In this document: positions 1 through 64,000 of the stretch, piece by piece | Layout of the letters: each line of letters opens with the position of its first letter | Numbering within the stretch: the stretch's first letter is position 1 | DNA from: Sphingobium sp. 15-1 | Lineage (GTDB): Bacteria > Pseudomonadota > Alphaproteobacteria > Sphingomonadales > Sphingomonadaceae | NCBI RefSeq assembly: GCF_013375535.1 | Contig: NZ_JABXJG010000001.1 | Coordinates: 3,018,001 to 3,082,000, forward strand | Direction of reading: 5' to 3' | DNA: 64,000 bases | The notes under the pieces: generated by a model | What the model saw: the letters and a program-made list of their open reading frames with translations, nothing else | What the model was told of the DNA's origin: nothing | The model's database searches: none | Position numbers and translations under genes: made by a program

Positions 1-766
1 TCGTCGGCTTGCCGCCGATGCTGTAGGTGGTGTCGATCGAGGCTATGGCGAAGCGCGCGAAGGTCTCTCGCACACCGGCGGTGTCGTTAAGCGACATCAG
101 GAACTTACCTTTGATCCCTGCCAGCTGCTCGGCCAGCGCAGCGAAATCGCTGCGGCTGAAGACATCGGCCCCATAGTCGCGTTCGCAGGCCCAATAAGGT
201 GGGTCGAGGTAGAAAAGAGCGCCGGCGCGATCATAGCGTCGGATGAAATCGGCATAGGGAAGCCGCTCGATCACGACGGATTGCAGCCGTTCATGGACAT
301 CGGCCAACATAGGCTCGATCTTGCCGACGTCGAAACGGGCGGGTGCGGCGGCATCGACGCCGAAGCCTCGGCCCGACACCTTGCCGCCGAAAGCGAGGCG
401 CTGGACATAGAGGAAGCGGACGGCGCGCTGAAGGTCGGTCAGGCGATCGGGATCTTGTCCAAGGAGCCGTTCGAATTCGGCGCGGCTCGCGACGCGGAAG
501 CGGAGCATGTCGACCAGATAGGGATAATGCTCCGCAAGGCAGCGGAACAGCGTCACGACGTCGCCGGAAATGTCATTGATGGCTTCGGCGCGCGGGCGGC
601 GCGAGCGGCGCAGGAAGATGCCGCCCATCCCCACGAAGGGCTCCGCATAGCTGCTGTGCGGGATGCTGTCGATTATGGCGCAAATTCGCCGGGAAAGGTT
701 GCGTTTTCCGCCGATATATCCGGCGACGGGAGAAACCGGGCGAACGGGAACAAAAGAGGTAGACAT
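1..766 (-). CDS. Phage DNA adenine methylase (D12 class), 3' end beyond window
   Basis: My own translation from the ATG at 766 reads leftward without a stop to base 1 (255 codons), so the gene is cut by the window edge. Class D12 N6-adenine methyltransferase signatures are visible: YIGGKR at residues 17-22 and EPFVGMGG at 42-49 form the AdoMet-binding region, and DPPYW at 188-192 is the catalytic motif. The family methylates adenine, classically in GATC; the target here cannot be read from sequence. An AGGA ribosome site lies about 8 nt before the ATG. It is co-directional with the tail genes to its right, behind two GC-rich hairpins, and probably protects phage DNA from restriction or alters host expression. 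Confidence 0.85.
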   Translation of the reverse strand, partial: MSTSFVPVRPVSPVAGYIGGKRNLSRRICAIIDSIPHSSYAEPFVGMGGIFLRRSRRPRAEAINDISGDVVTLFRCLAEHYPYLVDMLRFRVASRAEFERLLGQDPDRLTDLQRAVRFLYVQRLAFGGKVSGRGFGVDAAAPARFDVGKIEPMLADVHERLQSVVIERLPYADFIRRYDRAGALFYLDPPYWACERDYGADVFSRSDFAALAEQLAGIKGKFLMSLNDTAGVRETFARFAIASIDTTYSIGGKPT

Positions 767-889
767 GTAGGAAATCCTGCACGATGTCCCGCCATGGCAT
801 GCCACGGAGGGAACTCAAAAACGGGCGGGCGCGCCGCCCTGAGAGTGCGAGTGCAGGCTCGCGGTTTGGAGATGTGGGGACATCCCAAG

Positions 890-931
890 CCCCCTCCGTT
901 AAGGGGGAGCGGCGGCGTTCATAGCCGCCGC
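890..931 (-). terminator. Tandem GC hairpins after the tail gene block
   Basis: Two adjacent perfect hairpins lie just past the stop at 938: an 8-bp stem (909-916 with 924-931, 7-nt loop) and a 6-bp stem of CCCCCT/AGGGGG (890-895 with 902-907). There is no strong T-run, so this may be a Rho-dependent or attenuating structure rather than a classical intrinsic terminator. It separates the small phage gene from the methylase. Confidence 0.4.
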
Positions 932-937
932 CGGTCT

Positions 938-1195
938 CTATTCGGCTGACGGATCGACCGCAGGCATTTCCGGTTCCGGCGGCGGCATGGTGATGACGCC
1001 AAGGCCGATCTTGTGAGCGACGCCGCGCGCCACTTCCGCGACGCGCTCCTTCGTCGCCGCCTTGTCATAGCTTCCGTCATCTTTCAGCACGGCATTAACG
1101 CGGCGTTCGTGCTTGATGTCGCCGCTGGTGAAAGTGACGGGGACGCTGCGGCTTTCGCTGTCAAATGCGCCGATTTTGGTGGTCAGTTCGGTCAT
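938..1195 (-). CDS. Small phage protein, last gene of tail-fibre block
   Basis: An 85-residue protein starting MTELTTKIGAF. It is polar and has no membrane segment or signal peptide. The C-terminal 15 residues are proline- and acid-rich (PPPEPEMPAVDP), suggesting a flexible tail. I do not recognise the family. It follows the fibre chaperone gene by only 14 nt on the same strand, so it is probably translated from the late tail message and may be a minor tail or accessory protein. The residues DDGSYDKAATKERVAEVARGV look like a short helical segment. Codon use matches the surrounding phage genes, which supports a real gene. Confidence 0.55.
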   Translation of the reverse strand: MTELTTKIGAFDSESRSVPVTFTSGDIKHERRVNAVLKDDGSYDKAATKERVAEVARGVAHKIGLGVITMPPPEPEMPAVDPSAE

Positions 1196-1209
1196 GGATC
1201 AATCCTCGC

Positions 1210-1596
1210 TTAGATGGTTGGGGCGATAGGCCAGTCGATAGCCGTCAGGTCAGCGACAGTTTCAGGGAGGTCTCGCAGCGCTTGGCGATATTGCCGCCAC
1301 TCCGCACGCTGTTCATCGGTCAGGCTGACGTCGGGCATCTGGGTATGATCGCAGTCCGCGAGGAGGCCATTACGGCGCTGGCGGAGAGCGGCTAGAAGCT
1401 GGGCATCGGTTGGCGGCGGCGGCGCGATCGTCATCGGCATTCCGTCCCCATCGGCGACTATGATCCTGCCGGTCGCTTGCTCATCCATCATCTGGCGGTG
1501 CAGGTCGGCGGATATCGCTACTGCATCAGCGGGCAGGGCGGAGTGGATAGCGTCGTCAAAGAAGGCGATATCGCCGGGGCTGAAATAGAGGCACAT
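1210..1596 (-). CDS. Tail fibre assembly chaperone
   Basis: A 128-residue protein directly downstream (11 nt) of the tail fibre gene, the position of P2 gene G. The N-terminal half begins with MCLYFSPGDIAFFDD and contains an ADGDGMP stretch. The C-terminal half has the pattern typical of phage tail assembly chaperones: PTDAQLLAALRQRRNGLLADCDHTQ, then LTDEQRAEWRQYRQALRDL, ending DWPIAP. That C-terminal module (R-n-LL-cDwtq, then w--YRqaLRdlp) recurs widely in fibre-assembly proteins. Such chaperones bind the fibre tip and assist trimerisation. Co-transcription with the fibre is implied by spacing and strand. Confidence 0.75.
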   Translation of the reverse strand: MCLYFSPGDIAFFDDAIHSALPADAVAISADLHRQMMDEQATGRIIVADGDGMPMTIAPPPPTDAQLLAALRQRRNGLLADCDHTQMPDVSLTDEQRAEWRQYRQALRDLPETVADLTAIDWPIAPTI

Positions 1597-1607
1597 GCGG
1601 AGTTTCC

Positions 1608-3818
1608 TTATCGGCCAATGGCATAAATGCGGCAGTAGGTCGGGCGGTCAGCATCATTGTCCGAACGAGCGCGCATGACGGTGCAGCCGCTGGTCGTTGG
1701 GTCGCCAACCAATTGATACCATGTGTCAGCTTCCACGCTGGCGATGTCGACACGCGTTGTTAGCTGTACATCCAACACCGCATTCGGGAACTGAATAGGA
1801 AAGGTTGCGGACGCCGTGGTTTCAACATTCTGCTGCGATGCAGTCGTACACCACTGCATGATCATGCCGTTCGGGAGCCTTTGATAACCCGCAGCCGACA
1901 AATTGTTGGCGAAATCGGCATATTTCGCCAAGTCGCTGGCTTGGTAGCCGTCGACCATATCGGCATCCAGACCGGAGCCGCTGCCGTCATTGTCGGGGCC
2001 GAACAGGTGGTTCCCCGCGCGGCGAACGGTCGAGCCGTTCACATCCAAAATACCACCCGACAGATTGCCGTCGAAGACGAAATTGCCCTGATCGGTCGCA
2101 TCGACAGTCGCCTTGAGGCGCGTGCCGGCCCATCCGATATAGACGAAGTTGGAGCCTTGGCCGACGCCGCCGCCTATCCTGACGGGTGTATAGCCGAGGC
2201 GGGCTGGAATGTTCGTGAAATAGCTGCTGTCCTGCCCGTCGAGAAGATCAGCATCCAAGCCGGAGCCAGCGCCGTCATTGCCTGCGTGCCAGAGGGGATT
2301 GCCGCTCCAAAGCAAGGTGCCTGACTGAAACAGCGCGAGCGAACGAACAAAAGCCCCCGATGTGTCCGAAAGCGCAAAAGTCAGAGCGCTGGCGGTTGTG
2401 TCGTAATAGCCGACCACGCGATCAACATTATTGGCGGAGGGACGCCAGATGAACGCGGGCGAAGCTGAAATGCTGTAAAAGTTGGTCGCGTTCACTGCGC
2501 CGGTGAATGTATCCCCCGCTCTGTTCGCGGGCGTGTAGCCAAGGCGAGCCGTTATGTTCGTGTAATAGCCGCTGTCCTGTCCATCGAGCATGTCGGCGTC
2601 GAGGCCAGACCCGGCACCGTCATTACCGGCGTGCCACACGGTCGATCCGTTATAGGTCATGCCGCCGGACGACCAGAGCGAGAAATATCGCTCGTTGCCC
2701 GCCGACTGCCGGTTCCAAGAGAAGGTCAGCCCTCCCGTTTCATGCAGGTACATGATGGCCTGATTGGCACCGCTGTTTGGCAGCGCCACTTGCCCCGCAT
2801 AGATTGTCGGAACAGCAATGTTCCCCGTAAACGTGTCGCCTGCCCTATTCGCTGGCGTATATCCAAGCCGGGCAGTGATGTTGCTATAGTAGCTCCCGTC
2901 CTGCCCATCGAGCAAATCTGCGTCGAGGCCGGATCCGCTGCCATCATTGTCAGGGCCGAACAGATGGTAACTTCCACGGCGAACGGTTGCGCCGTTCACG
3001 TCCAGAGCGCCGCCAGAAAGATTGTTGTCAAAAACGAAATTGCCCTGATCTGTGACATCAACGGTCCCCTTCAAGCGGGTTCCAGACCATCCGATCTTGA
3101 CGACGTTCCCCAGCTGACCGTTGCCTGTGCCCTGCTGGACCGGCGTGTAGCCGAGGCGAGCAGTGATGTTGGAATAATAGCTACCCTGCTGGCCGTCGAG
3201 CAGATCGGCATCCAGCCCCGATCCTGCGCCGTCGTTCGCCGGATGCCAGATACCTGAGTTGCCTACGCCAAAGCGGGCGTCGAGCCAGGCGGTCACCGCG
3301 TCCTTCACCATCTTCGCAGCAGGAACGCGGCTGGTGTCGAGTCCAGCGATCGTTTCGGCCAAAGTGGACAGTTCAACGACGCCAATCTGTTCAGTTGTGG
3401 CGGGCGGGTTGAGGAAATTGGCGTCGCCAAAGGTGATGGTGGTGGCTGCAATGTCCTCGAATTTGACGTCGATGCCGAGCAGCATCATGGCCTGCGCGGA
3501 TTTCTCGATCAGGACGGCGGCCTGCCCGTAAATGCCGAACAGCGTCCCGTCGGCCAGATACATTGCGAGGCTGCGCACGTTGAAAACGTCGCCGCTTTCG
3601 TCCCGCACGATCAGGTGAATGGTATCGTCCGCGACGACATCGCCCGACAGTGTCGCGAGGCGCTTGAATTCACCAGGCAGGGCCGCAGTAGCCGGGGTGG
3701 CGGTGACGGCGGTCGCGGTAAGCCCGACTTGGGCGATCGTGACAGGTGCCGTCCCGGTGTTGGCGGCGTTCACGAGCGCGGTGCGGCCCGCATTGGTGAC
3801 GATGAAGGTAAAGGCCAT
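1608..3818 (-). CDS. Phage tail fibre with five internal repeats
   Basis: A 736-residue receptor-binding fibre at the P2 gene H position. Residues 1 to about 140 resemble the phage tail-collar fibre N-terminal domain that docks on the baseplate. The shaft carries five copies of an NDG(A/S)GSGLDAD(L/M)-DG motif, beginning near residues 194, 289, 398, 513 and 608. Four are followed by a Y(Y/F)-NI-ARLGYTP block, and two of these by ANRAGDTFTG. A longer unit around IGW-GTRLK and NFVFD-NLSGG occurs twice (about 242-288 and 561-607). From residue 643 the sequence GYQRLPNGMIMQW resembles the gp53-like fibre tip. The repeats probably form a trimeric shaft. The start overlaps no other gene; gene I ends 11 nt upstream. 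Confidence 0.85.
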   Translation of the reverse strand: MAFTFIVTNAGRTALVNAANTGTAPVTIAQVGLTATAVTATPATAALPGEFKRLATLSGDVVADDTIHLIVRDESGDVFNVRSLAMYLADGTLFGIYGQAAVLIEKSAQAMMLLGIDVKFEDIAATTITFGDANFLNPPATTEQIGVVELSTLAETIAGLDTSRVPAAKMVKDAVTAWLDARFGVGNSGIWHPANDGAGSGLDADLLDGQQGSYYSNITARLGYTPVQQGTGNGQLGNVVKIGWSGTRLKGTVDVTDQGNFVFDNNLSGGALDVNGATVRRGSYHLFGPDNDGSGSGLDADLLDGQDGSYYSNITARLGYTPANRAGDTFTGNIAVPTIYAGQVALPNSGANQAIMYLHETGGLTFSWNRQSAGNERYFSLWSSGGMTYNGSTVWHAGNDGAGSGLDADMLDGQDSGYYTNITARLGYTPANRAGDTFTGAVNATNFYSISASPAFIWRPSANNVDRVVGYYDTTASALTFALSDTSGAFVRSLALFQSGTLLWSGNPLWHAGNDGAGSGLDADLLDGQDSSYFTNIPARLGYTPVRIGGGVGQGSNFVYIGWAGTRLKATVDATDQGNFVFDGNLSGGILDVNGSTVRRAGNHLFGPDNDGSGSGLDADMVDGYQASDLAKYADFANNLSAAGYQRLPNGMIMQWCTTASQQNVETTASATFPIQFPNAVLDVQLTTRVDIASVEADTWYQLVGDPTTSGCTVMRARSDNDADRPTYCRIYAIGR

Positions 3819-3829
3819 GATTCCTCCGG

Positions 3830-4381
3830 TCAGGCCGCCGGCGCCGTGCAGGACAGGCGGGCGTAGATGGTCGGGCGCACCGCTGCGATCAGGCCAACGC
3901 TGGCCTTGGCGGTGATGCCCTGGGTGAAAGTGAAATGGCTGCGCACCGGCTTGGCGCGGCCGACTTCGGCAATGACCTGGTCGACAAAGGCGGCCGATGC
4001 CGGCGCGCCGTTCTGATCAAGGTTCAAGACCAGGCTGAAGGTGTGCGGATCGCCTTTCGGCACCATCTGCCACCATTCGCGGATCGCGACCGAACCGCCG
4101 AAACTCTGGACGACCGAACGAACAGATGCGGCGGTGCCCTTCTGGCGCGCGATAGGGATCGCCTTTCGAACGCGCTCGCGCTTGATCCCTTCCGACCAAT
4201 CGGACGACCAATTGTCTAGGGACAGTCCCCAGGCCAGCCAAGGCAGCAGGCTAATGGGGCAGTTGTCAGGCGACCAGACAGTGCGGATCGGCGTGGGCAA
4301 GTCGAGCATGCCAGCAGCGACCTGTTCCAGCGCCTTTTCCAGCGCGGTCGAGCCGGGAGGCAGCAGCGTGGGATAGGTCAT
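3830..4381 (-). CDS. Phage tail protein I (P2 gpI-like)
   Basis: A 183-residue baseplate-periphery protein. The N-terminal region LLPPGSTALEKALEQ, then the SLLPWLAWGLSLDNW core, is the hallmark of P2 gpI, followed by the KR-RVRKAIPIARQKGTAASVRSVV helix. The length fits the family (about 175-200 aa). The start ATG overlaps the stop of the J-like gene by 4 nt, a coupled arrangement. In P2, gpI joins the baseplate wedge (J) to the fibre (H), and the gene order J-I-H-chaperone is conserved here. Confidence 0.88.
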   Translation of the reverse strand: MTYPTLLPPGSTALEKALEQVAAGMLDLPTPIRTVWSPDNCPISLLPWLAWGLSLDNWSSDWSEGIKRERVRKAIPIARQKGTAASVRSVVQSFGGSVAIREWWQMVPKGDPHTFSLVLNLDQNGAPASAAFVDQVIAEVGRAKPVRSHFTFTQGITAKASVGLIAAVRPTIYARLSCTAPAA

Positions 4382-5280
4382 TCGCCCGTCCCCGCATAGT
4401 TGACGGTCGTGCCGATGCAGAATGGTGCTTGGGTGCGTGAAATGATGATGTCGGCCGCCGGCGAGGTCAGGACGACATTCTGGACGCCCTCGACATGCAG
4501 GGCGGCGAAGAGGGCCGAGCGAGTGATGTCTCGGCCCAGGCGGTGGCTTGCCTCGACATAGGCATCAAGGCTTGCCTGGGCGGCGGCCAGCACCACGCCC
4601 CCGTCAGGGCCGCTGAAGGTCGTCAGAGTGGCAATGACCGCATAGTTTACGATCGAAGCGGATTGCACGGTGACGAAGTCGGTTAGGGGGCGCCGCGTTT
4701 CATCCGACACATAGGCCGAAATCGTCGCGATCAATTCGGGGGAGGCGGTTCCGGAGCCGGTGCGGGAGAGGATCGAAACCAGCACTTCGCCGGGATCGGG
4801 ACTGGTGGCGCTGGCGTCCAGCACATCGGCATCGGCCGACAGGGCATGGAAAATATAGGCGCCCTCCGGTCCCGCGACCGAATAGCCTTCGGGAGCCAGC
4901 ACCATTCGGCGGCGGAAATCGGTGTCGCTTTCCATCACCGCCGGGATGCCCAGCACGGTATCCGCCGGCGTGATCGTCAGGCGGGTAATGCCGAACAGGG
5001 CCGCGATATTGTCGAGGTCGGCACCCACGGCATAGGCCGGCATGACGGCGCGGCAAGCGTCGTTTACGCGCTGGCGGACCATCTGAACGATGTAGGAAAC
5101 GACCTGCAACAGCTTCGTCGCCGGATCGCTGTCGCGGCTTTCGAATTCCGGCATGAGCGCGACCATGCGCGCGACTGCGTCGGCCTCGATCGTATTGAAA
5201 TCGAGAGCCTCGATAATGTCCGGCGCGGGGAGGCGCGACAGATCAACGGCGGTATAGGTTGCATCGGCCATGGCGCCCAT
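4378..5280 (-). CDS. Baseplate wedge protein J (P2 gpJ-like)
   Basis: A 300-residue baseplate assembly protein of the gpJ family. Typical features are LSRLPAPDIIEALDF near the N-terminus, the DPATKLLQVVSYI segment, the ADLDNIAALFGI-R block, and DTDFRRRMVLAPEGYSVAGPEGAYIFHAL, a strongly conserved stretch of J proteins. Two in-frame ATGs exist (5280 and 5271); neither has a clear ribosome site, and the second gives the more typical MADATY start. It is the first gene of a four-gene late operon (J, I, fibre, chaperone). The palindrome at 5314-5344 lies 34 nt upstream. Genes V and W, which precede J in P2, are not here. Confidence 0.87.
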   Translation of the reverse strand: MGAMADATYTAVDLSRLPAPDIIEALDFNTIEADAVARMVALMPEFESRDSDPATKLLQVVSYIVQMVRQRVNDACRAVMPAYAVGADLDNIAALFGITRLTITPADTVLGIPAVMESDTDFRRRMVLAPEGYSVAGPEGAYIFHALSADADVLDASATSPDPGEVLVSILSRTGSGTASPELIATISAYVSDETRRPLTDFVTVQSASIVNYAVIATLTTFSGPDGGVVLAAAQASLDAYVEASHRLGRDITRSALFAALHVEGVQNVVLTSPAADIIISRTQAPFCIGTTVNYAGTGE

Positions 5281-5313
5281 GTCGGGCGGGGGTCATGGGG
5301 GGCGCTACCGCCT

Positions 5314-5344
5314 GCATTTGTAGAGGCGGCCTCTACAAATGGAC
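5314..5344. promoter_or_regulatory. 27-bp palindrome, putative late-gene activator site (copy 1)
   Basis: The arm CATTTGTAGAGGC (5315-5327) is followed by one base (G) and its exact reverse complement (5329-5341). The conserved block extends to a leading G and a trailing GAC, 31 nt in all, and recurs at 13098-13128 with only the central base changed. It sits between baseplate J (leftward) and the cargo gene (rightward). P2 late promoters carry a TGT/ACA dyad near -55 that binds the zinc-finger activator Ogr; this element has TGT and ACA 13 nt apart. Activator-site function is inference. Confidence 0.7.
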
Positions 5345-5459
5345 CAGTCTAAACTCAGAGGGTCGAGAGAAACTCAACATTTAAGGATCGCGAATGGATT
5401 TCGCGAACGGATCATCATGTTGTAGCAGGTCCGCAAAATGGCAGCGACCTGGAGGGCTT

Positions 5460-6170
5460 ATGGGGGTAGGTAATACGTTCGATCGGTGGTCTAGTCGCGT
5501 TGCAAACATCTGGACCTTTGCGGGAGCAGTAGTCCCTGGGACAATTGCCGCATTCGTGATCGGCTCAGCTTCTAAAAGCATTGGTTGGATTAGCCATTTG
5601 GGCGCCTTTGGCGTATTGTCATCAGCCTTGATTGCCTTCTTTTTAACTACTGTATCGATCTCGCTAATGTCGAGAGCCAGCTTGTGGCGAGTAGAAGCGC
5701 GGAATAGATCGAGGTTAAGTGGTGACAGTTCTCCGTTCGACCCGATGCAAACAATTTTCCAAAACAAACGGATAAAGGTAACTGATCTTGTAAATCCATA
5801 CGATCAAGTTGTATTGAATAAGAAATTTATAAACTGTGAAATCATAGGACCAGCCAACATTTTCGTTGTATTTAACAACGCAAAATTTCTTAGAAATCAT
5901 TTCGATCATGCCGACGCCATAGAAATTCGGGACGATGCTATCCCACAAAATGCGATTGGCTTTGCGGGATGCGATTTCGAACAGTGCCGATTTTTCAAAG
6001 TAAGCATGTTGTTTCAGGCAAATAGCCGAAAGGCGGCGGATCAAATTATCGCCAATTTGAACTGGCTGACTGACATTGAGCCTGCGGTTCCGGCGCTGGA
6101 AGATCAATCAGGCTCCGAAAATAGCCTTAGACGGTTCTTCCGAAAGGTTGTTGGAGCGGGCCGAGACTGA
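5460..6170 (+). CDS. AT-rich membrane protein, prophage cargo (moron)
   Basis: Transcribed opposite to the flanking tail genes and visibly lower in GC than its neighbours, the signature of a later-acquired moron gene. I chose the ATG at 5460 because GGAGGG precedes it by 3 nt; an in-frame ATG at 5394 would add 22 residues that look non-native. The 236-residue product has two hydrophobic segments near the N-terminus (FAGAVVPGTIAAFVIG and FGVLSSALIAFFLTT). The cytoplasmic remainder contains alternating short strands (FINCEIIGPANIFVVFNNAKFLRN, then GFAGCDFEQCRFFKV) that resemble a small right-handed beta-helix or pentapeptide-like fold. No family is recognised. It could be a lysogenic-conversion or superinfection-exclusion protein; this is a guess from position only. 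Confidence 0.65.
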   Translation: MGVGNTFDRWSSRVANIWTFAGAVVPGTIAAFVIGSASKSIGWISHLGAFGVLSSALIAFFLTTVSISLMSRASLWRVEARNRSRLSGDSSPFDPMQTIFQNKRIKVTDLVNPYDQVVLNKKFINCEIIGPANIFVVFNNAKFLRNHFDHADAIEIRDDAIPQNAIGFAGCDFEQCRFFKVSMLFQANSRKAADQIIANLNWLTDIEPAVPALEDQSGSENSLRRFFRKVVGAGRD

Positions 6171-6178
6171 GCGAAGGC

Positions 6179-6850
6179 TCAAAGCGTTTCCATGTGATTG
6201 TATAGCAAATCCAGCAGCCGTTCCCGATCTGCTGGCGTGGCCCCCAGCAATTCGCGCTGGGGATAGGGAACCACCTTCGCGCGTAGTGATGGCTTATCGC
6301 GCAGGCCATATTGGTGGACGCCGGCGATCTGCGACACCTTGCCGGAAAATCCGACCCAAAAGCCCTGGTCGTCGGCGCTGGTCTTCATGAACCGGGAACT
6401 GGCGAGGCGGCGGAACATGGCCTTTCGCCGCAGGCCGCCGCGCCGGCGCAGTTTGCCGCCGCCAGCATTGCGATATTCTTCCGGCACCGGAAGCCATTTG
6501 ACGACCTTGGCGAACTCGAAAGAGCGGATCGCGCCGGCCTCGATATCGAAGCCGGTCATCATCTGGCCGTTGCCCCAGGTGAAACTTTTCATGATCACGC
6601 GGCGCGGTGCACCGCCGCCACCAGCGGGATAGAGAAAACAGGCCGCGCCCCGGCCCGACACCGGCGGTTCCTTCTTCTTGCGCGCTTCGAAGGCCGATCC
6701 GTCGGGCTGTCGCTGGGCGGTGATGCGCTCGCGCTGGCTGATCGCCAGTTCGCGGGCCATGCGGCGCATGAGGGCGCGCCGCTGGCCCGACGATAGGCCG
6801 CGCAGCAGGCTTCCCGCGATCCGTTCGATTTCGGCCAAGTCGTCGCTCAT
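6179..6850 (-). CDS. Tail completion protein S (virion morphogenesis family)
   Basis: A 223-residue protein matching the phage virion morphogenesis (P2 gpS) family. It shows an N-terminal helix-rich region RRALMRRMARELAISQRERITAQRQPDG, where R-Q-PDG is characteristic, then RKK, and a C-terminal IAGVHQYGLRDKP followed by YPQRELLG. The VHQYG and P-RE-LG motifs are the most diagnostic. P2 gpS acts with gpR to finish the tail and permit head joining. Its start overlaps the gpR-like stop by 4 nt. At about 223 aa it is longer than P2 gpS (about 150), with an extra low-complexity Arg/Gly stretch in the middle. Confidence 0.82.
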   Translation of the reverse strand: MSDDLAEIERIAGSLLRGLSSGQRRALMRRMARELAISQRERITAQRQPDGSAFEARKKKEPPVSGRGAACFLYPAGGGGAPRRVIMKSFTWGNGQMMTGFDIEAGAIRSFEFAKVVKWLPVPEEYRNAGGGKLRRRGGLRRKAMFRRLASSRFMKTSADDQGFWVGFSGKVSQIAGVHQYGLRDKPSLRAKVVPYPQRELLGATPADRERLLDLLYNHMETL

Positions 6851-7362
6851 GTCGCCGGCGGCACCGCCGGGGTCAGCACGGCGTCAGGATCATCGGTTTG
6901 CGCCAGCAGGTCAGTGCCGCCGAAGCCCTGCCAGAAAGATGATGTGACGCCGTCGAATTGATTATAGGTCGGTTCCGCCGGGTGCGTGACGTCATAGCCG
7001 CTGCCATCGGGGCGCGGGATGACCAGGACGGTTTCGGTCAGGTCGATCGACAGTTCGACGTCGGACAGATCGCCGTCGAGCAGTTCGGCTTCGAAGGAAA
7101 AGGGCTGGCTGTCGTTGCTCATGAGCAAGCTGGGCTGTTCCTTTTCGATCCAGGCCAGCACCGGGACCATCAGGCGGTCGCTGTCGCCGGCGAAATCGGT
7201 GAAGAGGGCCTTCAGCGTATAGCCATAGACGAAAGACAGCGTCGCGGACTTGCGCGTCATGATCTGGCCGCCCTCGATATAAATCTGAAGGCGGTCAGCA
7301 TGGGTTGCCAATTCGGGCAGGAACGCGGTCAGCCAGCGCCGCAGGCTATCGGCCTTGCGCAT
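6847..7362 (-). CDS. Tail completion protein R (P2 gpR-like)
   Basis: A 171-residue protein beginning MRKADSLRRWLTAFLPELATHADRLQIYIEGGQI, which follows the P2 gpR pattern (K---LR-wL---- p-l---pd-L--fi--G-i). A central block, ATLSFVYGYTLKALFTDFAGDSDRLMVPVLAWI, matches the family's conserved core. In P2, gpR and gpS complete the tail. It overlaps the S-like gene by 4 nt and abuts the stop of the Rz1-like gene upstream, so these genes are probably read from one late transcript running leftward from the palindrome near 13112. Confidence 0.82.
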   Translation of the reverse strand: MRKADSLRRWLTAFLPELATHADRLQIYIEGGQIMTRKSATLSFVYGYTLKALFTDFAGDSDRLMVPVLAWIEKEQPSLLMSNDSQPFSFEAELLDGDLSDVELSIDLTETVLVIPRPDGSGYDVTHPAEPTYNQFDGVTSSFWQGFGGTDLLAQTDDPDAVLTPAVPPAT

Positions 7363-7679
7363 CAGCCGGCATCCTCGCAGGCGCCGGCGCTATGCCAGCG
7401 CACCAGGCGCACCAGCTGGTCGCGCGTCGAGGCGAGCGCCTTCGCGATGTCGATGATGACGGCCCGGACAGCGGGCGGGATTTCGGCCTGGGCGTCCTTG
7501 GGGAAGCCCCCCGGCGCGACCGGGCAGGTCAGCAGGTCAGGCGGCGGCGTGTCCTTTACCTCGATCGCGACGACGGGCGGCGCGGGGCGGTCAACTGCCT
7601 GGTGGGCGCAGCCCTGCAACGCGATTGAGGCTATCGAACCAATCAGGCCCAACGCGATCATCCGGGGCAATCTGAGCAT
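7362..7679 (-). CDS. Rz1-like outer-membrane spanin lipoprotein
   Basis: A 105-residue lipoprotein starting at 7679 (a second Met lies 6 codons on). A signal peptide of positively charged and hydrophobic residues (MIALGLIGSIASIA) ends at a lipobox LQGC with the lipidated Cys at residue 24. A proline-rich segment (RPAPPVV, then TPPPDLL) follows, as in lambda Rz1. The 5' 89 nt overlap the 3' end of the Rz-like gene in another reading frame, the classic embedded/overlapping spanin arrangement. Spanins fuse inner and outer membranes in the last step of lysis of Gram-negative hosts. A longer reading frame upstream in this frame is only the shadow of Rz. Confidence 0.8.
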   Translation of the reverse strand: MLRLPRMIALGLIGSIASIALQGCAHQAVDRPAPPVVAIEVKDTPPPDLLTCPVAPGGFPKDAQAEIPPAVRAVIIDIAKALASTRDQLVRLVRWHSAGACEDAG

Positions 7680-8070
7680 CGGCTTTCTCCATCTGCGCGG
7701 CGGCATCGGTGCGGCGCGCGGCTTGGTTCTGGGCAAGGGTAGTGTCGGCGGCCGATTTCGTGGCCTGGCGCTCGACGGCGCCCGCAAGGATGGCGTTGGT
7801 CGCGGCCTGCGTCTGTCGTTCGAAGGCGGCCAGGTCCGCAATGCGCTGGGCGCAGGCATCGACCTTCTTGCCGGCGCCGGTAAAGGTGGCGCCGGCGGAG
7901 AGGCAGGCCTTTTCCGCCCAGACCTGAAGCTGATCGCGATCCCTGCGCGCGGTGGCGCCCCAGGCATAGAGCGCCGCTGCCGCGCCCGCGATGGCGATCA
8001 GCAGGACGGTTTCGCGGGAGCCGGTCAGCAGCCCCCAGGCGGTTTTCAGGATCACGGTCAGCTTCGCCAT
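7591..8070 (-). CDS. Rz-like inner-membrane spanin
   Basis: A 159-residue protein with one N-terminal transmembrane segment (ETVLLIAIAGAAAALYAWG, residues about 20-38) followed by a long charged, alanine-rich helical region predicted to form a coiled coil. That is the layout of i-spanins such as lambda Rz and P2 LysB. It lies between the endolysin (start 4 nt beyond the endolysin stop) and the overlapping Rz1-like lipoprotein. The cassette holin-amidase-Rz/Rz1 is therefore complete. Two Cys residues in the periplasmic part (AEKACLSAGAT and KVDACAQR) could form intermolecular disulfides, as known for some Rz proteins. Confidence 0.78.
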   Translation of the reverse strand: MAKLTVILKTAWGLLTGSRETVLLIAIAGAAAALYAWGATARRDRDQLQVWAEKACLSAGATFTGAGKKVDACAQRIADLAAFERQTQAATNAILAGAVERQATKSAADTTLAQNQAARRTDAAAQMEKADAQIAPDDRVGPDWFDSLNRVAGLRPPGS

Positions 8071-8074
8071 GGGA

Positions 8075-8557
8075 TCAGCCCCCGTTCAGCCAGCCCGCAA
8101 CTTCGGGCTGGACATCGAAACAGGGGCATTGCTTGGTCCATTCGAACGGATCGACCCTGCCATTGCCGTTCTTGTCGGGCGAGAGGTCGCGATGGCCGAG
8201 GATGCGCGACGGCGGCACCTTATGCCGACCAGCGACATCGCGGACCAGCACGGCCAGCGCGGCTTTCTGGGCCGGGGTACGGGTGTCCAGCGGCTTGCCG
8301 GCGGCGTCGAGGCCGCCGACATAGACGATGCCGATCGAGTTGCTGTTATAGCCGGCGGCATTGGCGCCGATTTCATCTTCGCGCCGGCCCTTATGCACGG
8401 TGCCATCGGCATCGATGACATAGTGGTAGCCGCAGGGGCGCGAGGCGCCGGCGCCGAAGCCCCGCGCCTTATGGTCGCGGTCGATATCCTCAACGGTATA
8501 GGCGCGGCCCGCGCGGGTCGCGGTGCAATGGATATTGATGCGGTTGATGATGCGCAT
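8075..8557 (-). CDS. N-acetylmuramoyl-L-alanine amidase endolysin
   Basis: A 160-residue amidase_2 (PGRP-like) endolysin. Zinc ligands expected from T7 lysozyme can be placed: His in NIHCTATR near residue 10, His in ILGHRDLSPD near 121, and a Cys in TKQCPCFD. GYHYVIDADGTVHKGR carries the conserved Tyr region. An inserted DKNGNGRVDPFEW loop has an EF-hand-like appearance and replaces the shorter loop of T7 lysozyme. There is no signal peptide, so export depends on the holin gene just upstream (5 nt gap). It cleaves the amide between MurNAc and L-Ala in peptidoglycan. Confidence 0.88.
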   Translation of the reverse strand: MRIINRINIHCTATRAGRAYTVEDIDRDHKARGFGAGASRPCGYHYVIDADGTVHKGRREDEIGANAAGYNSNSIGIVYVGGLDAAGKPLDTRTPAQKAALAVLVRDVAGRHKVPPSRILGHRDLSPDKNGNGRVDPFEWTKQCPCFDVQPEVAGWLNGG

Positions 8558-8562
8558 GGGTC

Positions 8563-8895
8563 TTAGGGCCTCTTTTTGGTGAAGCGGTCAGCCAGGTCGG
8601 CGGGGATGCGGGTGAGGGCGTCGGACGTCGCCGCGATCAGCCGGGGCGTGGCGTCGAAGGCGATCAGGGCGATGCCGAAGCCGATCGACTGCGCGATGAA
8701 TTCATTCCAGCCGGTGAATTCGATGATGGCCTGGGTCGCGTAGAAGCTGACCGTCGAACCGACGATCCACTGGACGAAGCGCTGGCGCCACGACAGGCCG
8801 GGTTTCCAGACCTGGGCGACGCCCGATCCGATCAGCGAGGGCGCGAGCGAGCCGATGAAGTCGGGGGCCGATTGAAGAAGGGTGCGCAGGTCCAT
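8563..8895 (-). CDS. Putative phage holin
   Basis: A 110-residue membrane protein placed directly before the endolysin, where P2 carries its holin gene Y. It shows a hydrophobic N-terminal half (DFIGSLAPSLIGSGV), an RQRFVQWIVGSTVSFYATQAI segment and FIAQSIGFGIALIAFDATPRL, i.e. two or three membrane segments, and a charged C-terminus ending TKKRP. Size, topology and cassette position support a holin that controls lysis timing; the sequence alone would not prove it. Its start lies 3 nt after the X-like tail gene. Confidence 0.68.
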   Translation of the reverse strand: MDLRTLLQSAPDFIGSLAPSLIGSGVAQVWKPGLSWRQRFVQWIVGSTVSFYATQAIIEFTGWNEFIAQSIGFGIALIAFDATPRLIAATSDALTRIPADLADRFTKKRP

Positions 8896-8898
8896 GGA

Positions 8899-9156
8899 TC
8901 AGTCCCAGAGTTGAACGAGGGGCCGCACGCGGGTCGCGCTGGCTTCGGTGGTGGCGGTGGCCGGCACGATGACGACGGTGCCGAGCGGGAGGATGGTGCC
9001 GAGGTCGGCAAGGCCCGGATTGGCGTCGAGGACGCGCGTGAGTTCGTTCGGGCCAAGGCCCGCGTCGCGGAACAGCAGCTGATCCAGCTTGTCGCCCTGT
9101 CGGGCCACGAGTTTGATTGGGGATGGGCGCAGCGCGGCGGCCATCAGATCAGCCAA
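8899..9156 (-). CDS. Tail protein X (P2 gpX-like, LysM-type)
   Basis: An 85-residue protein with the short LysM-like fold of tail protein X: VARQGDKLDQLLFRDAGLGPNELTRVLDANPGLADLGTILPLGTVVIVP. The pattern G--LD-L---- yg ---- -v---NPGLA-LG--LP-G--i-lP is diagnostic. In P2-type phages it is needed for tail assembly. The gene overlaps the head-completion gene end by 13 nt. Its place between L and the holin is exactly that of P2 (L-X-Y-K). Confidence 0.85.
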   Translation of the reverse strand: MADLMAAALRPSPIKLVARQGDKLDQLLFRDAGLGPNELTRVLDANPGLADLGTILPLGTVVIVPATATTEASATRVRPLVQLWD

Positions 9157-9626
9157 ACGCCGGTGCGCAGATGGCCTAGCATGTCGCGGATCGCGTGGAT
9201 GGCATCGCGGCGCAGTTCATCGATCGACGGGGTGAGTTCGTCGGCCTGGCTGCCGCCGGCGGACGTGGTATCGAAATCGCGGTGGCGTTCGATCAGTTCA
9301 GCCTTGGCGAACAGAGCGACCGCGCGCTGATAGCGGATCAGCTGCACGCTCTGACCGTCCAGCTGGTCCGCCGGGACGTCTGCCAGCTTCGCATAGCCGG
9401 CGGCACGACAATCCGCGGCGAATTGCCGCAGGTCGATTTCCGCCGACATGATGCCGCCCAGGATCGCGGCGCGCAGGCGGGCGGGCGTGATGCTGGTCGG
9501 AATGCGCGCGACGTCCCGCACCGACGCCGGATCGACGTCGGGGAAAAAGCCGTCATTCACGACGACCGTTTCCGGCGCCGGCGGCTGCTCGATTTCCGAG
9601 GCGAGAGGGCGCGCAACGAAACTCAT
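9144..9626 (-). CDS. Head completion/stabilisation protein L (P2 gpL-like)
   Basis: A 160-residue protein from the ATG at 9626, which forms an ATGA overlap with the preceding stop at 9623; a longer upstream frame is rejected because it opposes that gene. Features of the P2 gpL head-completion family are NDGFFPDVDPASVRDVARIPTSITPARLRAAILGGI near the N-terminus and LIRYQRAVALFAKAELIERHRDFDTTSAG in the middle. gpL closes the head after packaging and forms the joining surface. It sits one gene farther from gpM than in P2 because a 4-TM gene intervenes. Confidence 0.82.
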   Translation of the reverse strand: MSFVARPLASEIEQPPAPETVVVNDGFFPDVDPASVRDVARIPTSITPARLRAAILGGIMSAEIDLRQFAADCRAAGYAKLADVPADQLDGQSVQLIRYQRAVALFAKAELIERHRDFDTTSAGGSQADELTPSIDELRRDAIHAIRDMLGHLRTGVWLI

Positions 9627-10033
9627 GCCATCGCGTTCCGGGCAAGGATCGACGCACCGCCGACGAAGACCATGACGCCAAGGATCAGCAGGCAAAGCGC
9701 CGACGAAGCGCGCGGCACGATGCTGAAGCGATCCGACAGGCCGACACCGACCGCGAAGTAGATGAGAGCGACCGCGACCCAACAGGCGAGCGCAGCGATC
9801 AGATAGGCGAGGATGCCAGGATGCCCGAACAGCCAGACAAAGAGCAGGACCGCCAGCTTACCGAAGAAATAGGCGATCAGCGTCGTGCCGCAGCATCGCT
9901 GCACTATGGCGAGCCGGGTGCATACGGTGGAATCCCAGCCCTTGCGCATGGCAAGTGGCCATTCGGCCAGCATGCAGATGCCGCCGACGAGGATCGCGGC
10001 GATCATGAGCCAAGCCAAAAACGTATCGATCAT
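9623..10033 (-). CDS. Four-helix membrane protein inserted between M and L
   Basis: A 136-residue protein with four clear hydrophobic segments: FLAWLMIAAILVGGICML, GTTLIAYFFGKLAVLLFVWLFG, ILAYLIAALACWVAVALIYFAVG and SSALCLLILGVMVFVGGASIL. No family is recognised, and P2 has no gene here. It is translationally coupled (ATGA) to the L-like gene and follows a GC hairpin after the M-like gene. The repeated short cytoplasmic loops suggest a small integral membrane protein; candidates are an exclusion protein or a phage membrane factor expressed late. Three Cys occur in the first 50 residues (GICML, VCTRL and QRCCG, the last a CC pair). Confidence 0.6.
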   Translation of the reverse strand: MIDTFLAWLMIAAILVGGICMLAEWPLAMRKGWDSTVCTRLAIVQRCCGTTLIAYFFGKLAVLLFVWLFGHPGILAYLIAALACWVAVALIYFAVGVGLSDRFSIVPRASSALCLLILGVMVFVGGASILARNAMA

Positions 10034-10129
10034 GGGTTCTGTCCTTCGTTCCGGCCCGCCGGCATACGGGGGTGGGGATCGGGACAGAGGGCGGCCCTAT
10101 GGTCCGAAAACCTCCCGCCTCGCGCGATC

Positions 10130-10150
10130 CGCCCCCGAGCGCCGGGGGCG
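10130..10150 (-). terminator. GC hairpin after small terminase gene
   Basis: A perfect 8-bp stem, CGCCCCCG with CGGGGGCG around a 5-nt loop, begins 7 nt past the stop of the M-like gene. No T-run follows, so it is more likely an attenuator or mRNA stabiliser that lowers expression of the genes beyond than a strong terminator. Confidence 0.4.
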
Positions 10151-10156
10151 AGCCTG

Positions 10157-11014
10157 TCAGGCGGCCTGCTGGCCGCCCTGTTCGTTGATCTGTTCGGTGA
10201 TGGGCGGCAGCGCCTTCAGCAGCTTTTCCGCGCGCTTGACGCGGTCGAGGACGCCCACGCGGTTCCAGAGGCGATGGGCCTCCGTCAGCGTCGTCCGCGC
10301 AGCCAGCAGCGGCCCACGGCATTCCTTCGCGTCCATGTCCTCCGCTGCGCGCAGCTGCTCGACGCCGATGGCCTTCAGCAGCTTGGCGCGAACCTCATTG
10401 TGCATGTCGACGCCGTCGACCAGGTCCGCGACGCGGGTGAGGATGTCCGCCGGGAAGGCTTCGCCCAGCGCCTGGACAGTCTGGGCGGCGGCGGTGATTT
10501 CATCGACCACGACCGTCGCGACGTCGCGCTTGTAGCGCGCTGGCATGGCGACTTTGTGCTTCAGCAGGAACGGCACCAGGTCGAGCGCGGCGGCAAAGTC
10601 GCCGGTATCGATCAGCCAGACCATGCAGGTCGGCACGACCTCGCCAATCAGGCCGTCGCCCGCGCCGGCATCCGCCGCCAGGATGGTATCGATCCATGCC
10701 TGATATTCGGGCAGCATCCGGCGCTTGGCAGCGACCTTGGCATCGACGCCCTTGATTTCCTTCAGGTCGCGAAGGTCATGGGTCAGGCGCAGCACGATCT
10801 GGGCGGCTATACGGTCTTCGGCCGACGTCGCGGTTTCGGGGGCGGTGACGATCGCCGTCGCTGCGATCTGCTCGCGGTGGATCATGGCCGGGGTGCGGTC
10901 CACGATCAGCGGGGCGGGTTGCCCTCCCCCATCGGAGGAGACAACCGGTTTCGGGTCAACGGCGGCGGCAGCGAGGGCGGCCATGCGTTCCCGATGGGCA
11001 CGTGCTGGTGTCAT
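10157..11014 (-). CDS. Small terminase subunit (P2 gpM-like)
   Basis: A 285-residue protein starting MTPARAHRERMAALAAA, the typical opening of P2 gpM small terminases. The central segment (LTHDLRDLKEIKGVDAKVAAKRRMLPEYQAWIDTIL) and GEVVPTCMVWLIDTGDFAAALDLVPFLLKHK match the family's conserved core, and HRLWNRVGVLDRVKRAEKLL occurs near the C-terminus. The length is slightly above P2 gpM (about 247 aa) owing to an N-terminal linker. In P2 the M/P terminase complex recognises and cuts cos. An AGGAAC ribosome site precedes the ATG. It is co-linear with N and O. Confidence 0.87.
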   Translation of the reverse strand: MTPARAHRERMAALAAAAVDPKPVVSSDGGGQPAPLIVDRTPAMIHREQIAATAIVTAPETATSAEDRIAAQIVLRLTHDLRDLKEIKGVDAKVAAKRRMLPEYQAWIDTILAADAGAGDGLIGEVVPTCMVWLIDTGDFAAALDLVPFLLKHKVAMPARYKRDVATVVVDEITAAAQTVQALGEAFPADILTRVADLVDGVDMHNEVRAKLLKAIGVEQLRAAEDMDAKECRGPLLAARTTLTEAHRLWNRVGVLDRVKRAEKLLKALPPITEQINEQGGQQAA

Positions 11015-11056
11015 GATGTTGTTCCTGCTCGATGAGGGCGGGCGGGAGCCGAAGGA

Positions 11057-12109
11057 TTAAACCTTCGGCCCAAGCTGGATGTTTTCGAGCAGGGCGGCCT
11101 TGCCATACTCTTCGACCATGAAAGCGTCGTTGATGCTTTCGAAGTTATCGATCTGATCCAGCGACGGATTGTCCTGGATGGCGCGACGGGCGGTGCCGAT
11201 TTGCCAGTAGTAGGACAGGTTCTTGAAGCTGGTGATGAGGATGCTGCCCGCCGGGAAGAAGGGCACCTGGATGGTGGGCTTACCGCCCAGCTGGCGGCTC
11301 GAAAGGATCACGTCGCGAGCGACCTGTTCGGTGGCCTTGTCGCCGGCTTCCGATACGATCTTGAAATATTTTTCATGGACGAGGTCGCTGCCCACCATGA
11401 CGACCAGGTCGGTCGCGGTGCGGTAGCGTTCGTGAATGAGGTTCTGGATCGCGTCGAAGACCAGCGCGTCGAGGTTGACGTAGTCCGCCGTTCCGGTTTC
11501 GGAGACGTAGATTTTCAGGGCATCCTTGGTGCCGTGCGCCATGACGCGCGCCGGCGCATAGGTGCGGATTTTGTGCAGCCAACCAAAATTGACGTCCTGC
11601 AACAGCGGGAATTCCTCACGGTCAGTTTCCACCGCCGCAGCCACGCCGTTGAAGCCGATGCACATGACGTCTTCGGCCTTCTGCGCCAGCACCGCGTCGC
11701 GGCACAGCTGCTGGAATTCCGGCTGATGCGACCAGGCATCGAGCAGTTCATAGGACCAGGCATAGTCATAGTCGGTTTTCTTGCAGAGATACTGGTCGAT
11801 CTGGTCCGACCCGGTGATGTCCTGCGGGCTGCGCTTGTTGCCGGCGGCGCGATTGGTGCGGCTCGCCAGTGAGCGATTGACGCCCACGCCCACGCGGCTG
11901 CCCTGCTGGTTGACGACAGGCATGACATTGATGCGCGACATGAAGTCGCTGATTTCGCGCAGCTTGGCCTGGAGCTTCTGTTCGATCGCCGGCGCGACGT
12001 TGAATTCGGCCAACTGGCCGGGGGTCGCGGTGAGGCCGGCGGGAAGCCCGTTCAGCTTCGCCACCTGGGCGACGAAGGCATGAACGAGCAGACGGGTAGA
12101 GGTGAGCAT
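11057..12109 (-). CDS. Major capsid protein (P2 gpN-like)
   Basis: A 350-residue major capsid precursor. Family features: N-terminal FVAQVAKLNGL, MSRINVMPVVNQQGSRVGVGVNRSLASRT, then SPQDI, KKTDYDYAWSYELLDAWSHQPEFQ, and the C-terminal PNPSLDQI-like region (DNPSLDQIDNFESINDAFMVEEYGKAALLENI). In P2 about 31 N-terminal residues are removed by the O protease during prohead maturation. The length agrees well with P2 N (357). It lies between scaffold O and terminase M, as in P2. Confidence 0.92.
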   Translation of the reverse strand: MLTSTRLLVHAFVAQVAKLNGLPAGLTATPGQLAEFNVAPAIEQKLQAKLREISDFMSRINVMPVVNQQGSRVGVGVNRSLASRTNRAAGNKRSPQDITGSDQIDQYLCKKTDYDYAWSYELLDAWSHQPEFQQLCRDAVLAQKAEDVMCIGFNGVAAAVETDREEFPLLQDVNFGWLHKIRTYAPARVMAHGTKDALKIYVSETGTADYVNLDALVFDAIQNLIHERYRTATDLVVMVGSDLVHEKYFKIVSEAGDKATEQVARDVILSSRQLGGKPTIQVPFFPAGSILITSFKNLSYYWQIGTARRAIQDNPSLDQIDNFESINDAFMVEEYGKAALLENIQLGPKV

Positions 12110-12163
12110 GTCCGGTGTCTCCGATGGAGGGAGGGAGCAGAAGGGAGGGCGCGGGAGGGAGGA

Positions 12164-13006
12164 TCAGCAGTCGGTCAGGAAGGCTGCATTGCCGCCGCCG
12201 CTGGCCGGCTGACGCGAAAAGCCCTGCTGTTCGGTATTTTCCAGCTTGGCGGTGAGTTCCGCGACGGCGGCGTTGGCAGCGTTCGCCGCGTCCAGGGCGG
12301 GCTTGACGGCGGCGGCCACCTGCTCGCCGATCGCGGCGAAGGCAGCTGTGAAATCCACAGCATTGTCGTTCGCGGGCTTGGGCTGGGGTTCTTCCTTCGG
12401 CTTTTCCGTTTCAGAGCGGCTGAACATGGTGGCGATGCTGGCGAAGCCGGCCTTGATGGCATCGGCCACGCTGCCATTGTCCGCGCCATCCGGCTCCATG
12501 ACGATCGTGGTTTCGATCGAGGCGGAGAACAGATTGTCGGGATGCACCTTGCGGGCGTCGAACATCGGCTTCAGGCCGGAGAAGGATAGGGCTTCGGTGC
12601 CGAGCGACGCGGGATTGTCGGTGACGGCCAGGCCGACCAGGCCCACTTTGCCGGTGCCGGCGAAATCGGGGCTGATTTCGACCGATGTGAAGATTTTCTG
12701 GCCGGCCTTGTTGATCTTCAGCAGCTGTTCGTTCGGCTCGACCTGCGCATAGAGCGCGCGGCAGCGTACCTTCTGGCCGTCGATTTCCAGTTCGTCATGC
12801 TGGGCCTTTACCGCCGTGACGCTGCCATAGGCGTTGAAGGGCGGTTCCGGGCTGAAGCCCTTGATATGCTCGCAGTTGATGCGCGGCGTGTAGGTCGCGG
12901 CGTTGAAGGTGGCGACGATATCGTCAATCCATGCGGCCTCGATCTTGCGGCCATCGCTGGCGGTGAAGCCCTCGACGAAGACGCGGAAAAATTTGCTCTT
13001 TGCCAT
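12164..13006 (-). CDS. Capsid scaffold/maturation protease (P2 gpO-like)
   Basis: A 280-residue scaffold with an N-terminal serine protease domain. Asp18 (TASDGR), His47 (INCEHIKG) and Ser108 (IFTSVEI) lie at positions corresponding to the Asp-His-Ser triad reported for P2 gpO. The sequence KSKFFRVFVEGFTASDGRKI is the family's opening and GLVGLAVTDNPASLGTEAL its other conserved block. The C-terminal 100 residues are alanine- and charge-rich helix (AFAAIGEQVAAAVKPALDAANAANAAVAELTAKLE), the scaffolding part. It is the first gene of the leftward late operon O-N-M-L-X-lysis-R-S, starting about 92 nt from the palindrome copy 2. Confidence 0.9.
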   Translation of the reverse strand: MAKSKFFRVFVEGFTASDGRKIEAAWIDDIVATFNAATYTPRINCEHIKGFSPEPPFNAYGSVTAVKAQHDELEIDGQKVRCRALYAQVEPNEQLLKINKAGQKIFTSVEISPDFAGTGKVGLVGLAVTDNPASLGTEALSFSGLKPMFDARKVHPDNLFSASIETTIVMEPDGADNGSVADAIKAGFASIATMFSRSETEKPKEEPQPKPANDNAVDFTAAFAAIGEQVAAAVKPALDAANAANAAVAELTAKLENTEQQGFSRQPASGGGNAAFLTDC

Positions 13007-13097
13007 GGTCGGTTCCGGTTCCTTGCTTGCGTGGCGGCGCGCTGGTGCGTTTGACCGGTGCAGAAAGGGCGTTCCGAGGCCTGATCCTCAAGACTGA

Positions 13098-13128
13098 GCA
13101 TTTGTAGAGGCCGCCTCTACAAATGGAC
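13098..13128. promoter_or_regulatory. 27-bp palindrome, putative late-gene activator site (copy 2)
   Basis: Same 13-nt arms as at 5314-5344 (13099-13111 and 13113-13125) around a single central base, here C instead of G, with the same flanking G and GAC. It lies in the gap between scaffold O (leftward) and terminase P (rightward), so one element could serve both divergent operons. In P2 the O and P promoters are likewise divergent and Ogr-dependent. An ATG at 13123 falls inside the palindrome, which argues that the terminase starts farther downstream. Confidence 0.7.
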
Positions 13129-13170
13129 GGGCATGATCAGTGGGTTAGCGGCGCGGCATGGTCCGCCGCG

Positions 13171-15039
13171 ATGAGCGATCAGAAACCTTCTGGGCAATCC
13201 CCCCAGCCCGGCGCGCCGTCTGCCTTCTGGCAGTTCGATCCGCGCCGGCATGCGCGCAGCCTGTATTGGAAGGGCTGGGGCGTGACGCAGATCGCGGACG
13301 AATTCGCGCTGCACGGCATCGTCAACGACAAGGGCGGGCCGATCCCGCGCGCGACGATCGAGGCGTGGAAGCAACGCGACCGTTGGGATGATGCGCCGTC
13401 GATCCGCAAGATAGAGGACTGCCTCGAAATCCGGCTGATGACGCTGATTTCGAAGGAGAAGAAGACCCCCGGCGACTTGGTCGAAATGGACGCGCTGACC
13501 AGGCAGGTCGAAGCGCTCGCCCGCGTCCGCCGCTATGAGGCCCCCGGCGGCCATGCCGGCGATCTGAACGACAAGGTCGGCAACCGGAACGCGGGACCGC
13601 GCAAGAAGCCGAAGAAGAACCATTTCACCGCCGACCAGGCGGCCGAACTGAAGCGCATCTTCCTCGACGGCCTGTATGATTATCAGCATCGCTGGTGGCA
13701 GGCGAAGGATCAGCGCACCCGCATGATCCTGAAGTCGCGCCAGATCGGCGCGACCTATTATTTCGCGTTCGAAGCCCTGATCGATGCGATCGAGACGGGC
13801 CGGAACCAGATTTTCCTATCGGCGTCGAAGGCGCAGGCGCACCAGTTCCGGTCCTATATCGTCAGCTTCGCGAAGCTGGTCGGCGTCGCGCTGACCGGCG
13901 ACCCGATGCTGATCACGTCGGACCTGCGCCCGGCGGAGGAAGCGGCGGCCGAACTGCACTTCCTGGGGACCAATTTCCGCACCGCCCAGGGCCGGCACGG
14001 CAATTTCTATTTTGACGAATTCTTCTGGGTCCATTCGTTCGAGGAATTGAACAAGGTCGCTTCGGGCATGGCGACCCATAAGAAGTGGCGGAAGACCTAC
14101 TTTTCCACGCCATCGACCGTCGCGCATCCGGCCTATCCCTATTGGACCGGCGACCGTCGCAACCGGCGCCGCAAAAAGTCCGAGCAGATCAAGATTGACG
14201 TTAGCCATGCCGCGCTCGCGCTGGGCAGCGTCGGGCCGGATCGCATCTGGCGGAACATCGTCAATATCCGCGACGCGGAAACGGGCGGGTGCGACCTTTT
14301 CGATATTGAGGAGCTGGAAGACGAATATGCGCCCGACGAATTCGCCAACCTGTTCATGTGCGACTTCGTGGACGACAGCCAGTCCGCGTTCAAATTCAAC
14401 GATCTGATCCGCTGCGGCTGCGATAGCCTGGTCGACTGGACCGACTTCAATCAGGAAAGCGCGCGCCCCTTCGGCAACCGGCCTGTCTGGGCCGGCTATG
14501 ATCCGCAGGAGAGCGAGGACGGCGACAATGCCGCCCTGGTCATCGCAGCGCCGCCGGCGACCGAAGGCGGGTCATTCCGCATCCTTGAACGCCACCAGCT
14601 GCGCGGCCTCGATTTCGAGCAGCAGGCCGATTTCATCAAGGCGATGCTGAAGCGCTACAACTGCACCTATCTGGGCATCGACGCGCGAGGCGTGGGCGCC
14701 GGCGTCTATCAGATCATGGCGAAGCCGGACGCGCTGCCTGGTGGCGTCGTCGCCAAGATCGAATATTCGCTGGAACTGAAACAGCACATGATCATGAAGG
14801 CGCAGAATGTCGTGCGCCGTGGCCGCATCGCGTTCGATGCCGGCATGCTCGACATCGTGTCGGCCTTCGTCTCGATCAAGAAGACCCTGACGACCAGCGG
14901 GCGCAACATCACCTTCAAGGCAGGGCGCGGCGGCGATGACGGCCATGCCGATCTGGCCTGGGCGACCATGCACATCCTCATGAACGAACCGCTGGACGGC
15001 AAGGAAATGCCGACAGCCAGATTGGAGCTATTCGAATGA
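13171..15039 (+). CDS. Large terminase ATPase/nuclease (P2 gpP-like)
   Basis: The large terminase that powers DNA packaging, 622 aa from the ATG at 13171. I prefer this over the in-frame ATG at 13123, which lies inside the putative operator. N-terminal SLYWKGWGVTQIADEFALHG is an HTH-like region typical of gpP. The ATPase shows a modified Walker A, KSRQIGAT (residues 188-195), and Walker B, YFDEFFW (280-286). The C-terminal nuclease region includes RPVWAGYDPQESEDGDNAALV with its acidic residues, YLGIDARGVGAGVY, and DDGHADLAW near the end. The portal gene overlaps the stop by 4 nt. Confidence 0.92.
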   Translation: MSDQKPSGQSPQPGAPSAFWQFDPRRHARSLYWKGWGVTQIADEFALHGIVNDKGGPIPRATIEAWKQRDRWDDAPSIRKIEDCLEIRLMTLISKEKKTPGDLVEMDALTRQVEALARVRRYEAPGGHAGDLNDKVGNRNAGPRKKPKKNHFTADQAAELKRIFLDGLYDYQHRWWQAKDQRTRMILKSRQIGATYYFAFEALIDAIETGRNQIFLSASKAQAHQFRSYIVSFAKLVGVALTGDPMLITSDLRPAEEAAAELHFLGTNFRTAQGRHGNFYFDEFFWVHSFEELNKVASGMATHKKWRKTYFSTPSTVAHPAYPYWTGDRRNRRRKKSEQIKIDVSHAALALGSVGPDRIWRNIVNIRDAETGGCDLFDIEELEDEYAPDEFANLFMCDFVDDSQSAFKFNDLIRCGCDSLVDWTDFNQESARPFGNRPVWAGYDPQESEDGDNAALVIAAPPATEGGSFRILERHQLRGLDFEQQADFIKAMLKRYNCTYLGIDARGVGAGVYQIMAKPDALPGGVVAKIEYSLELKQHMIMKAQNVVRRGRIAFDAGMLDIVSAFVSIKKTLTTSGRNITFKAGRGGDDGHADLAWATMHILMNEPLDGKEMPTARLELFE

Positions 15040-16079
15040 GCAAGCGCGCGCGCCGCATGAACCGCCGGGAAATGGCCGAGGCGTCGAAGGGCGCGATCGT
15101 CGCGACCAATGACAATAGCCCGACGATCGAGGCCTTCTCCTTTGGGGAGCCGGAGCCGGTCAACCGGGCGACCCTGCTCGATCTGCTGGAATGCTGGCAC
15201 AATGGCCGCTGGTATGAGCCGCCGATTTCCATGGACGGGCTGTCGCGGACGCTGCGCGCGTCGCCGCATCACAGCAGCGCGATCATGTTGAAAAAGAACA
15301 TGCTGGCGGCCAGCTTCATTCCCACGCCGTTTCTGTCGCGTCGCGATTTCCGCGCCCTGGCGCAAGACTATCTGGTTCTGGGCAACGGCTATGTGCAGGA
15401 AATCCCGAACAGGCTTGGGCGCACGATGCGCCTCGACCATTGCCTGGCGAAATATACGCGGCGCGGTGTCGAGCAAGGCCGTTTCTATTGGGTGCCGGGG
15501 CATCAGCCGGAAAGCGAGTTCGCGCCGGGGACCGTGCATCAGCTGATGGCCGAAGACGTCAACCAGGAACTCTATGGGGTGCCGGAATATGTGCCGGCCA
15601 TCCAATCGGCTTTGCTGAACGAGAACGCCACCCTGTTCCGGCGTCGCTATTACGAGAACGGAAGCCACGCGGGCTATATCCTCTATCTGATGGGGCAATT
15701 TGCCGATGGCGACGTGGGCGCCATGCGCAAGGCGTTGGAGCGGTCGAAGGGACCGGGCAATTTCCGCAATCTGCTGCTGCATGCGCCCGCCGGCAAGGAA
15801 AACGGCGTCAAGCTGCTGCCGATCGCGGAGGCTGGCGCGAAGGACGAGTTTCTGGGGATCAAGAACACGACGCGCGACGACATCCTGGCGGCGCATCGGG
15901 TGCCGCCCCAGCTGCTGGGCATCGTGCCGGCGAACGCCGGCGGCTTCGGTGACGTGACGAAGGCGACCGATGCCTTCTTTGAACTGGAAATCCAGCCGTT
16001 GCAGTCGGTCTTCCTCGAATTGAACGAGATGATCGGCGTCGAGGCGGTGCGCTTCGCGGAGCGGGGCAAGGCGGCCTGA
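15036..16079 (+). CDS. Phage portal protein (P2 gpQ-like)
   Basis: A 347-residue portal of the P2/PBSX family. The core shows WYEPPISMDGLSRTLRASPHHSSAIMLKKNML, the FRALAQDYLVLGNGYVQ motif typical of portals, VHQLMAEDVNQELYGVPEYVPAIQSALLNENATLFRRRYYENGSHAGYI, and KDEFLGIKNTTRDDILAAHRVPPQLLGI. The length equals P2 Q (344). The dodecameric portal is the DNA entry channel and the nucleus for head assembly. Translation is coupled to terminase P by an ATGA overlap. A hairpin with a T-run overlaps its stop codon. Confidence 0.93.
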   Translation: MSKRARRMNRREMAEASKGAIVATNDNSPTIEAFSFGEPEPVNRATLLDLLECWHNGRWYEPPISMDGLSRTLRASPHHSSAIMLKKNMLAASFIPTPFLSRRDFRALAQDYLVLGNGYVQEIPNRLGRTMRLDHCLAKYTRRGVEQGRFYWVPGHQPESEFAPGTVHQLMAEDVNQELYGVPEYVPAIQSALLNENATLFRRRYYENGSHAGYILYLMGQFADGDVGAMRKALERSKGPGNFRNLLLHAPAGKENGVKLLPIAEAGAKDEFLGIKNTTRDDILAAHRVPPQLLGIVPANAGGFGDVTKATDAFFELEIQPLQSVFLELNEMIGVEAVRFAERGKAA

Positions 16080-16094
16080 CCGGCCAGCCTTTTT
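16068..16094 (+). terminator. Intrinsic terminator of the terminase-portal operon
   Basis: AAGGC (16068-16072) plus GGCC (16073-16076) pair with GGCC (16082-16085) and GCCTT (16087-16091), with one bulged A and the stop codon TGA in the loop, followed by further T residues (to 16094). It ends the rightward operon just before the convergent zinc-ribbon gene. Confidence 0.65.
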
Positions 16095-16095
16095 G

Positions 16096-16419
16096 CTATC
16101 CGCGAAAGCGGTTCACGGCGCGCTTCCATTCCCGTTCGTCGGGGAGAGGAAGGCAAATGCGGGGCGGCTCATCGCAGGTTCCAATCCATGACGGGCGCAC
16201 CTTCCGCCCAGATCGTTGCGAACATGATCGGCAGTAGAACATTCGGCGCGCGTCGCGGAAATCGTCGGACCAGCCCTTGCGTTGGAATTTCCACCAGAGC
16301 CCGTGGCCGTCGAACAGGCCGATATTCCCGCATCGGCAAGTGACCTTCACGGTGCGATGCCATGCCGCCGCCTCGAATATGCAGGTGGCGACCTTCAGTC
16401 CGTCTTGGTAGCGGGCCAC
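16096..16419 (-). CDS. Zinc-ribbon protein, candidate late-gene activator
   Basis: I chose the GTG at 16419, giving 107 residues opening (M)ARYQDGLKVATCIFEAAAWHRTV; it lies 1 nt past the upstream stop, whereas an ATG at 16473 would overlap that gene by 53 nt. VTCRCGN and FYCRSCSQ supply a CXC...CXXC set about 33 residues apart, consistent with a Zn ribbon, and the region between is rich in Trp, Arg and Lys (GLWWKFQRKGWSDDFRDARR). It forms a two-gene unit with the LexA-controlled 126-aa gene. P2 encodes a small Cys4 zinc-finger late activator (Ogr), so a similar role is plausible, but the Cys spacing differs and no homology is claimed. Confidence 0.6.
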   Translation of the reverse strand: MARYQDGLKVATCIFEAAAWHRTVKVTCRCGNIGLFDGHGLWWKFQRKGWSDDFRDARRMFYCRSCSQRSGRKVRPSWIGTCDEPPRICLPLPDEREWKRAVNRFRG

Positions 16420-16420
16420 A

Positions 16421-16801
16421 TCACCACGGCAATTCCGAAGCCAGTTCGAGCAGTTCGTCGAAATGGCGGTCATCGAAACACACGCCGCTGTCGCCCAGCG
16501 GCACGTCGTCCTCTGTCGGCTCGATCAGCCTCACGCGCGCAACGGCTTCAAGATGCGCATCATATTCATGATCGGGGATGCCGGGGCCGTCTGCGAAATC
16601 CATGAACAGGCCGCATCGACGGTTGATCATCGCGACGGCCGACGCCTGCGGCTTGATCCCTTCGGCGTCGGCAAAGGCTTCGATCGCCCCTTCGCGCCCA
16701 TAGACGATAAGCGCCCGCTTCAGCTGGTCGCCGGTGATGTCCAGGGAATTGAACTGATCCAGGCAGGATTTTGCGAAAGGCAGTATCGCGGTTGCGCTCA
16801 T
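16421..16801 (-). CDS. Unknown 126-aa protein under a LexA box
   Basis: The ATG at 16801 is preferred over that at 16807 because GAGG then sits 8 nt upstream; at 16807 the spacing would be about 2 nt. The protein (MSATAILPFAKSCLDQFNS) is acidic overall, with a Leu- and Glu-rich C-terminus (HFDELLELASELPW) and no membrane segment. Its N-terminal helical region (ITGDQLKRALIVYGREGAIEAFADAEGI) could be an HTH-like fold, but I recognise no family. The promoter has an SOS operator overlapping the -10 region (see 16831-16863). In phage 186, a P2 relative, the LexA-controlled gene tum encodes an antirepressor, so a role in induction is a reasonable hypothesis. Confidence 0.65.
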   Translation of the reverse strand: MSATAILPFAKSCLDQFNSLDITGDQLKRALIVYGREGAIEAFADAEGIKPQASAVAMINRRCGLFMDFADGPGIPDHEYDAHLEAVARVRLIEPTEDDVPLGDSGVCFDDRHFDELLELASELPW

Positions 16802-16830
16802 GTCCATGTCCTCGCTTTCGAAATTGAATA

Positions 16831-16863
16831 GAACAAATAGAGAACATTGATCGAGTCGGTCAA
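16831..16863 (-). promoter_or_regulatory. SOS promoter with LexA box
   Basis: On the plus strand GAAC-N7-GAAC occupies 16831-16845, which on the coding (minus) strand is GTTC-N7-GTTC, the established alphaproteobacterial LexA box. A TTGACC -35 (16858-16863) lies 17 nt from a CTATTT -10 that overlaps the box, so LexA would block RNA polymerase. It is 30 nt upstream of the 126-aa gene's start. Confidence 0.8.
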
Positions 16864-17020
16864 ACGAAAATCGGGGAGCGGCGCGGGGCGGGCGGCGCAA
16901 TAATCTTGCGCGTCCTGCCAGGCAGGATCGGCTCTGCGCCAGCGCCAGCGGAGGGGAGAGGCCACGCGGGGCCGGCACGCGGCGGCCTGGACGGGGTCGA
17001 GGGGGGTGGCACCCCTGAAA

Positions 17021-17044
17021 ACGCGCTTTTCCCCCCACCTCGCC
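17021..17044 (-). other. cos-like packaging site
   Basis: Minus strand reads GGCGAGGTGGGGGGAAAAGC then GCGT. The P2 cohesive end, as I remember it, is the 19-mer GGCGAGGCGGGGAAAGCAC. The two agree over GGCGAGG, the following G-run, the A-run and GC, allowing one substitution and extra G/A in the runs. Strand and position also fit: in P2 the cohesive end reads toward gene Q, as here, where Q ends about 940 bp to the left. This is a memory-based comparison and needs alignment. Confidence 0.55.
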
Positions 17045-17240
17045 CGCGCACTTTTCATGTCCCTTTTGATGCAGTCGGCCACTTCCCTTCCCGGCGGCCT
17101 AGATGCTGGGCGGGATTGGTGTCGAAGGGGGCGGTCGAAAGATGCGATTTGATGCAGCTGGACGACCATTTGGCGGCGGCGATGGGATCGGGAAATTTTC
17201 GCGTCCAGGGCATGCGCCACAGAGGGAGGGGGCGGGAAAG

Positions 17241-17482
17241 CGCAACATCCATAACCCGCGCCCATCCGTTCAAATTAAGATACTGAAATCATGTAATTTT
17301 ATTGATTGCCTCTAAGGTGCAATCGGACGCCACCTTGGCGAGCGAAAAACGCAACACCCGCAGAAAACCTAGCTTTTTCAGATACTAAATGTTGCAGTTT
17401 CAAAATGTAATCTGGTTGCATAGAGGTTGCGTCAAAAGTTGCGCTAAAAATGGCGGATTTCCGTCGATGTTGCGGATGTTGC
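17241..17482. repeat. Cluster of eight GTTGC/GCAAC repeats near cos
   Basis: GCAAC occurs at 17242 and 17351 and GTTGC at 17391, 17415, 17426, 17438, 17469 and 17478, several inside longer forms such as ATGTTGCG. The segment is clearly more AT-rich than its surroundings. A second pair of direct repeats, AGATACT followed by an AAAT/TGTAAT block, occurs at about 17278 and 17380. No gene is present from 16802 to 17728. Possible roles are a terminase-binding (cosB-like) site, a replication origin, or a repressor-binding array. Confidence 0.5.
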
Positions 17483-17728
17483 GTTTTTTCCGATACCTGC
17501 CACATAATAGGAGGAAGGGCGGGCTATATCCCTAGCCCCATGGCTCCGCCGTATCGACAGCGAAGCGATAGAAGAAAAAATCTTCTATGGTAGATCATAT
17601 GGTATCAACCGACCCGAACGGCTCATGACATTCGCGAAATCAATCGCTTAGAACGAATGTGTGAAGTCCTCCCTCTCCGCCATCTAGCCCGGTCTTTCCC
17701 ATCGGTCCGGCCAGCGCCGTGACTAATC

Positions 17729-19747
17729 CTAAAACAGCTTTAATTCGACCAGCCGGATGGCCTTGCCCCTGGGCTGGTTCATGAGCAGGCGGACCTTGCC
17801 GGTGCGGATGGCGGGCCAGCGCAGGGGCGTGACGCCATTGGCGAGCGGCGATCCCTTGGGCGTCGCGACATCCTTCCACGTCCCGTCGACCATCGCCTGC
17901 AACCGATAGCTGCGCGGGACGGCAAAGCCCTTGTCGTCCGCGTAGAAGGCCAGTTCGGCGCGGCTGAGGTCGACGGGCTTGCCGAAGTCGATCGCATACC
18001 ATTGCTCAGCCGGGGAGGGCGCGGACGACCAGCCATTGGGCAGTTCGGGGAAGAACCAGAGGCGGCCGTCAATCGCGTCGTGGACATTTTCCGGGTCCGT
18101 GTTGCTGGACGCGGAGCCTTTCGGAAACTGGCCGCGGACCAGTTGGACGGCGCGGTCGATGGGGCGGGCGATAGCGGAACTGGGGGCGCGTTCGACCCGC
18201 GCCGTCAGGCGGCCCAGCGTGGCGCGGCGGGCGGCTTCCCGGCCGTCAACCTCGATCGAGAGGCCCTTGCCCCGGCCATAGCGGCTGCCGTCCGCGTCCC
18301 AGGTCACGGCGATGCGGTGGCCGTGATAGGGCACGTCCTGCACCCGGAACCAGGCCAGCGCGTGCGGATCGCCCGCGTCGGGAAGCAGCGGGTTCACTTC
18401 CAGCACATCGTCGGCGCGGGGGCGGATGCCGACCAGCCCGGTCAGGATCAGGTCGTTATAGCCCGAATGGAAATAATGGTGGCTGCGGTCGAGGCCGACG
18501 ATCGGCTGGCCGGTTTCGGGGTGATAATCTTCCTCCAGGTCGAGCTTTTCACCCTGATAGTGAAGCGCCGCATATTGGCGCAGCAGGCGCATATAGTCGC
18601 TGCGGGTGACGGGGCCGGGGCTGCGATAATGGTCGAGCAGGTTCGCCAGCCCGAGCAGCACCTGCGTCGTCTGATAGGGCCAGACGGGGCCGTTCCACTG
18701 GCATTCGGGGTCTTTGCCGAGATAGCGGTACTGCCGCATATAATATTCGTAATCGGCTTCGACCGTGCGCATCCCCGCCTTGCCGGAGAGCGAGGCGGGA
18801 TCGAGCAGATGGCGCCACGCCTGCGCATAGCGCGCTTCGTCGGGAACGAGGTCGAACATCCACGGCAGATAGCCGACCAGTTCGCGGTTACGGATTGGGT
18901 CCCAATAACTGACGAACGGGTTCTTTCGACTCTGGTGGCGGTCGATGAAATGGGTGAGCTTTTCGCTCCAGAGGTCGGTCAGGACGTGGCTGCGGATCGC
19001 TTCGGCATGGGCGGCGAATTGCTGCGCGATGGCCCTGTCGCCGGCCATCTCCGCCAGCCGGGCAAGCGCTCGGGCATTGGCGAACATATAGCTGTTGATC
19101 GAGGGGCGGAACGCATCGCCGCCGCGAAAGCCGTCCTTGCCGCCCGAGGCGTCGATGGAGGAGACGGTATATTCGGTGGCGTCGAGCAGCGGCTCGACGA
19201 AATAGAGGCCCTTGTCGAAGTCGAACTTGTCGTCCCACAAGCGGTAGATGTGGCGCATCACGGGCAAATGACGCAGCGCCGCTTCGCGATCGCCGTCGAC
19301 CAGATAGCGGCCCCAGACGCTGTCGGCCATATAATCGGTGAAATGGCGGTCATTGCCACCGCCCGCATACATGAAGCGCAGATAGTCGTCGGCGTAGCGC
19401 CGGTCGTTCAGCCAACGCCCCTCGGCCAGATGAAAGCCGGTGGCGTCGTTCAGGCTGGCATAGGGATGCCGCTGCCAGTCGACATCGTCCAGGAATTCGG
19501 TGGTGATGTAACCCTCTTCGCCTAGGTCGCGCTGGTGGGCGCGGAAGAGGGACCAGCGATAATAATAGACCGCGTCGATCCTGGGGTCGGCGGATTCGAA
19601 GAAGGGGATGCGCCGCTCATACCAGGGCGCGTCATTGCCGAAGCGCTGGACGGCGATGCGGTGATTGTCCATCGCGGCAGGGGGCGGGGCCGCTCCGGTC
19701 GCGATCAGCGCCGCGCCTGCCAGCAGGGCCTTCACCAAAGCGCGCAT
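17729..19747 (-). CDS. Secreted six-hairpin (MGH1-like) glycoside hydrolase
   Basis: A 672-residue exported protein. A signal peptide (VKALLAGAALIATGA) is cleaved near residue 20-25. The body resembles MGH1/GH63-type (alpha/alpha)6-barrel hydrolases, e.g. YYYRWSLFRAHQRDLGEEGYITTEFLDDVDWQRHPYASLNDATGFHLAEGRWL, WNGPVWPYQTTQVLLGLANLL, and HYFHSGYNDLILTGLVGI. Residues after about 540 look like a discoidin (F5/8 C) carbohydrate-binding module (NVHDAIDGRLWFFPELPNGWSS, IDFGKPVDLSRAELAFYADDKGFAVPRSYRLQ). Substrate cannot be read from sequence; the neighbourhood suggests an arabinose-containing glycan. A GGGGAG ribosome site precedes the ATG by 7 nt. It lies beyond the TonB gene's terminator-like hairpin. 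Confidence 0.75.
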   Translation of the reverse strand: MRALVKALLAGAALIATGAAPPPAAMDNHRIAVQRFGNDAPWYERRIPFFESADPRIDAVYYYRWSLFRAHQRDLGEEGYITTEFLDDVDWQRHPYASLNDATGFHLAEGRWLNDRRYADDYLRFMYAGGGNDRHFTDYMADSVWGRYLVDGDREAALRHLPVMRHIYRLWDDKFDFDKGLYFVEPLLDATEYTVSSIDASGGKDGFRGGDAFRPSINSYMFANARALARLAEMAGDRAIAQQFAAHAEAIRSHVLTDLWSEKLTHFIDRHQSRKNPFVSYWDPIRNRELVGYLPWMFDLVPDEARYAQAWRHLLDPASLSGKAGMRTVEADYEYYMRQYRYLGKDPECQWNGPVWPYQTTQVLLGLANLLDHYRSPGPVTRSDYMRLLRQYAALHYQGEKLDLEEDYHPETGQPIVGLDRSHHYFHSGYNDLILTGLVGIRPRADDVLEVNPLLPDAGDPHALAWFRVQDVPYHGHRIAVTWDADGSRYGRGKGLSIEVDGREAARRATLGRLTARVERAPSSAIARPIDRAVQLVRGQFPKGSASSNTDPENVHDAIDGRLWFFPELPNGWSSAPSPAEQWYAIDFGKPVDLSRAELAFYADDKGFAVPRSYRLQAMVDGTWKDVATPKGSPLANGVTPLRWPAIRTGKVRLLMNQPRGKAIRLVELKLF

Positions 19748-19825
19748 CTTTCCACTCCCCTATCGTCACAAACGGAATGGCGGCCGGTCCGGGGATGGAG
19801 AGGGTCCCGGATCGGCCGCCATGGA

Positions 19826-19859
19826 AATGGGATGCGGTGAGGAGGCACCGCATCCCATT
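19826..19859 (-). terminator. Strong hairpin after TonB receptor gene
   Basis: A perfect 14-bp stem, AATGGGATGCGGTG (19826-19839) with its complement (19846-19859) around a 6-nt loop, begins 7 nt past the receptor stop. No long T-run follows on the minus strand, so it may stabilise the receptor mRNA and reduce read-through into the hydrolase gene. Confidence 0.6.
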
Positions 19860-19865
19860 GGGCAC

Positions 19866-22703
19866 TCACTTGAACGTATAGCGGACACCCAGCGCGAAGG
19901 TGCGCGCCAGCAGGGTGGTGCCGAGGTTGAACTGATCAGGACCGCCGACATCCTCGAACTTGTAATAGGTCTGCTGCTTCGACTTGGTCAGGTTCACCGC
20001 GTCGAAGGTCACGCCCAGACGGTCGTTGACGTTCCAGGTGAGCTGAAGGTCCAGGCTCTTTTCCGGGTTGCGCCACACGCCGATCGGGTTGGCGAACAGG
20101 CGGGCTTCGTTGTTCGCCAGGAATTCCTTGCGCCAGATATAGGACAGGCGCGCGCCGATCGGGCCGTTATCATAGGCGAGCGTGGCGTTGTAGCTGAGGT
20201 CCGACACGCCGAAGAAGGACGAGGTGGATTCGCCGGTGACGACGCCCGCCGAGTTGGTTTCCGGAATATTCTGCTTGGAATCCAGCACGGTGACGCTGCC
20301 CACGAAGCCCAGGCCATTGAGCGGGCCGGGCAGGTAGCTGGGGAAATAGGTCAGGCCCAGTTCCAGCCCCTTGAGCACGCCGTTCGACGCGTTGACCGGA
20401 CGGGTGATGGCGAAATTCTTCGTCGCGCCGGCAACGATGCCGTTGTTCGGAATATATTCCTGAACCGTCAGCGGCACGACCAGACCCTGAATCTCGCGGC
20501 GGAAGCCGGTCAGCGTGATGGCGCTGTTGCGTTCGAAATACCATTCCAGCGCCACGTCGAAATTCTTCGAATGGGTGGGTTTGAGCGTCGCCGTGCCCGC
20601 CGTGCCGCTGCCATAGCCGACATTGGTGAGGTCGCCTGTCAGATTGTAATTGGGGTTGATGTCGCTGAAATTCGGGCGGCGCAGCGTTTCGCCATAATTG
20701 AAGCGCAGGCGCAGATTGTCGAAAATCTCATAGCGCGCGGTAAAGCTGGGCAGGAAGCGGTCCGACCCCGACGACACGCGGGTCTGTGCGCCGCCATTGT
20801 AACGGTCGAAGAAGTTATAATCGGTGTCGACCGTCACATAGCGCACGCCAGCCTGCAATTTCAGCGGACGGCCGAAGATCGACACCTCGCCATCGGCCTG
20901 CAGATACATGGCGATGGTGCTTTCATCGATATCGAACGTCTTTTGCAGCGCAAGCTGGTCGGATGTCTTCAGGCCATAGAGGCCGCGGACGGTGTCGGCA
21001 TTGTCATACAGCCAATAGCCATTGGCCAGGGTCCAGCTCGACGGCACATCGGCGCGGCCCTGATAGAAGTCGGAATTGGTGAAGGCGGCGCCTTCGCCCA
21101 GCCCGGCCAGCGTGGTCCGGACCAGCGGGCCACCGGCATCCTGGGAACGCACGGCGGTCGACGCCTTGCGCTGGTCGATGCGGATGCCCGCCTTGATCTG
21201 GCGCAGAAAGCCTTCGTCCCACTTGTAATAGCCGTCGAGCGTGCCGGTGATGGCGCTGCCCTTGTCGCGATTGGCATTGTCGTAAAGCTGGGCGACGTTC
21301 CAGACGCCGGGATCGGCCAGCAGGCTGTCGTCGTCGAAATGATAGGAAGGGATGCCGCCGCCTGCGTTGAAATCGACGTCGATCGAGTTCGCGACGCGAT
21401 CCGTCCGCATGGCGAGGAAGGAAGTCTTCACCTTGCTGGTCTGATAGGCGATGTCACCGATGATCTTGCCGCGATCGCCCAGATCCCATTTGCCGTTCAG
21501 CGCATAGACGAAGCTGTCGGTGCTGGTCTTGGTGAAGTCGCCGCTGTTGAAGCCGTAAACGCTGTTCGCGGTGCGCGCCTTGACGATGTTGGTGCCGTCA
21601 TAGAGCGTGGGCGCCTGCGGGTTCGCCCAATAGTCGACGAAGCTGAATTGCAGGCTGTTGAATGTCTCGCCCCGGAAGCCCGCATAGAAGACCTCGGCGG
21701 TGTAAACCGAGCTGCTGTTGGGCGCCCATTGCAGCGCGACGTTGAAGGAGGGGCGCTCGCGCTTGCCGTAGAGGTCGGAGCTGAACGCGGCATCGCGCGA
21801 CAGATAATAGGGCGTTTCGACGCCGTTGACGTCCATCGTGGCGCCGGCTGCCGTCGAAAGGCCGCTGTTGAGGCCGGGATCCCACGCGCCCAGCGCCGGT
21901 GCCCGCCCGAATTCGCCGGTGATCGGATCGCGGCCGACCGGGAAGATACGCTGGAAAGGCGTCAGACCCGCTCCGGCGGGCGGCGTCATCGTCGCGAACG
22001 GGACGAAGGCGCCCGCCGTCACAGTCTGGTCGCGATATTTGGTGCGGCTGTAGCTGCCGTTTACCAAAATGCCAATGTCGCCAATGCCGGTTTCCCAGCG
22101 GTCGCTGACCAGCAGCGCGACGTTCGGATTATAGCTGTCGGCCTGCTCATTGTAGATGCCGCGGGCAAGGCCGGAAATGGCGAAGCCGTTAAAGTCGAAC
22201 GGACGGCGGGTTTCGACATCGACCTGCCCCGCAAGGCCGGTTTCGATCTGGTCGGCGGAGCGGGTCTTGAACACGTCGACGCGCTTGACGAGGTTGGCCG
22301 ACACGTCCTGCAACTGGAAGGACTGACCGGCGGCGGTGAAGATGTTGCGGCCGTTAAGGGTGGTCAGCGCGTCGGGCAGGCCACGGATCGAGATGGCCGC
22401 CGCCTCGCCGCCGGTGCGGTTGGTGACCTGGATGCCGGTGACTCGTTGGAGCGCTTCGACCACATTATTGTCCGGCAGTTTGCCAACATCTTCCGCGACG
22501 ATCGAATCGACGATCTGGGTCGATTCCTTGCGCACGTTGAGCGCGCCGACGATCGAGGCGCGGACGCCGGTGACGACGATGTCATTGGTTTCGTCCTGCT
22601 GCGGCGCGGCCTGCGGTGCGGCCTCAGGCTGGGCGTGGGCGGCGCCCGCCAGCATGAGGGCGAGCAGGGATGCAGACGTGAAAGCGGCTGGCTTCATGGC
22701 CAT
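19866..22703 (-). CDS. TonB-dependent receptor for (arabino)oligosaccharides
   Basis: A 945-residue outer-membrane receptor. I place the start at 22703, where GGGGAGG lies 7 nt upstream and a signal peptide follows (AFTSASLLALMLAGAAHAQ). The plug domain is clear: NDIVVTGVRASIVGALNVRKES is TonB-box-like, then VDSIVAEDVGKLPDNNVVEALQRVTGIQV and ISIRGLPDALTTLNGRNIFTA. The C-terminal barrel ends in ARTFALGVRYTFK with terminal aromatic residue before Lys. This variant (long plug, N-V-EALQRV-G) is common in sphingomonad and caulobacter carbohydrate loci. The substrate is inferred from the adjacent GH43/GH51 enzymes. The promoter gap carries an inverted repeat, 22747-22777, shared with two other promoters here. 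Confidence 0.9.
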   Translation of the reverse strand: MAMKPAAFTSASLLALMLAGAAHAQPEAAPQAAPQQDETNDIVVTGVRASIVGALNVRKESTQIVDSIVAEDVGKLPDNNVVEALQRVTGIQVTNRTGGEAAAISIRGLPDALTTLNGRNIFTAAGQSFQLQDVSANLVKRVDVFKTRSADQIETGLAGQVDVETRRPFDFNGFAISGLARGIYNEQADSYNPNVALLVSDRWETGIGDIGILVNGSYSRTKYRDQTVTAGAFVPFATMTPPAGAGLTPFQRIFPVGRDPITGEFGRAPALGAWDPGLNSGLSTAAGATMDVNGVETPYYLSRDAAFSSDLYGKRERPSFNVALQWAPNSSSVYTAEVFYAGFRGETFNSLQFSFVDYWANPQAPTLYDGTNIVKARTANSVYGFNSGDFTKTSTDSFVYALNGKWDLGDRGKIIGDIAYQTSKVKTSFLAMRTDRVANSIDVDFNAGGGIPSYHFDDDSLLADPGVWNVAQLYDNANRDKGSAITGTLDGYYKWDEGFLRQIKAGIRIDQRKASTAVRSQDAGGPLVRTTLAGLGEGAAFTNSDFYQGRADVPSSWTLANGYWLYDNADTVRGLYGLKTSDQLALQKTFDIDESTIAMYLQADGEVSIFGRPLKLQAGVRYVTVDTDYNFFDRYNGGAQTRVSSGSDRFLPSFTARYEIFDNLRLRFNYGETLRRPNFSDINPNYNLTGDLTNVGYGSGTAGTATLKPTHSKNFDVALEWYFERNSAITLTGFRREIQGLVVPLTVQEYIPNNGIVAGATKNFAITRPVNASNGVLKGLELGLTYFPSYLPGPLNGLGFVGSVTVLDSKQNIPETNSAGVVTGESTSSFFGVSDLSYNATLAYDNGPIGARLSYIWRKEFLANNEARLFANPIGVWRNPEKSLDLQLTWNVNDRLGVTFDAVNLTKSKQQTYYKFEDVGGPDQFNLGTTLLARTFALGVRYTFK

Positions 22704-22746
22704 GGTTGATCCTCCCCTTGGAGATTTGGGTGCGTTGGGCACCGGA

Positions 22747-22777
22747 ATTACTCAGACTAATTATTTCTCGGAGTAAT
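22747..22777. promoter_or_regulatory. Putative GntR operator upstream of TonB receptor
   Basis: ATTACTCAG (22747-22755) and CGGAGTAAT (22769-22777) form an inverted repeat with one mismatch around an AT-rich centre. Each half matches the element at 29299-29318 (ATTACTCCGACATATTAC). The site lies 44 nt upstream of the receptor start. Assignment to the local GntR regulator is inference. Confidence 0.55.
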
Positions 22778-22947
22778 AGAAGGCAAGAGGGAATCTGCGT
22801 CGCCGCCCAACAAAAATTTCCAGCTTGTGACAAATTTGCCTCGTCCCAGAAAATGCGAGTTTCCTGCGGCATCAATGGGGCAATGAAAAAGCCGCCCCCG
22901 CACTGGGAAGGTGGCTTTATCCCTTTATTTGTCGGACTTGGGTAGCG

Positions 22948-24372
22948 TCAGTCAGCGATCCACCGCGCCGTGGCGTCGCGGCTGGGCGCGAGCAGGATCC
23001 GATCCTTCGCCAAGGCGAGCGCCTTGCCTGTGACCGCGATCGACACGAAACGCACCGTTCCCGACCGCTCGTCGGTGAATCGGACGAACTGGCTGCGCAT
23101 CGCAAAGTCGGCGCTGCGGTCGTCGCGGGCGAGGGTGACGGAGCCGTCCTTGCCCGCGACCAGATAATGGTCGGGCAGCAATATGGGGGAGAGCATCGCG
23201 CTCTGCGGCCCGGCGCGGCCTGCGGTCTGGCGGAACTGGGTGGCGGGCAGCGACGGGTTGCCCGCGATCAGGCGGGTGCCCTCATGGGCCAGCAGCGCCC
23301 TGGGATCGACGGCCGATGCGAAGCGCTCGGGCGGCGGGCCGTTGCCGACGGGCACGCCGAAATCGGGCGTGCCGTCAGCCTTGTAATAAAGGCGCTGGAT
23401 GCGGGTGTGGCGGTCGGGGTTGAACAGCGGGTCGCCCTTGATCGCCTCATAATCCCGGCCGTGATAGACGAGGATGTCGCGGCCCTTTTCGTCCACGGTG
23501 AAGCTGTTGTGGCCGGGGCCATAGACGCTGGTCTCCTTGCAGGTGGTGAAGACCGGCTGCGGCGACTTCACCCAGACATTGGGGTCCATGATGTCGGCAT
23601 CGTCCGGCGCGGTCAGCAGGCCCAGGCAATAGCGCGCGTCGGTGGCGCTGGCCGAATAGGTCATGAACAGGCGGCCGTTGCGGTGGAGCAGGGCGGGGGC
23701 TTCGGCCACCTTGTAGCCGCGTATTTCCCAATCGAGGGTCGGGATGGTGAGGCGGGTGGCTTTGCTTGCCAGTTTCAGCGGCGATGCCAGCGGAGCGATG
23801 TAGAGGTTGCTGTTGGTCTCGATCCCCGGCTCGCGCTGCGCCCAGGCGAAATAGCGCTTGCCGCGATGGACGAAGCTGGTGGAATCGAGGTTGAAGCTGT
23901 CCCACGGCGCCTGGAACTGGCCGAGCAGTTTCCATTGGCCGGTCATCGGATCGGGGCCGTCGCAGACCACGGCATAGGTGCGGATGCGGAACACATCCTC
24001 GCCGCCGCCGCTGGGACCGGCGGCGAAGTACATGATCCAGCGCCCGTCGATCTGGTGCAATTCGGGCGCCCAGAGGAAGCCGGACATGGGGCCGGTCTTT
24101 TCGTGGCGCCAGAGGACGCGTTCCTCCGCGGTCGACAGGCCCGCGAGCGTCTTCGAGCGGCGCAGCACCAGCCGGTCATATTCGGGGACCGAGCCGGTCA
24201 TGTAGTAAAAGCCGTCCTCATGGCGGAAGACCTGCGCGTCGGCGCGCTGCTTCACCAGCGGGTTGACCGGGACCGGGGCGGGCTGCGCGGGGGCAGCGGC
24301 GCGCGCGATCATCGGCGCGGCGGAGAGGGCTGCGGCGCCTGAGAGGAATAGGCGGCGGTCAATTGGGGTCAT
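22948..24372 (-). CDS. Tat-exported GH43 arabinofuranosidase with AbfB-like module
   Basis: A 474-residue glycoside hydrolase family 43 protein. The N-terminus PIDRRLFLSGAAALSAAP is a twin-arginine signal. The five-bladed propeller is indicated by VKQRADAQVFRHEDGFYYMTGSVPEYD (catalytic base Asp), WAPELHQIDGRWIMYFAAG, DWEIRGYKVAEAPALLHRNGRLFMTYSAS (EAP contains the acid Glu) and VYGPGHNSFTVDEKGRDILVYHGRDY. Residues from about 345 (HEGTRLIAGN, then PDHYLVAGKDGSVTLARDDRSADFAMRSQF) resemble an AbfB/CBM42 arabinose-binding module. It most likely removes arabinofuranosyl side chains in the periplasm. AGGAG lies 8 nt before the ATG. It is probably the last gene of the leftward operon starting at 29146. 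Confidence 0.82.
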   Translation of the reverse strand: MTPIDRRLFLSGAAALSAAPMIARAAAPAQPAPVPVNPLVKQRADAQVFRHEDGFYYMTGSVPEYDRLVLRRSKTLAGLSTAEERVLWRHEKTGPMSGFLWAPELHQIDGRWIMYFAAGPSGGGEDVFRIRTYAVVCDGPDPMTGQWKLLGQFQAPWDSFNLDSTSFVHRGKRYFAWAQREPGIETNSNLYIAPLASPLKLASKATRLTIPTLDWEIRGYKVAEAPALLHRNGRLFMTYSASATDARYCLGLLTAPDDADIMDPNVWVKSPQPVFTTCKETSVYGPGHNSFTVDEKGRDILVYHGRDYEAIKGDPLFNPDRHTRIQRLYYKADGTPDFGVPVGNGPPPERFASAVDPRALLAHEGTRLIAGNPSLPATQFRQTAGRAGPQSAMLSPILLPDHYLVAGKDGSVTLARDDRSADFAMRSQFVRFTDERSGTVRFVSIAVTGKALALAKDRILLAPSRDATARWIAD

Positions 24373-24470
24373 TCAAGATGCTCCTGCGTGGGTCGCCCTT
24401 ACCCTTCCCACTGCCTGCGGCAGCGGGAAGGGAGGCGCGTAGCGCCGGAAGGGTGAGGGTGAATGGTTGC

Positions 24471-25484
24471 TCAATATTCGGCTATCGGCCAGCCGTCCGC
24501 GCCCCAGCGGACCGGCGCGATCCGCAGGGTGGGCGCGCCGTTCGCCTGCTTGTCATAGGCGTGATAGACGACATAATCTTTCCCATCCCGGTCATGCAGC
24601 CAGCCCGCATGGCCCGGCCCGCGCCAGCGCTGCTGCTCCTGAAGGTCGGCGCGCAGGAAGATGGTGCCGCCGCCCTGCATCATCGCACTGCCGTCCTTGC
24701 CCAGATAGGGGCCGGTGATCGCCTTCGACCGGCCGATGACGGTGTAGTAAGTGCTGTTCACGCCCTTGCAGCAATAGTCATAGGACGCCATCAGCCAGTA
24801 AGTGCCGCCATGATCGACGATGAAGGGCGCCTCGACCGGAACCGGACCGCCAGCCGGGGCGGGGCGGCGGGCGATGGAGATCGGCTTTTCATCGGGCTTC
24901 AGCGGCTTTCCGGTCTTCCTGTCCAGCTCGAACAGCTTGATCCCGGTCCAGAAGCTGCCCAGCGTCAGCCAGTGGCGGCCTTCGCGGTCGATCACGAAAT
25001 TGGGGTCGATGGCGTTATAATCGTCCGCCTTGGTCGACATCACCACCAGCCCCTCGTCGCGCCAGCCGTAATTCTTCGCCTTGGGATCGAGCGTCGGACT
25101 GGTCGCCAGCCCGATGGCCGAGCGGTTGGAGCCGAAGGTCGAAACCGAATAATAAAGCCGGTAGCGGCCGTCCACGAAGCTGATGTCGGGCGCCCACATG
25201 CCGTCGCTGCCGGGGATCGCCTTGCTCGCCCAGGCCGGGAGGGCGGTGAAGACGGGATCGCCCGCGGTCCAGTGGATCAGATCCTTCGACGTGCGGGTTT
25301 CGATCAGGCGCTGGCCGTGGCCGGTGCTGAAGACATGATAGCTGTCGCCTTCGCGGATGAGGACGGGGTCATGGGTCGGCGTCAGGTCGCCGGTCAGGCG
25401 GCTGTTTAGTGTCTCAGCCCCGGCGATGCTCGCGCAGGCAAGGAGGGCGAGGCTCGCCATTTTCAACATATTTGACAGCGCCAT
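24471..25484 (-). CDS. GH43 arabinan endo-1,5-alpha-L-arabinosidase
   Basis: A 337-residue secreted GH43 enzyme. A signal peptide (MLKMASLALLACASIAGA) is followed by THDPVLIREGDSYHVFSTG with catalytic base Asp39, DGMWAPDISFVDGRYRLYYSVS, YNAIDPNFVIDREGRHWLTLGSFWTGIKL (pKa-modulating Asp160) and VPVEAPFIVDHGGTYWLMAS with acid Glu218. DYCCKGVNSTY is the typical CC-G motif of endo-arabinanases. The enzyme cuts the linear alpha-1,5-arabinan backbone. It sits in an operon with GH43 (98 nt downstream) and GH51; a REP-type hairpin (25519-25584) interrupts the gap to GH51. Confidence 0.88.
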   Translation of the reverse strand: MALSNMLKMASLALLACASIAGAETLNSRLTGDLTPTHDPVLIREGDSYHVFSTGHGQRLIETRTSKDLIHWTAGDPVFTALPAWASKAIPGSDGMWAPDISFVDGRYRLYYSVSTFGSNRSAIGLATSPTLDPKAKNYGWRDEGLVVMSTKADDYNAIDPNFVIDREGRHWLTLGSFWTGIKLFELDRKTGKPLKPDEKPISIARRPAPAGGPVPVEAPFIVDHGGTYWLMASYDYCCKGVNSTYYTVIGRSKAITGPYLGKDGSAMMQGGGTIFLRADLQEQQRWRGPGHAGWLHDRDGKDYVVYHAYDKQANGAPTLRIAPVRWGADGWPIAEY

Positions 25485-25518
25485 GCGGACTCTCTTCGAC
25501 AGCGGTTCTGGGCGTCAT

Positions 25519-25584
25519 GTGCTCCTGCGAAGGCAGGAGCCCAGTTCTGCCGTTTCAACTGGGTTCCTGCCTTCGCAGGAACAC
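25519..25584. repeat. REP-like element, family 2 (inverted pair)
   Basis: GTGCTCCTGCGAAGGCAGGA... is followed, after a short spacer, by its near-complement ending ...GCAGGAACAC. Each half is itself a hairpin (CTCCTGC/GCAGGAG). The element sits between GH51 and the endo-arabinanase within the operon and also occurs at 38437-38468 and 58396-58482. It could form a stable mRNA structure that modulates distal expression. Confidence 0.75.
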
Positions 25585-25643
25585 GGCATAGCTAAAAAGG
25601 ATGGAGCGGACGGCGATTCCACCCTCCGCCCGCTCCAAGGGCT

Positions 25644-27206
25644 TCATTGCAGGTCGAGCACGACCACCGACTTGGGCGGCAGCGCCACCGTCAGCGTGCC
25701 GCCGCTCACCTGCGCGCCGGTGAAGGGAGCGGGTTTCACCACCTCCGGCGCGTCGAAGCTGTTGTGCGCATTGATCGCCGGAGCCGTCAGGATGCGGCCC
25801 GACACGCTCGCCGCGTTCAACCCGTCCAGCTTCACCGTGACCATGTTCGTCTGGTTCGGATCGAGGTTCGACAGCCCGACATGGACCTTGCCGTCTTTCG
25901 CCCGGACCGCCGATCCGCTGACGGCGGGCATGACGAACTTGTCCTTGTGATACCAGGGCGCATCGATGTCGATCGGCAGCACCGTGGCGTCCTGCCAGGG
26001 CTTGTACATTTCGAAGACATGATAGGTGGGGGTGAGCACCATCTTCTTGCCTTCGGCCAGGATCATCGCCTGCAACACATTCACCATCTGCGCGATGGCG
26101 GTCATGCGCACGCGGTCGGCATGTTTGGCGAAGATGTCCAGATGGATCGAGGCGATCAGCGCATCGCGCAGCGTGTTCTGCTGCCGCAGGAAGCCCGGAT
26201 GCGTGCCGGGGTCCTGCGCATACCAGGCGCCCCATTCGTCGACCGCCAGGAAGATGCGCTTCTTGGGATCATATTTGTCCATGATCGCGCTGTGCTTCGT
26301 GATCAGCTCGTCCATGCGCATCGCGCCCGCCAGCGCATCGGCCCAGCCGGTCTCGTCGAAATCGACCGCAGGCGCACGCGGCGGCCAGCCGCCCGCCGGG
26401 TGGACATAATAATGCAGCGACAGGCCGTCGAGCCGGTCTGCCGCCACCCGCATCATCGTCTCGGTCCAATTATAATCGTCGACATTGGCCCCGGCCGCGA
26501 CCTTCAATATCTTCGTGCCTGCGGGCGCCTTGACGAAGGTGGCGTAGCGGCGCGTCTCGTCCGCCGCGAATTCCGGCCGCATATTGCCGCCGCAGCCCCA
26601 CAGTTCATTGCCCACGCCGAAATAGGGGACGGCCCAAGGCTCCTTATGCCCATTCTTGGCGCGCAGATCGGCAAGGCTGCCCGCCGGAGCGGTCATATAT
26701 TCGACCCACTCGGCCATTTCCTGTGGCGTGCCGTTGCCGACATTGCCCGCAATATAGGCCTGCGCGCCGACCTGCCGCAGCAGCTCGAAAAATTCATGAG
26801 TGCCGACGCTGTTCGGCTCGGTCACGCCGCCCCAATGGGTGTTGACCTTGGTGGGGCGATCCTTCTTCGGGCCGATCCCCTCGCGCCAATGATATTCGTC
26901 GGCAAAGCAGCCGCCTGGCCAGCGGATGATCGGCACCGACAGGTTGCGCAGCGCCGCCACCACATCGTTGCGGAAGCCGTTGGTGTTGGGGATCGACCGG
27001 TCGTTGCCGACCCACAGGCCGCCATAAATGCCGTTGCCCAGATGCTCGGCAAATTGGGTGAAGATCGCCTTGTCATAGGTCGCGCCGGGCTTGTCGGCAT
27101 GGATGGTCGCGCTCGTCGGCTTGCCGTCGGTCTGCGCGTGCGCGGCGGTGAGCGCGGTGGCGCAGAGCAGAAGCGCGGCAGTGGTGCGGCGCAGGGCCTT
27201 GATCAT
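25644..27206 (-). CDS. GH51 alpha-L-arabinofuranosidase
   Basis: A 520-residue exported GH51 enzyme, started at 27206 where a signal peptide begins (MIKALRRTTAALLLCATALTAAHAQ) behind GGGAGAG. Retaining catalytic residues are placed at Glu201 (FGVGNELWG, acid/base) and Glu324 (LAVDEWGAWY, nucleophile). IRWPGGCFADEYHWREGIGP is the family's signature. The last 150 residues form the expected beta-sandwich (NLDPNQTNMVTVKLDG). It releases terminal arabinofuranose from arabinan and arabinoxylan oligosaccharides. Gap to the dehydrogenase gene upstream is 16 nt, indicating one operon. A signal peptide is unusual for GH51, many of which are cytoplasmic, so degradation here probably finishes in the periplasm. 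Confidence 0.9.
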   Translation of the reverse strand: MIKALRRTTAALLLCATALTAAHAQTDGKPTSATIHADKPGATYDKAIFTQFAEHLGNGIYGGLWVGNDRSIPNTNGFRNDVVAALRNLSVPIIRWPGGCFADEYHWREGIGPKKDRPTKVNTHWGGVTEPNSVGTHEFFELLRQVGAQAYIAGNVGNGTPQEMAEWVEYMTAPAGSLADLRAKNGHKEPWAVPYFGVGNELWGCGGNMRPEFAADETRRYATFVKAPAGTKILKVAAGANVDDYNWTETMMRVAADRLDGLSLHYYVHPAGGWPPRAPAVDFDETGWADALAGAMRMDELITKHSAIMDKYDPKKRIFLAVDEWGAWYAQDPGTHPGFLRQQNTLRDALIASIHLDIFAKHADRVRMTAIAQMVNVLQAMILAEGKKMVLTPTYHVFEMYKPWQDATVLPIDIDAPWYHKDKFVMPAVSGSAVRAKDGKVHVGLSNLDPNQTNMVTVKLDGLNAASVSGRILTAPAINAHNSFDAPEVVKPAPFTGAQVSGGTLTVALPPKSVVVLDLQ

Positions 27207-27222
27207 TCTTCTCTCCCTGAAC

Positions 27223-28149
27223 TTAATCGTAAAATGCTTCGGTCGTTTTGCGCCTGCCGCGCAGGAAGGCGTCAGCGACCAGCCGCAAGGGCGCGGTGTC
27301 CACATCGCTGCGCCCGCCCCGGATCAGCGTGGCGAAGCGGCTGTAGAGGCCGGCATATTCAATATCCTCGCCATGCTCCGTGCCGCTGGGCAGGTGCAGC
27401 ACGGCGCCGCCCTGGCTGAGCTTGAGCGTGCCCGCGTCCGTCTCGACGATGATGTCCCAGCTTTGCGGGCCGGTCTGGCGCCAGTCGAGGTCCATATGGA
27501 TCGCCGCGCCGCCCGTGTCGCGGAAGGCGATGTCGGCGGCGATCGGCGCAGCGCGGTTCTCCGGCAGCACCAGAGTGGCGTCCTTCAGGAAGAAGGGACG
27601 CGGCAGAATATGGGTGACGATGGAGAGCGCGTTGATCCCAGGATCGAACACGCCAAGCCCGCCCGGTTCCCAGATCCACGCCTGCCCCGGATGCCAGACG
27701 CGCACATCCTCGCGCCAGACGATGGACACTTTTTCGACCCGCCGCTCGGCCAGCCAGGCGCGGGCCGGGGCGACGCCCGCCGCAAAGCGCGAGTGCCAGG
27801 CCGCGAACAGGCTGACGCCGACCTTGCCCGCCTGCGCTTCGAGCGCCGCGACTTCGGCCAAAGTGGCGCCGGGCGGCTTTTCCAGGAACAGGTGGATGCC
27901 CCGCGCCAAGGCCTGCGAGGCCAGTTCGTACCGCACCTGCGGCGGTGTGCAGAGCGCGATGGCGTCGACCGCCGGTCCCTCCGCCAGCAAGGCGTCGAGG
28001 CTGGCGAGATGCGGCACGCCCTCCAGCCCCGCATCCTGCGGGCTGACCGTCGCGGCGAGGCTGAAGGCGCTGTTGCCCCGGATCGCGGGGACATGCTGGT
28101 CCCGCGCGATCTTGCCGATGCCGACGATAGCGATGCGGATTGGGTCCAT
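27223..28149 (-). CDS. Gfo/Idh/MocA aldose 1-dehydrogenase (L-arabinose/D-galactose)
   Basis: A 308-residue NAD(P)-dependent oxidoreductase. The Rossmann start IRIAIVGIGKIARDQHVPAI (GxGxxA) and the LFLEKPPGATLAEV motif, with the conserved EKP, define the Gfo/Idh/MocA family. FDPGINALSIVTHIL supplies the C-terminal catalytic Asp/His pattern (D..IN.....H). The overall pattern resembles D-galactose/L-arabinose 1-dehydrogenases, which oxidise the aldose to the lactone. Pairing with an SMP-30 lactonase, a mutarotase and arabinanases supports L-arabinose as substrate. It is cytoplasmic. The start is 4 nt past the FAH-family gene, so the two are coupled. Confidence 0.82.
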   Translation of the reverse strand: MDPIRIAIVGIGKIARDQHVPAIRGNSAFSLAATVSPQDAGLEGVPHLASLDALLAEGPAVDAIALCTPPQVRYELASQALARGIHLFLEKPPGATLAEVAALEAQAGKVGVSLFAAWHSRFAAGVAPARAWLAERRVEKVSIVWREDVRVWHPGQAWIWEPGGLGVFDPGINALSIVTHILPRPFFLKDATLVLPENRAAPIAADIAFRDTGGAAIHMDLDWRQTGPQSWDIIVETDAGTLKLSQGGAVLHLPSGTEHGEDIEYAGLYSRFATLIRGGRSDVDTAPLRLVADAFLRGRRKTTEAFYD

Positions 28150-28153
28150 CGCC

Positions 28154-29146
28154 TTAGAGGACTTGGACGGTCACTTCGACCGGCGCGGCGCGCTTCAGTG
28201 GATTGCGCACCGGCAGGGTGAAGGGTGCGGCGAGGATTTCGAACACATCGCCTTCCTGGGTCTGCACGCCGTCCGTGAAAGAAAGCGTCGCGGTGCCGAA
28301 GAAATGGACATGCACGTCGCCGGGGCGGCGGAACAGATCATATTTGAAATGATGATGTTCCAGATTGCTGAGGCTGTGCGACATATTGCCCTCGCCCGAG
28401 AGGAAGGGCTTTTCCCAGATCGTCTCGCCATTGCGCAGGATGCGGCTGCTGCCCTCGATATGCTCCGGCGCGGGGCCGACCAGCAATTCCGGGCCGAGCG
28501 CCGCCTGACGCAGCTTGGAGTGGGCGAGCCAGAGATAATTGTGCCGCTCCGTCACATGGTCGCTGAACTCGTTGGCGAGCGCCAGGCCGAGGCGATAGGG
28601 CTGGCCATTGGGGCCGATGATGTAGATGCCCGCGATTTCCGGCTCCTCGCCGCCATCCTGGGCGAAGGCGGGCATGGTCAGCGGATCGGTCGGGCCGACA
28701 AGCTGCGACCCGTCGCCTTTGTAGAACCATTCGGGCTGCTGGCCGACGGCGCCGGGGACGGGCTTGCCGCCTTCCAGCCCCTCCAGGAACATGCGCATGC
28801 TGTCGGTCTTGGTCTCGGCGGCGGCGGCTTCGCGGTGCATCTTGTCGCGGCCTTCGGCGGAACCGAGATGGGTGAGGCCCGTGCCGGTCAGTTGCACATG
28901 GGCGGCGTCCGTATGGTCGATCGGCGCGAGCAGGCGGCCAGCCTCAAACTCGGCGGCGATGTCGACGGCGTCGCCCCTGGCGGTGGCGGCGACGGTCTCA
29001 GCCAGCGAAATGTCCTTGGAGATGGCGTCCAGCGCAAGGGCGCGGATGGTCTCTACCCCGATAAGGAAATGCGCCGCATCGCCCTCTGCCGCGATGACGG
29101 AGCGGGCACCGCTGTCGGCACGGTGCTGCAACAGGCGCAAAGTCAT
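28154..29146 (-). CDS. FAH-family AraD1/GguC-like enzyme, probable 2-keto-3-deoxy-arabinonate dehydratase
   Basis: A 330-residue protein with the fumarylacetoacetate-hydrolase-like fold seen in AraD1/GguC proteins and resembling Caulobacter XylX. Characteristic stretches: PEWFYKGDGSQLVGPTDPLTMP, GGEEPEIAGIYIIGPNGQPYRLGLALANEFSDHVTER (metal-binding acidic residues) and HNYLWLAHSKLRQAALGPEL. FAH-type enzymes catalyse dehydration of 2-keto-3-deoxypentonates to alpha-ketoglutaric semialdehyde in some oxidative pentose pathways. That step fits here between lactonase/dehydratase and semialdehyde dehydrogenase, but activity is inferred. It is the first gene of the leftward operon; GGGAGGAG precedes the ATG. 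The promoter gap carries the 29299-29318 motif. Confidence 0.7.
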   Translation of the reverse strand: MTLRLLQHRADSGARSVIAAEGDAAHFLIGVETIRALALDAISKDISLAETVAATARGDAVDIAAEFEAGRLLAPIDHTDAAHVQLTGTGLTHLGSAEGRDKMHREAAAAETKTDSMRMFLEGLEGGKPVPGAVGQQPEWFYKGDGSQLVGPTDPLTMPAFAQDGGEEPEIAGIYIIGPNGQPYRLGLALANEFSDHVTERHNYLWLAHSKLRQAALGPELLVGPAPEHIEGSSRILRNGETIWEKPFLSGEGNMSHSLSNLEHHHFKYDLFRRPGDVHVHFFGTATLSFTDGVQTQEGDVFEILAAPFTLPVRNPLKRAAPVEVTVQVL

Positions 29147-29298
29147 GAAAAATCTCCTCCCGCGCGCCTCTGTCGGCGCTGGCCAAATTTCATCAAATGG
29201 TTCAATTGTCAGTCATTTCGCGCGCACCAGAGTGTCGCGCAGCCTATCGTCAGCCTTATGGGTCGAAAGACGGGGCTTTATCCGTCCTGTGAATCTCC

Positions 29299-29318
29299 TT
29301 ATTACTCCGACATATTAC
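29299..29318. promoter_or_regulatory. Putative GntR operator in the divergent promoter
   Basis: TTATTACTCCGACATATTAC lies between the FAH-family gene (leftward, 29146) and the gntR gene (rightward, 29394). It contains ATTACTCCG, identical to the arm at 22769-22777 (opposite strand), and a second ATTAC. The gap is AT-richer than neighbouring DNA. Autoregulation plus control of the catabolic operon would be typical of GntR family members. Confidence 0.6.
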
Positions 29319-29393
29319 AGGATGCCGGGGAAGGCAATGATTGTGTTTCACCTTAGCCGATCGACTGCTAAGGAGGGAGCCGGAGGAGCATGA

Positions 29394-30158
29394 ATGGCTG
29401 ACGAAAAGCGGCTCTTGAAGGGAGCTGACGGGGGTGAAGCGGGCGCGGCCAAGGAAGCGCGGGGCCCCGGCAGGCGGCTGCATGGCGCCATTGCGCACAA
29501 GCTGGGAACGGCGATCTTGTCCGGCCAATATGCGCCGGGCGACGTGCTGTCGGGCGAAGTCGCCTTTGCCGAGGAACTGGAAGTGTCGCGCAGCGCCTAT
29601 CGCGAGGCGATCCAGGTGCTGACCGCCAAGGGGCTGGTCGAAAGCCGGCCCAAGGCGGGGACGCGGGTCTTGCCGCGCAACCGCTGGAACTTGCTCGATC
29701 CCGAGGTGTTGGCCTGGGCCTTTGCCGGGGAGCCGGACGTGCAGTTTGTGCGCGATCTGTTCGAACTGCGCGCCATTGTCGAGCCGGCGGCGGCACGGCT
29801 GGCGGCGCAGCGGCGGACCAAGGACGACATCAGGCTGATGAAGGACGCGCTCGCTGCGATGCGCCGCCACACGCTGGCGACCGAGGCGGGGCGGGCGGCG
29901 GACCGCGATTTCCACAATGCGATCCTGAACGCGACGCGCAACGACGCGCTGCAGACGCTGTCGGCCAGCATCGGCGCGGCGGTCAACTGGACCACCCAGT
30001 TCAAGCAGCGGGCGCGCGCCCTGCCGCGCAACCCGATCCCGGATCATGTGCGCGTGTTCGACGCGATTGCCGCAGGCGATGCAGCGGCGGCGGCCGAGGC
30101 GATGGGCGTGCTGGTGGACCTGGCGCTGGAGGATACGGCAAGCGCGATGACGCGCTGA
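29394..30158 (+). CDS. GntR-family (FadR subfamily) transcriptional regulator
   Basis: A 254-residue regulator. The winged HTH is in residues about 30-95: LHGAIAHKLGTAILSGQYAPGDVLSGEVAFAEELEVSRSAYREAIQVLTAKGLVESRPKAGTRV, matching GntR domains closely. A FadR-type all-helical FCD domain follows (LFELRAIVEPAAARLAAQR, then DRDFHNAILNATRNDAL with the D-x3-H metal/ligand motif, and DHVRVFDAIAAGDAAAAAEAM). It is divergent from the arabinose operon, so it is the likely local regulator, with the effector probably an arabinose-derived acid or sugar. A GGAGCCGGAGGAG ribosome site precedes the ATG. A terminator separates it from the convergent permease. Confidence 0.9.
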   Translation: MADEKRLLKGADGGEAGAAKEARGPGRRLHGAIAHKLGTAILSGQYAPGDVLSGEVAFAEELEVSRSAYREAIQVLTAKGLVESRPKAGTRVLPRNRWNLLDPEVLAWAFAGEPDVQFVRDLFELRAIVEPAAARLAAQRRTKDDIRLMKDALAAMRRHTLATEAGRAADRDFHNAILNATRNDALQTLSASIGAAVNWTTQFKQRARALPRNPIPDHVRVFDAIAAGDAAAAAEAMGVLVDLALEDTASAMTR

Positions 30159-30325
30159 TCCAAATTCTCCCTACGTGAAGCGTGGGGAGGGTCGAAGAGA
30201 GTCACGTGCCTCTCTTCGACGCCGCTGAAAGCGGTGGTGGAGGGGAAAACGCACAGGTCGCGCCCATTCCTCTCCACCACTCGCTTTGCGAGCGGTCCCC
30301 CTCCCCATCTCTCGATGGGGAGGAT

Positions 30326-30362
30326 AAAAAGGGCCGAAGCGGACATCCCGCTCCGGCCTTTT
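30326..30362. terminator. Bidirectional terminator between gntR and permease
   Basis: AAAAAGGGCCGAAGCGG pairs (one mismatch region) with CCGCTCCGGCCTTTT around ACATC, with A-run on one side and T-run on the other, so it can work for both convergent genes. The 235-nt gap between the genes holds nothing else recognisable apart from GC-rich inverted segments at 30172-30320. Confidence 0.75.
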
Positions 30363-30393
30363 CCGGTTTCGAGGTTTGCGACCCTCGGCTCCG

Positions 30394-31698
30394 TCACCCG
30401 ATCTGCTGATCGGGCAGCGCGTGGGTCGGCTTCGATCCCCACAGCGCGTAGAACAAGATGTAAAGCTCGCACAGCGCGGTCAGCAGGAAGCTGGTCTGCA
30501 ACCCGAAATGGTCCGCCAGATACCCCTGCACCACCACCAGCGCGCCGCCCGCGATCGCCATGATCAGCAGGCCCGATCCTTCCTCGGTCAGCGGCCCCAG
30601 CCCCTTGATGCCAAGGGTGAAGATGGTCGGGAACATGATCGAGTGGAACAGCCCCACCAGGATCAGCGACCACATGGCGACCGGCCCATGGGCAAAGACG
30701 GTGGTTATCATCACGACGAACGCACCGATCGAGAAAGCCGCCAGCACCTTGCCCGCGTCGAAGCGTTGCATGATCGCGCTGCCGGCAAAGCGGCCGACCA
30801 TCATCCCGCCCCAGAGGAAGGTCAGGTAACGGCCCGCCTGCTCATGGGTGAGGTTGGCGATGCTGGGCTGGCTGACGAAGTTCACGAACAGATTGGCAAC
30901 GCCGATTTCCGCGATCAGATAGATGAAGATGGCGGGAATGCCGAACACCAGATTGCGGTGCGACCAGAGCGAGAGATGCTTGCGCTCCTCCTTGGCGAGC
31001 CGGGAAGTCGATGCGCCCATGTCCGGCAGCGGGAAACGCGCGATCACCACGGCGAGCACGACCAGCACGACGGCCACCAACGCATAGGGCAGGACCACCG
31101 ACTGGGCGTCGGCCAGGCGTTCTGCCTGGGTCAGCACGATTTCGCCCTGCGCCGTGCCGCCCTTCGACCGGCCGAGGATCAGATAGGCGCCGAACATCGG
31201 GGCCAGCATGGTGCCCGCCGAGTTCATCGCCTGCACCAGATTGAGCCGCGAGGAAGCGGTTTCGGGCTTGCCGACCACCGCGACATAGGGGTTCGCCGCG
31301 ACCTGGAGCAGCGTGATGCCGCTAGCGATGACGAACAGCATGACCAAAGTCACGCCATAGGAGGGGATGGACGCGGCCAGCATCATGCCCAGCGCGCCCG
31401 CCGCCATGATCAGCAGGCCCGTCACCATCGACCTCTTGTAACCGATCCGCTCGATCAGCTTGGCCGATGGGATGGAGGCGAAGAAATAAGCGATGAACCA
31501 AACCGATTCGATCAGCGTCGTCTGGGTGTAGCTGAGTTCGAACACGCTGCGCAGATGCGGCAGCAGCGTATTGTTGATGACGGTGATGAAGCCCCACATG
31601 AAGAAGAGGCTGGCCAGCAACGTCAGCGCAGGGCCATAGCGCGTGCCGGGATTATAGGCCGCGGCGGGGGCCGCGGTAGAGGAAATGGGTCCTGCCAT
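30394..31698 (-). CDS. FucP-type sugar:H+ symporter (MFS)
   Basis: A 434-residue, 12-helix permease of the FHS family that includes L-fucose permease FucP and glucose/galactose transporters. The diagnostic region LFFMWGFITVINNTLLPHLRSVFELSYTQTTLIES holds the conserved MWG...N-LLP signature. YFFASIPSAKLIERIGYKRSMVTGL and QVAANPYVAVVGKPETASSRLNLVQAMNSAGTMLAP are family hallmarks. It probably brings L-arabinose released in the periplasm into the cytoplasm. The promoter gap to the divergent mutarotase (31699-31813) carries a motif like the other GntR sites. AGAAGG precedes the ATG. Confidence 0.88.
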   Translation of the reverse strand: MAGPISSTAAPAAAYNPGTRYGPALTLLASLFFMWGFITVINNTLLPHLRSVFELSYTQTTLIESVWFIAYFFASIPSAKLIERIGYKRSMVTGLLIMAAGALGMMLAASIPSYGVTLVMLFVIASGITLLQVAANPYVAVVGKPETASSRLNLVQAMNSAGTMLAPMFGAYLILGRSKGGTAQGEIVLTQAERLADAQSVVLPYALVAVVLVVLAVVIARFPLPDMGASTSRLAKEERKHLSLWSHRNLVFGIPAIFIYLIAEIGVANLFVNFVSQPSIANLTHEQAGRYLTFLWGGMMVGRFAGSAIMQRFDAGKVLAAFSIGAFVVMITTVFAHGPVAMWSLILVGLFHSIMFPTIFTLGIKGLGPLTEEGSGLLIMAIAGGALVVVQGYLADHFGLQTSFLLTALCELYILFYALWGSKPTHALPDQQIG

Positions 31699-31752
31699 TC
31701 ATCCTTCTCCGGAAAAGTCGAGATGAAGCGCCGCCGGAACAGGGTTGCGCCC

Positions 31753-31773
31753 GATTATTATGTAGGAGTATAT
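31753..31773. promoter_or_regulatory. Putative GntR operator, permease/mutarotase gap
   Basis: GATTATTATGTAGGAGTATAT resembles the reverse complement of the site at 29299-29318 (TAATATGTCGGAGTAATA) with a few changes, and is the weakest of the three. It sits 55 nt from the permease start and 41 nt from the mutarotase start, fitting a shared divergent operator. Confidence 0.45.
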
Positions 31774-31813
31774 CCCTGCCCACGGCGCGTCAATGGCGTC
31801 CGGGAGGAACTGC

Positions 31814-32971
31814 ATGCGAAAGGCCTTTATGAACAGAACGGTTTTGGCAACGTTGTCATACGGTGCCCTCCTCCTATTGACAAGCGCTCCCGCCCATGCG
31901 GCGGAAGCCAGCCGCGCGCCCGCAGGCAAGCTGGCCGACGGCACGCAGATCGAGGCGATCACGTTGAAGAATGGACGGGGCGTGTCGGCCACCATCCTGA
32001 CCTATGGCGCGACGCTGCAGAAGCTCGCCGGGCCGGACCGCGACGGAAAAGTGGCCGATGTGCTGCTCGGCTATGACGATCTGGCCGGCTATGTCGACCA
32101 TCCCAATTATTTCGGTGTGACCGTGGGCCGCTACGCCAACCGCATCGCTGGCGGCAAGTTCACGCTGGACGGCAAGAGCTATCAGTTGCCGCTCAACGAC
32201 AAGGTGAACACGCTGCATGGCGGCGGCAAGGGATTCGACAAGCAGGTGTGGAAGGTCGTGTCGCTGAAAAGCGGGCCGACCGCGACTTTGGTCCTGTCCC
32301 TCACCAGCCCCGACGGCGATTCGGGCTATCCGGGCCAGCTCGACGCCACGGTCACCTATACGCTGGACGAGGCGGGCAATCTGGGCATCGCCTTTGACGC
32401 GAAGACCAGCAAGCCGACCATCGTCAACATGACCAACCACGCCATTTTCAACCTGGCGGGCGAGGGATCGGCGGACGGGGCGCTGGGCCATATGCTGACG
32501 ATCCCGGCCAAGGCCTTCACCCCGGTCGACGCCAATCTGATCCCGACCGGCGAACTGAAGCCGGTGGAAGGCAGCCTGTTCGATTTCCGCGCGCCGCGCC
32601 GCGTGGCGGAAGGCATTCGCGACGGCCGCGACGCGCAGATCGTCGCCGGGCGCGGCTATGACCATAATTTCGCGCTGGACAAGGGCGCGACCAAGACCCC
32701 TGGACTGGCGGCGCGGCTGGAAGATCCGGCTTCGGGCCGCGTGCTCGAAGTGCTGAGCACCGAGCCGGGCGTGCAATTCTACGCCGGCAATTTCCTCGAC
32801 GGCACGCTGGTCGGCAAGCAGGGGCATCTCTACCGCATGGGTGACGGCATCGCGCTGGAGCCGCAGAAATTCCCGGACTCGCCCAACCAGCCCAACTTCC
32901 TGTCGGCGCGGGTCGAGCCCGGCAAGCCCTATCATCACCAGATGATCTATCGCCTGTCGGTCCAGCGCTAA
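31814..32971 (+). CDS. Periplasmic aldose 1-epimerase (mutarotase)
   Basis: A 385-residue galactose-mutarotase-like enzyme. The ATG at 31814 has GGGAGG 6 nt upstream and gives a signal peptide (VLATLSYGALLLLTSAPAHA). Conserved features: YGATLQKL, GVTVGRYANRIAGGKFTLDGKSYQL, LHGGGKGFDKQVW with catalytic His, MTNHAIFNLAGEGS, and a C-terminal ALEPQKFPDSPNQPNF with the catalytic base Glu. The length fits the family (about 350 plus signal). It interconverts anomers of released sugars, speeding delivery to permease or dehydrogenase. The lactonase gene follows after 10 nt, so they form one operon. Confidence 0.9.
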   Translation: MRKAFMNRTVLATLSYGALLLLTSAPAHAAEASRAPAGKLADGTQIEAITLKNGRGVSATILTYGATLQKLAGPDRDGKVADVLLGYDDLAGYVDHPNYFGVTVGRYANRIAGGKFTLDGKSYQLPLNDKVNTLHGGGKGFDKQVWKVVSLKSGPTATLVLSLTSPDGDSGYPGQLDATVTYTLDEAGNLGIAFDAKTSKPTIVNMTNHAIFNLAGEGSADGALGHMLTIPAKAFTPVDANLIPTGELKPVEGSLFDFRAPRRVAEGIRDGRDAQIVAGRGYDHNFALDKGATKTPGLAARLEDPASGRVLEVLSTEPGVQFYAGNFLDGTLVGKQGHLYRMGDGIALEPQKFPDSPNQPNFLSARVEPGKPYHHQMIYRLSVQR

Positions 32972-32981
32972 GGGGCTGACT

Positions 32982-33839
32982 ATGGCTGAATGGTGCAAGA
33001 TCGAGCGCGAGGCGCGCGACACGCTGGGCGAAGGGACGTTGTGGTCGGCGCGGGAGAATGCGGTCTACTGGACCGACATTCTTGGCAAAGCGCTCAACCG
33101 GCTGTCGCTTGATGACGGCGCCGTTCAGCGCTGGGCCATGCCTGAACCGCTGGGCTGGGTGGTCGAGCGGGTGGGCGGCGGCTTCCTCGGCGGCTTCCAG
33201 AGCGGCTTTGCCCGGATCACGCTCGATCCGCTGGCGATCATGCCCTTGGGCGATCCGGAGCCGTATCTACCCGGCAGCCGTATGAACGACGGCAAGGCCG
33301 ACGCCAGCGGCGCCATCTGGTGCGGTACCATGGACATGGCCGAGGAGCAGGATGTGGGCGCGCTCTACCGCCTCGATCCCGACGGCCGTTGGGCGGTGAT
33401 GGACAGCGGCTATCGCGTGCCCAACGGCCCGGCCTTCTCGCCCTGCGGCCAATGGCTCTACCATAGCGATACGGCGCGGCGGATGATGTATCGCTTCACC
33501 CGGACGGCCGATGGCGGCCTCGCGGATCGCCAGCCCTTCATCCGCTTTACCGAGGAGGATGGCTATCCCGACGGCATGACCGTGGATGCGGAGGGGCATC
33601 TTTGGGTCGCGCATTGGGGCGGCGGCCGGGTGAGCCGCTTCACGCCGGACGGGAAGCTGGACCGGTCGATTGCGCTGCCGGCGAAACAGGTGACGAATAT
33701 CTGCTTCGCCGGGGAAGCGCTGGACCGGATGTTCGTCAGTTCGGCGGCGACTGGTCTGCCCGAGAGCAAATATGACGGCGCGTTTTTCGAGGTGTTTCCT
33801 GGGGTGCGGGGTTTGCCGGCCTATCTCTATGGGGGTTAG
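32982..33839 (+). CDS. SMP-30/regucalcin lactonase, probable L-arabinolactonase
   Basis: A 285-residue six-bladed propeller of the SMP-30/gluconolactonase family. Metal ligands expected for the family are visible: Glu in DTLGEGTLWS, Asn in GYRVPNGPAFSP and Asp in DGYPDGMTVDAEGHLWVAHWGGGRV. SRMNDGKADASGAIWCGTMD is the substrate-lid region. There is no signal peptide, so it works in the cytoplasm, opening the L-arabino-lactone made by the dehydrogenase to L-arabonate. It is coupled to the mutarotase and divergent from the permease. Confidence 0.87.
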   Translation: MAEWCKIEREARDTLGEGTLWSARENAVYWTDILGKALNRLSLDDGAVQRWAMPEPLGWVVERVGGGFLGGFQSGFARITLDPLAIMPLGDPEPYLPGSRMNDGKADASGAIWCGTMDMAEEQDVGALYRLDPDGRWAVMDSGYRVPNGPAFSPCGQWLYHSDTARRMMYRFTRTADGGLADRQPFIRFTEEDGYPDGMTVDAEGHLWVAHWGGGRVSRFTPDGKLDRSIALPAKQVTNICFAGEALDRMFVSSAATGLPESKYDGAFFEVFPGVRGLPAYLYGG

Positions 33840-33891
33840 GCGTTAGGACCGAAATTGGCCGATAGGAGACATAAGCTGCCTTTGCCACACA

Positions 33892-33981
33892 CGTCATGCT
33901 GAACTTGTTTCAGCATCCATCGTGCCCCACAGACGGCGGAATGTGGGGAGAAATGGATGCTGAAACAAGTTCAGCATGACG
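33892..33981. repeat. REP-like element, family 1, copy 1
   Basis: Two arms of 29 nt (CGTCATGCTGAACTTG... and its complement ending ...CAAGTTCAGCATGACG) flank about 32 nt. Each arm also contains an internal imperfect palindrome (GCTGAA...TTCAGC). It follows the lactonase gene and precedes the IS element. Other copies lie at 36851, 43710, 44879 and 47664, always between genes or at gene ends. Confidence 0.85.
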
Positions 33982-34010
33982 GCTATGGTGAAGGCAGCTT
34001 CCCACCCTAA

Positions 34011-35424
34011 CATTACAGTTGCATATTGATTGAAACTCTGAATCAATGGGTCTCCATGGTAAGGAGGCCGTGGATGACGGGTACATCGATTGAGACCACG
34101 CTGGAGCTATGGGCATCGTCGCTTCGCGACGTGAAGGCTCGTATGCGCGGCTTGTTCACGCAGGAACGAGTTGCAGCGTCAGCGAACCTTTTCCTGGATG
34201 GTGTGCTGGGCGACGAGCGTCGTAAGACGGGTTGGATGCGCGCTGAGGCGGCGGGTGATCCGGGCCCCTGGCGACAGCAAGCTATTTTGGGCCGGGGGCG
34301 CTGGGACGCGGACGGGCTTCGCGACATTGTGCGGGAGTATGTTGTCGAGAACCTCGCCACACAGGAGGCAGTTCTGGTCATTGATGAGACCGGATTTCTC
34401 AAGCAGGGCAAGGCGTCCTGTGGTGTTGCGCGTCAATATACCGGCTCGGCGGGCAAGATTACGAACTGCCAGATTGGTGTGTTCGCTGCCTATGTGTCGG
34501 CGCGGGGTCACGCCTTTATCGATCGGGCGCTCTATTTGCCCAAGAGTTGGACGAGCGACCCGGCAAGGCTGGCCGCCACCCACGTTCCCGAGACGGTCGC
34601 CTTCGCCACCAAGCCAGCTTTGGCTGTCGATATGATACAGCGCGCGCTGGCAGTGGATGTGCCCTTTTCATGGGTAGCTGCAGATGCGGTGTACGGCGTC
34701 GGAGACATTGAAGGCGCGCTGCGCCGAGCCTGCAAAGGCTATGTCCTCGGGGTTAAATCCGATCACCATTTCGGCTCATGGGCAGGAAAGCCCCCGGTTG
34801 CAGGCACGGCGGAAGAAATCGCGCGTGACCTTGCGCCTCATGCGTGGCAGCGCTTGTCCGCTGGCGAGGGGACCAAGGGCGCACGGCTTCATGACTGGGC
34901 TTACTGTGAACTCGCCGATCTCGAAGCCGATGAATATGATGAGACGAAATCGGGCCTTTGGACCCGCGGTCTTCTGATCCGCCGCAATATCAGCGACGGC
35001 GATCTCGCTTTCTTCACAACCTGGTGTCCCGCCGGGACAGACATCCAGGCGCTTGTGTCCGTCGAAGGCCATCGCTGGGCAATCGAAGACGGCTTCGAAA
35101 CCGCCAAGAACGAACTCGGCCTTGACCACAACGAAACGCGATCATGGCATGGCTGGCACCGCCACGTCTCGCTCGTGATGCTCGCCTTCGCCATGATGGC
35201 GGTGATCCGGTATCGCGCAAACGACGCAACGCCCCCAAAAAGACTGAGGATGCCGACCATCAGGATCTGATCCGATGGTCGATCCAGGAAGTCCGACGGA
35301 TCGCCAACAAGCTTGCTCAGCGCCGTATCCGGCCCGCCTACATCATCGCTTGGTCATGCTGGAGACGAGCGCATCAGGCTGCAGCACGGCGCGCTCATAT
35401 CAAATCAAAAATGCAACTGTAAAG
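34011..35424 (+). mobile_element. IS701-family insertion sequence with CTAA target duplication
   Basis: The ends are near-perfect inverted repeats: CATTACAGTTGCAT (34011-34024) against ATGCAACTGTAAAG (35411-35424), with similarity continuing inward (ATTGATTG / TTTGATTTG). A direct repeat CTAA flanks it (34007-34010 and 35425-35428), matching the 4-bp YTAR target duplication known for IS701. The element is 1,414 bp. The right CTAA contains the stop codon of the leftward lacI-type gene, so insertion occurred right at that stop. It has one transposase reading frame with a -1 shift near its 3' end. Confidence 0.88.
34074..35270 (+). CDS. IS701-family DDE transposase, frameshifted near C-terminus
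   Basis: The ATG at 34074 is preceded by AAGGAGG at 6 nt spacing; an upstream in-frame TTG is less likely. The DDE triad can be placed in AVLVIDETGFLKQG, WVAADAVYG and VEGHRWAIEDGFETAKNELGLDHNETRSWHGW. At 35234-35240 the sequence C CCA AAA is a -1 slippery-type heptamer; the zero frame then ends at 35270 after a short unnatural tail, while the -1 frame continues for 61 codons to 35422 with a typical IS701 C-terminus (LIRWSIQEVRRIANKLAQRR). This is either programmed frameshifting (product about 449 aa) or an inactivating indel. Confidence 0.85.
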   Translation: MTGTSIETTLELWASSLRDVKARMRGLFTQERVAASANLFLDGVLGDERRKTGWMRAEAAGDPGPWRQQAILGRGRWDADGLRDIVREYVVENLATQEAVLVIDETGFLKQGKASCGVARQYTGSAGKITNCQIGVFAAYVSARGHAFIDRALYLPKSWTSDPARLAATHVPETVAFATKPALAVDMIQRALAVDVPFSWVAADAVYGVGDIEGALRRACKGYVLGVKSDHHFGSWAGKPPVAGTAEEIARDLAPHAWQRLSAGEGTKGARLHDWAYCELADLEADEYDETKSGLWTRGLLIRRNISDGDLAFFTTWCPAGTDIQALVSVEGHRWAIEDGFETAKNELGLDHNETRSWHGWHRHVSLVMLAFAMMAVIRYRANDATPPKRLRMPTIRI

Positions 35425-36414
35425 CTAAACCGACACAGGCCCCGAACTGTCGCGCTGCACCAGCCTGAAGGTGAAGTGCGGCGTATCGCCAGCCCCTCCC
35501 GCCAGCGCATCGATCACCGCGCTTCCCATCGCCTCCAGCGGTTGGCTGACGGTTGTAAGCGGCGGCCAGGCGGTAAGCCCGGCGGGCGTATCGTCGAAGC
35601 CGACCACCGACACATCCTCCGGCACGCGCAGCTTCAGCCGGTGCGCGACGGTCAGCGTGCCAAGCGCCATATCGTCATTGGCAGCAAAGATCGCCGTCGG
35701 GCGCTCGCTTTGGGCCAGCAGACGCTCGCCCGCCGCTATTCCCGATTCGAAATCGAACGCGCCTTCCACGAACAATGCCTCGTCCAGCGGCAGGTTGGCG
35801 GCGGCCATGCCGTCGCGAAAGCCCTCGACGCGCTGCATGGCGGCCTTGTGGCTGGCGGGCGGGGTGATGACGCCGATGCGGCGATGGCCCAGGCCGATCA
35901 GATGATCCGCGACCATCCGCCCCGCCGCGCGTTCGGGCGTGGGGATGTTGAAACTTTCCGCCATCACCGACCCGGCGATGCGGGCGCAGGGCAGCTTCAG
36001 TTCGGACAGGCGCTGGAGCAAGGGCGCGTCGTCCGACAGCGGCGGCACCAGGAAGACGCCGTCGGGCCGCAGCGCCGCGACCAGCCGGTCCAATATGGCG
36101 AACCGCTCCTCCCCCGCCAGCGGCATCGGCTCGACCACCAGATGATAGCCCATGTCCCGGCACCGGTTCGCCGCGCCGGACTGGATGCCGCTATTATAGG
36201 AGGGGGCCGGGTTGTTGTAGAGGAAGGCGATCATGAAGGACCGCCCGCCAGCCAGCCGCCGCGCCGACTGGTTGGGCCGGTAGCCAAGCTGGCGGATCGC
36301 CGCCGTCACCCGATCGCGCAGTTCCTCGCTGACATTGGGCGCCTTGTTGACCACGCGGGACACGGTCTTGATCGATACGCGGGCCAATGCCGCGACGTCA
36401 TGGATGCTGGGCAT
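35425..36414 (-). CDS. LacI-family transcriptional regulator
   Basis: A 329-residue regulator started at 36414 (MPSIHDVAALARVSIKTVSRVVN), the canonical LacI HTH opening; the HTH and hinge helix run to LGYRPNQSARRLAGGRS. The rest is the periplasmic-binding-protein-like ligand domain (FMIAFLYNNPAPSYNSGIQSG, HRRIGVITPPASHKAAMQRVEGFRDG, PTAIFAANDDMALGTLTVAHRL, VVGFDDTPAGLTAWPPLTTV), typical of SalR/RafR-like members for sugars. The stop codon TAG overlaps the CTAA duplicated by the IS, so the gene is intact. Operators nearby (36479-36491, 36624-36635) suggest autoregulation. The regulated target is not evident in the window. Confidence 0.88.
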   Translation of the reverse strand: MPSIHDVAALARVSIKTVSRVVNKAPNVSEELRDRVTAAIRQLGYRPNQSARRLAGGRSFMIAFLYNNPAPSYNSGIQSGAANRCRDMGYHLVVEPMPLAGEERFAILDRLVAALRPDGVFLVPPLSDDAPLLQRLSELKLPCARIAGSVMAESFNIPTPERAAGRMVADHLIGLGHRRIGVITPPASHKAAMQRVEGFRDGMAAANLPLDEALFVEGAFDFESGIAAGERLLAQSERPTAIFAANDDMALGTLTVAHRLKLRVPEDVSVVGFDDTPAGLTAWPPLTTVSQPLEAMGSAVIDALAGGAGDTPHFTFRLVQRDSSGPVSV

Positions 36415-36478
36415 CAGCGGCGACGGACGGAGGGAAGGACAGGCATATTCCGCTCTTGCCATGGAAGGAGGGCGGAGG

Positions 36479-36491
36479 AAACAACGTTTAC
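36479..36491. promoter_or_regulatory. Possible LacI-family operator (weak)
   Basis: AAACAACGTTTAC shares ACAACGTT with the stronger palindrome at 36624. It lies 65 nt upstream of the lacI-type start and could mediate autoregulation. Confidence 0.4.
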
Positions 36492-36623
36492 CCGGAATAT
36501 CGGCCGCTCCCAAGGCTTTGATTCATGCCGCTATCGTAAAAATGTCTGTTCCTGACCGCCTTGCCAGGATGCGAACGTGAAAAATGACCTTGATCCCATG
36601 GGGGCAAACGTCTAGAGGGATGA

Positions 36624-36635
36624 GACAACGTTGTC
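36624..36635. promoter_or_regulatory. LacI-type palindromic operator
   Basis: GACAACGTTGTC is a perfect 12-bp palindrome with the central CG typical of LacI/PurR-family operators, 210 nt upstream of the lacI-type start. The remaining intergenic DNA (36492-37000) holds no gene that I can support and one REP element. Confidence 0.6.
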
Positions 36636-36850
36636 ATGCTCTCCAAGCAAGGCAACGGCTGTCATCCCGGGCGGGGTCTGATGAACTGCACGCGTCAGGC
36701 CATCGTCCGGGATGCGCTTTCTTGAGTGCGCTGCGTTAAATCTGACGCAGGCTGCGCGCTCTAAGTTTCTGTTACCGCATCGTTTTAAGTAGATAACCGG
36801 CGCCCACTTTTCATAGGCTGTGTCGGCATTCAGCTACAAAATATAAGGGA

Positions 36851-36941
36851 CGTCATGCTGAACTTGGTTCAGCATCCATTGTGCCTCTACCCCCTACGGC
36901 TCATGGGGAGAAATGGATGCTGAACCAAGTTCAGCATGACG
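36851..36941. repeat. REP-like element, family 1, copy 2
   Basis: Same arms as at 33892 with one compensating change in both arms (CTTGGTTCAG / CTGAACCAAG instead of CTTGTTTCAG / CTGAAACAAG), which indicates selection on the RNA or DNA hairpin. It lies in the 586-nt gap between lacI and the kinase gene. Confidence 0.85.
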
Positions 36942-37000
36942 ATTTGGAATAAAGCTGGAGCTAATCGTACGGATACGAAATAGCTGAATGTCGACCCGTC

Positions 37001-38323
37001 CTATGGCCGCTGTAAAATCAGCATGACCTTCAGGCCAGGGCGGTTGTCCGCCAGCGTCACGGTGCCATGGTGCAGTCGCGCTACCGCCTCCACCAGCGAC
37101 AGGCCCAGCCCCGATCCGGGCTTGCTGCGCGCCGGGTCCAACCGGCCGAAGCGTTTGAGCGCGGCGGCATGGCTCTCCGCCGGGATGCCGGGGCCGTTGT
37201 CGGCCACGCAGATCAGCAGATGGCCATCCTGCAACGCGGCGCTCAGCGCGATGCTGTCGCCGCCCTCCGCATAATAAAGCGCATTTTCGATGAGATTGGC
37301 GAGCGATTGGCTCACCAGTTCGCGGTGCAGCGGAAAGACCAGCGTTTCGGGCGCGGCAATCGTCAGGGCGAAGCCGCTATCCTCCACCAGCGGGCCATAG
37401 ACTTCCCCCACGTCGCGCAGCAATTCCGCGACATGGGTGTCGCGCAGCAGGTCGCCGCCAAAGCCCGCCTCGGTTCGGCTGATCAGCAGTGCGGTGGTCA
37501 GCATGGACCGCAGCGTCTGCGCCTCATGATGCACCTTTTCCAGCGCGTCGAGCGCGGTGTCATCCCCCGTCTGGGCGCTGGCCTGCTCCACCACGGAGAT
37601 CAGCCGCGTCACCGGCGACTTCAGGTCATGCGCCAGCCCGTCGGTCATCATGCGGAGCTGCGTCACCAGCGCGTCGATCCGCTCCAGCATGGCGTTGATC
37701 GATGCCCCAAGCCGGTCGAAGGCGTCGCCGCTGCCGTCTGTCGGCACCCGCCGGTCGAGCGCGCCCACCGCGACATCATTGGCGGTCTGCGCGATGTCGG
37801 ACACTTGCCGTGCCAATATGCGGCCCAGCATGATGGCGATGCCCAGCGCCAGCACCAGGCTCATGATGAAGGCGACGCTCAGCGCCTCCTCATAGATGCG
37901 CGCCAGTTGCAGGCTGTTGGAAATGACCATGCCGGTCAGCAATTGCCCGCCGCCCTTCAGCTTCACGGGGATGACGCCGATCGGCTCCGGCTCGTCGCGG
38001 CCGATGCGGTAGAGCGATATGATCCGCCAGCGTCCGTCGGCGGACAGGCTGGCGGGCCAGGCGCCCAGATTGCCGCTGACCGGGCGCCCCGCCGCATCGG
38101 TCTGCAGCAGCACGGCGCGTTCCCCCTCCACACCGCGGAAGCGGCGCGCGATTTCGCTGCGCAGGGCCGCCGCGCCGCCGCTTCGATGGAGGGCGAGCAG
38201 GTCGTCGCGGGTATCCTCCACCGCCTGCTGGTCGGCGGCGACGACGGTGCGCTGGCTCGCCTGCTGGACGAACAGCAACACGCCGCCCGTCACCAGGAAC
38301 TGGCAGAGGAAGGCCAGGCCCAC
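37001..38323 (-). CDS. Two-component sensor histidine kinase
   Basis: At least 440 residues: TM1 (LAFLCQFLVTGGVLLFV), a periplasmic sensor region, TM2 (LSVAFIMSLVLALGIAIMLGRILA), HAMP (RQVSDIAQTANDVAVGALDRRVP), HisKA with the phospho-accepting His in DGLAHDLKSPVTRL, and HATPase with N-box LANLIENALYYA, G1 DNGPGIP and G2 GSGLGLSLVEAV. The start at 38323 is a GTG just before TM1. Upstream sequence remains open and encodes a plausible basic N-terminus (PKTLYNRRWFAFARSTIGRF) reaching an out-of-frame ATG at 38420; one base too many in a five-T run (38399-38403) separates them. The partner response regulator is directly upstream. Confidence 0.85.
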   Translation of the reverse strand: MGLAFLCQFLVTGGVLLFVQQASQRTVVAADQQAVEDTRDDLLALHRSGGAAALRSEIARRFRGVEGERAVLLQTDAAGRPVSGNLGAWPASLSADGRWRIISLYRIGRDEPEPIGVIPVKLKGGGQLLTGMVISNSLQLARIYEEALSVAFIMSLVLALGIAIMLGRILARQVSDIAQTANDVAVGALDRRVPTDGSGDAFDRLGASINAMLERIDALVTQLRMMTDGLAHDLKSPVTRLISVVEQASAQTGDDTALDALEKVHHEAQTLRSMLTTALLISRTEAGFGGDLLRDTHVAELLRDVGEVYGPLVEDSGFALTIAAPETLVFPLHRELVSQSLANLIENALYYAEGGDSIALSAALQDGHLLICVADNGPGIPAESHAAALKRFGRLDPARSKPGSGLGLSLVEAVARLHHGTVTLADNRPGLKVMLILQRP

Positions 38324-38436
38324 GAACCGCCCGATGGTCGAGCGGGCAAAGGCGAACCAGCGGCGGTTATAGAGGGTCTTAGGGATTGCTAATGGGCCTT
38401 TTTGGGTGGAGAGCGGACATATCTAGCCGGAACATA

Positions 38437-38468
38437 CTCCGTGCTCCTGCCTTCGCAGGAGCACGGAG
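38437..38468. repeat. REP-like element, family 2, single hairpin
   Basis: CTCCGTGCTCCTGC (38437-38450), loop CTTC, then its perfect 14-bp complement (38455-38468). It is one half of the element at 25519-25584. It lies between the response regulator and kinase genes, and could weaken read-through into the kinase. Confidence 0.75.
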
Positions 38469-38521
38469 CGCTTAATGGCTGGATATGACCAAAAGCTGTA
38501 ATGGCCACCTCCCCACACGCC

Positions 38522-39220
38522 CTAATTCTCCGGCCCCAGCCGATACCCCATGCCGCGCACCGTATGCAGCAGCGGCCTGGAACCACCGGCCTCGCCGCCT
38601 TCGTCCAGCTTGCGGCGCAGGCGGCTGACATGCACGTCGATGACGTTCGTACCCGGATCGAAATGATAATCCCACACCCCTTCCAGCAGCATGGTGCGCG
38701 TCACCACCTGATCGGGATGGCGCAGGAAGAATTCCAGCAGGCGGAACTCGCGCGGTTGCAGGTCGATGGTGCGCGATCCCCGCTTCACCCGGCGGGAGAG
38801 CAGGTCCATCTCCAGATCCTCATGGCGCAAATTGGTGACGACCGCGCTGCCGCTGCCACCCCGGCGCAGCAGCAACTGCACGCGGGCCAGCAGCTCGGCA
38901 AAGGCGAAGGGTTTCACCAGATAATCGTCGGCGCCGCTGGTCAGCCCCTCCACCCGGTCCTCCGGCGTGCCGAGCGCCGACAGGATGATGACCGGGGTCT
39001 CGATCCCTGCGGCGCGCAGGGCCTTCAGCATCGCCATGCCGTCCATCGCCGGCATCATCCGGTCGAGGATGATCGCGCCATAGCTGCCGTCGCTCGCCAG
39101 GAACAGGCCATCGCGGCCATTGTCCGCCCGGTCGACGGTGAAGCCCGCCTCGCTCATGCCCTTGGCGACATAGGCGGCGGTGGCGGCGTCATCCTCCACC
39201 ACCAATATCTTGTGGCTCAT
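38522..39220 (-). CDS. OmpR/PhoB-family response regulator
   Basis: A 232-residue regulator started at 39220 (MSHKILVVEDDAATAAYV). Receiver features: acidic pocket ED at 9-11, phospho-acceptor Asp53 in AIILDRMMP, Thr/Ser switch VIILSALG and Lys103 in YLVKPFAF. The C-terminal winged helix (residues about 128-228) has LDLQPREFRLLEFFLRHPDQVVTRTMLLEGVWDYHFDPGTNVIDVHVSRLRRKL, the OmpR DNA-binding signature. It overlaps the PDZ protein gene by 4 nt and pairs with the kinase gene downstream. Confidence 0.93.
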   Translation of the reverse strand: MSHKILVVEDDAATAAYVAKGMSEAGFTVDRADNGRDGLFLASDGSYGAIILDRMMPAMDGMAMLKALRAAGIETPVIILSALGTPEDRVEGLTSGADDYLVKPFAFAELLARVQLLLRRGGSGSAVVTNLRHEDLEMDLLSRRVKRGSRTIDLQPREFRLLEFFLRHPDQVVTRTMLLEGVWDYHFDPGTNVIDVHVSRLRRKLDEGGEAGGSRPLLHTVRGMGYRLGPEN

Positions 39221-39618
39221 CGTCCCCCTTCCGGCCGGTCCAGCATCACCACGCGCATGTGATCCGCATGTTTCAGCCCCAGCGCTATCCGTGGCTGGGG
39301 ATGGTGTAACAGATAGGCGCTGGCCTGATCCAGCGAACTGATCGGCGTGCCGTTCAGGCTGACCACGCCGTCCCCGACGCTGATGCCCAGCCGCGCCGCC
39401 TGGCCGTCGGTTTCCATGCTGGTGACGATGACGCCGGGATGACCGTCCGTCAGGGTCACGCCGGGGAGGGCGCGGGCCTTGGCCGCGGCCGCTTCGAAAT
39501 GGCCGTCGGTGGCGCGGCGCAGGTGCAGGAAGAAGGCGCCGCTCATCAGCAGCGCGCACAGGGCAAGCCCGGCCAGCAGCAATCCGGTGGCGTTCCTGTC
39601 GATCGAGCGCTTTGCCAT
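39217..39618 (-). CDS. Membrane-anchored PDZ-domain protein
   Basis: A 133-residue protein started at 39618 (MAKRSIDRNATG). One N-terminal membrane anchor (GLLLAGLALCALLMSGAFFLHLRR), then a periplasmic PDZ-like domain: GVIVTSMETDGQAARLGISVGDGVVSLNGTPISSLDQASAYLLHHPQPRIALGL carries the typical G-GI--GD-V--ING core. It is the first gene of a three-gene operon with the response regulator (4-nt overlap) and kinase, so it may sense envelope state or restrain the kinase. GGGGGAG precedes the start. Confidence 0.75.
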   Translation of the reverse strand: MAKRSIDRNATGLLLAGLALCALLMSGAFFLHLRRATDGHFEAAAAKARALPGVTLTDGHPGVIVTSMETDGQAARLGISVGDGVVSLNGTPISSLDQASAYLLHHPQPRIALGLKHADHMRVVMLDRPEGGR

Positions 39619-39691
39619 CCGCCTCACTCCCCCGTCTCGCAAGGGCCGGGGAAGGATGTCGGGAGTCCATCCTTCCCCGGATGTGCTGACG

Positions 39692-39982
39692 TCAGGACGA
39701 TTTCGGCGCGGGCATGGTCTTCATTGCGTGATGGGTGGCATGGGTCATGTGATGTGGCCGGTGATGCGCTGCCATCCTGTGGTGGCGTGCCGGTCCGTGA
39801 CGGGCCGGATGCATGGCGGCGTGGTGCATCTTGTCGTGCGACGAGCCCATGCATTCGTCCGTCACGCTTTTCGAGCAGGGCGGATAGGATTTGGGCGCGC
39901 TGGATGCCGGCTGCGCCATGGCGCCCGTGCCCAAGCCTACGCCCAGACCCAGGGCGACGAGAGGGAAGATCAGATATTTCAT
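39692..39982 (-). CDS. Small His/Met-rich periplasmic protein
   Basis: A 96-residue exported protein. A signal peptide (YLIFPLVALGLGVGLGTGAMA) is followed by a mature part containing two Cys (YPPCSKSVTDECMGSS) and a tail with 14 His in about 40 residues, interspersed with Met (SSHDKMHHAAMHPARHG, HHRMAAHHRPHHMTHATHH). No family is recognised. Such composition suggests metal (Cu, Ni, Zn) binding in the periplasm. It lies 74 nt upstream of the PDZ/two-component operon in the same direction, so it might be a target or partner. GGAG precedes the start. Confidence 0.65.
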   Translation of the reverse strand: MKYLIFPLVALGLGVGLGTGAMAQPASSAPKSYPPCSKSVTDECMGSSHDKMHHAAMHPARHGPARHHRMAAHHRPHHMTHATHHAMKTMPAPKSS

Positions 39983-40079
39983 GGATCGTCTCCTTCACTT
40001 TCCGGCGGCATGACATCTGCCTTTCTGCCGCCGGATGAAGGATGATGCGCATGGGGAGCCAAGTCATGTTAAGCTTTGT

Positions 40080-43000
40080 TCATGCCCCGGACGGAACGGG
40101 CGCGACGGCGACCCGCCCGGTCCGCTCCAGCTTGCCCCAGCCCACGACCCAGCCGCCAATGGCTGAGGCGATGGCCCGCACCACCACCCAATACATGATC
40201 TGGCGATAGACGAAGCGCTGCGCGACCAGCAGATGCGGCGGATAGCCCACGTCGCGATTGTCGAGCGCATAGGCGACCCAGCCGCAGAGCACATCGATGC
40301 TGGTGAAGGCCAGCCAGTAAAGCCCCATGGTCCACACGTCGTTGCTGGTCTGCGCCCAGCCATGCTGATGCACCCGGACGATGGTGCCGATGATCGAGGT
40401 GACGAGCGCCAGATCGATAAGGGGGGAGATGGCGGCGAACAATATCTGGAACAGCCAGGCTTGCGGCAAACCGACCAGAGCAAGCCCCGTGGGCCGCCGA
40501 TCGCGCAGGATGCGGCGATGCTTCCACAGGCATTGCAGCGTGCCGAACGCCCAGCGATAGCGTTGCTTGGCGAGCGTCCTGAAGCTTTCGGGCGCTTCGG
40601 TCCAGGCGACGGCTTCGGGATCGTAGGTGACGCGCCAGCCCGCCCGCTGGATCGCGATGGTCAGGTCCTGATCCTCCGCCAGCGTATTTTCGGGATAGCC
40701 GCCCACCGCGTCCAGCGCCGCCCTCCGCCACGCGCCGACCGCGCCCGGCACGACCGTCATGGCGTCGAACCCGGCCAGGGCGCGGCGCTCCAGATTCTGC
40801 GCGGTGATATATTCGACCGCCTGCCAGCGAGTGACGAGGTTGACGCGATTGCCCACCCGCGCATCGCCCGCCACCGCGCCGATGGCCGGATCAGCGAACC
40901 AGCGGGCGAGGCGGCGGATCGTCTGCGGCTCGAACTGGGTGTCGGCGTCCAGCGCGATGACGATCTCGCCCGCGGCCTCGCGCAAGGCCCGGTTGAGCGC
41001 CGAAGCCTTGCCACCATTTTGCAGCGTCAGCAGCGTCACGCGGGGATCGCCGGCGAAGGCTTGGGCGACGATGGCGCTGGTGTCGTCCTTTGACCCGTCA
41101 TCCGCAACGATCAGTTGCAACGCGGGATAGTCGCTTGCCAGCACGCGGCGCACCGACGCCTCAATCACCCGCGCTTCATTATAGGCGGGGATGATGACCG
41201 AGACGGTCGGCTGGTGTTCCGGCGGCACGATCCGCTCACGCCGTTCCTGGAACCAGGCGAGCAGGGTCATCAGCACCGCGCGCGCCAGCCCCAGCGAGAT
41301 CGCGACATAGAAGACCCAGCCAAGCAACGCGGAAAGCAGCGCCAGCGCCACGAACACGGCGACGTCGACGCGCACCGCCAGCAGGTCGCTGGCCTTCACC
41401 GGCGGCATGGCGGCCTCCTCGGGAAGCCCGGCAAGCTGCGACACCGGCACGAAGCGATAGCCCTCCGCCCTGAGCTGCGCGATGATGCGGGGCAGCGCCT
41501 CGACCGTCTGCGACCGTTCGCCGCCACCATCATGCAGCAGGATGACGTTTTCGGACCGGTCGGCGTCGGCCGCATGCACCTGGTCGATCACCTGCCGCAC
41601 GATGGCGTCGGTGCCAGGTCGCTGCCAGTCATTGGGATCGACGTGCAGGCCGACCACCGTATAGCCCAGCTTCTGCGCCGCCAGCGCCGGTTCCAGTTCG
41701 TCCGCCGTGGTCGGCTCCGCATCCCCGAAATAGGGCGCGCGGAACAGCCGCATGCCGCGCCCGGTATAGGCCTGCACCAGCCGCTGCGTGGCGTTGAGCT
41801 GCAACCGGGTCGGTTCCTCCGACCAGGTGGCCAGGTTGGGATGGTCGTAGGTATGGTTGCCGATCTCATCCCCGTCCGCGACGATCCGTTGCAGCAGCCC
41901 CGGATGCTCCAGCGCATTCTCCCCGATCACGAAGAAGGTCGCGGGCGTGCGCGTGCGTTCCAGCACCTTCAATATCTTCGGCGTCCATGTCGGGTCCGGC
42001 CCGTCGTCGAAGGTCAGCGCCAGCATCTTGCGGTCCTGCCCGCCGGTGCGCTGGACCTGATAGGGCGTCGGCAGCGCGCCGTAGCTTTCATGCTCGATCG
42101 TCCCCTGCGGCCCGAAGGCGACGGCGCGATGGCCCTCCGTCGGCGTGGCGGTGATGCGCAATATCTCGCCCGATCCCTCGACATCGGTGGTGAGCGTGCT
42201 GGCCATGGTGCTCAGGTTCGGACGGCCGCCAGTGCGCCAGGCGGTCAGATCCGCCCAGATGCCGGGGTCTTCACTGCCCAGCCGCCACAAGGCGACGCTC
42301 TGGATGCCGAGGCGCTTCAGCACCAGCAGTTCGTTCCAGCTCGCGGCGGCGTCCAGCATCCAGATCTGGTGGCGCTCCCCTGCCTCGTCATAGGCGAAGC
42401 CCGCATTGCCGCTCGCTGCGTCGTAGAGCGGGCGCGCATCGCTGTCATGCGCGGCCAGCCAGGCCTCGTCCAGCGACAGAGCGTCGGCGGTGCTGCTGCC
42501 GTTCGCGCCATGCCAGTCATAGGCGTAGCTGCCGAGCGCGACGACGATATGGTCGGCGCCGATCTGCCGCAGCGCGACCTGCGCTTCGCGCGCGAACCAG
42601 TCCTGCGCGGCGATCGGGCCGGGCCGGCCGCCCTGCCAATGCTGGTCGTAATCCATCAGGATCACGCGGTCCGCCAAAGCGGCGAAGCGGGCCAGCGGCC
42701 AGCCTTCCTCGCCAGCGGGCACGGTCAGCGCGATCTTGGCGCCATGCGGCATGGTGGCGCGCAGCATATGGAGAAAGCGCAAATAGGCAGGCATGGCGCT
42801 GGCCGGCAGCGATTCGAAGTCCATGACCACGCCCGCCTCATGGCGCCTGGCGACATAGGCGCCGAGTTGCCGGGCGAGCGCTTGCGCGGCGGCGGGATCG
42901 CGCAGCAGTTGCGCCGCGCCCGCGCCGTTCCAGCCGTCCTGCCCCAGATTCTGCACCATCGGCAGCACCTTGGGCGGATGCGGCATGGCGGCGATCATCC

Positions 43001-43409
43001 GGTCGAACGCCGGATCGGCCGCGAGATGGAGGGGCTTGCCGGACCCCGCCACATTGACCAGCGCGGGCACCACCCAGTCGAGCTGCCCGACATGGCGGCG
43101 CAGCGACGCGATGCTGCTTTCCTCGCCCGGTACGTAGAAGCCGACGTTCAGGGGCTTGGCCTGCGCATGATGCCTGCCCCAATGCGGCAGCCATCGGGCG
43201 ATGTCCCGCCGCAGGTTGGAGATGCCCGACAGGCGCGCCGCATGCGGCTGGGGAAGCGGCAGGGCGAGGTCGCCCTCAGAAGGCACGGCGACCAGCGTGG
43301 TCGCGAAGGCGATGGCGGCGAGCAGGATCAGGAGCAATCCGCCCGCGAGCAGGCGCCGCGCCCAAAGCCCCCTGCGGCCGGTGGGATCGAAGAAGATCGG
43401 TCTGCTCAT
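40080..43409 (-). CDS. GH18-like / NodB deacetylase / GT2 glycosyltransferase fusion
   Basis: A 1,109-residue three-domain membrane protein. TM1 (residues 18-40); a GH18-like barrel (about 85-390) with GVVMDFESLP containing the DxE-like catalytic strand (DFE, 197-199); a NodB deacetylase (about 460-655) with motif 1 LTFDDGPDPTW (Asp467-468) and motif 2 GNHTYDHP (His519/His523); a TM region (682-720); and a processive GT2 (about 735-960) with VADDGSKDDT, ALDADTQFEP, NTLAEDQDLT and QRYRWAFG, the QxxRW synthase motif, then C-terminal TM helices. It looks like a combined polymerase-deacetylase-hydrolase for a beta-linked amino-sugar polymer, similar in parts to PgaC and PgaB. The product is unknown. 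Confidence 0.87.
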   Translation of the reverse strand: MSRPIFFDPTGRRGLWARRLLAGGLLLILLAAIAFATTLVAVPSEGDLALPLPQPHAARLSGISNLRRDIARWLPHWGRHHAQAKPLNVGFYVPGEESSIASLRRHVGQLDWVVPALVNVAGSGKPLHLAADPAFDRMIAAMPHPPKVLPMVQNLGQDGWNGAGAAQLLRDPAAAQALARQLGAYVARRHEAGVVMDFESLPASAMPAYLRFLHMLRATMPHGAKIALTVPAGEEGWPLARFAALADRVILMDYDQHWQGGRPGPIAAQDWFAREAQVALRQIGADHIVVALGSYAYDWHGANGSSTADALSLDEAWLAAHDSDARPLYDAASGNAGFAYDEAGERHQIWMLDAAASWNELLVLKRLGIQSVALWRLGSEDPGIWADLTAWRTGGRPNLSTMASTLTTDVEGSGEILRITATPTEGHRAVAFGPQGTIEHESYGALPTPYQVQRTGGQDRKMLALTFDDGPDPTWTPKILKVLERTRTPATFFVIGENALEHPGLLQRIVADGDEIGNHTYDHPNLATWSEEPTRLQLNATQRLVQAYTGRGMRLFRAPYFGDAEPTTADELEPALAAQKLGYTVVGLHVDPNDWQRPGTDAIVRQVIDQVHAADADRSENVILLHDGGGERSQTVEALPRIIAQLRAEGYRFVPVSQLAGLPEEAAMPPVKASDLLAVRVDVAVFVALALLSALLGWVFYVAISLGLARAVLMTLLAWFQERRERIVPPEHQPTVSVIIPAYNEARVIEASVRRVLASDYPALQLIVADDGSKDDTSAIVAQAFAGDPRVTLLTLQNGGKASALNRALREAAGEIVIALDADTQFEPQTIRRLARWFADPAIGAVAGDARVGNRVNLVTRWQAVEYITAQNLERRALAGFDAMTVVPGAVGAWRRAALDAVGGYPENTLAEDQDLTIAIQRAGWRVTYDPEAVAWTEAPESFRTLAKQRYRWAFGTLQCLWKHRRILRDRRPTGLALVGLPQAWLFQILFAAISPLIDLALVTSIIGTIVRVHQHGWAQTSNDVWTMGLYWLAFTSIDVLCGWVAYALDNRDVGYPPHLLVAQRFVYRQIMYWVVVRAIASAIGGWVVGWGKLERTGRVAVAPVPSGA

Positions 43410-43709
43410 GGTTCGCTGCTGCTGCCCTGTTTTCCGGGCCAGCCTTTACGCGCCGCCCCCCGCCGGGCCGATGAGCCGTTCATGAAATATTGGTCATGTA
43501 GGGCGTGGGGAACCTATCCCCTCGCCCCAACGGGGTTGGCCAGAGGCGCGTGAATCTGGCCGAGGTTGCGCAGACTTGGCAGCTTGCTGCCTAGTCGTAG
43601 CTGGGAGAGGGGGCTGATGCGATGCCCCAGTTCCGTCCCGTCCGCCTGGTCCAATTCGGAATGCCGGAAATTGGCCAGTTGCTGCCGTTAAGTTGGCCTA
43701 TCCCTCATT
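43410..43709. other. Intergenic region upstream of the fusion gene
   Basis: No gene is supported here; open frames on both strands are short and match no family. It probably contains the promoter of the leftward fusion gene. The first 90 nt are GC-rich and unstructured, and a run of inverted short segments around CTGGCCA lies at 43540-43680. The REP element at 43710 follows. Confidence 0.4.
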
Positions 43710-43799
43710 CGTCATGCTGAACTTGTTTCAGCATCCATTTCTCCTCGCATTCTGTCGTCAGTGGGGCGCGATGGATGCTGAAACAAGTTCAGCATGACG
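43710..43799. repeat. REP-like element, family 1, copy 3
   Basis: The 29-nt arms match copy 1 exactly; the spacer (about 32 nt) differs, containing TCTGTCGTCAGTGGGG. It is intergenic, between the fusion gene and a short open reading frame. Confidence 0.85.
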
Positions 43800-43991
43800 G
43801 CTGTAGTGAGGACAGCTTCCTCCCATCGACCAGCCGAACAATCCCACGCCGCCCGGAGCGGATGCCGATCCGACTGCCTCGCTCGGGCAGCGCCAAGCTT
43901 TTCTACCCCCTTGCTCAGCAAAGCTTGAAAGACAAATCTCTACCTGCAAACTAGATAAGAAGCCACCTCGAGTCGGCAGGGGAGAGAAGAG

Positions 43992-44162
43992 ATGGAATGG
44001 CGCTCGGCAATCGGTCGGCATTGGGGTCGCTGGAGCGACGCCATGAAGCGCGAATTGCTGCGCGAGCCGGACCGTATCCTGCTCGATCGCGGGCCTGACG
44101 CCGTCGCGCCCGCCGCTCAGGACAGGGCGGAGATATTGGAGCCCTCGCTCGACCTGCGGTGA
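43992..44162 (+). CDS. Small 56-aa protein of unknown function
   Basis: ATG at 43992 follows a good ribosome site (GGGGAGAGAAGAG). The 56-residue product begins MEWRSAIGRHWGRWSDAMKRELLRE: a basic, Trp-rich amphipathic N-terminal half, then an acidic, helical tail (AAQDRAEILEPSLDLR). No signal peptide or family was recognised. It lies 103 nt before the nitroreductase in the same direction. Support is limited to the ribosome site and codon use. Confidence 0.45.
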   Translation: MEWRSAIGRHWGRWSDAMKRELLREPDRILLDRGPDAVAPAAQDRAEILEPSLDLR

Positions 44163-44265
44163 AAATGCGCGGGCGGGCTTGTCCTTCCCCGCTCCGTTTC
44201 CAATATCGCGACCACTGTCCAGACGGCTTTCCTGCCGCTCCATCCATGGCTTTTAGGGAGATTCT

Positions 44266-44859
44266 ATGTCAGCCACCGCCCGCGCCGTGACCCGCGCCGT
44301 CGAACCGCTTTTCCTGGACCGCTGGTCGCCGCGCGCCTTCGATTCCTCCGTCATCCCGCAGGAGGATCTGGACACGATCTTCGACGCCACCCGCTGGGCG
44401 CCCTCCGCCTTCAACTATCAGCCCTGGCGCCTGCTCTACGCCACCCGCGACAGCGCCGACTGGAGCCGTTTCCTGGGCGTGCTGCTGCCCTTCAACCAGA
44501 GCTGGGTGCAGAACGCCTCGGCGCTGGTCTACATCCTGTCCGACACGCTGATCGCCGCGCCGGGTTCGGAAGATTTCAAGGCCTCGCACAGCCACAGCTT
44601 CGACGCGGGCGCGGCCTGGGCGCTGCTGGCGCTACAGGCGACGCGGCTGGGCTATCACAGCCACGCCATGACGGGCATAGAGTTCGACAAGGCGCGGGTG
44701 GAACTGGGCGTGCCCGACCGTTTCCGCATCGAAGCCGCCGTTGCCATCGGCCGCATCGCGGACAAGTCGATCCTCCCCGAAGCGCTCCAGGCCCGCGAAG
44801 CGCCGAGCGGCCGGAAGGATATTGCGGAGTTCGTCACGGCGGGCAATTTCCCGGCGTAA
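44266..44859 (+). CDS. Nitroreductase-family flavoprotein
   Basis: A 197-residue FMN-dependent nitroreductase-like protein. The N-terminal RWSPRAFDSSVIPQEDLDTIFDATRWAPSAFNYQPWRLLYA contains the R-S-R-F and W-PS--N-QPW motifs for FMN binding. The middle FDAGAAWALLALQATRLGYHSHAMTGIEFDKARVELGVPDRFRIEAAVAIGRI matches the C-terminal half of the family. It acts as a dimer using NAD(P)H to reduce nitro compounds, quinones or related substrates; the physiological substrate is unknown. GGGAG precedes the ATG. Confidence 0.88.
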   Translation: MSATARAVTRAVEPLFLDRWSPRAFDSSVIPQEDLDTIFDATRWAPSAFNYQPWRLLYATRDSADWSRFLGVLLPFNQSWVQNASALVYILSDTLIAAPGSEDFKASHSHSFDAGAAWALLALQATRLGYHSHAMTGIEFDKARVELGVPDRFRIEAAVAIGRIADKSILPEALQAREAPSGRKDIAEFVTAGNFPA

Positions 44860-44878
44860 AAGCAGCCTGAGTTTCAAT

Positions 44879-44989
44879 CGTCATGCTGAACTTGTTTCAG
44901 CATCCATTTCTCCCCACGCGCCGAGGCTCTTGGGGCACGATGGATGCTGAGCCGAAGGCCAACGCCAGTTAAACAAGTTCAGCATGACG
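44879..44989. repeat. REP-like element, family 1, variant with 21-nt insertion
   Basis: Left arm as in copy 1; the right arm is split after GGATGCTGA by a 21-nt insertion (44951-44971, beginning GCCGAAGGCC), after which AACAAGTTC...GACG resumes. The same insertion at the same point occurs at 47737-47757. Confidence 0.8.
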
Positions 44990-45051
44990 GTCCCGTATTT
45001 GGCTACTGTCACTTTTCTACCGCCGCTTTTCTGCCCCGACCCAACCCGAAT

Positions 45052-45786
45052 TCAAGTCCGCGCCAGCGCCTCCGCCGTGGCGTCCATCGTCCCCGGTTCC
45101 TGATCGCCCGTCAGCGCGTAGGACATGTCGCCGCGCCGCCAATAGGCCACGGACTGCGCGCCCTCCCGCACCGCGTCGGGATGTTCGGGCGCGGCGGTCT
45201 TCTCATGCACGGCGAAGATCGTCATCCTGTGCCCCGTATCGGTGCGCACCGCCATCAGCAGCGCGGGGGCCTTGTCGGTCGGGAAGAGCTGGACGTCGGT
45301 CACATGCCAGTCGTCGGGCAGTTGCGGCATGGCGATGCGGGTGTTGAGCGCGACTTCCCGCGCATCGAAGCGGGGCGCCTCGATCTGCGAATTCATGTCG
45401 GCGCGCAGCATCGCGATCCGGTGCGAGGCGACCGCATAGCTGACATAGGCGGGCGGCCGCTCGAACCCCACCATCCAGACCGCCAGCGCCGCCGCCAGTC
45501 CCGATGTCGCCAGCCCCGCCGGCATCAAGCGGCGCCAGCGGCTTTTCTGCGGTTGCGCCAATCGTTCGGCCCTGTCGGCCAGCCCGGCGGGCACCGGCCG
45601 CCGGTCCTGCGTCAGCATGCGGAGCGCGCTGCGGACGCTAAGGTCGCCCATGACGCGGGCGGCCAGATCGGGCTGGCGCGAAAGGCGGGTTTCGACGACG
45701 AAACGCCGCTCCACATCGAGCTCGCCGTCAATATAGGCGTCAATCTCCAGATCGGTAATTTCCGGATCGGTCGGACGATCAGTCAT
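45052..45786 (-). CDS. Membrane anti-sigma factor (FecR/RskA-like)
   Basis: A 244-residue protein. The N-terminal anti-sigma domain is EITDLEIDAYIDGELDVERRFVVETRLSRQPDLAARV, with the typical IDAYIDGELD----- V---L---P pattern. One TM segment follows (AGLATSGLAAALAVWMVGF, about 88-107), then a periplasmic domain (YVSYAVASHRIAMLRADMNSQIEAP, through to AYWRRGDMSYALTGD). It should bind the ECF sigma factor encoded just upstream, whose gene overlaps this start by 8 nt, and release it upon an envelope signal. Confidence 0.85.
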   Translation of the reverse strand: MTDRPTDPEITDLEIDAYIDGELDVERRFVVETRLSRQPDLAARVMGDLSVRSALRMLTQDRRPVPAGLADRAERLAQPQKSRWRRLMPAGLATSGLAAALAVWMVGFERPPAYVSYAVASHRIAMLRADMNSQIEAPRFDAREVALNTRIAMPQLPDDWHVTDVQLFPTDKAPALLMAVRTDTGHRMTIFAVHEKTAAPEHPDAVREGAQSVAYWRRGDMSYALTGDQEPGTMDATAEALART

Positions 45787-46309
45787 CGCTTCCTCCTATC
45801 AGCCGGAGGCCCGTTGCCCCCTGCTGCCCCTGTTCCCGCTCCCTCAATGCAGCCCGTGCCCGCGCCAGCCGCGACATCACCGTCCCCACCGGCACCCCCA
45901 ATGTCTCCGCCGCCTGCTGATAGCTGAGGCCCTCTATCGCCGTCAGGTGCAGCACGGCGCGATGATGCTCCGGCAAGGCCGCGAATTGCCGCGCGATCTG
46001 GACCAGCCGGGCATGTTCCTCCTGCCCCGGTTCCAGCCGGTCGACCAGCGTTTCGGCAAAGCGGCTGTTGCGCCGCGCCTCCGACGCCTCGCGCCGCTTG
46101 GCGGAGAAAAAGACATTGTGGACGATCGCCAGCAGCCAGCGGCGGCGGTCGCGGTCGGGCTGGAACGTCTCCTGCCGCTCTATGGCGCGGACGATCGCGT
46201 CCTGCACGACGTCGTCGGCGTCCTGCTCGTCGCGGGTCAGCGACCTGGCATAGCGCCCCATCGCGACCAGATCGTCCCTGATGCCGGAACCCTCGTCCAT
46301 CATCGCCAT
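45779..46309 (-). CDS. ECF-family RNA polymerase sigma factor
   Basis: A 176-residue sigma-70 factor. I place the start at 46309 (MAMMDEGSGIRDDL), one nt after the upstream glycosyltransferase stop. Region 2 reads GRYARSLTRDEQDADDVVQDAIVRAIERQETFQPDRDRRRWLLAIVHNVFFS; region 4 reads FAALPEHHRAVLHLTAIEGLSYQQAAETLGVPVGTVMSRLARARAALRE, with the DNA-binding HTH. The anti-sigma gene overlaps the stop by 8 nt, so sigma and anti-sigma are coupled. Its regulon cannot be read here. Confidence 0.9.
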   Translation of the reverse strand: MAMMDEGSGIRDDLVAMGRYARSLTRDEQDADDVVQDAIVRAIERQETFQPDRDRRRWLLAIVHNVFFSAKRREASEARRNSRFAETLVDRLEPGQEEHARLVQIARQFAALPEHHRAVLHLTAIEGLSYQQAAETLGVPVGTVMSRLARARAALREREQGQQGATGLRLIGGSDD

Positions 46310-46310
46310 G

Positions 46311-47552
46311 TCATGCCGCCTGCGCGGCGGGCGTGGCAAGCGGGATGTGCAGCGCCTCGGCATAGCTGCGCGCCACATCCTCCAGCACATCGTCCCAGGC
46401 GAAGCGCGCCGCCGCCTCCGCCGCCGCAGCACCCAGCGCGGCGCGGCGGGCGGGCTGGCGGATCAACCCCGCCACCGCCGCCGCATAGGCCCCGACATCC
46501 TTGGGCGGCACCAGCAGGCCGGTGCGCCCGTCAGCGATCAGGGCCGACGCGCTGGGCACATTGGCGGAGACGATGGCGAGGCCCGATGCCATCGCCTCCA
46601 GATTGACATTGCCGAACGCCTCCGTGACGGAGGGGTTGATGAGGATGTCGGCGCTGGCGACGGCGCGGCCCAGCCTCTCTCCCGACAAATGGCCCATGAA
46701 GGTGGCGTTGGGCAGCCGCTCGGCCAGCCAGTTCCGCGCCGGTCCTTCGCCCACGATCAGCGGGCGGACGGCCAGGCCCTGGGCGCGGACGGCGCCGATG
46801 GTCTCGGCAAAGACGCGCAACCCCTTTTCCAGCACCAGCCGGCCGAAGAACAGCGGCACCATATCCGCCGCATCATAGCCAAGCCCGGACCGGAAGGCCG
46901 GGTCGCGCAGCGCCGGACTGAAGCAGGCGGGATCGATGCCGCGTCCCCAAATGCCGATCCGCCCGCCACCAAGCCGCGCCGCCATATCCCGCGCTATGGG
47001 CAGGGTAGGGCAGAGGATGCGGTCGCAATCGCCATAGAAGCGGTCGAGATAGCGCTCCACCGGCCCGCGCAGGAGGGACAGGCGGTAATAGTCGAGATAG
47101 GTTTCGAAGCGGGTATGCAGGCTGGCGACCACCGGAATGCCCAGCGCCCGGGCATGGTTCTGCGCCTGCCGCCCCAGCAGGTCCGGAGCGGAGAGGTGGA
47201 CGATGTCGGGCGCGAAATCCTCGAAATCCTGACGGGCGGCGTGGGTGAAGCCCAGGGCGATGCGATATTCCGGGCGGCCGGGAATGCTGATCGATCGGAC
47301 GGAGCGCACCTCGCCCACCGACGCGAACGCCTTGCGCGGCGCGGTGGGCGAATAGATCCGCACCTCCGCCCGCACGCGATGCAGCAGATAGGCGACCAGC
47401 CGGTTGAGCGCCTGGTTGGCGCCGTCGCGCACGCAATCATAATTGCCGGAAAACAGCGCGACCCGCAGCGGACGGCCCAGCGCCGCCGACAGCGCAAGGC
47501 GGGATTGAGAAAGGCGCATAGGGTCGGCACGAAGGTCGGGGGCATGGTTCAT
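46311..47552 (-). CDS. GT4-family glycosyltransferase
   Basis: A 413-residue GT-B fold transferase. The N-terminal acceptor domain starts LRVALFSGNYDCVRDGANQALNRLVAYLLHR, with DIVHLSAPDLLGRQAQNHARALGIPVVASLHTRFETYLDYY. The C-terminal donor domain carries GRLVLEKGLRVFAETI and SVTEAFGNVNLEAMASGLAIVSANV, the EX7E-type motif of GT4 (E-FG--NLEAMA-G). The pattern resembles glycolipid mannosyl/glucosyl transferases acting on diacylglycerol or hexuronosyl lipids. It is the first gene of an operon with the sigma/anti-sigma pair, an unusual partnership. Confidence 0.85.
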   Translation of the reverse strand: MNHAPDLRADPMRLSQSRLALSAALGRPLRVALFSGNYDCVRDGANQALNRLVAYLLHRVRAEVRIYSPTAPRKAFASVGEVRSVRSISIPGRPEYRIALGFTHAARQDFEDFAPDIVHLSAPDLLGRQAQNHARALGIPVVASLHTRFETYLDYYRLSLLRGPVERYLDRFYGDCDRILCPTLPIARDMAARLGGGRIGIWGRGIDPACFSPALRDPAFRSGLGYDAADMVPLFFGRLVLEKGLRVFAETIGAVRAQGLAVRPLIVGEGPARNWLAERLPNATFMGHLSGERLGRAVASADILINPSVTEAFGNVNLEAMASGLAIVSANVPSASALIADGRTGLLVPPKDVGAYAAAVAGLIRQPARRAALGAAAAEAAARFAWDDVLEDVARSYAEALHIPLATPAAQAA

Positions 47553-47663
47553 GCCCGGTATACGCGGGGGGAGGGTGGTCTATTCCCTCCGTTTACAGGA
47601 AGCGGGCCGGCGCTAGATTGAAGATGTGATTCCACACCGCCACCACCACTCCCTCCCACCACT

Positions 47664-47774
47664 CGTCATGCTGAACTCGTTTCAGCATGCATTTCTCCCC
47701 ATGAGCCGTGGTCTCCGGAGGCACGATGGATGCTGAGCCGAAGGCCAACGCCAGTTAAACAAGTTCAGCATGAC
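47664..47774. repeat. REP-like element, family 1, second insertion variant
   Basis: Same 21-nt insertion (47737-47757) as in the copy at 44879, plus minor changes in the left arm (CTCGTTTCAGCATGC). Its right part provides the only in-frame ATG (47730) of the VirJ-like gene. Confidence 0.8.
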
Positions 47775-48545
47775 AGAGGGAGGCGGGCACCGCCCCGACT
47801 TCGCGCAATTCTGACGTTGGCCTTCCTCGCGGCCCTCATCGCAGGCGCCGCCGCCTATTGCCATTATCTCGGCTATCCCAATGGGCGAGTCTTCACCCCG
47901 GTCCCCGCTGCCGCTCCCAGGGAAGACGGGACCATCGCGGTCTTCTTCTCCGGCGACATGGGGTTCAACGCGGGCATGGGCCCGGTGATCGCCCACCATA
48001 TGGCGCAAGGCGGCGTCCCGGTGCTGGGCGTCAATTCGCTGGCCGCCTTCGCCCGCCGCCAATCGCCGGAGGAAAGCGGCAGACTGGTGGAGCAGGCCGC
48101 CCGCCGCGCCCTGGCTCAGCCCGGCGCGCGCAGGCTGGTGCTGGCCGGGCAATCCTTCGGCGCGAACATGCTGCTCGCCGGGCTGGAGCGCCTGTCGCCC
48201 AGCCTGCGCGCCCGCGTCGCCATGGTCGCGCTGATCGTCCCCGCCGACACCATGCTGTTCCGCGCCACGCCCGGCGGCGTGTTCGACTTCGGGGACGACG
48301 GCCCCGCCGCGCCCGCCGCCCATGCGCTCGACTGGGCGCCGGTACTATGCATCCATGGCGTCAAGGAAAGCGGCAGCCTCTGCCCCGGCTGGCGCCAGCC
48401 CAATGTCCGCGTCGTCGGCCTGCCCGGCGGCCATTTCCTGGAGGATGATTCGGAACGGGTGGCGAAGACCCTGCTGCGCGCTTTGCCGGACCCGGCCCCG
48501 AACATTGCCAAAAATTCAGACAGCGCAGAGCCTCCCGCAATCTGA
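47730..48545 (+). CDS. VirJ/AcvB-like serine hydrolase, single-domain
   Basis: An up to 271-residue protein with one N-terminal membrane anchor (AILTLAFLAALIAGAAAYCHYL) and an alpha/beta hydrolase fold like VirJ and the C-terminal half of AcvB: IAVFFSGDMGFNAGMGPVIAHHMAQGGVPVLGVNSLAAFARRQSPEESG, LVLAGQSFGANMLL (nucleophile Ser in GQSFG), and GLPGGHFLEDD (His). The usual 'DGGW' of VirJ is replaced by DMGF. The first 15 codons are REP sequence, so the true start may be a TTG at 47817. It heads an operon with DUF2147, AcvB and MprF genes (43 nt before the DUF2147 start). Confidence 0.75.
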   Translation: MLSRRPTPVKQVQHDRGRRAPPRLRAILTLAFLAALIAGAAAYCHYLGYPNGRVFTPVPAAAPREDGTIAVFFSGDMGFNAGMGPVIAHHMAQGGVPVLGVNSLAAFARRQSPEESGRLVEQAARRALAQPGARRLVLAGQSFGANMLLAGLERLSPSLRARVAMVALIVPADTMLFRATPGGVFDFGDDGPAAPAAHALDWAPVLCIHGVKESGSLCPGWRQPNVRVVGLPGGHFLEDDSERVAKTLLRALPDPAPNIAKNSDSAEPPAI

Positions 48546-48588
48546 ACGGGCCTAGAAGCCGTGATCGTTCCGGGAAAGGATGGGTCAT

Positions 48589-49020
48589 ATGGCGATAGGG
48601 AGGCTTTGGGCGGCGCTGGCGCTTCTGGTTGCAGCCGCCCCCGTCCTCGCGGCCAAAGTGCCCATCGCGCAGCCCGAAGGGTTGTGGCTCAGCCCGCACA
48701 ATAATGTCGCCGTGCGCACCGGGCCCTGCGGCGACCGGCTGTGCGGCTGGATCGTCTGGGCCGACCGGGAGGCGCAGGCCGACGCCCGCGACGGCGGCAC
48801 CCCCCGGCTGGTCGGCACCGAATTGCTGGAGGATTATCGCGCCGAGGGCAAAGGGCAATGGCGCGGCACCGTCTTCGTCCCCGATCTGGGCCGCCGCTTC
48901 AGCTCGCAGATCAGCCAGCTTTCGCCGGGCCAGTTGCGGGTCAAGGGCTGCATATTGGGCGGTCTGATCTGCAAGTCGCAGCTCTGGACCCGGATCGAGC
49001 GGTTGCCGGGGCAGTCATGA
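48589..49020 (+). CDS. Exported DUF2147 protein
   Basis: A 143-residue secreted protein with a signal peptide (AIGRLWAALALLVAAAPVLA). The mature part is a DUF2147 lipocalin-like barrel: EGLWLSPHNNVAVRTGPCGDRLCGWIVWADREAQADARDGG, LLEDYRAEGKGQWRGTVFVPDLGRRFSSQIS, VKGCILGGLICKSQLWTR. Two Cys pairs (GPCGDRLCG and GCILGGLIC) are conserved in the family and probably form disulfides. The function of DUF2147 is not established. It overlaps the AcvB-like start by 4 nt, placing it inside the aminoacyl-phospholipid operon. Confidence 0.85.
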   Translation: MAIGRLWAALALLVAAAPVLAAKVPIAQPEGLWLSPHNNVAVRTGPCGDRLCGWIVWADREAQADARDGGTPRLVGTELLEDYRAEGKGQWRGTVFVPDLGRRFSSQISQLSPGQLRVKGCILGGLICKSQLWTRIERLPGQS

Positions 49021-50438
49021 TCGATTTTCGCCGCGCCCGTCTCTGGTTGATACCCGGCTTGCTGGCGGGGGCGGGCTTGCTGCTGTCGACCGTCAACGTA
49101 ATGAACCCGGCGCGGGCGGCGGCCGATCCTGTGCCCGGCGCGACGGGACCGATCGCGGAAAGCCGCTACAGCCTGCCGCCCATGGGGCCAATCGCGGTCT
49201 ACCGGCCCGCGGGCGTGCCGAACGGAGTGGTGCTGGCGCTCTCAGACAGCAATGGCTGGGACGATGACAGCGCCGACACCGCCCGCGCTTTGGCGGCGCG
49301 GGGCGCGCTGGTCGCGGGCATCTCCACCCCCTCCTTTCTGACGGCGTTGCAGGCTTCGCACCGCTGCATCAACCCCAATTACGGCATCATCGCCCTGGCT
49401 CGCGATCTGCAACACCGGCTGGCGCTGCCCATGTACAGCAAGCCGATCCTGATCGGCCGGGGCGAAGGGGCGGCGCTGGCCTATGCGACGCTCGCCGCCG
49501 GACCCAATGGCGCGTACAAGGCGGTGTTCTCGCAGGACTTCACGCCGCTTCTGGATGGTGGCCGGTCCTGGTGCCGGTCGGGCAGCTTGAAGGTCGCCGC
49601 CATCGCCCGTCCCCATCATGGCTTCGCCTTCGCCCCCAGCCGCCGACTCCCTTCGCCCTGGATCGCGCTGGCCGAAGCCCCACGCCCCGCATTGCAGCGC
49701 TTCGTCGCCCGCACCGGCAGCGGCAGGCTGGTAACCGTCGCGAGGGGAGAGGGGGAGGTCGCGCTGCTCTCCCAGATCCGGCCTTTCCTCGCCGCGCCAC
49801 CCGCCGATGCCGCGCTGCCCACGGGATTGCCGCTGAACATCGTCACCGACGCCACCGCGCCGCGCACCGACATGATGGCGGTCATCTATTCGGGCGACGG
49901 CGGCTGGGTCGGGCTGGACAAGGATGTGGCGGGGCAACTGGCCCATGCGGGCATCCCCGTCGTCGGCGTGGACAGCCTGTCCTATTTCTGGAGCCAGCGC
50001 ACGCCCCACGGCGCCGCCCTCGACCTCAGCGCCATCATCCGCGGCTATTCGCGCCATTGGCGGCGGCCCCGCGTCCTGCTAGTCGGCTACAGCTTCGGCG
50101 CGGATGTGCTGCCCTATATCGTCGGCGGCCTGCCCGCGCCCCAGCGCGCGCAGGTGCAGCGCCTCTCGCTGCTGGGCCTCAGCCCCAGCGCGGATTTCCA
50201 GTTTCACATGAGTAGCTGGCTGAACATGGATTCAAACCGCCAATATCCGACCATTCCCGCCATAGCGCGGCTGCGCGGCCTGCCCATGCTCTGCGTGCGC
50301 GGAACGCTGGAGAATGACAGCGCCTGCCCCTCCATCCCCCAAGGATTGGCGCAGATGGTGGTCGTGCCCGGCGGCCATCATTTCGACCGCAACGCCCCGC
50401 TGCTGGTGACTCATATGCTCAAGGGGCTGACGATATGA
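49017..50438 (+). CDS. acvB: AcvB-like periplasmic lysyl-PG hydrolase
   Basis: A 473-residue protein with an N-terminal signal anchor (RARLWLIPGLLAGAGLLLST) and two alpha/beta hydrolase-like halves. The second half is VirJ-like: MMAVIYSGDGGWVGLDKDVAGQLAHAGIPVVGVDSLSYFWSQRTPHGAALDLSAIIRGY, nucleophile Ser in LLVGYSFGADVLPY, and VVPGGHHFD with the catalytic His. In Agrobacterium, AcvB hydrolyses lysyl-phosphatidylglycerol made by the MprF homologue LpiA, and the genes are paired, as here. It overlaps the DUF2147 and MprF genes by 4 nt each. Confidence 0.85.
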   Translation: MIDFRRARLWLIPGLLAGAGLLLSTVNVMNPARAAADPVPGATGPIAESRYSLPPMGPIAVYRPAGVPNGVVLALSDSNGWDDDSADTARALAARGALVAGISTPSFLTALQASHRCINPNYGIIALARDLQHRLALPMYSKPILIGRGEGAALAYATLAAGPNGAYKAVFSQDFTPLLDGGRSWCRSGSLKVAAIARPHHGFAFAPSRRLPSPWIALAEAPRPALQRFVARTGSGRLVTVARGEGEVALLSQIRPFLAAPPADAALPTGLPLNIVTDATAPRTDMMAVIYSGDGGWVGLDKDVAGQLAHAGIPVVGVDSLSYFWSQRTPHGAALDLSAIIRGYSRHWRRPRVLLVGYSFGADVLPYIVGGLPAPQRAQVQRLSLLGLSPSADFQFHMSSWLNMDSNRQYPTIPAIARLRGLPMLCVRGTLENDSACPSIPQGLAQMVVVPGGHHFDRNAPLLVTHMLKGLTI

Positions 50439-53092
50439 TCCTGGTCGAACGGATCAAGGCCTGGAAAGCGCCGCTGACGGTCGCCGTCACGCTGGTGGTG
50501 GCGGCGCTGGGGCTTGTGGCGCTGCACGGCCTGCTGGCGGAGGTGCGGCTGAAGGACATCCGCCATGCCGTGCACCTGATCGCGGGCTGGCGGCTGGCCG
50601 GGGCGCTGGCGTTGACGGCGGCGAGCTATATTGCGCTCACCTTCTACGACTATGTCGCGCTGCGGATCGTCGGGCGGCCCTTGCCGTGGCGGACGGCGGC
50701 ACTCGCCTCCTTTTGCAGCTACACGCTCAGCCATAATCTGGGCCTGTCGCTGCTGACCGGCGGGTCGGCGCGCTACCGCATCTACACCGCTGCGGGCCTT
50801 GAGGGCGGCGACATTGCGCGCATCATCGCCTCGGCGGGCCTGTCCTTCTGGGGCGGGGTGTTCGTGCTGGCGGGCGCGCTGATGCTGGTCCATCCGGCCA
50901 CCATCGGCATCATGGGATGGACCATCGGCATGCCGTTGCAAAGGCTGGCGGGCGGGGCGATCCTGATCATGACGATGGCGGCGCTGTTCGTCCTTGGCCC
51001 CGGCCGCGCGCCGCGCCTGTTCGGGTGGAGGCTGGCGTTGCCGACCAGGACGCAGGCGGCCGCCCAGATCGGCGTCGCCAGCATCGACCTCGCCGCCGCC
51101 AGCGCCGCGCTGTTCATCCTGGTGCCGGGCATCGCCCCGGCGCTCTATCCCACGCTGTTCCTGGCCTATGCGCTGGCGATCATCATCACTTTGGTCAGCC
51201 ATGTGCCCGGCGGCCTCGGCATATTCGAGGCGGTGATCCTCGCCGCCCTGCCCGATGTGGACAGGCCAAGCCTGCTGGCGGCGCTGATCGCCTATCGCCT
51301 GATCTATTATCTGATCCCCTTGCTGCTGGGCGTCATCGCCATCGCCCTGCATGAAGGCAATAGCTGGCGCCATCCCGTCAGCCGGGTGCTGGATGGGGCA
51401 CAGGCGGCGGCGTCCGGCATGGCGCCGGTCATGCTGTCGCTGCTGGTGGCAGTGGGCGGCGTGATCCTGCTGATTTCCGGCGCCTTGCCCGCGATCCAGC
51501 ACCGCATGCACATCGTCACCGACTGGCTGCCGCTGACCTTCGTGGAGGCATCCCATTTCGCCGCGAGCATCATCGGCACGCTGCTGATCCTGCTGGCATC
51601 GGGCCTCTACCGCAGGCTCGACGCCGCCTTCTGGATGACCCGAGCGCTGTTGCTGGCGGGCGCGCTCTTCTCGCTGATCAAGGGGCTGGACTATGAGGAA
51701 GCGAGCGCGCTGCTCCTCATCGCCGCGCTGCTGCAATGGACGCGGGGCGCCTTCTACCGCCGCACCAGCTTCACCGCCGAAGCGCTGACCCCCGCCTGGA
51801 TCGCGACGCTGGCGGTGGCGGTCGGCCTGTCGATCTGGATCGGCTTCTTCGCCTATAAGCATGTCGATTATCAGAACGACATATGGTGGCATTTCGGCCC
51901 GCACGCCAACGCCGCCCGCTTCCTGCGCGCAGGCCTCGCGAGCGCGGTGCTGGCGGTCGGCGCCGCCTTCTGGCGCATGTTCCGCCCCGCGACCGCGCCC
52001 CGGCATGTCGACCGCCCCTCCACCGCCATCAGTGCCGACGCTTTGGCGCTGGCCGAGCGGACTGACGCCTTCCTCGCGACCACCGGCGACAAGCTGTTCC
52101 TGACCTCCGACACTGGCCGGGCCTTCGTCATGTATCAGGTGCAGGGGCATAGCTGGATCGTCATGGGCGACCCCGTCGGAGACCGGGCGGAATGGCCCGA
52201 TCTGCTCTGGCAATTGCGCGAGATGGCGGATGCCGAACAGGGCCGCCTGCTGCTCTATCAATTGAGCCTCGACGCCCTGCCGCTGGCGATCGACCTGGGC
52301 TTCGCCATCGTCAAATATGGCGAGGAAGCCCGCGTCGACCTGCATCATTTCACGCTGGAGGGGCCGGACGCCAAGCCGCTGCGCTATGCCGAACGCCGCG
52401 CCATGCGCGAAGGAGCCATCTTCGAGATCGTGCCCGCGCCCGCCGTCCCGCCGCTGCTGGAGGAACTGGAGGCGATTTCCGACGAATGGCTCGCGGCCAA
52501 GGGCCATGGCGAAAAGGCGTTCAGCGTCGGCCGCTTCGACCCGGCCTATATCGCGGCCTGCGACTGCGCCCTCGTCCGGCAGGAGGGGCGCATCGTCGCC
52601 TTCGCCAATATCTGGGCGACCGCCAATCGCCGCGAATTGTCGGTCGACCTGATGCGCCATGCGTCGCAAATGCCCTATGGCGCGATGGACTTCCTGTTCA
52701 TCCGCCTGATGCAATGGGGGCGCGAACAGGGTTATGACTGGTTCACCCTGGGCCTTGCCCCGCTTTCGGGCATAGAGGCGCGGCGTCTGTCGCCCTTCTG
52801 GGCCAAGGCGGGCGCCTTCTTCTTCCGCCATGGCGAGAGCTTCTACGGTTTCGAGGGGCTGCGCGCCTATAAGGACAAATATGCCCCCCGCTGGGAGCCG
52901 CGCTTCATCGCCGGGCCGCGCGGCATCTCCCTGTCCCGCGGGATGATCGACCTGCAAAAGCTGGTCGGCGGCGGACCAGGAAGCGCGGCGACACGGACAA
53001 GGCGGCGCAGGCCGGTTGCGTCGCCTGCGGTGGGATTGAACGATGGGGAAGTCGCGTTATCGGAGCCTCTGGCGTCGATGAGCGTAGGTTGA
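50435..53092 (+). CDS. mprF: Bifunctional lysyl-PG synthase/flippase MprF
   Basis: An 885-residue protein. The N-terminal half (residues 1-510) has about 14 membrane segments, including the LPG flippase signature SYTLSHNLGLSLLTGGSARYRIYTAAGL and HVPGGLGIFEAVILAAL. The cytosolic C-terminal half (about 550-850) is the DUF2156 GNAT-like transferase: TTGDKLFLTSDTGRAFVMYQVQGHSWIVMGDPVGD, HHFTLEGPDAKPLRYAERRAMREG, MPYGAMDFLFIRLMQWGREQGYDWFTLGLAPLSG, and FRHGESFYGFEGLRAYKDKYAPRWEPRF. It transfers lysine (or another amino acid) from tRNA to phosphatidylglycerol and exposes it outside, giving resistance to cationic peptides. Coupled to acvB by a 4-nt overlap. Confidence 0.93.
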   Translation: MILVERIKAWKAPLTVAVTLVVAALGLVALHGLLAEVRLKDIRHAVHLIAGWRLAGALALTAASYIALTFYDYVALRIVGRPLPWRTAALASFCSYTLSHNLGLSLLTGGSARYRIYTAAGLEGGDIARIIASAGLSFWGGVFVLAGALMLVHPATIGIMGWTIGMPLQRLAGGAILIMTMAALFVLGPGRAPRLFGWRLALPTRTQAAAQIGVASIDLAAASAALFILVPGIAPALYPTLFLAYALAIIITLVSHVPGGLGIFEAVILAALPDVDRPSLLAALIAYRLIYYLIPLLLGVIAIALHEGNSWRHPVSRVLDGAQAAASGMAPVMLSLLVAVGGVILLISGALPAIQHRMHIVTDWLPLTFVEASHFAASIIGTLLILLASGLYRRLDAAFWMTRALLLAGALFSLIKGLDYEEASALLLIAALLQWTRGAFYRRTSFTAEALTPAWIATLAVAVGLSIWIGFFAYKHVDYQNDIWWHFGPHANAARFLRAGLASAVLAVGAAFWRMFRPATAPRHVDRPSTAISADALALAERTDAFLATTGDKLFLTSDTGRAFVMYQVQGHSWIVMGDPVGDRAEWPDLLWQLREMADAEQGRLLLYQLSLDALPLAIDLGFAIVKYGEEARVDLHHFTLEGPDAKPLRYAERRAMREGAIFEIVPAPAVPPLLEELEAISDEWLAAKGHGEKAFSVGRFDPAYIAACDCALVRQEGRIVAFANIWATANRRELSVDLMRHASQMPYGAMDFLFIRLMQWGREQGYDWFTLGLAPLSGIEARRLSPFWAKAGAFFFRHGESFYGFEGLRAYKDKYAPRWEPRFIAGPRGISLSRGMIDLQKLVGGGPGSAATRTRRRRPVASPAVGLNDGEVALSEPLASMSVG

Positions 53093-53222
53093 GATTTTCG
53101 GTGGAGCGAGCCGGAAGTGAGCGACGTCAAAAGGTGGTTTTCAGAATGTCAGCTTTCAGACGCGAGGCGTTGTCACACGGCCTACACTTGGCGTAGTTGG
53201 TGACGGGCGCACAGGGGGATTG

Positions 53223-54194
53223 ATGGCGAACGAACCAGAAATCGACTATAATCGCATAAACGAAGTTTTGATGCCTTTCGCCACAGAGGCACATACGCGC
53301 GCGGAAAACGGCATGCGCTTCGTTCACTACACCAGTGCCCAATCGGCTTTCGACATACTCAAGTCGCAGTGCATATGGATGCGCAATGCTACCTGTATGA
53401 ACGACTATAACGAGATGCGGCATGGATTGCACTGCTTAGTCGAGGCTTTCGGGACGGAAGCTGGGCAGGCATTTAATGCTGCGCTTGACCGCTGCTATCC
53501 TGACTTGGCCAAAGAACTCGATGCGAAGTTTACGGCAGTTGCCCCTAGTTTGCTTGAGCATACCTACATTGCATGCGTATCAGAGCATTCCGATGATGAA
53601 GAACTTTATGGGCGACTCTCAATGTGGCGCGCCTACGGGAGCAACACGGGTGTCGGGCTGGTATTCAACAACGGTCCATTCCTCCGTCCAAGCAATGCGC
53701 ACCTCGTATGGACCACACCCGTTGCTTATATTGATGCGCAGGGAGTTCGGGGACAGATTCAACAGATTGCCGAACAGATGGATTCCGAGCGCGCCCTGCT
53801 AACGCGACTGTCGCGCGAGAATCTACTCAACGCTGTCTTGCGGACGCTGATCTTCGCTGTGGTCAGTAGTAAGCATGAAGGGTTTAGGGAGGAACGCGAA
53901 TGGCGCGTTGTTCATTTGCCTACGATATGGGCGAGTAACTCTGATCGGTTGCCATTGGACCAAGTCTCGCTGGGCGGCGTGCCACAGCCAATCTTCAAAA
54001 TTCCGTTTATCGATTACCCCGATGAAGGCTTCTATGGTGCGACGATCCCTGACTTGATCAACCACATTATCGTGGGGCCAACCCAATATCCCGTCGCGAC
54101 CCGCACTGCCCTGGCGCAAATGTTAGGAAAGGCAGGCGTTGAGAACCCCCTTGACCGCGTTCGCTGTTCAGATGTGACCCTTCGGGTCCTGTGA
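53223..54194 (+). CDS. DUF2971-family accessory protein
   Basis: A 323-residue cytosolic protein with ATG at 53223 behind AGGGGG. Features of DUF2971: MRFVHYTSAQSAFDILKSQCIWMRNATCMNDYNEM near the N-terminus, LYGRLSMWRAYGSNTGVGLVFN in the middle, and KHEGFREEREWRVVH toward the C-terminus. These (YTS, NDxxE, MW-aYg--G-G--l-F, K---F--E-EwR) recur in DUF2971 and related abortive-infection-like proteins; I hold the link to phage defence only as a possibility. GC content is visibly lower than in mprF and rpoZ on either side, so it is probably a horizontally acquired single-gene insertion. Confidence 0.75.
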   Translation: MANEPEIDYNRINEVLMPFATEAHTRAENGMRFVHYTSAQSAFDILKSQCIWMRNATCMNDYNEMRHGLHCLVEAFGTEAGQAFNAALDRCYPDLAKELDAKFTAVAPSLLEHTYIACVSEHSDDEELYGRLSMWRAYGSNTGVGLVFNNGPFLRPSNAHLVWTTPVAYIDAQGVRGQIQQIAEQMDSERALLTRLSRENLLNAVLRTLIFAVVSSKHEGFREEREWRVVHLPTIWASNSDRLPLDQVSLGGVPQPIFKIPFIDYPDEGFYGATIPDLINHIIVGPTQYPVATRTALAQMLGKAGVENPLDRVRCSDVTLRVL

Positions 54195-54325
54195 TGCCAT
54201 TCATGTAATGCTTGCTCGGACCCGTCGAGGCCGCAGCAATGGCAGGTCGGAGGCAATCCGAACTGCGGTTGGGCGACAGGTATTGGTCGCTTGCAGCCAA
54301 GCCCAAAACCCCACCCCAAAAACGG

Positions 54326-54360
54326 TGAGGCCCGGTCCTGCTAGCGCAGGCCGAGCCTCA
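54326..54360 (-). terminator. rpoZ terminator
   Basis: TGAGGC (54326-54331) pairs with GCCTCA (54355-54360), enclosing an inner stem CCTGC/GCAGG. On the minus strand the hairpin is followed by CCGTTTTTGG, so it terminates rpoZ transcripts. It begins 26 nt past the rpoZ stop. Confidence 0.7.
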
Positions 54361-54386
54361 TTCCCTCTCCAAACTGGTGAACGGGA

Positions 54387-54731
54387 TCAGCCGTCGTAAT
54401 CGCCGCCGATATTCTGGTTGCGCGGCGGCGCGGCGGCGGTCAGGCGCAGGGCCTCCGCCGACTGGGCGATCGAACCGATTTCGTCCGGCGTATCGTCGTC
54501 ATCGATCTGCACCTTCTGCAGCGAAGCGACGAGCGAATCATGCAGATCGACCGGCAGGACGGTTTCCTCCGCGATCTCGCGCAGGGCGACGACGGGGTTT
54601 TTGTCGCGGTCGCGGTCCAGAGTCAGCTCTGCACCGCCTGAAATCTCGCGGGCGCGCTGCGCGGCAAGCAGGACGAGGTCAAAACGGTTGGTAACCTTGT
54701 CGACGCAATCTTCGACGGTAACGCGGGCCAA
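54387..54731 (-). CDS. rpoZ: RNA polymerase omega subunit, TTG start
   Basis: A 114-residue omega subunit: (M)[32 protein letters not shown], then [13 protein letters not shown], the family's conserved core. The start is a TTG at 54731, with AGGAG 7 nt upstream; no in-frame ATG precedes it at a sensible position, and the long open frame upstream is antisense to the phospholipase gene. The C-terminus is extended and acidic ([17 protein letters not shown]), then low complexity. Omega assists polymerase assembly and (p)ppGpp response. The rare start codon may keep expression low. Confidence 0.92.
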
Positions 54732-54851
54732 ACGGGCGCTCCTGAACCAAGAGAAATCGTGAAAGGCGCGCCTAACAGCGCCCGCATCAAGAGTCAATGA
54801 AAAGCCCATAAAGTCGTGGCCAGCCGCCCCAAATGCGGGCATGAACGGAGC

Positions 54852-56054
54852 ATGGCAAGCATCGGGCAGGCAGAGCCGCGGCGTGGCGAGGAGCAGATCG
54901 GCCTGTCGTTGCACGCCAACCGCCTGCGCGTGATCGAGGCGGGACCGGCGCTGCGGCAGGCGCTGGTCGACCTGATCGACGGCGCGCATGAGAGCCTCAA
55001 GCTCTATTATTATATCTTCGCCGCGGACGGCAGCGGGCAGTTGATCCTCGACCGGCTGGTCGCGGCGCGGGCGCGGGGAGTGGCGGTCACGCTGATGGTC
55101 GACGCCTTCGGATCGGGGGCCACGCCGCTCGCCTTTTTCGATCCGCTGGTGGCGGCGGGCGGGCATTTCGGCCGCTTCGGCGCGCGCCGCTCGATGCGTT
55201 ATCTGATCCGCAACCATCAGAAACTGGCGATTGCGGACGACCGGCGGCTGCTGATGGGCGGCTTCAATGTCGAGGATGGCTATTTCGGGATTCCGGCGGA
55301 GGATTGCTGGCACGACATCGGGCTGCTGTTGGAAGGGCCGCAGGTGCAGGCGATGGCGAGCTGGTATGGCCAGCTCTGGCGCTGGGTTTCGACGCGCAAG
55401 CAGCGTTTCCGCACGCTGCGCCGCATGGTGCGCAACTGGCACAGCCCCCTCCACAGCGTTGCGGGCGAGCCGATGCGCTGGGTGATCGGCGGCCCGACCC
55501 GGCGGCTCAGCCCCTGGGCGCAACTGGTGAAGCATGATCTGGAGCGGGCGCGGCGGCTCGACATGGTGGCGGCCTATTTCTCGCCGGGCCGGGGGATGCT
55601 GAAACGTCTCGCTTATGCGGCGCGGTGGAAGGGATCGCGCCTGGTCCTGCCCTCCCGGTCTGATAATGGCGCGACCGTCGCGGCGGCGCGGCTGCTCTAT
55701 GGCCCCCTGCTCAAGCGCGGGGTGGAGATATGGGAATATCAGCCCTGCAAGCTGCATATGAAGCTGATCGTGGTGGACGACGCGGTCTACATCGGCTCGG
55801 CCAATTTCGACATGCGCAGCCTGTTCCTCAATCTTGAGATCATGTTGCGGGTGGAGGATGCGGGCTTTGCGCGGCAAATGCGCGCCTTCATCGACCGGCA
55901 TGTGGCGGAAAGCCGGCAGGTCACGCTGGCAACGCACCGCGCCCAGCGCAGTCTGCCGACCCTGATCAAGCAGTGGATCAGCTATTTCCTGGTCGGCGTG
56001 CTGGACTATACCGTGACCCGCCGCCTGAATTTCCGGGATCCGGACGCCGATTAA
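54852..56054 (+). CDS. Phospholipase D-family protein (cardiolipin synthase-like)
   Basis: A 400-residue protein from the first ATG at 54852 (a GTG at 54816 would add 12 residues). Two HKD motifs: [20 protein letters not shown] and [28 protein letters not shown], each with HxKx4D followed by G(G/S)xN, as in cardiolipin synthases. [38 protein letters not shown] is the N-terminal region of bacterial Cls. No N-terminal TM helices are present, resembling ClsB-type enzymes. It joins two phosphatidylglycerols or transfers phosphatidyl groups. It diverges from rpoZ. Confidence 0.87.
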
Positions 56055-56074
56055 TGAGGGAGAAAGGAGGCTGG

Positions 56075-56165
56075 TGGCGGAGCGGGAGGGATTCGAACCC
56101 TCGATACGCTTTTGACGTATACTCACTTTCCAGGCGAGCGCCTTCGACCACTCGGCCACCGCTCC
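56075..56165 (-). tRNA. tRNA-Ser (GGA anticodon)
   Basis: The minus strand folds into a class II tRNA: acceptor stem GGAGCGG/CCGCTCC, D-arm GCC...GGC, anticodon stem CTCGC/GTGAG with loop CTGGAAA (anticodon GGA, reading UCC/UCU), a long variable arm (TATACG...CGTATC) and T-arm GAGGG-TTCGAAT-CCCTC. The genomic sequence encodes the 3' CCA (56075-56077). Confidence 0.95.
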
Positions 56166-56256
56166 GCATTGCACTGGAGGCGGCTCCCTATCGTGCGTCG
56201 GCGCGCTAGGCAAGGGGATGCTTTACTTTCCTTTCTCTCCCATGCTTGATTGCGCC

Positions 56257-57144
56257 ATGTCGATCCGTTTCCTCGCTTTCCTGATCGCGCTTTTCCTGCC
56301 TGTTCCGGCCCTTGCCGCTCATCCGGCGACCCCCTCCGCCATCGTCGCGCAGGCGCCTGCCACCGCATGGCGGACCATCGCGCCCGACACGCTGCTGATC
56401 ATGACGCTGGAAGGGGGCAGGCGCGTGGTGATTCAACTCGCCCCGGATTTCGCGCCCGCCCATGCCGCCAATATCCGCGCGCTCGCCCGCGCCGGCTGGT
56501 GGGACGGCGAAAGCGTCTACCGGGTGCAGGACAATTATGTCGCCCAATGGGGCGATGTGACCGAGAAGAAAGCCCTTCCCGCCGGCATCGCCACGGACAT
56601 CAAGCCGGATTATGTCCGCCCGATCGCCGCACTCAAAACCGCCCCGGTGCCTTTGCCCTATCCCGACGCCTATGCTCCGCGCACGGGCTTTATCGACGGC
56701 TGGCCGGTGGCGATGGACGAGGCGTCGGCCTGGCTGCCCCATTGCTACGGCATGGTGGGCGTGGCGCGGAACCTGTCGCCCGATGCGGGGACGGGGGCTG
56801 AACTCTATGCCGTGATCGGCCAAGCCCCGCGCCAGCTCGACCGCAATATCGCCGTCGTCGGCCGGGTGATCCAGGGGATGAGCCTGCTCGCCAGCCTGCC
56901 GCGCGGATCGGGCGATCTGGGCTTCTACGCCGCAGGGGAAAGGCGCCTTCCCATCGTCTCCGTCCGTCTTGCCAGCGATCTGCCAGCCGCGCAGCAGCCG
57001 CATTATCAGGTCATGGACGTGACGTCGCAGAGCTTTGCCGACTACATCCGGCTGCGGGCGAACCGGAAGGATGATTTCTACGATCGTCCGGCGGGCGGGG
57101 TCGATCTCTGCAACGCGCCGGTGCCGGTACGGCAGGCGCCCTGA
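56257..57144 (+). CDS. Periplasmic cyclophilin-type peptidyl-prolyl isomerase
   Basis: A 295-residue protein started at 56257, where a signal peptide opens (MSIRFLAFLIALFLPVPALA). Cyclophilin features: DTLLIMTLEGGRRVVIQLAPDFAPAHAANIRALARAGWWDGESVYRVQDNYVAQWGD is the N-terminal strand/helix set, and GMVGVARNLSPDAGTGAELYAVIGQAPRQLDRNIAVVGRVIQGM carries the G---MA and the late loops. Active-site residues are altered compared with CypA: YRVQ replaces HRVI and AQWGD replaces MQGGD, a pattern found in a bacterial subgroup. It should act on exported proteins. A C-terminal extension of about 70 residues is of unknown use. Confidence 0.82.
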   Translation: MSIRFLAFLIALFLPVPALAAHPATPSAIVAQAPATAWRTIAPDTLLIMTLEGGRRVVIQLAPDFAPAHAANIRALARAGWWDGESVYRVQDNYVAQWGDVTEKKALPAGIATDIKPDYVRPIAALKTAPVPLPYPDAYAPRTGFIDGWPVAMDEASAWLPHCYGMVGVARNLSPDAGTGAELYAVIGQAPRQLDRNIAVVGRVIQGMSLLASLPRGSGDLGFYAAGERRLPIVSVRLASDLPAAQQPHYQVMDVTSQSFADYIRLRANRKDDFYDRPAGGVDLCNAPVPVRQAP

Positions 57145-57233
57145 GGCTTCGGCCGGTCAAAACGGGTAAAATGCCGGAACGATGATTATCTAAAGATTAT
57201 TACAGCCCCGCCGCCAAAATGGAGAGGATGGTC

Positions 57234-58349
57234 ATGATCGTAGGCACCGTCAGAGAGATCAAGAATCACGAATATCGTGTCGGCCTGACGCCGGAGAGCG
57301 TGCATGAACTGACCGCCCACGGCCATCGCGTGCTGGTGGAAAGCGGCGCGGGGGAGGGGATCGGCGCGCATGACCGCCTCTATGCCCGCGCCGGGGCGGA
57401 GATTGTGGACGATCCGGTCAGCATCTTCGCGGCGGCCGAGATGATCGTGAAGGTCAAGGAACCCCAGTCGGAGGAGCGCGCCCTGCTGCGCCCCGGCCAG
57501 ATCCTCTACACCTATCTGCATCTGGCGCCCGATCCGGATCAGACGCGGGAGCTGATGGCGTCGGGCGCGATCGGCATCGCCTATGAAACGGTGACGGACG
57601 CCCATGGCGGCCTGCCGCTGCTCAAGCCCATGAGCCAGGTCGCCGGACGCATGGCGATCCAGGCCGGGGCGACCGCGCTGGAAAAGGCGCATGGCGGGCG
57701 GGGCGTGCTGCTGGGCGGGGTGCCGGGCGTCCTTCCGGCGAAGGTCGCGGTGATCGGCGGCGGCGTGGTCGGCTTCAACGCGGCGCAGATGGCGGCGGGT
57801 CTGGGCGCGGATGTCACCATCCTTGACCGCAGCCCGGAAGTGCTGGAGCGGCTGGGCATCCATTTCGAGGCGCGGGCGAAGACGCGCTTTTCCAACCGGG
57901 CCAATCTGGCGGAATGCGTCGAGGAGGCTGATCTGGTGATCGGCGCGGTGCTGATCCCCGGCGCCGCCGCGCCCAAGCTGGTGTCGGCGGATATGCTCAA
58001 GACCATGAAAAAGGGCGCTGTTCTGGTCGACGTCGCGATCGACCAGGGCGGCTGTTTCGAAACCAGCCACCCCACCACCCATGACGACCCCACCTATATC
58101 GTCGATGGCATCGTCCATTATTGCGTCGCCAACATGCCGGGCGCGGTGGCGCGGACCAGCACCTATGCGCTCAACAATGTGACCTTGCCCCACGCGTTGA
58201 AGATCGCGGACCTGGGGTGGAAGGAAGCGCTGCGGGCGGACCGGCATCTGCTGGACGGGCTGAATGTGTGGAACGGCCAGATCACCTACCAGGCCGTGGC
58301 GCAGGAGCTGGATCTGCCCTACACGCCGGCGGAAGAGGCTATTGGATAG
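57234..58349 (+). CDS. ald: Alanine dehydrogenase
   Basis: A 371-residue NAD-dependent L-alanine dehydrogenase: [57 protein letters not shown] (with Lys and the substrate Arg/His set), the Rossmann motif [30 protein letters not shown], and [23 protein letters not shown], which is very typical of Ald. The start at 57234 has GAGAGG 6 nt upstream. It converts alanine to pyruvate and ammonia reversibly. The length equals the family norm (371). Confidence 0.95.
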
Positions 58350-58395
58350 CGGGCTGTGGCGGCAGGTTTGGTCAGTTCCAGCCATTGAGAGGCAC

Positions 58396-58482
58396 GTGTT
58401 CCTGCGAAGGCAGGAACCCAGTTCCTACGGTGCGACGATCCACGAACGGCGGGACTGGGCTCCTGCCTTCGCAGGAGCACGG
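58396..58482. repeat. REP-like element, family 2 (inverted pair)
   Basis: CGTGTTCCTGCGAAGGCAGG... and GACTGGGCTCCTGCCTTC...GCACGG flank about 30 nt. The element resembles that at 25519-25584, including the ACCCAGT next to each inner hairpin. It lies downstream of ald and may stabilise or end its transcript. Confidence 0.75.
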
Positions 58483-58765
58483 TGCACTTCAAGGAAAGCG
58501 ACGCAAAAGCGGACCTTCCGCTTCCCACCCATTTCCGTTTCCCTTCCCCCACTCTCCACAATATTGCTCCCCCCTTTGCGGGTTCCCCGGCTTCGTTCGT
58601 TTTGCGTGGATGTGGGGGCTGTTGATCGTCCCTGCCACGCACGTTCCGCCGAAGAGAGGCATGGGTTTCCAACATGGTCGATTGCACAGCTTCCGCCGCC
58701 TTGATCCATAGAGGCATCTTCCCCAACAGTGCCGCCTGCGCCATAGCGTCGGGGGAGCAGCGCTG
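58483..58765. other. Intergenic region before TSUP gene
   Basis: No gene is supported. The left part (58500-58600) is pyrimidine-rich, and open frames on either strand lack family likeness. A ribosome site (GGGGGAG) for the TSUP gene ends the region. Confidence 0.4.
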
Positions 58766-59596
58766 ATGCAGGGTGACATGATGACCTGGCTCGTACCCCT
58801 GGTCGCGATGCTGGGCGCGGGCCTGTTCGCCGGTTTCGCGGCAGGGATTTTCGGGATTGGCGGCGGCTTCGTGGTGGTGCCGGCGCTGTTCGTGGTGCTG
58901 CCGCTGCTGGGCGGCACGCATGATGCCATCGCCCATGTCGCCATCGGCACATCGGCGGCGACGATCATCGTGACGTCGATCCGCTCGCTGCTCGCCCATG
59001 CCAAGCGCGGCGCGGTGGAGTTCGAAGTGCTCAAGACATGGGCGCCGTGGATCATCCTGGGCGACGGCGCCGGCGTGCTGCTGGCCGGTCATGTGGACGG
59101 GCGCATCCTGACCATGATCTTCGCGGTCGGCGTGTTCCTGATGTCGCTCAACTTCCTGCTGCCCAAGGTCGGCGGCAAGGTGATCAGCGACACCATGCCC
59201 TCGGGCATCGCCCGCGTCGGCATAGCCGGGGGGCTGGGCACCTTTTCCGCGCTGCTGGGCATTGGCGGCGGCACCATCGCCATCATGGTGATGACGCTGT
59301 GCGGCCGCTCGATCCACCGCGCCATCGCCACCGCTTCGGGCATCGGCACGCTGATCGCCATTCCCAGCGCCATCGGCTTCGCGCTGATCGGCCTCAAGGA
59401 AAGCGGCTTGCCCTGGGGATCGCTGGGCTATGTCAACATTCCCGCGACGCTGGCCATCGCCTCCATGTCGATCCTCACCGCGCCGCTGGGCGTGGCGGCG
59501 GCGCACAGCCTGCCCGCCGCACCGCTCAAGAAATTCTTCGGCGTCTATCTGGTCGTCATCGCCTTCGTCATGTTCCGCAACGCCATCAAGATGTGA
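58766..59596 (+). CDS. TSUP/TauE-SafE family membrane transporter
   Basis: A 276-residue, eight-helix permease. Two homologous halves each start with the family motif GxxxGxxxGxGGG: FAGFAAGIFGIGGGFVVVPAL in the first and LGTFSALLGIGGGTIAIMVM in the second. HVAIGTSAATIIVTSIRSLLAHAKRGAVEFEV and HRAIATASGIGTLIAIPSAIGF are the matching follow-on segments. TSUP proteins move sulfur-containing or other small organic anions; the substrate cannot be told. A strong terminator follows. Confidence 0.88.
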   Translation: MQGDMMTWLVPLVAMLGAGLFAGFAAGIFGIGGGFVVVPALFVVLPLLGGTHDAIAHVAIGTSAATIIVTSIRSLLAHAKRGAVEFEVLKTWAPWIILGDGAGVLLAGHVDGRILTMIFAVGVFLMSLNFLLPKVGGKVISDTMPSGIARVGIAGGLGTFSALLGIGGGTIAIMVMTLCGRSIHRAIATASGIGTLIAIPSAIGFALIGLKESGLPWGSLGYVNIPATLAIASMSILTAPLGVAAAHSLPAAPLKKFFGVYLVVIAFVMFRNAIKM

Positions 59597-59606
59597 CTTC
59601 CTCCGA

Positions 59607-59645
59607 CCGCCCGTGGCCCCTGCACAGGCCACGGGCGGATTTTAT
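59607..59645 (+). terminator. Intrinsic terminator after TSUP gene
   Basis: A perfect 12-bp stem, CCGCCCGTGGCC (59607-59618) with its complement (59627-59638), is followed by ATTTTAT. It is the clearest intrinsic terminator in the window. Confidence 0.88.
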
Positions 59646-59803
59646 GATAACATACTGAAATTACTGAATTTAATAAAAATTCACCGCCTCCTCCGGTCGA
59701 TGGAGAGGCGCGTTTCATCCATTCTGCACATCCGTTCATGCACAAAATCCCCCTTTCCGGACGTTGAACCAGCAGAGTTCGCATCAGGAAGAGGAGAAGA
59801 GAC

Positions 59804-60169
59804 ATGAACCGCTCGATCGTCATCAGCGCCCTTGCCATCCTTGCCATGACGCCGGTTTCCGCCATGGCGGCGCCCTATGGCGCGATGAGCTATGAAGAGA
59901 GGCTCGCCGCCGCCGAGGACGACATGACCCTGCCCGCGCCGATTGCGGGCGTGCAGAATAAATATTGGTTCAACTATCGCACCGACCTGGCCGAAGCCCG
60001 CAAGGAGCTGGCCCACGACCTGCGCCACGCCACCGATGCGGAGGATGAGCGGGACGCCTGGGACGAATATCGCATCGAACTGGCCGATGCGCGCCATGAT
60101 TATGTGAAGGAAATGCGCGAGAAGGGCTATCGCCCCGGCCAGGTGCGGGTCTACGGCTCCGGGCGCTAG
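59804..60169 (+). CDS. Small exported protein of unknown function
   Basis: A 121-residue protein with a signal peptide (RSIVISALAILAMTPVSAMA). The mature part is charged and helical: SYEERLAAAEDDMTLPAPIAGVQNKYWFNYRTDLAEARKELAHDLRHATDAEDERDAWDEYRIELADARHDYVKEMREKGY. The alternating acidic/basic pattern suggests a coiled coil or helical hairpin. No family is recognised. It lies behind a GAGGAGAAGAG ribosome site and an AT-rich 160-nt promoter region (59646-59803). Confidence 0.7.
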   Translation: MNRSIVISALAILAMTPVSAMAAPYGAMSYEERLAAAEDDMTLPAPIAGVQNKYWFNYRTDLAEARKELAHDLRHATDAEDERDAWDEYRIELADARHDYVKEMREKGYRPGQVRVYGSGR

Positions 60170-60226
60170 CCGGGGTCCGCCACGTCCCGCTTGCTAAGCC
60201 GCGTGCGGCTTGACATTTAGGGGTGG

Positions 60227-61981
60227 ATGCGGGGCGAAAGCTATTCTTCCATCCGGCAAGCGCTTGCGCAGAACCCTGCGCAGGCGCTTGCGCTGTGTCT
60301 CGACCGGCTTGGGCAGGTCGCCGGGGATGCCGAGGCGCATCGCCTCGCCGCCCGCGCCCTGCGCGCCCTGAAGCGGGATGGGGAGGCGGAGCGGCATGAA
60401 TCCGCCGCGATCGACGCCGCCGCCACCGACCCGGCGCTCCAGCAGGCCGCCGTCGCCCTGCTCGACAACCGCCTGCATCTGGCCGAACCGATCCTGCGCG
60501 GGCGGCTCAAGGACAATCCCTTCGATGTCGCGGCGATCCGCATGCTGGCCGAACTGGCGGGCCGGATCGGGCGCAATGCCGATGCGGAAAAGCTGCTGCG
60601 CCGGGCGCTGGAACTGGCGCCCGGCTTCACCGCTGCCCGCGCCAATCTGGCGACCGCGCTGCACCGTCAGAACAAGACCGCGCAGGCGCTGGAGGAACTG
60701 GACCGGTTGCAGGACCAGTCCAACCCCGCCCACGCCAATCTGCGCGCCGCGGTACTGGGCCGGCTGGGCGATTTCGACGAAGCCATCGCGCTCTACGAGC
60801 AGATATTGGCTCAGGCGGCGGGCCAGCCGAAAATCTGGATGAGCTACGGCCATGCGCTCAAGACGGTGGGCCGCACGGCGGACAGCATCGCCGCCTACCG
60901 CCGCGCCACCGCGCTGCGCCCGGCCTTTGGCGAAGCGTGGTGGAGCATCGCCAATCTGAAGACGGCGGCCTTCGACGCCACCGACATCGCCGCCATGTCC
61001 AACGCGCTCAACGACCCGCATGCCAGCGCGGAGGACCGCTTCCACCTGCATTTCGCGCTGGGCAAGGCGTTGAGCGACCAGGGCGAGGCCGCCGCCTTCA
61101 CCCATTATGCCGAAGCGAACCGCCTGCGCCGCATCGCCCAACCCTATGAGGCGGCGCGCACCACCCGCGCAGTCGATGCGGCGACCGGCCTGTTCACCCC
61201 GGATTTCTTCGCCACGCGGCAGGGCAGGGGCTGCGCCGCGCCCGACCCGATCTTCATCGTCGGCCTGCCCCGCGCCGGCTCCACGCTGATCGAGCAAATC
61301 CTCTCCAGCCACAGCCAGGTCGAAGGGACGATGGAACTGCCTGATCTGCCCGCGCTGGTCGCGGAACTGCGGCAGGAGGGCGAATGGCCGACCTTGCTGC
61401 GCGACCTCGACCCCGCCCGCCTGCGCGCCTTGGGGGATGCCTATATCGAGCGCACTCGCATCCAGCGGCGCGAAGGGCGGCCCTATTTCATCGACAAGCT
61501 GCCCAATAACTGGCTGCATGTCGGCCTTATCCACCTGATCCTGCCCCATGCGCGGATCATCGATGCGCGCCGCCACCCGCTCGACTGCGGCTATTCCAAT
61601 TTCCGCCAGCATTTCGCGCGGGGGCAGGCGTTCAGCTACGACCTTGGCGACATCGGCCATTATTATGCCGACTATGTCCGGCTGATGGCGCATGTCGACG
61701 CCGTGCTGCCGGGGCGCATCCACCGTGTCGTCCACGAACGCCTGCTGGACGATCCGGAAGGGGAAGTCCGCCTCCTGCTCGATGCGCTCGACCTGCCCTT
61801 CGAGGAGGCTTGCCTGCACTTCCATCAGAACCGGCGTGCCGTCCGCACGGCCAGCAGCGAACAGGTTCGCCGCCCGATCAACCGCGATGGAGAGGGTCAA
61901 TGGCGCGCCGTCGAGGCACAGCTCCAGCCCCTGATCGCTGCCCTCGGCCCTGTGCTGGACAGCTATCCCGACGCGCCCTGA
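60227..61981 (+). CDS. TPR-sulfotransferase fusion protein
   Basis: A 584-residue protein. Residues about 1-270 are tetratricopeptide repeats (e.g. DAEKLLRRALELAPGFTAARANLATALHRQNKTAQALEELDRL, and DSIAAYRRATALRPAFGEAWWSIANLK). Residues about 335-575 are a sulfotransferase domain: DPIFIVGLPRAGSTLIEQILSSH is the 5'-phosphosulfate-binding loop, and RIIDARRHPLDCGYSNFRQHF is the 3'-phosphate-binding region with Arg and Ser. It would transfer sulfate from PAPS to protein or glycan. There is no signal peptide. A TonB receptor gene follows after 130 nt. Confidence 0.87.
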   Translation: MRGESYSSIRQALAQNPAQALALCLDRLGQVAGDAEAHRLAARALRALKRDGEAERHESAAIDAAATDPALQQAAVALLDNRLHLAEPILRGRLKDNPFDVAAIRMLAELAGRIGRNADAEKLLRRALELAPGFTAARANLATALHRQNKTAQALEELDRLQDQSNPAHANLRAAVLGRLGDFDEAIALYEQILAQAAGQPKIWMSYGHALKTVGRTADSIAAYRRATALRPAFGEAWWSIANLKTAAFDATDIAAMSNALNDPHASAEDRFHLHFALGKALSDQGEAAAFTHYAEANRLRRIAQPYEAARTTRAVDAATGLFTPDFFATRQGRGCAAPDPIFIVGLPRAGSTLIEQILSSHSQVEGTMELPDLPALVAELRQEGEWPTLLRDLDPARLRALGDAYIERTRIQRREGRPYFIDKLPNNWLHVGLIHLILPHARIIDARRHPLDCGYSNFRQHFARGQAFSYDLGDIGHYYADYVRLMAHVDAVLPGRIHRVVHERLLDDPEGEVRLLLDALDLPFEEACLHFHQNRRAVRTASSEQVRRPINRDGEGQWRAVEAQLQPLIAALGPVLDSYPDAP

Positions 61982-62111
61982 CCGTGGCTTTCGGGTAACA
62001 ATCACCTGAAAAAGCGCATGATTGTCGGGACGCAACGATTTTCCATTGCGCGCTTCCGGCAGTTGATGACAATTTCCCGCAGAAACTCGTGCACCTGAGG
62101 GGAGGTAGCCG

Positions 62112-64000
62112 ATGTCAGGTCGCTTACGCTTGATGGAGTTTTCGTCCGCATTGCTGGTGACCAGCGCGCTGGTCTTTCCGGCTCTCGCGCAGGAACCGGC
62201 GCAGCAGGCCGCGCCGCCCGCATATAGCGACGTGATCGTCGTCACCGCCCAGCGCCGCGAGGAACGGTTGCAGGACGTGCCGATCAGCATCAACGCGCTC
62301 GGTCAGGCCAAGCTGGAACAGGCCAATGCCAAGGCGCTGGACGATTATGCCAAGCTGCTGCCCAGCGTCTCCATCCAGTCCTTCGGCCCCAGCCAGGCGC
62401 AGGTCTTCTTCCGCGGCGTAGCGACCGGTTCCGGCGGCCCGCCGCTGCATATCGGCCCGCTGCCGACCAGCAGCACCTATGTCGACGAAATCCCGGTCAC
62501 GACGATCGGCGGCATGGTCGACGTCCATCTTTACGACGTGGCGCGGATCGAGGCGCTGGCCGGGCCGCAGGGCACGCTGTTCGGCGCCAGTTCGCTGTCG
62601 GGCACGCTGCGCATCATCACCAACCGTCCGGAACTGGGCAAGACGACCGGCAGCATCGACCTGCAAGTCAACAAGTTCAGCAAGGGCGACTTCGGCGGAT
62701 CGGTGGAAGGCTATATCAACCTCCCGATCAGCGACAATGCCGCGCTGCGCGTCGTCGGCTTCTACGACCGGGCCGGTGGCTATATCGACAATATCCCCGG
62801 CACGCGCACCTTCACGCTGGACGATAACGACCCCAGCACCAACCTCACCGTCAACAACCATGCGCTGGTCGAAAACGACTATAATGATGTCGAAACCTGG
62901 GGCGGTCGCGCCGCGCTGCGCGTCGACCTGGACGACAATTGGACGGTCACGCCGCAATTTCTCTACCAGAGCCAGATCGCCCATGGCGGCTTCTTCTACG
63001 ATCCGACCAAGGGCTATCTGAACGTCACCGACTATCTGCCCAGCCGCAACAAGGACCGCTGGTGGCAGGCGGCGCTGACCATTCAGGGCAAGCTCAGCGA
63101 TTGGGATATCACCTATTCGGGCGGCTATTTCGAGCGCAAGGTCGATAATATTGCTGATTATTCCTATTATTCGGTCGCTTACGACAGCTACACCTATGTC
63201 GATGACAATGGCGTGACGCAGCCGGGCTTCACCACCTTTTTCCCGGACGCCAACGGCAATCCTATCGACCCGACGCAAACAGCGCACCAGTTCGACAAAT
63301 ATACCAAGCACACGCAGGAATTGCGCGTGAACTCGCCCACCGACAAGCCGTTCCGGCTGGCGGCGGGCATGTTCCTTCAGGTCCAGACCGACAAGATCGG
63401 GGCCGACTATCAGACGGTCGGCATCGGTTCGATCCCGACGCCGATCTGGCTCACCCCTTTCGGCACCAGCGACACGGTGTTCCTGACCCGCGTCAAGCGC
63501 AAGGACCGCGACTATGCGATGTTCACGCAGGGCGAATATGACATTGTGCCCAATGTCACGCTGATCGCGGGCATTCGCGGCTATGTGGCCCACAACACCA
63601 TCTATGGCTTTTCCGGCACCAACAGCGCCAGCAATCTTGATCCGGCCAATTGTTTCCCCACCAGCCTACCCGATGTGCCCTGCGCCAATGTGCACAAGAA
63701 GCAGGTGGAATCGGGCGTCATCTGGCGCGGCGGCATCAAATGGCAGGTATCGAGCGACATCATGCTCTACGGCACCGTTTCACGCGGCTACCGGCCGGGC
63801 GGCAACAACCGGCGGCCGGGCGTCAATCCGTTCAAATCGGACAAGCTCGACAATTTCGAACTGGGCTGGAAAAGCCGTTTCGGGCGGTTCACCTTCAACG
63901 GCGCCGCCTTCTACCAGAAATGGCGCGACCTCCAGTTCGGGCTGGTGCCGGTCGGCCAGAACGGCGTCACCAACACCTATAATGCGGGCAACGCCCGCAT
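62112..64000 (+). CDS. TonB-dependent receptor, 3' end beyond window
   Basis: My translation from the ATG at 62112 (GGAGG 6 nt upstream) runs without a stop to the window end (629 codons). A signal peptide (FSSALLVTSALVFPALAQE) is followed by a TonB-box/plug region: YSDVIVVTAQRREERLQDVPISINAL, then FFRGVATGSGGPPLHIGPLPTSSTYVDEIPV and ARIEALAGPQGTLFGASSLSGTLRIITNRP. The barrel follows. This FecA-like, iron/vitamin-or-sterol type (RREE-LQDVPIS) is the common 'VVTAQRRE' class in sphingomonads and differs from the arabinan receptor at 19866. The substrate is unknown. Confidence 0.92.
   Translation, partial: MSGRLRLMEFSSALLVTSALVFPALAQEPAQQAAPPAYSDVIVVTAQRREERLQDVPISINALGQAKLEQANAKALDDYAKLLPSVSIQSFGPSQAQVFFRGVATGSGGPPLHIGPLPTSSTYVDEIPVTTIGGMVDVHLYDVARIEALAGPQGTLFGASSLSGTLRIITNRPELGKTTGSIDLQVNKFSKGDFGGSVEGYINLPISDNAALRVVGFYDRAGGYIDNIPGTRTFTLDDNDPSTNLTVNNHALVENDYNDVETWGGRAALRVDLDDNWTVTPQFLYQSQIAHGGFFYDPTKGYLNVTDYLPSRNKDRWWQAALTIQGKLSDWDITYSGGYFERKVDNIADYSYYSVAYDSYTYVDDNGVTQPGFTTFFPDANGNPIDPTQTAHQFDKYTKHTQELRVNSPTDKPFRLAAGMFLQVQTDKIGADYQTVGIGSIPTPIWLTPFGTSDTVFLTRVKRKDRDYAMFTQGEYDIVPNVTLIAGIRGYVAHNTIYGFSGTNSASNLDPANCFPTSLPDVPCANVHKKQVESGVIWRGGIKWQVSSDIMLYGTVSRGYRPGGNNRRPGVNPFKSDKLDNFELGWKSRFGRFTFNGAAFYQKWRDLQFGLVPVGQNGVTNTYNAGNAR

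Follow-up and report, generated by a model that had tools for sequence, protein, structure and literature searches.

SRAP is an SOS-associated protein that handles abasic single-stranded DNA. According to the gene neighborhoods described by Aravind et al. 2013 (PMC3765255), SRAP is found in SOS neighborhoods with ImuB, DinB or UmuC and also in prophages, and two Zn-ribbon-like proteins occur in neighborhoods with SRAP and Ku. During anoxic growth of Sphingopyxis granuli, SRAP operons rise 8-10-fold along with lexA, recA and imuAB-dnaE2, and the authors ascribe this induction to DNA damage (PMC6472365, where these operons are known to us by their SRAP genes alone).

Two kinds of phage system are also close to the locus that we describe here. 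In the late control of P2, as outlined in PMC3931495, Ogr acts at TGT-N12-ACA sites; it belongs to a family of activators of these sites that bind zinc, through the motif CX2CX22CX4C. And in 186 (Tum), N15 (AntC) and the Gifsy phages, small LexA-controlled antirepressor genes lie outside the immunity region, and some antirepressors act on non-cognate repressors (as described in PMC3121763).

We studied a LexA-boxed unit of two genes in a 64,000-nucleotide stretch of the Sphingobium sp. 15-1 genome (the window). A reading made from the sequence alone, without database searches, had proposed that this unit switches on the late genes of a phage. We think that it is instead an accessory SOS or DNA-damage-tolerance cassette near the attR of a P2-like prophage, and we give this a probability of roughly two in three, with the biochemical role being a putative one. 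The cassette would be a mobile one, common to prophages and bacterial chromosomes. LexA would repress the unit through its box; DNA damage would lift this repression, presumably for the window's copy as well, so that both proteins are made together; and the products would most likely aid in tolerating the damage, although what each does biochemically can only be suggested. In the prophage, the unit would be accessory cargo, of use to the lysogen or to the phage genome once it is induced. The case is a comparative one and has four parts: the conservation of the LexA box, the link to SRAP, the pairing of the box with a GANTC site, and a separate Ogr protein that goes with the late palindromes across phages.

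The unit and the prophage that carries it

On the minus strand, the unit consists of TTGACC, GACTC, the LexA box GTTCTCTATTTGTTC, a first gene (P126), and a second gene (ZnR); the coordinates are in Table 1. Both genes of the sequence-only reading are there. A mechanical list of open reading frames begins ZnR at an ATG at 16473 instead of at the GTG, which is conserved among close relatives. Translation of the two genes is probably coupled.

Table 1. Features of the unit and its surroundings (positions in the window)
Feature	Position	Strand	Remarks
Late palindrome	5315-5341		Upstream of the baseplate J gene; putative site of the prophage's Ogr
Scaffold protease O	12164-13006	-	Divergent from P
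Late palindrome	13099-13125		Between O and P; putative site of the prophage's Ogr
Terminase large subunit P, P2-type	13123-15039	+	Listed ATG is within the palindrome
Portal gene Q, P2-type	15036-16079	+	Converges on the unit
ZnR (second gene, 107 aa, Cys4 zinc-ribbon-like)	16096-16419	-	GTG start 1 base past the P126 stop
P126 (first gene, 126 aa)	16421-16801	-	Predicted helical; rare family found in SOS loci
LexA (SOS) box GTTCTCTATTTGTTC	16831-16845	-	Conserved upstream of ZnR in relatives; motif of host lexA/recA
GANTC (CcrM-type site, GACTC)	16853-16857	-	3' of the -35 and ahead of the LexA box, at position -12 from the latter
-35-like hexamer TTGACC	16858-16863	-	Begins 18 nt ahead of the box
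attR core, 15 bp	17668-17682	+	Right prophage end; same as the tRNA-Ser 3' end (C1:2997118-2997132)

The four cysteines of ZnR are arranged as C-x-C (C-x2-C in a few relatives) and then C-x2-C, and they are invariant in all 43 sequences of alignment A3, the window's included. (L064 and L065 have stop codons within the matched ZnR, so they were excluded from this alignment, while we retained them in the locus counts.) It is on the strength of these cysteines that we, too, call the protein a zinc ribbon, and it probably binds metal. Neither protein has an accepted match in Pfam, PHROGs, NCBIfam, or PADLOC. In Pfam, ZnR hits Zn_ribbon_CSL only (E = 0.031) and P126 hits 5_nucleotid_C (E = 0.22), both under the cut-off. 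The AlphaFold2 model of ZnR is confident (pLDDT 93.7), and searching the PDB for its fold gave nothing under E = 1.8; VIA-align returned a single weak row (Z 2.5, 55 residues of a DUF35 chain), and a profile search of the PDB sequences gave one match, at E = 0.72. The lack of a match to this model need not mean that the fold is new. The model of P126 is helical and of middling confidence (pLDDT 75.2), and its fold search gave nothing in the PDB under E = 1.5. In several Sphingobium cassettes, a third gene of about 107-120 aa lies 3' of ZnR (such as L031 10326-10688 and L037 10331-10654); the copy in L031 has no Pfam match.

The window contains two matches to the box where 1.25 would be expected, which is unremarkable, and we rejected this count as evidence by itself. 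We accept the box as a LexA site because it is conserved in relatives. We assembled 61 ZnR loci (36 + 25, from genomes and viral contigs, including a few near-duplicates), and 54 of these have at least 700 nt upstream of the gene. A same-strand box lies within those 700 nt in 47 of the 54 loci, as compared to 0.58 expected from the rate in the remainder of the same loci and to 2 boxes in antisense. If we group the proteins at 85% identity, then the box is present in 33 of 39. It is also present in 27 of 30 loci of a second set, which contains the window and shares some of its loci with the first set. Seven loci have no box in the 700 nt (L041, L044, L048, L053, L063, L065, and L066), which counts against our reading of the unit as an SOS cassette; in L041, there is a box just past this limit, and in L048 and L053, there is one on the opposite strand. 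The host's lexA and recA genes share the motif, with boxes that begin 33 and 63 nt, respectively, before the longest ORF start. Box conservation and the host motif support the original proposal that LexA governs both genes. Given these comparisons, we consider LexA control of the unit to be very likely, and DNA damage very probably induces the P126-ZnR pair.

The sequence-only reading also had the box overlapping the -10 region of the promoter. The TTGACC hexamer is real, and TTGACCGA is found at the same spacing from the box in 18 relatives. The -10 region is a putative one, as a consensus sigma-70 scan gave no promoter match at the unit.

The window's edge cuts a prophage of 38.6 kb (approximately C1:2997118 to 3035682), and the unit is within this prophage, about 0.8 kb from its right end. 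Genes for a P2-type terminase, portal, scaffold, capsid, baseplate, and Ogr all lie between the att sites, which is why we describe the prophage as P2-like. Because the listed ATG of P falls inside a palindrome, the true start of this gene is probably further in. An integrase-like gene (C1:2997285-2998631, named by eye) lies 152 nt past the tRNA-Ser. The part of the prophage beyond the window also includes a Toprim-containing primase-like gene, a repressor with HTH and S24 domains (C1:3006882-3007541), and an Ogr/Delta protein (C1:3004882-3005226). The latter matches PF04606 at 40.5 bits, as compared to a cut-off of 26.3; the match proper is at C1:3005020-3005157, and it is the only PF04606 match in the genome. 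The element had been described as showing no repressor in view, but this was because the edge of the window cuts the prophage, so we attach no meaning to the apparent absence.

A few other features of the prophage may be of interest. The repressor is separated from the tail genes by a Septu-like PtuA/PtuB defense pair, as identified by PADLOC (L004 8585-9775 and 9772-10512, or C1:3007585-3009512). Iterated CTATAGAC-type motifs precede the S24 repressor (L004 7800-7870) and are likely operators. Just inside attR, at 17240-17480 of the window, are repeated GTTGC/GCAAC motifs that are perhaps arm sites for the integrase or an excisionase. And the tail-fibre gene (1608-3818 of the window) contains degenerate repeats at 1931-3250 (4 x 136 nt and 2 x 220 nt).

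Late palindromes and the Ogr protein

The palindromes in the sequence-only reading do exist. Besides the two in Table 1, there is a third 1.3 kb to the left of the window (C1:3016668-3016690), and if we allow up to three mismatches, the host genome has three copies, all within the prophage. It is tempting to suppose that ZnR, induced via LexA, acts as Ogr does, by binding these palindromes and directly turning on the genes for packaging, tail, and lysis. A single prophage does combine the box and the palindromes with a Cys4 protein, and zinc-binding activators are what act at such sites in P2-type late control (PMC3931495). Like the Ogr/Delta proteins (PF04606) of P2 and P4, ZnR is a small Cys4 protein in a P2-like phage with dyad late sites. 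But the prophage already has an Ogr of its own. ZnR does not match the PF04606 profile, and in the window's copy, 32 residues separate its C-x-C and C-x2-C pairs, which is not the motif given for Ogr in PMC3931495.

The distribution of the palindrome also argues against this proposal. A scan of viral contigs found 32 stretches in 24 contigs, and we checked 11 of these contigs, several of which are fragments, for both proteins. All 11 are records of other phages in which the palindrome is exact. None of them has ZnR (the same query does find ZnR in the window's genome), while five encode an Ogr that is 62-95% identical to that of the window's prophage. The six records without Ogr are five fragments of 8-20 kb and one record with a length of 36 kb. 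In the other direction, of the 20 P2-like loci with ZnR (39-92% identical to the window's), only L078 matches the palindrome at five or fewer mismatches, in a scan that covers the locus stretches rather than whole phages; the Ogr of L078 is 62% identical to the window prophage's. Counting the window's, there are 21 records or genomes with ZnR, and 15 of these have a PF04606 match (for L040, at the genome level rather than placed in the same phage as ZnR). The genome of L039 has no match, and neither do five contigs, which are 6-29 kb in length. We also noticed other palindromes close to the gap between O and P in L078 and in L080/L085.

Across phages, then, the palindrome tracks Ogr rather than ZnR, and we rejected the palindrome as a target of ZnR. 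The simplest reading is that Ogr is what acts at the palindromes: the late genes would be switched by the prophage's separate Ogr, which would bind there. Furthermore, ZnR is widespread away from P2-like genes, where it is usually near SRAP, which makes a function in P2-type late activation unlikely. Overall, we consider it very unlikely that ZnR has such a role, and we view the late-switch reading of the unit, tempting as it is, as corrected. For late control in this group of phages, we predict that Ogr proteins and palindromes co-vary as pairs.

The neighbors of ZnR

ZnR is found in 73 of the 397 genomes from the family (including the window's) and in 39 of 96 genera, with the weakest matches spanning the Cys region only. 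No named phage genome has a relative of P126 or ZnR at E = 0.01. Of the 61 ZnR loci, 20 are P2-like, as they have homologs of the window's phage near ZnR (within flanks of up to 10 kb). Among the other 41, three have just an integrase-like match (L041, L050, and L060), one has a match to P126 (L037), and 37 have none. Seven of these 41 loci are viral contigs, so other types of phages carry ZnR as well.

What ZnR is usually near is SRAP. We scanned 101 flanking ORFs from 19 loci (out of 236 ORFs chosen from 34 non-P2 loci), and SRAP was the most common Pfam family, with 10 matches. With tblastn and both sets of loci pooled, 62 loci have enough flank, and in 51 of these SRAP is no more than 3 kb from ZnR. 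Flanks of 8.5 kb or more on both sides are available for 23 loci; SRAP is that close in 20 of them and 3-9 kb away in one. Among the P2-like loci, SRAP is nearby in 11 of 20, and nine do not have it near ZnR, several of these having short flanks. In L038, a gene with matches to the polymerase IV family (under the curated cut-offs) is divergent from the unit, and we read it as a probable ImuB; L130 has the same box as L038 and its ImuB-like stretch is 100% identical.

We propose a role in damage tolerance because the block of box, first gene, and ZnR is usually near SRAP and, in a few loci, near genes for Y-family polymerases. These are the same neighbors as in the SOS neighborhoods of PMC3765255, and the SOS context is shared, with the caveat that the likeness between ZnR and the Zn-ribbon-like proteins in that account is by description. 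The induction of the S. granuli operons together with SOS genes (PMC6472365) is consistent with this role. In contrast to the neighborhoods in PMC3765255, the window's ZnR is in a genome with no match to SRAP (PF02586) anywhere, even though control genomes were positive. This absence, along with the nine P2-like loci, counts as evidence against an SOS cassette, and it implies that the window's copy works without its usual neighbor or else not at all. Also, as ZnR has no recognized family or fold, its role is assigned via guilt by association. A literature search did not find a paper that joins at least three of SRAP, zinc ribbon, LexA, and alphaproteobacteria, which is not proof of absence, and it found neither DUF6771 (a family of first genes, see below) nor a tested function for relatives of P126 or ZnR. 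The broader implication is that a Cys4 family with no accepted match in four libraries belongs to SOS cassettes in the genomes of sphingomonads and in several phages.

An SOS-induced unit could also act on the host. Caulobacter responds to DNA damage with small inhibitors of division, such as SidA, which is controlled by the SOS response. Another Caulobacter inhibitor, DidA, is induced by damage independently of SOS (PMC4211646), and the operons described in PMC3121763 indicate that prophage SOS operons can hold dinI-like genes. So the unit might encode an inhibitor of growth or division, or a DinI-like protein that modulates RecA or LexA, and thereby keep the damaged host on hold, or tune it, during the prophage's decision. 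We think this is quite unlikely: no named family from the four libraries gave an accepted match, and the unit's steady link is with SRAP.

The first gene of the cassette varies. We found a 55-aa type (T1), DUF6771 (PF20561), an HTH_26 protein, and others, while P126 is rare. Single-sequence searches with P126 found nothing in viral contigs and only the window itself among 298 genomes from the family; with an alignment as the query, we found just the contig of L090 among viral contigs and 4 of 397 genomes, including the window's. (We rejected G061, with E = 5e-4, as spurious because BLAST gave no support.) Four relatives of P126 are behind boxes, which fits with an SOS cassette: in L037 and L090, the box is followed by a P126-like gene and ZnR; in L150, by a P126-like gene and an HTH protein; and in L151, by a P126-like gene and a polymerase-IV-like gene (under the NCBIfam cut-offs), with SRAP upstream.

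Could the first gene be an antirepressor? Self-cleaving repressors have an Ala-Gly about 35 residues before the active Ser. The only Ala-Gly in this prophage's repressor precedes the putative active Ser by 58 residues, a longer distance that could make an antirepressor necessary. In this scenario, P126 (or T1 in relatives) would be a LexA-controlled, Tum-like protein that frees the prophage after damage, with ZnR as an accessory. In keeping with this, the first gene does differ between phages, and the sequence-only reading had drawn the parallel to Tum. One part of that parallel stands. As with Tum, AntC, and the Gifsy antirepressors (PMC3121763), there is a small gene outside of the repressor region whose conserved box suggests control by LexA. 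However, the type of first gene does not follow the repressor. Nine other records have a related repressor (35-66% identical over the matched part, with G300-G302 matching residues 1-68 only), and the first gene in all nine is of the T1 or DUF6771 type and never P126. The T1 phages G307-G311 show no repressor that is related to the window prophage's. Moreover, T1 (in L038), DUF6771 (for example, in L043), and a P126-like gene (in L037) are found at loci where we found no P2-like gene nearby. In these respects, the first-gene families differ from Tum, AntC, and the Gifsy antirepressors, in a comparison that was by description and family libraries only. Although antirepressors that act across repressors (PMC3121763) keep the idea alive, the parallel is weakened, and an antirepressor role for the first gene seems unlikely to us.

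The GANTC site at the promoter

The most interesting feature of the unit is the GANTC site that accompanies its LexA box. In Caulobacteraceae and Hyphomonadaceae, GANTC is conserved at the LexA-controlled genes ruvC and imuA, and the account in PMC7987155 explains this by overlap of the motifs, with no apparent regulatory effect. In Agrobacterium, depletion of CcrM raises the expression of SOS genes (as reported in PMC11514494).

All 74 of the other boxed ZnR promoters have GANTC within 40 nt of the box, and so does the window, which we counted separately. After dereplication at 80%, it is present in 51 of 51 promoters where 4.5 would be expected, and because of shared ancestry these are not 51 independent events. 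This supports the view that the unit belongs to a family of SOS cassettes. Of 15 other five-base patterns with the same palindromic form, none exceeds 2.13-fold. The sites form two clusters. One is at -12, which is past the -35 but ahead of the box; the other is near +32, mostly within the first codons of gene 1. The P126 promoters in L150 and L151 have GANTC as well. Like the sites at ruvC and imuA in PMC7987155, these are conserved at LexA-controlled genes, but they differ in being outside of the box, mostly near -12 or +32, and in being present at every boxed promoter. What we add here is this fixed pairing of LexA box and GANTC, outside the box and in a mobile cassette.

The pairing is not general to all LexA boxes. 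The boxes of the host's lexA and recA have no GANTC. Among the matches listed for the host genome, we examined 24 boxes, most of them chosen by eye for AT-rich spacers, and 7 of the 24 have it. In the loci of relatives, we looked at 37 further boxes, and it is present at 15.

The codons of the first gene bear on whether the site matters. We found 18 of these first genes that have no GANTC upstream, and in all 18 the codons for an R-I, R-F, or R-L pair contain GANTC. The Arg codons used (CGA or AGA) are uncommon, making up 207 of the 1,380 Arg codons in ZnR genes. Fifteen first genes have both an upstream GANTC and an R-I-like pair. In 11 of these, all T1-type, the similar peptide is encoded without GANTC, whereas the other four (L046, L060, L091, and L140) have the site in both places. 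Many of these first-codon sequences are related, and the codon test is not independent of the 51 of 51.

CcrM methylation, perhaps with GcrA, may adjust the promoter via this conserved site. Specifically, the promoter might be gated by both LexA and methylation: LexA would have to leave and GANTC would have to be in the right methylation state, which might be read by GcrA. A mobile SOS module with such a gate would fire only on damaged DNA at a given stage of replication or methylation, and it could distinguish a newly entered or just-copied phage genome from a resident prophage. The codon usage of genes with and without an upstream site favors this idea, while the four genes that have both sites do not fit it well. 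Also, we lowered our estimate slightly because of the lack of a regulatory effect at SOS genes of another group, as described in PMC7987155. We put the gate forward tentatively, as a possibility that we would bet against. If the pairing is functional, then it would be a simple system for asking whether cell-cycle DNA methylation gates the response to DNA damage, and also how prophages use such gating.

There may be another LexA-GANTC gene in the host. In L202 (C1:2082025-2085039), a LexA-type box at position 1501 has GANTC at both -15 and +31, and the ORF behind this box looks, by eye, like a protein of the pyridoxamine-oxidase type.
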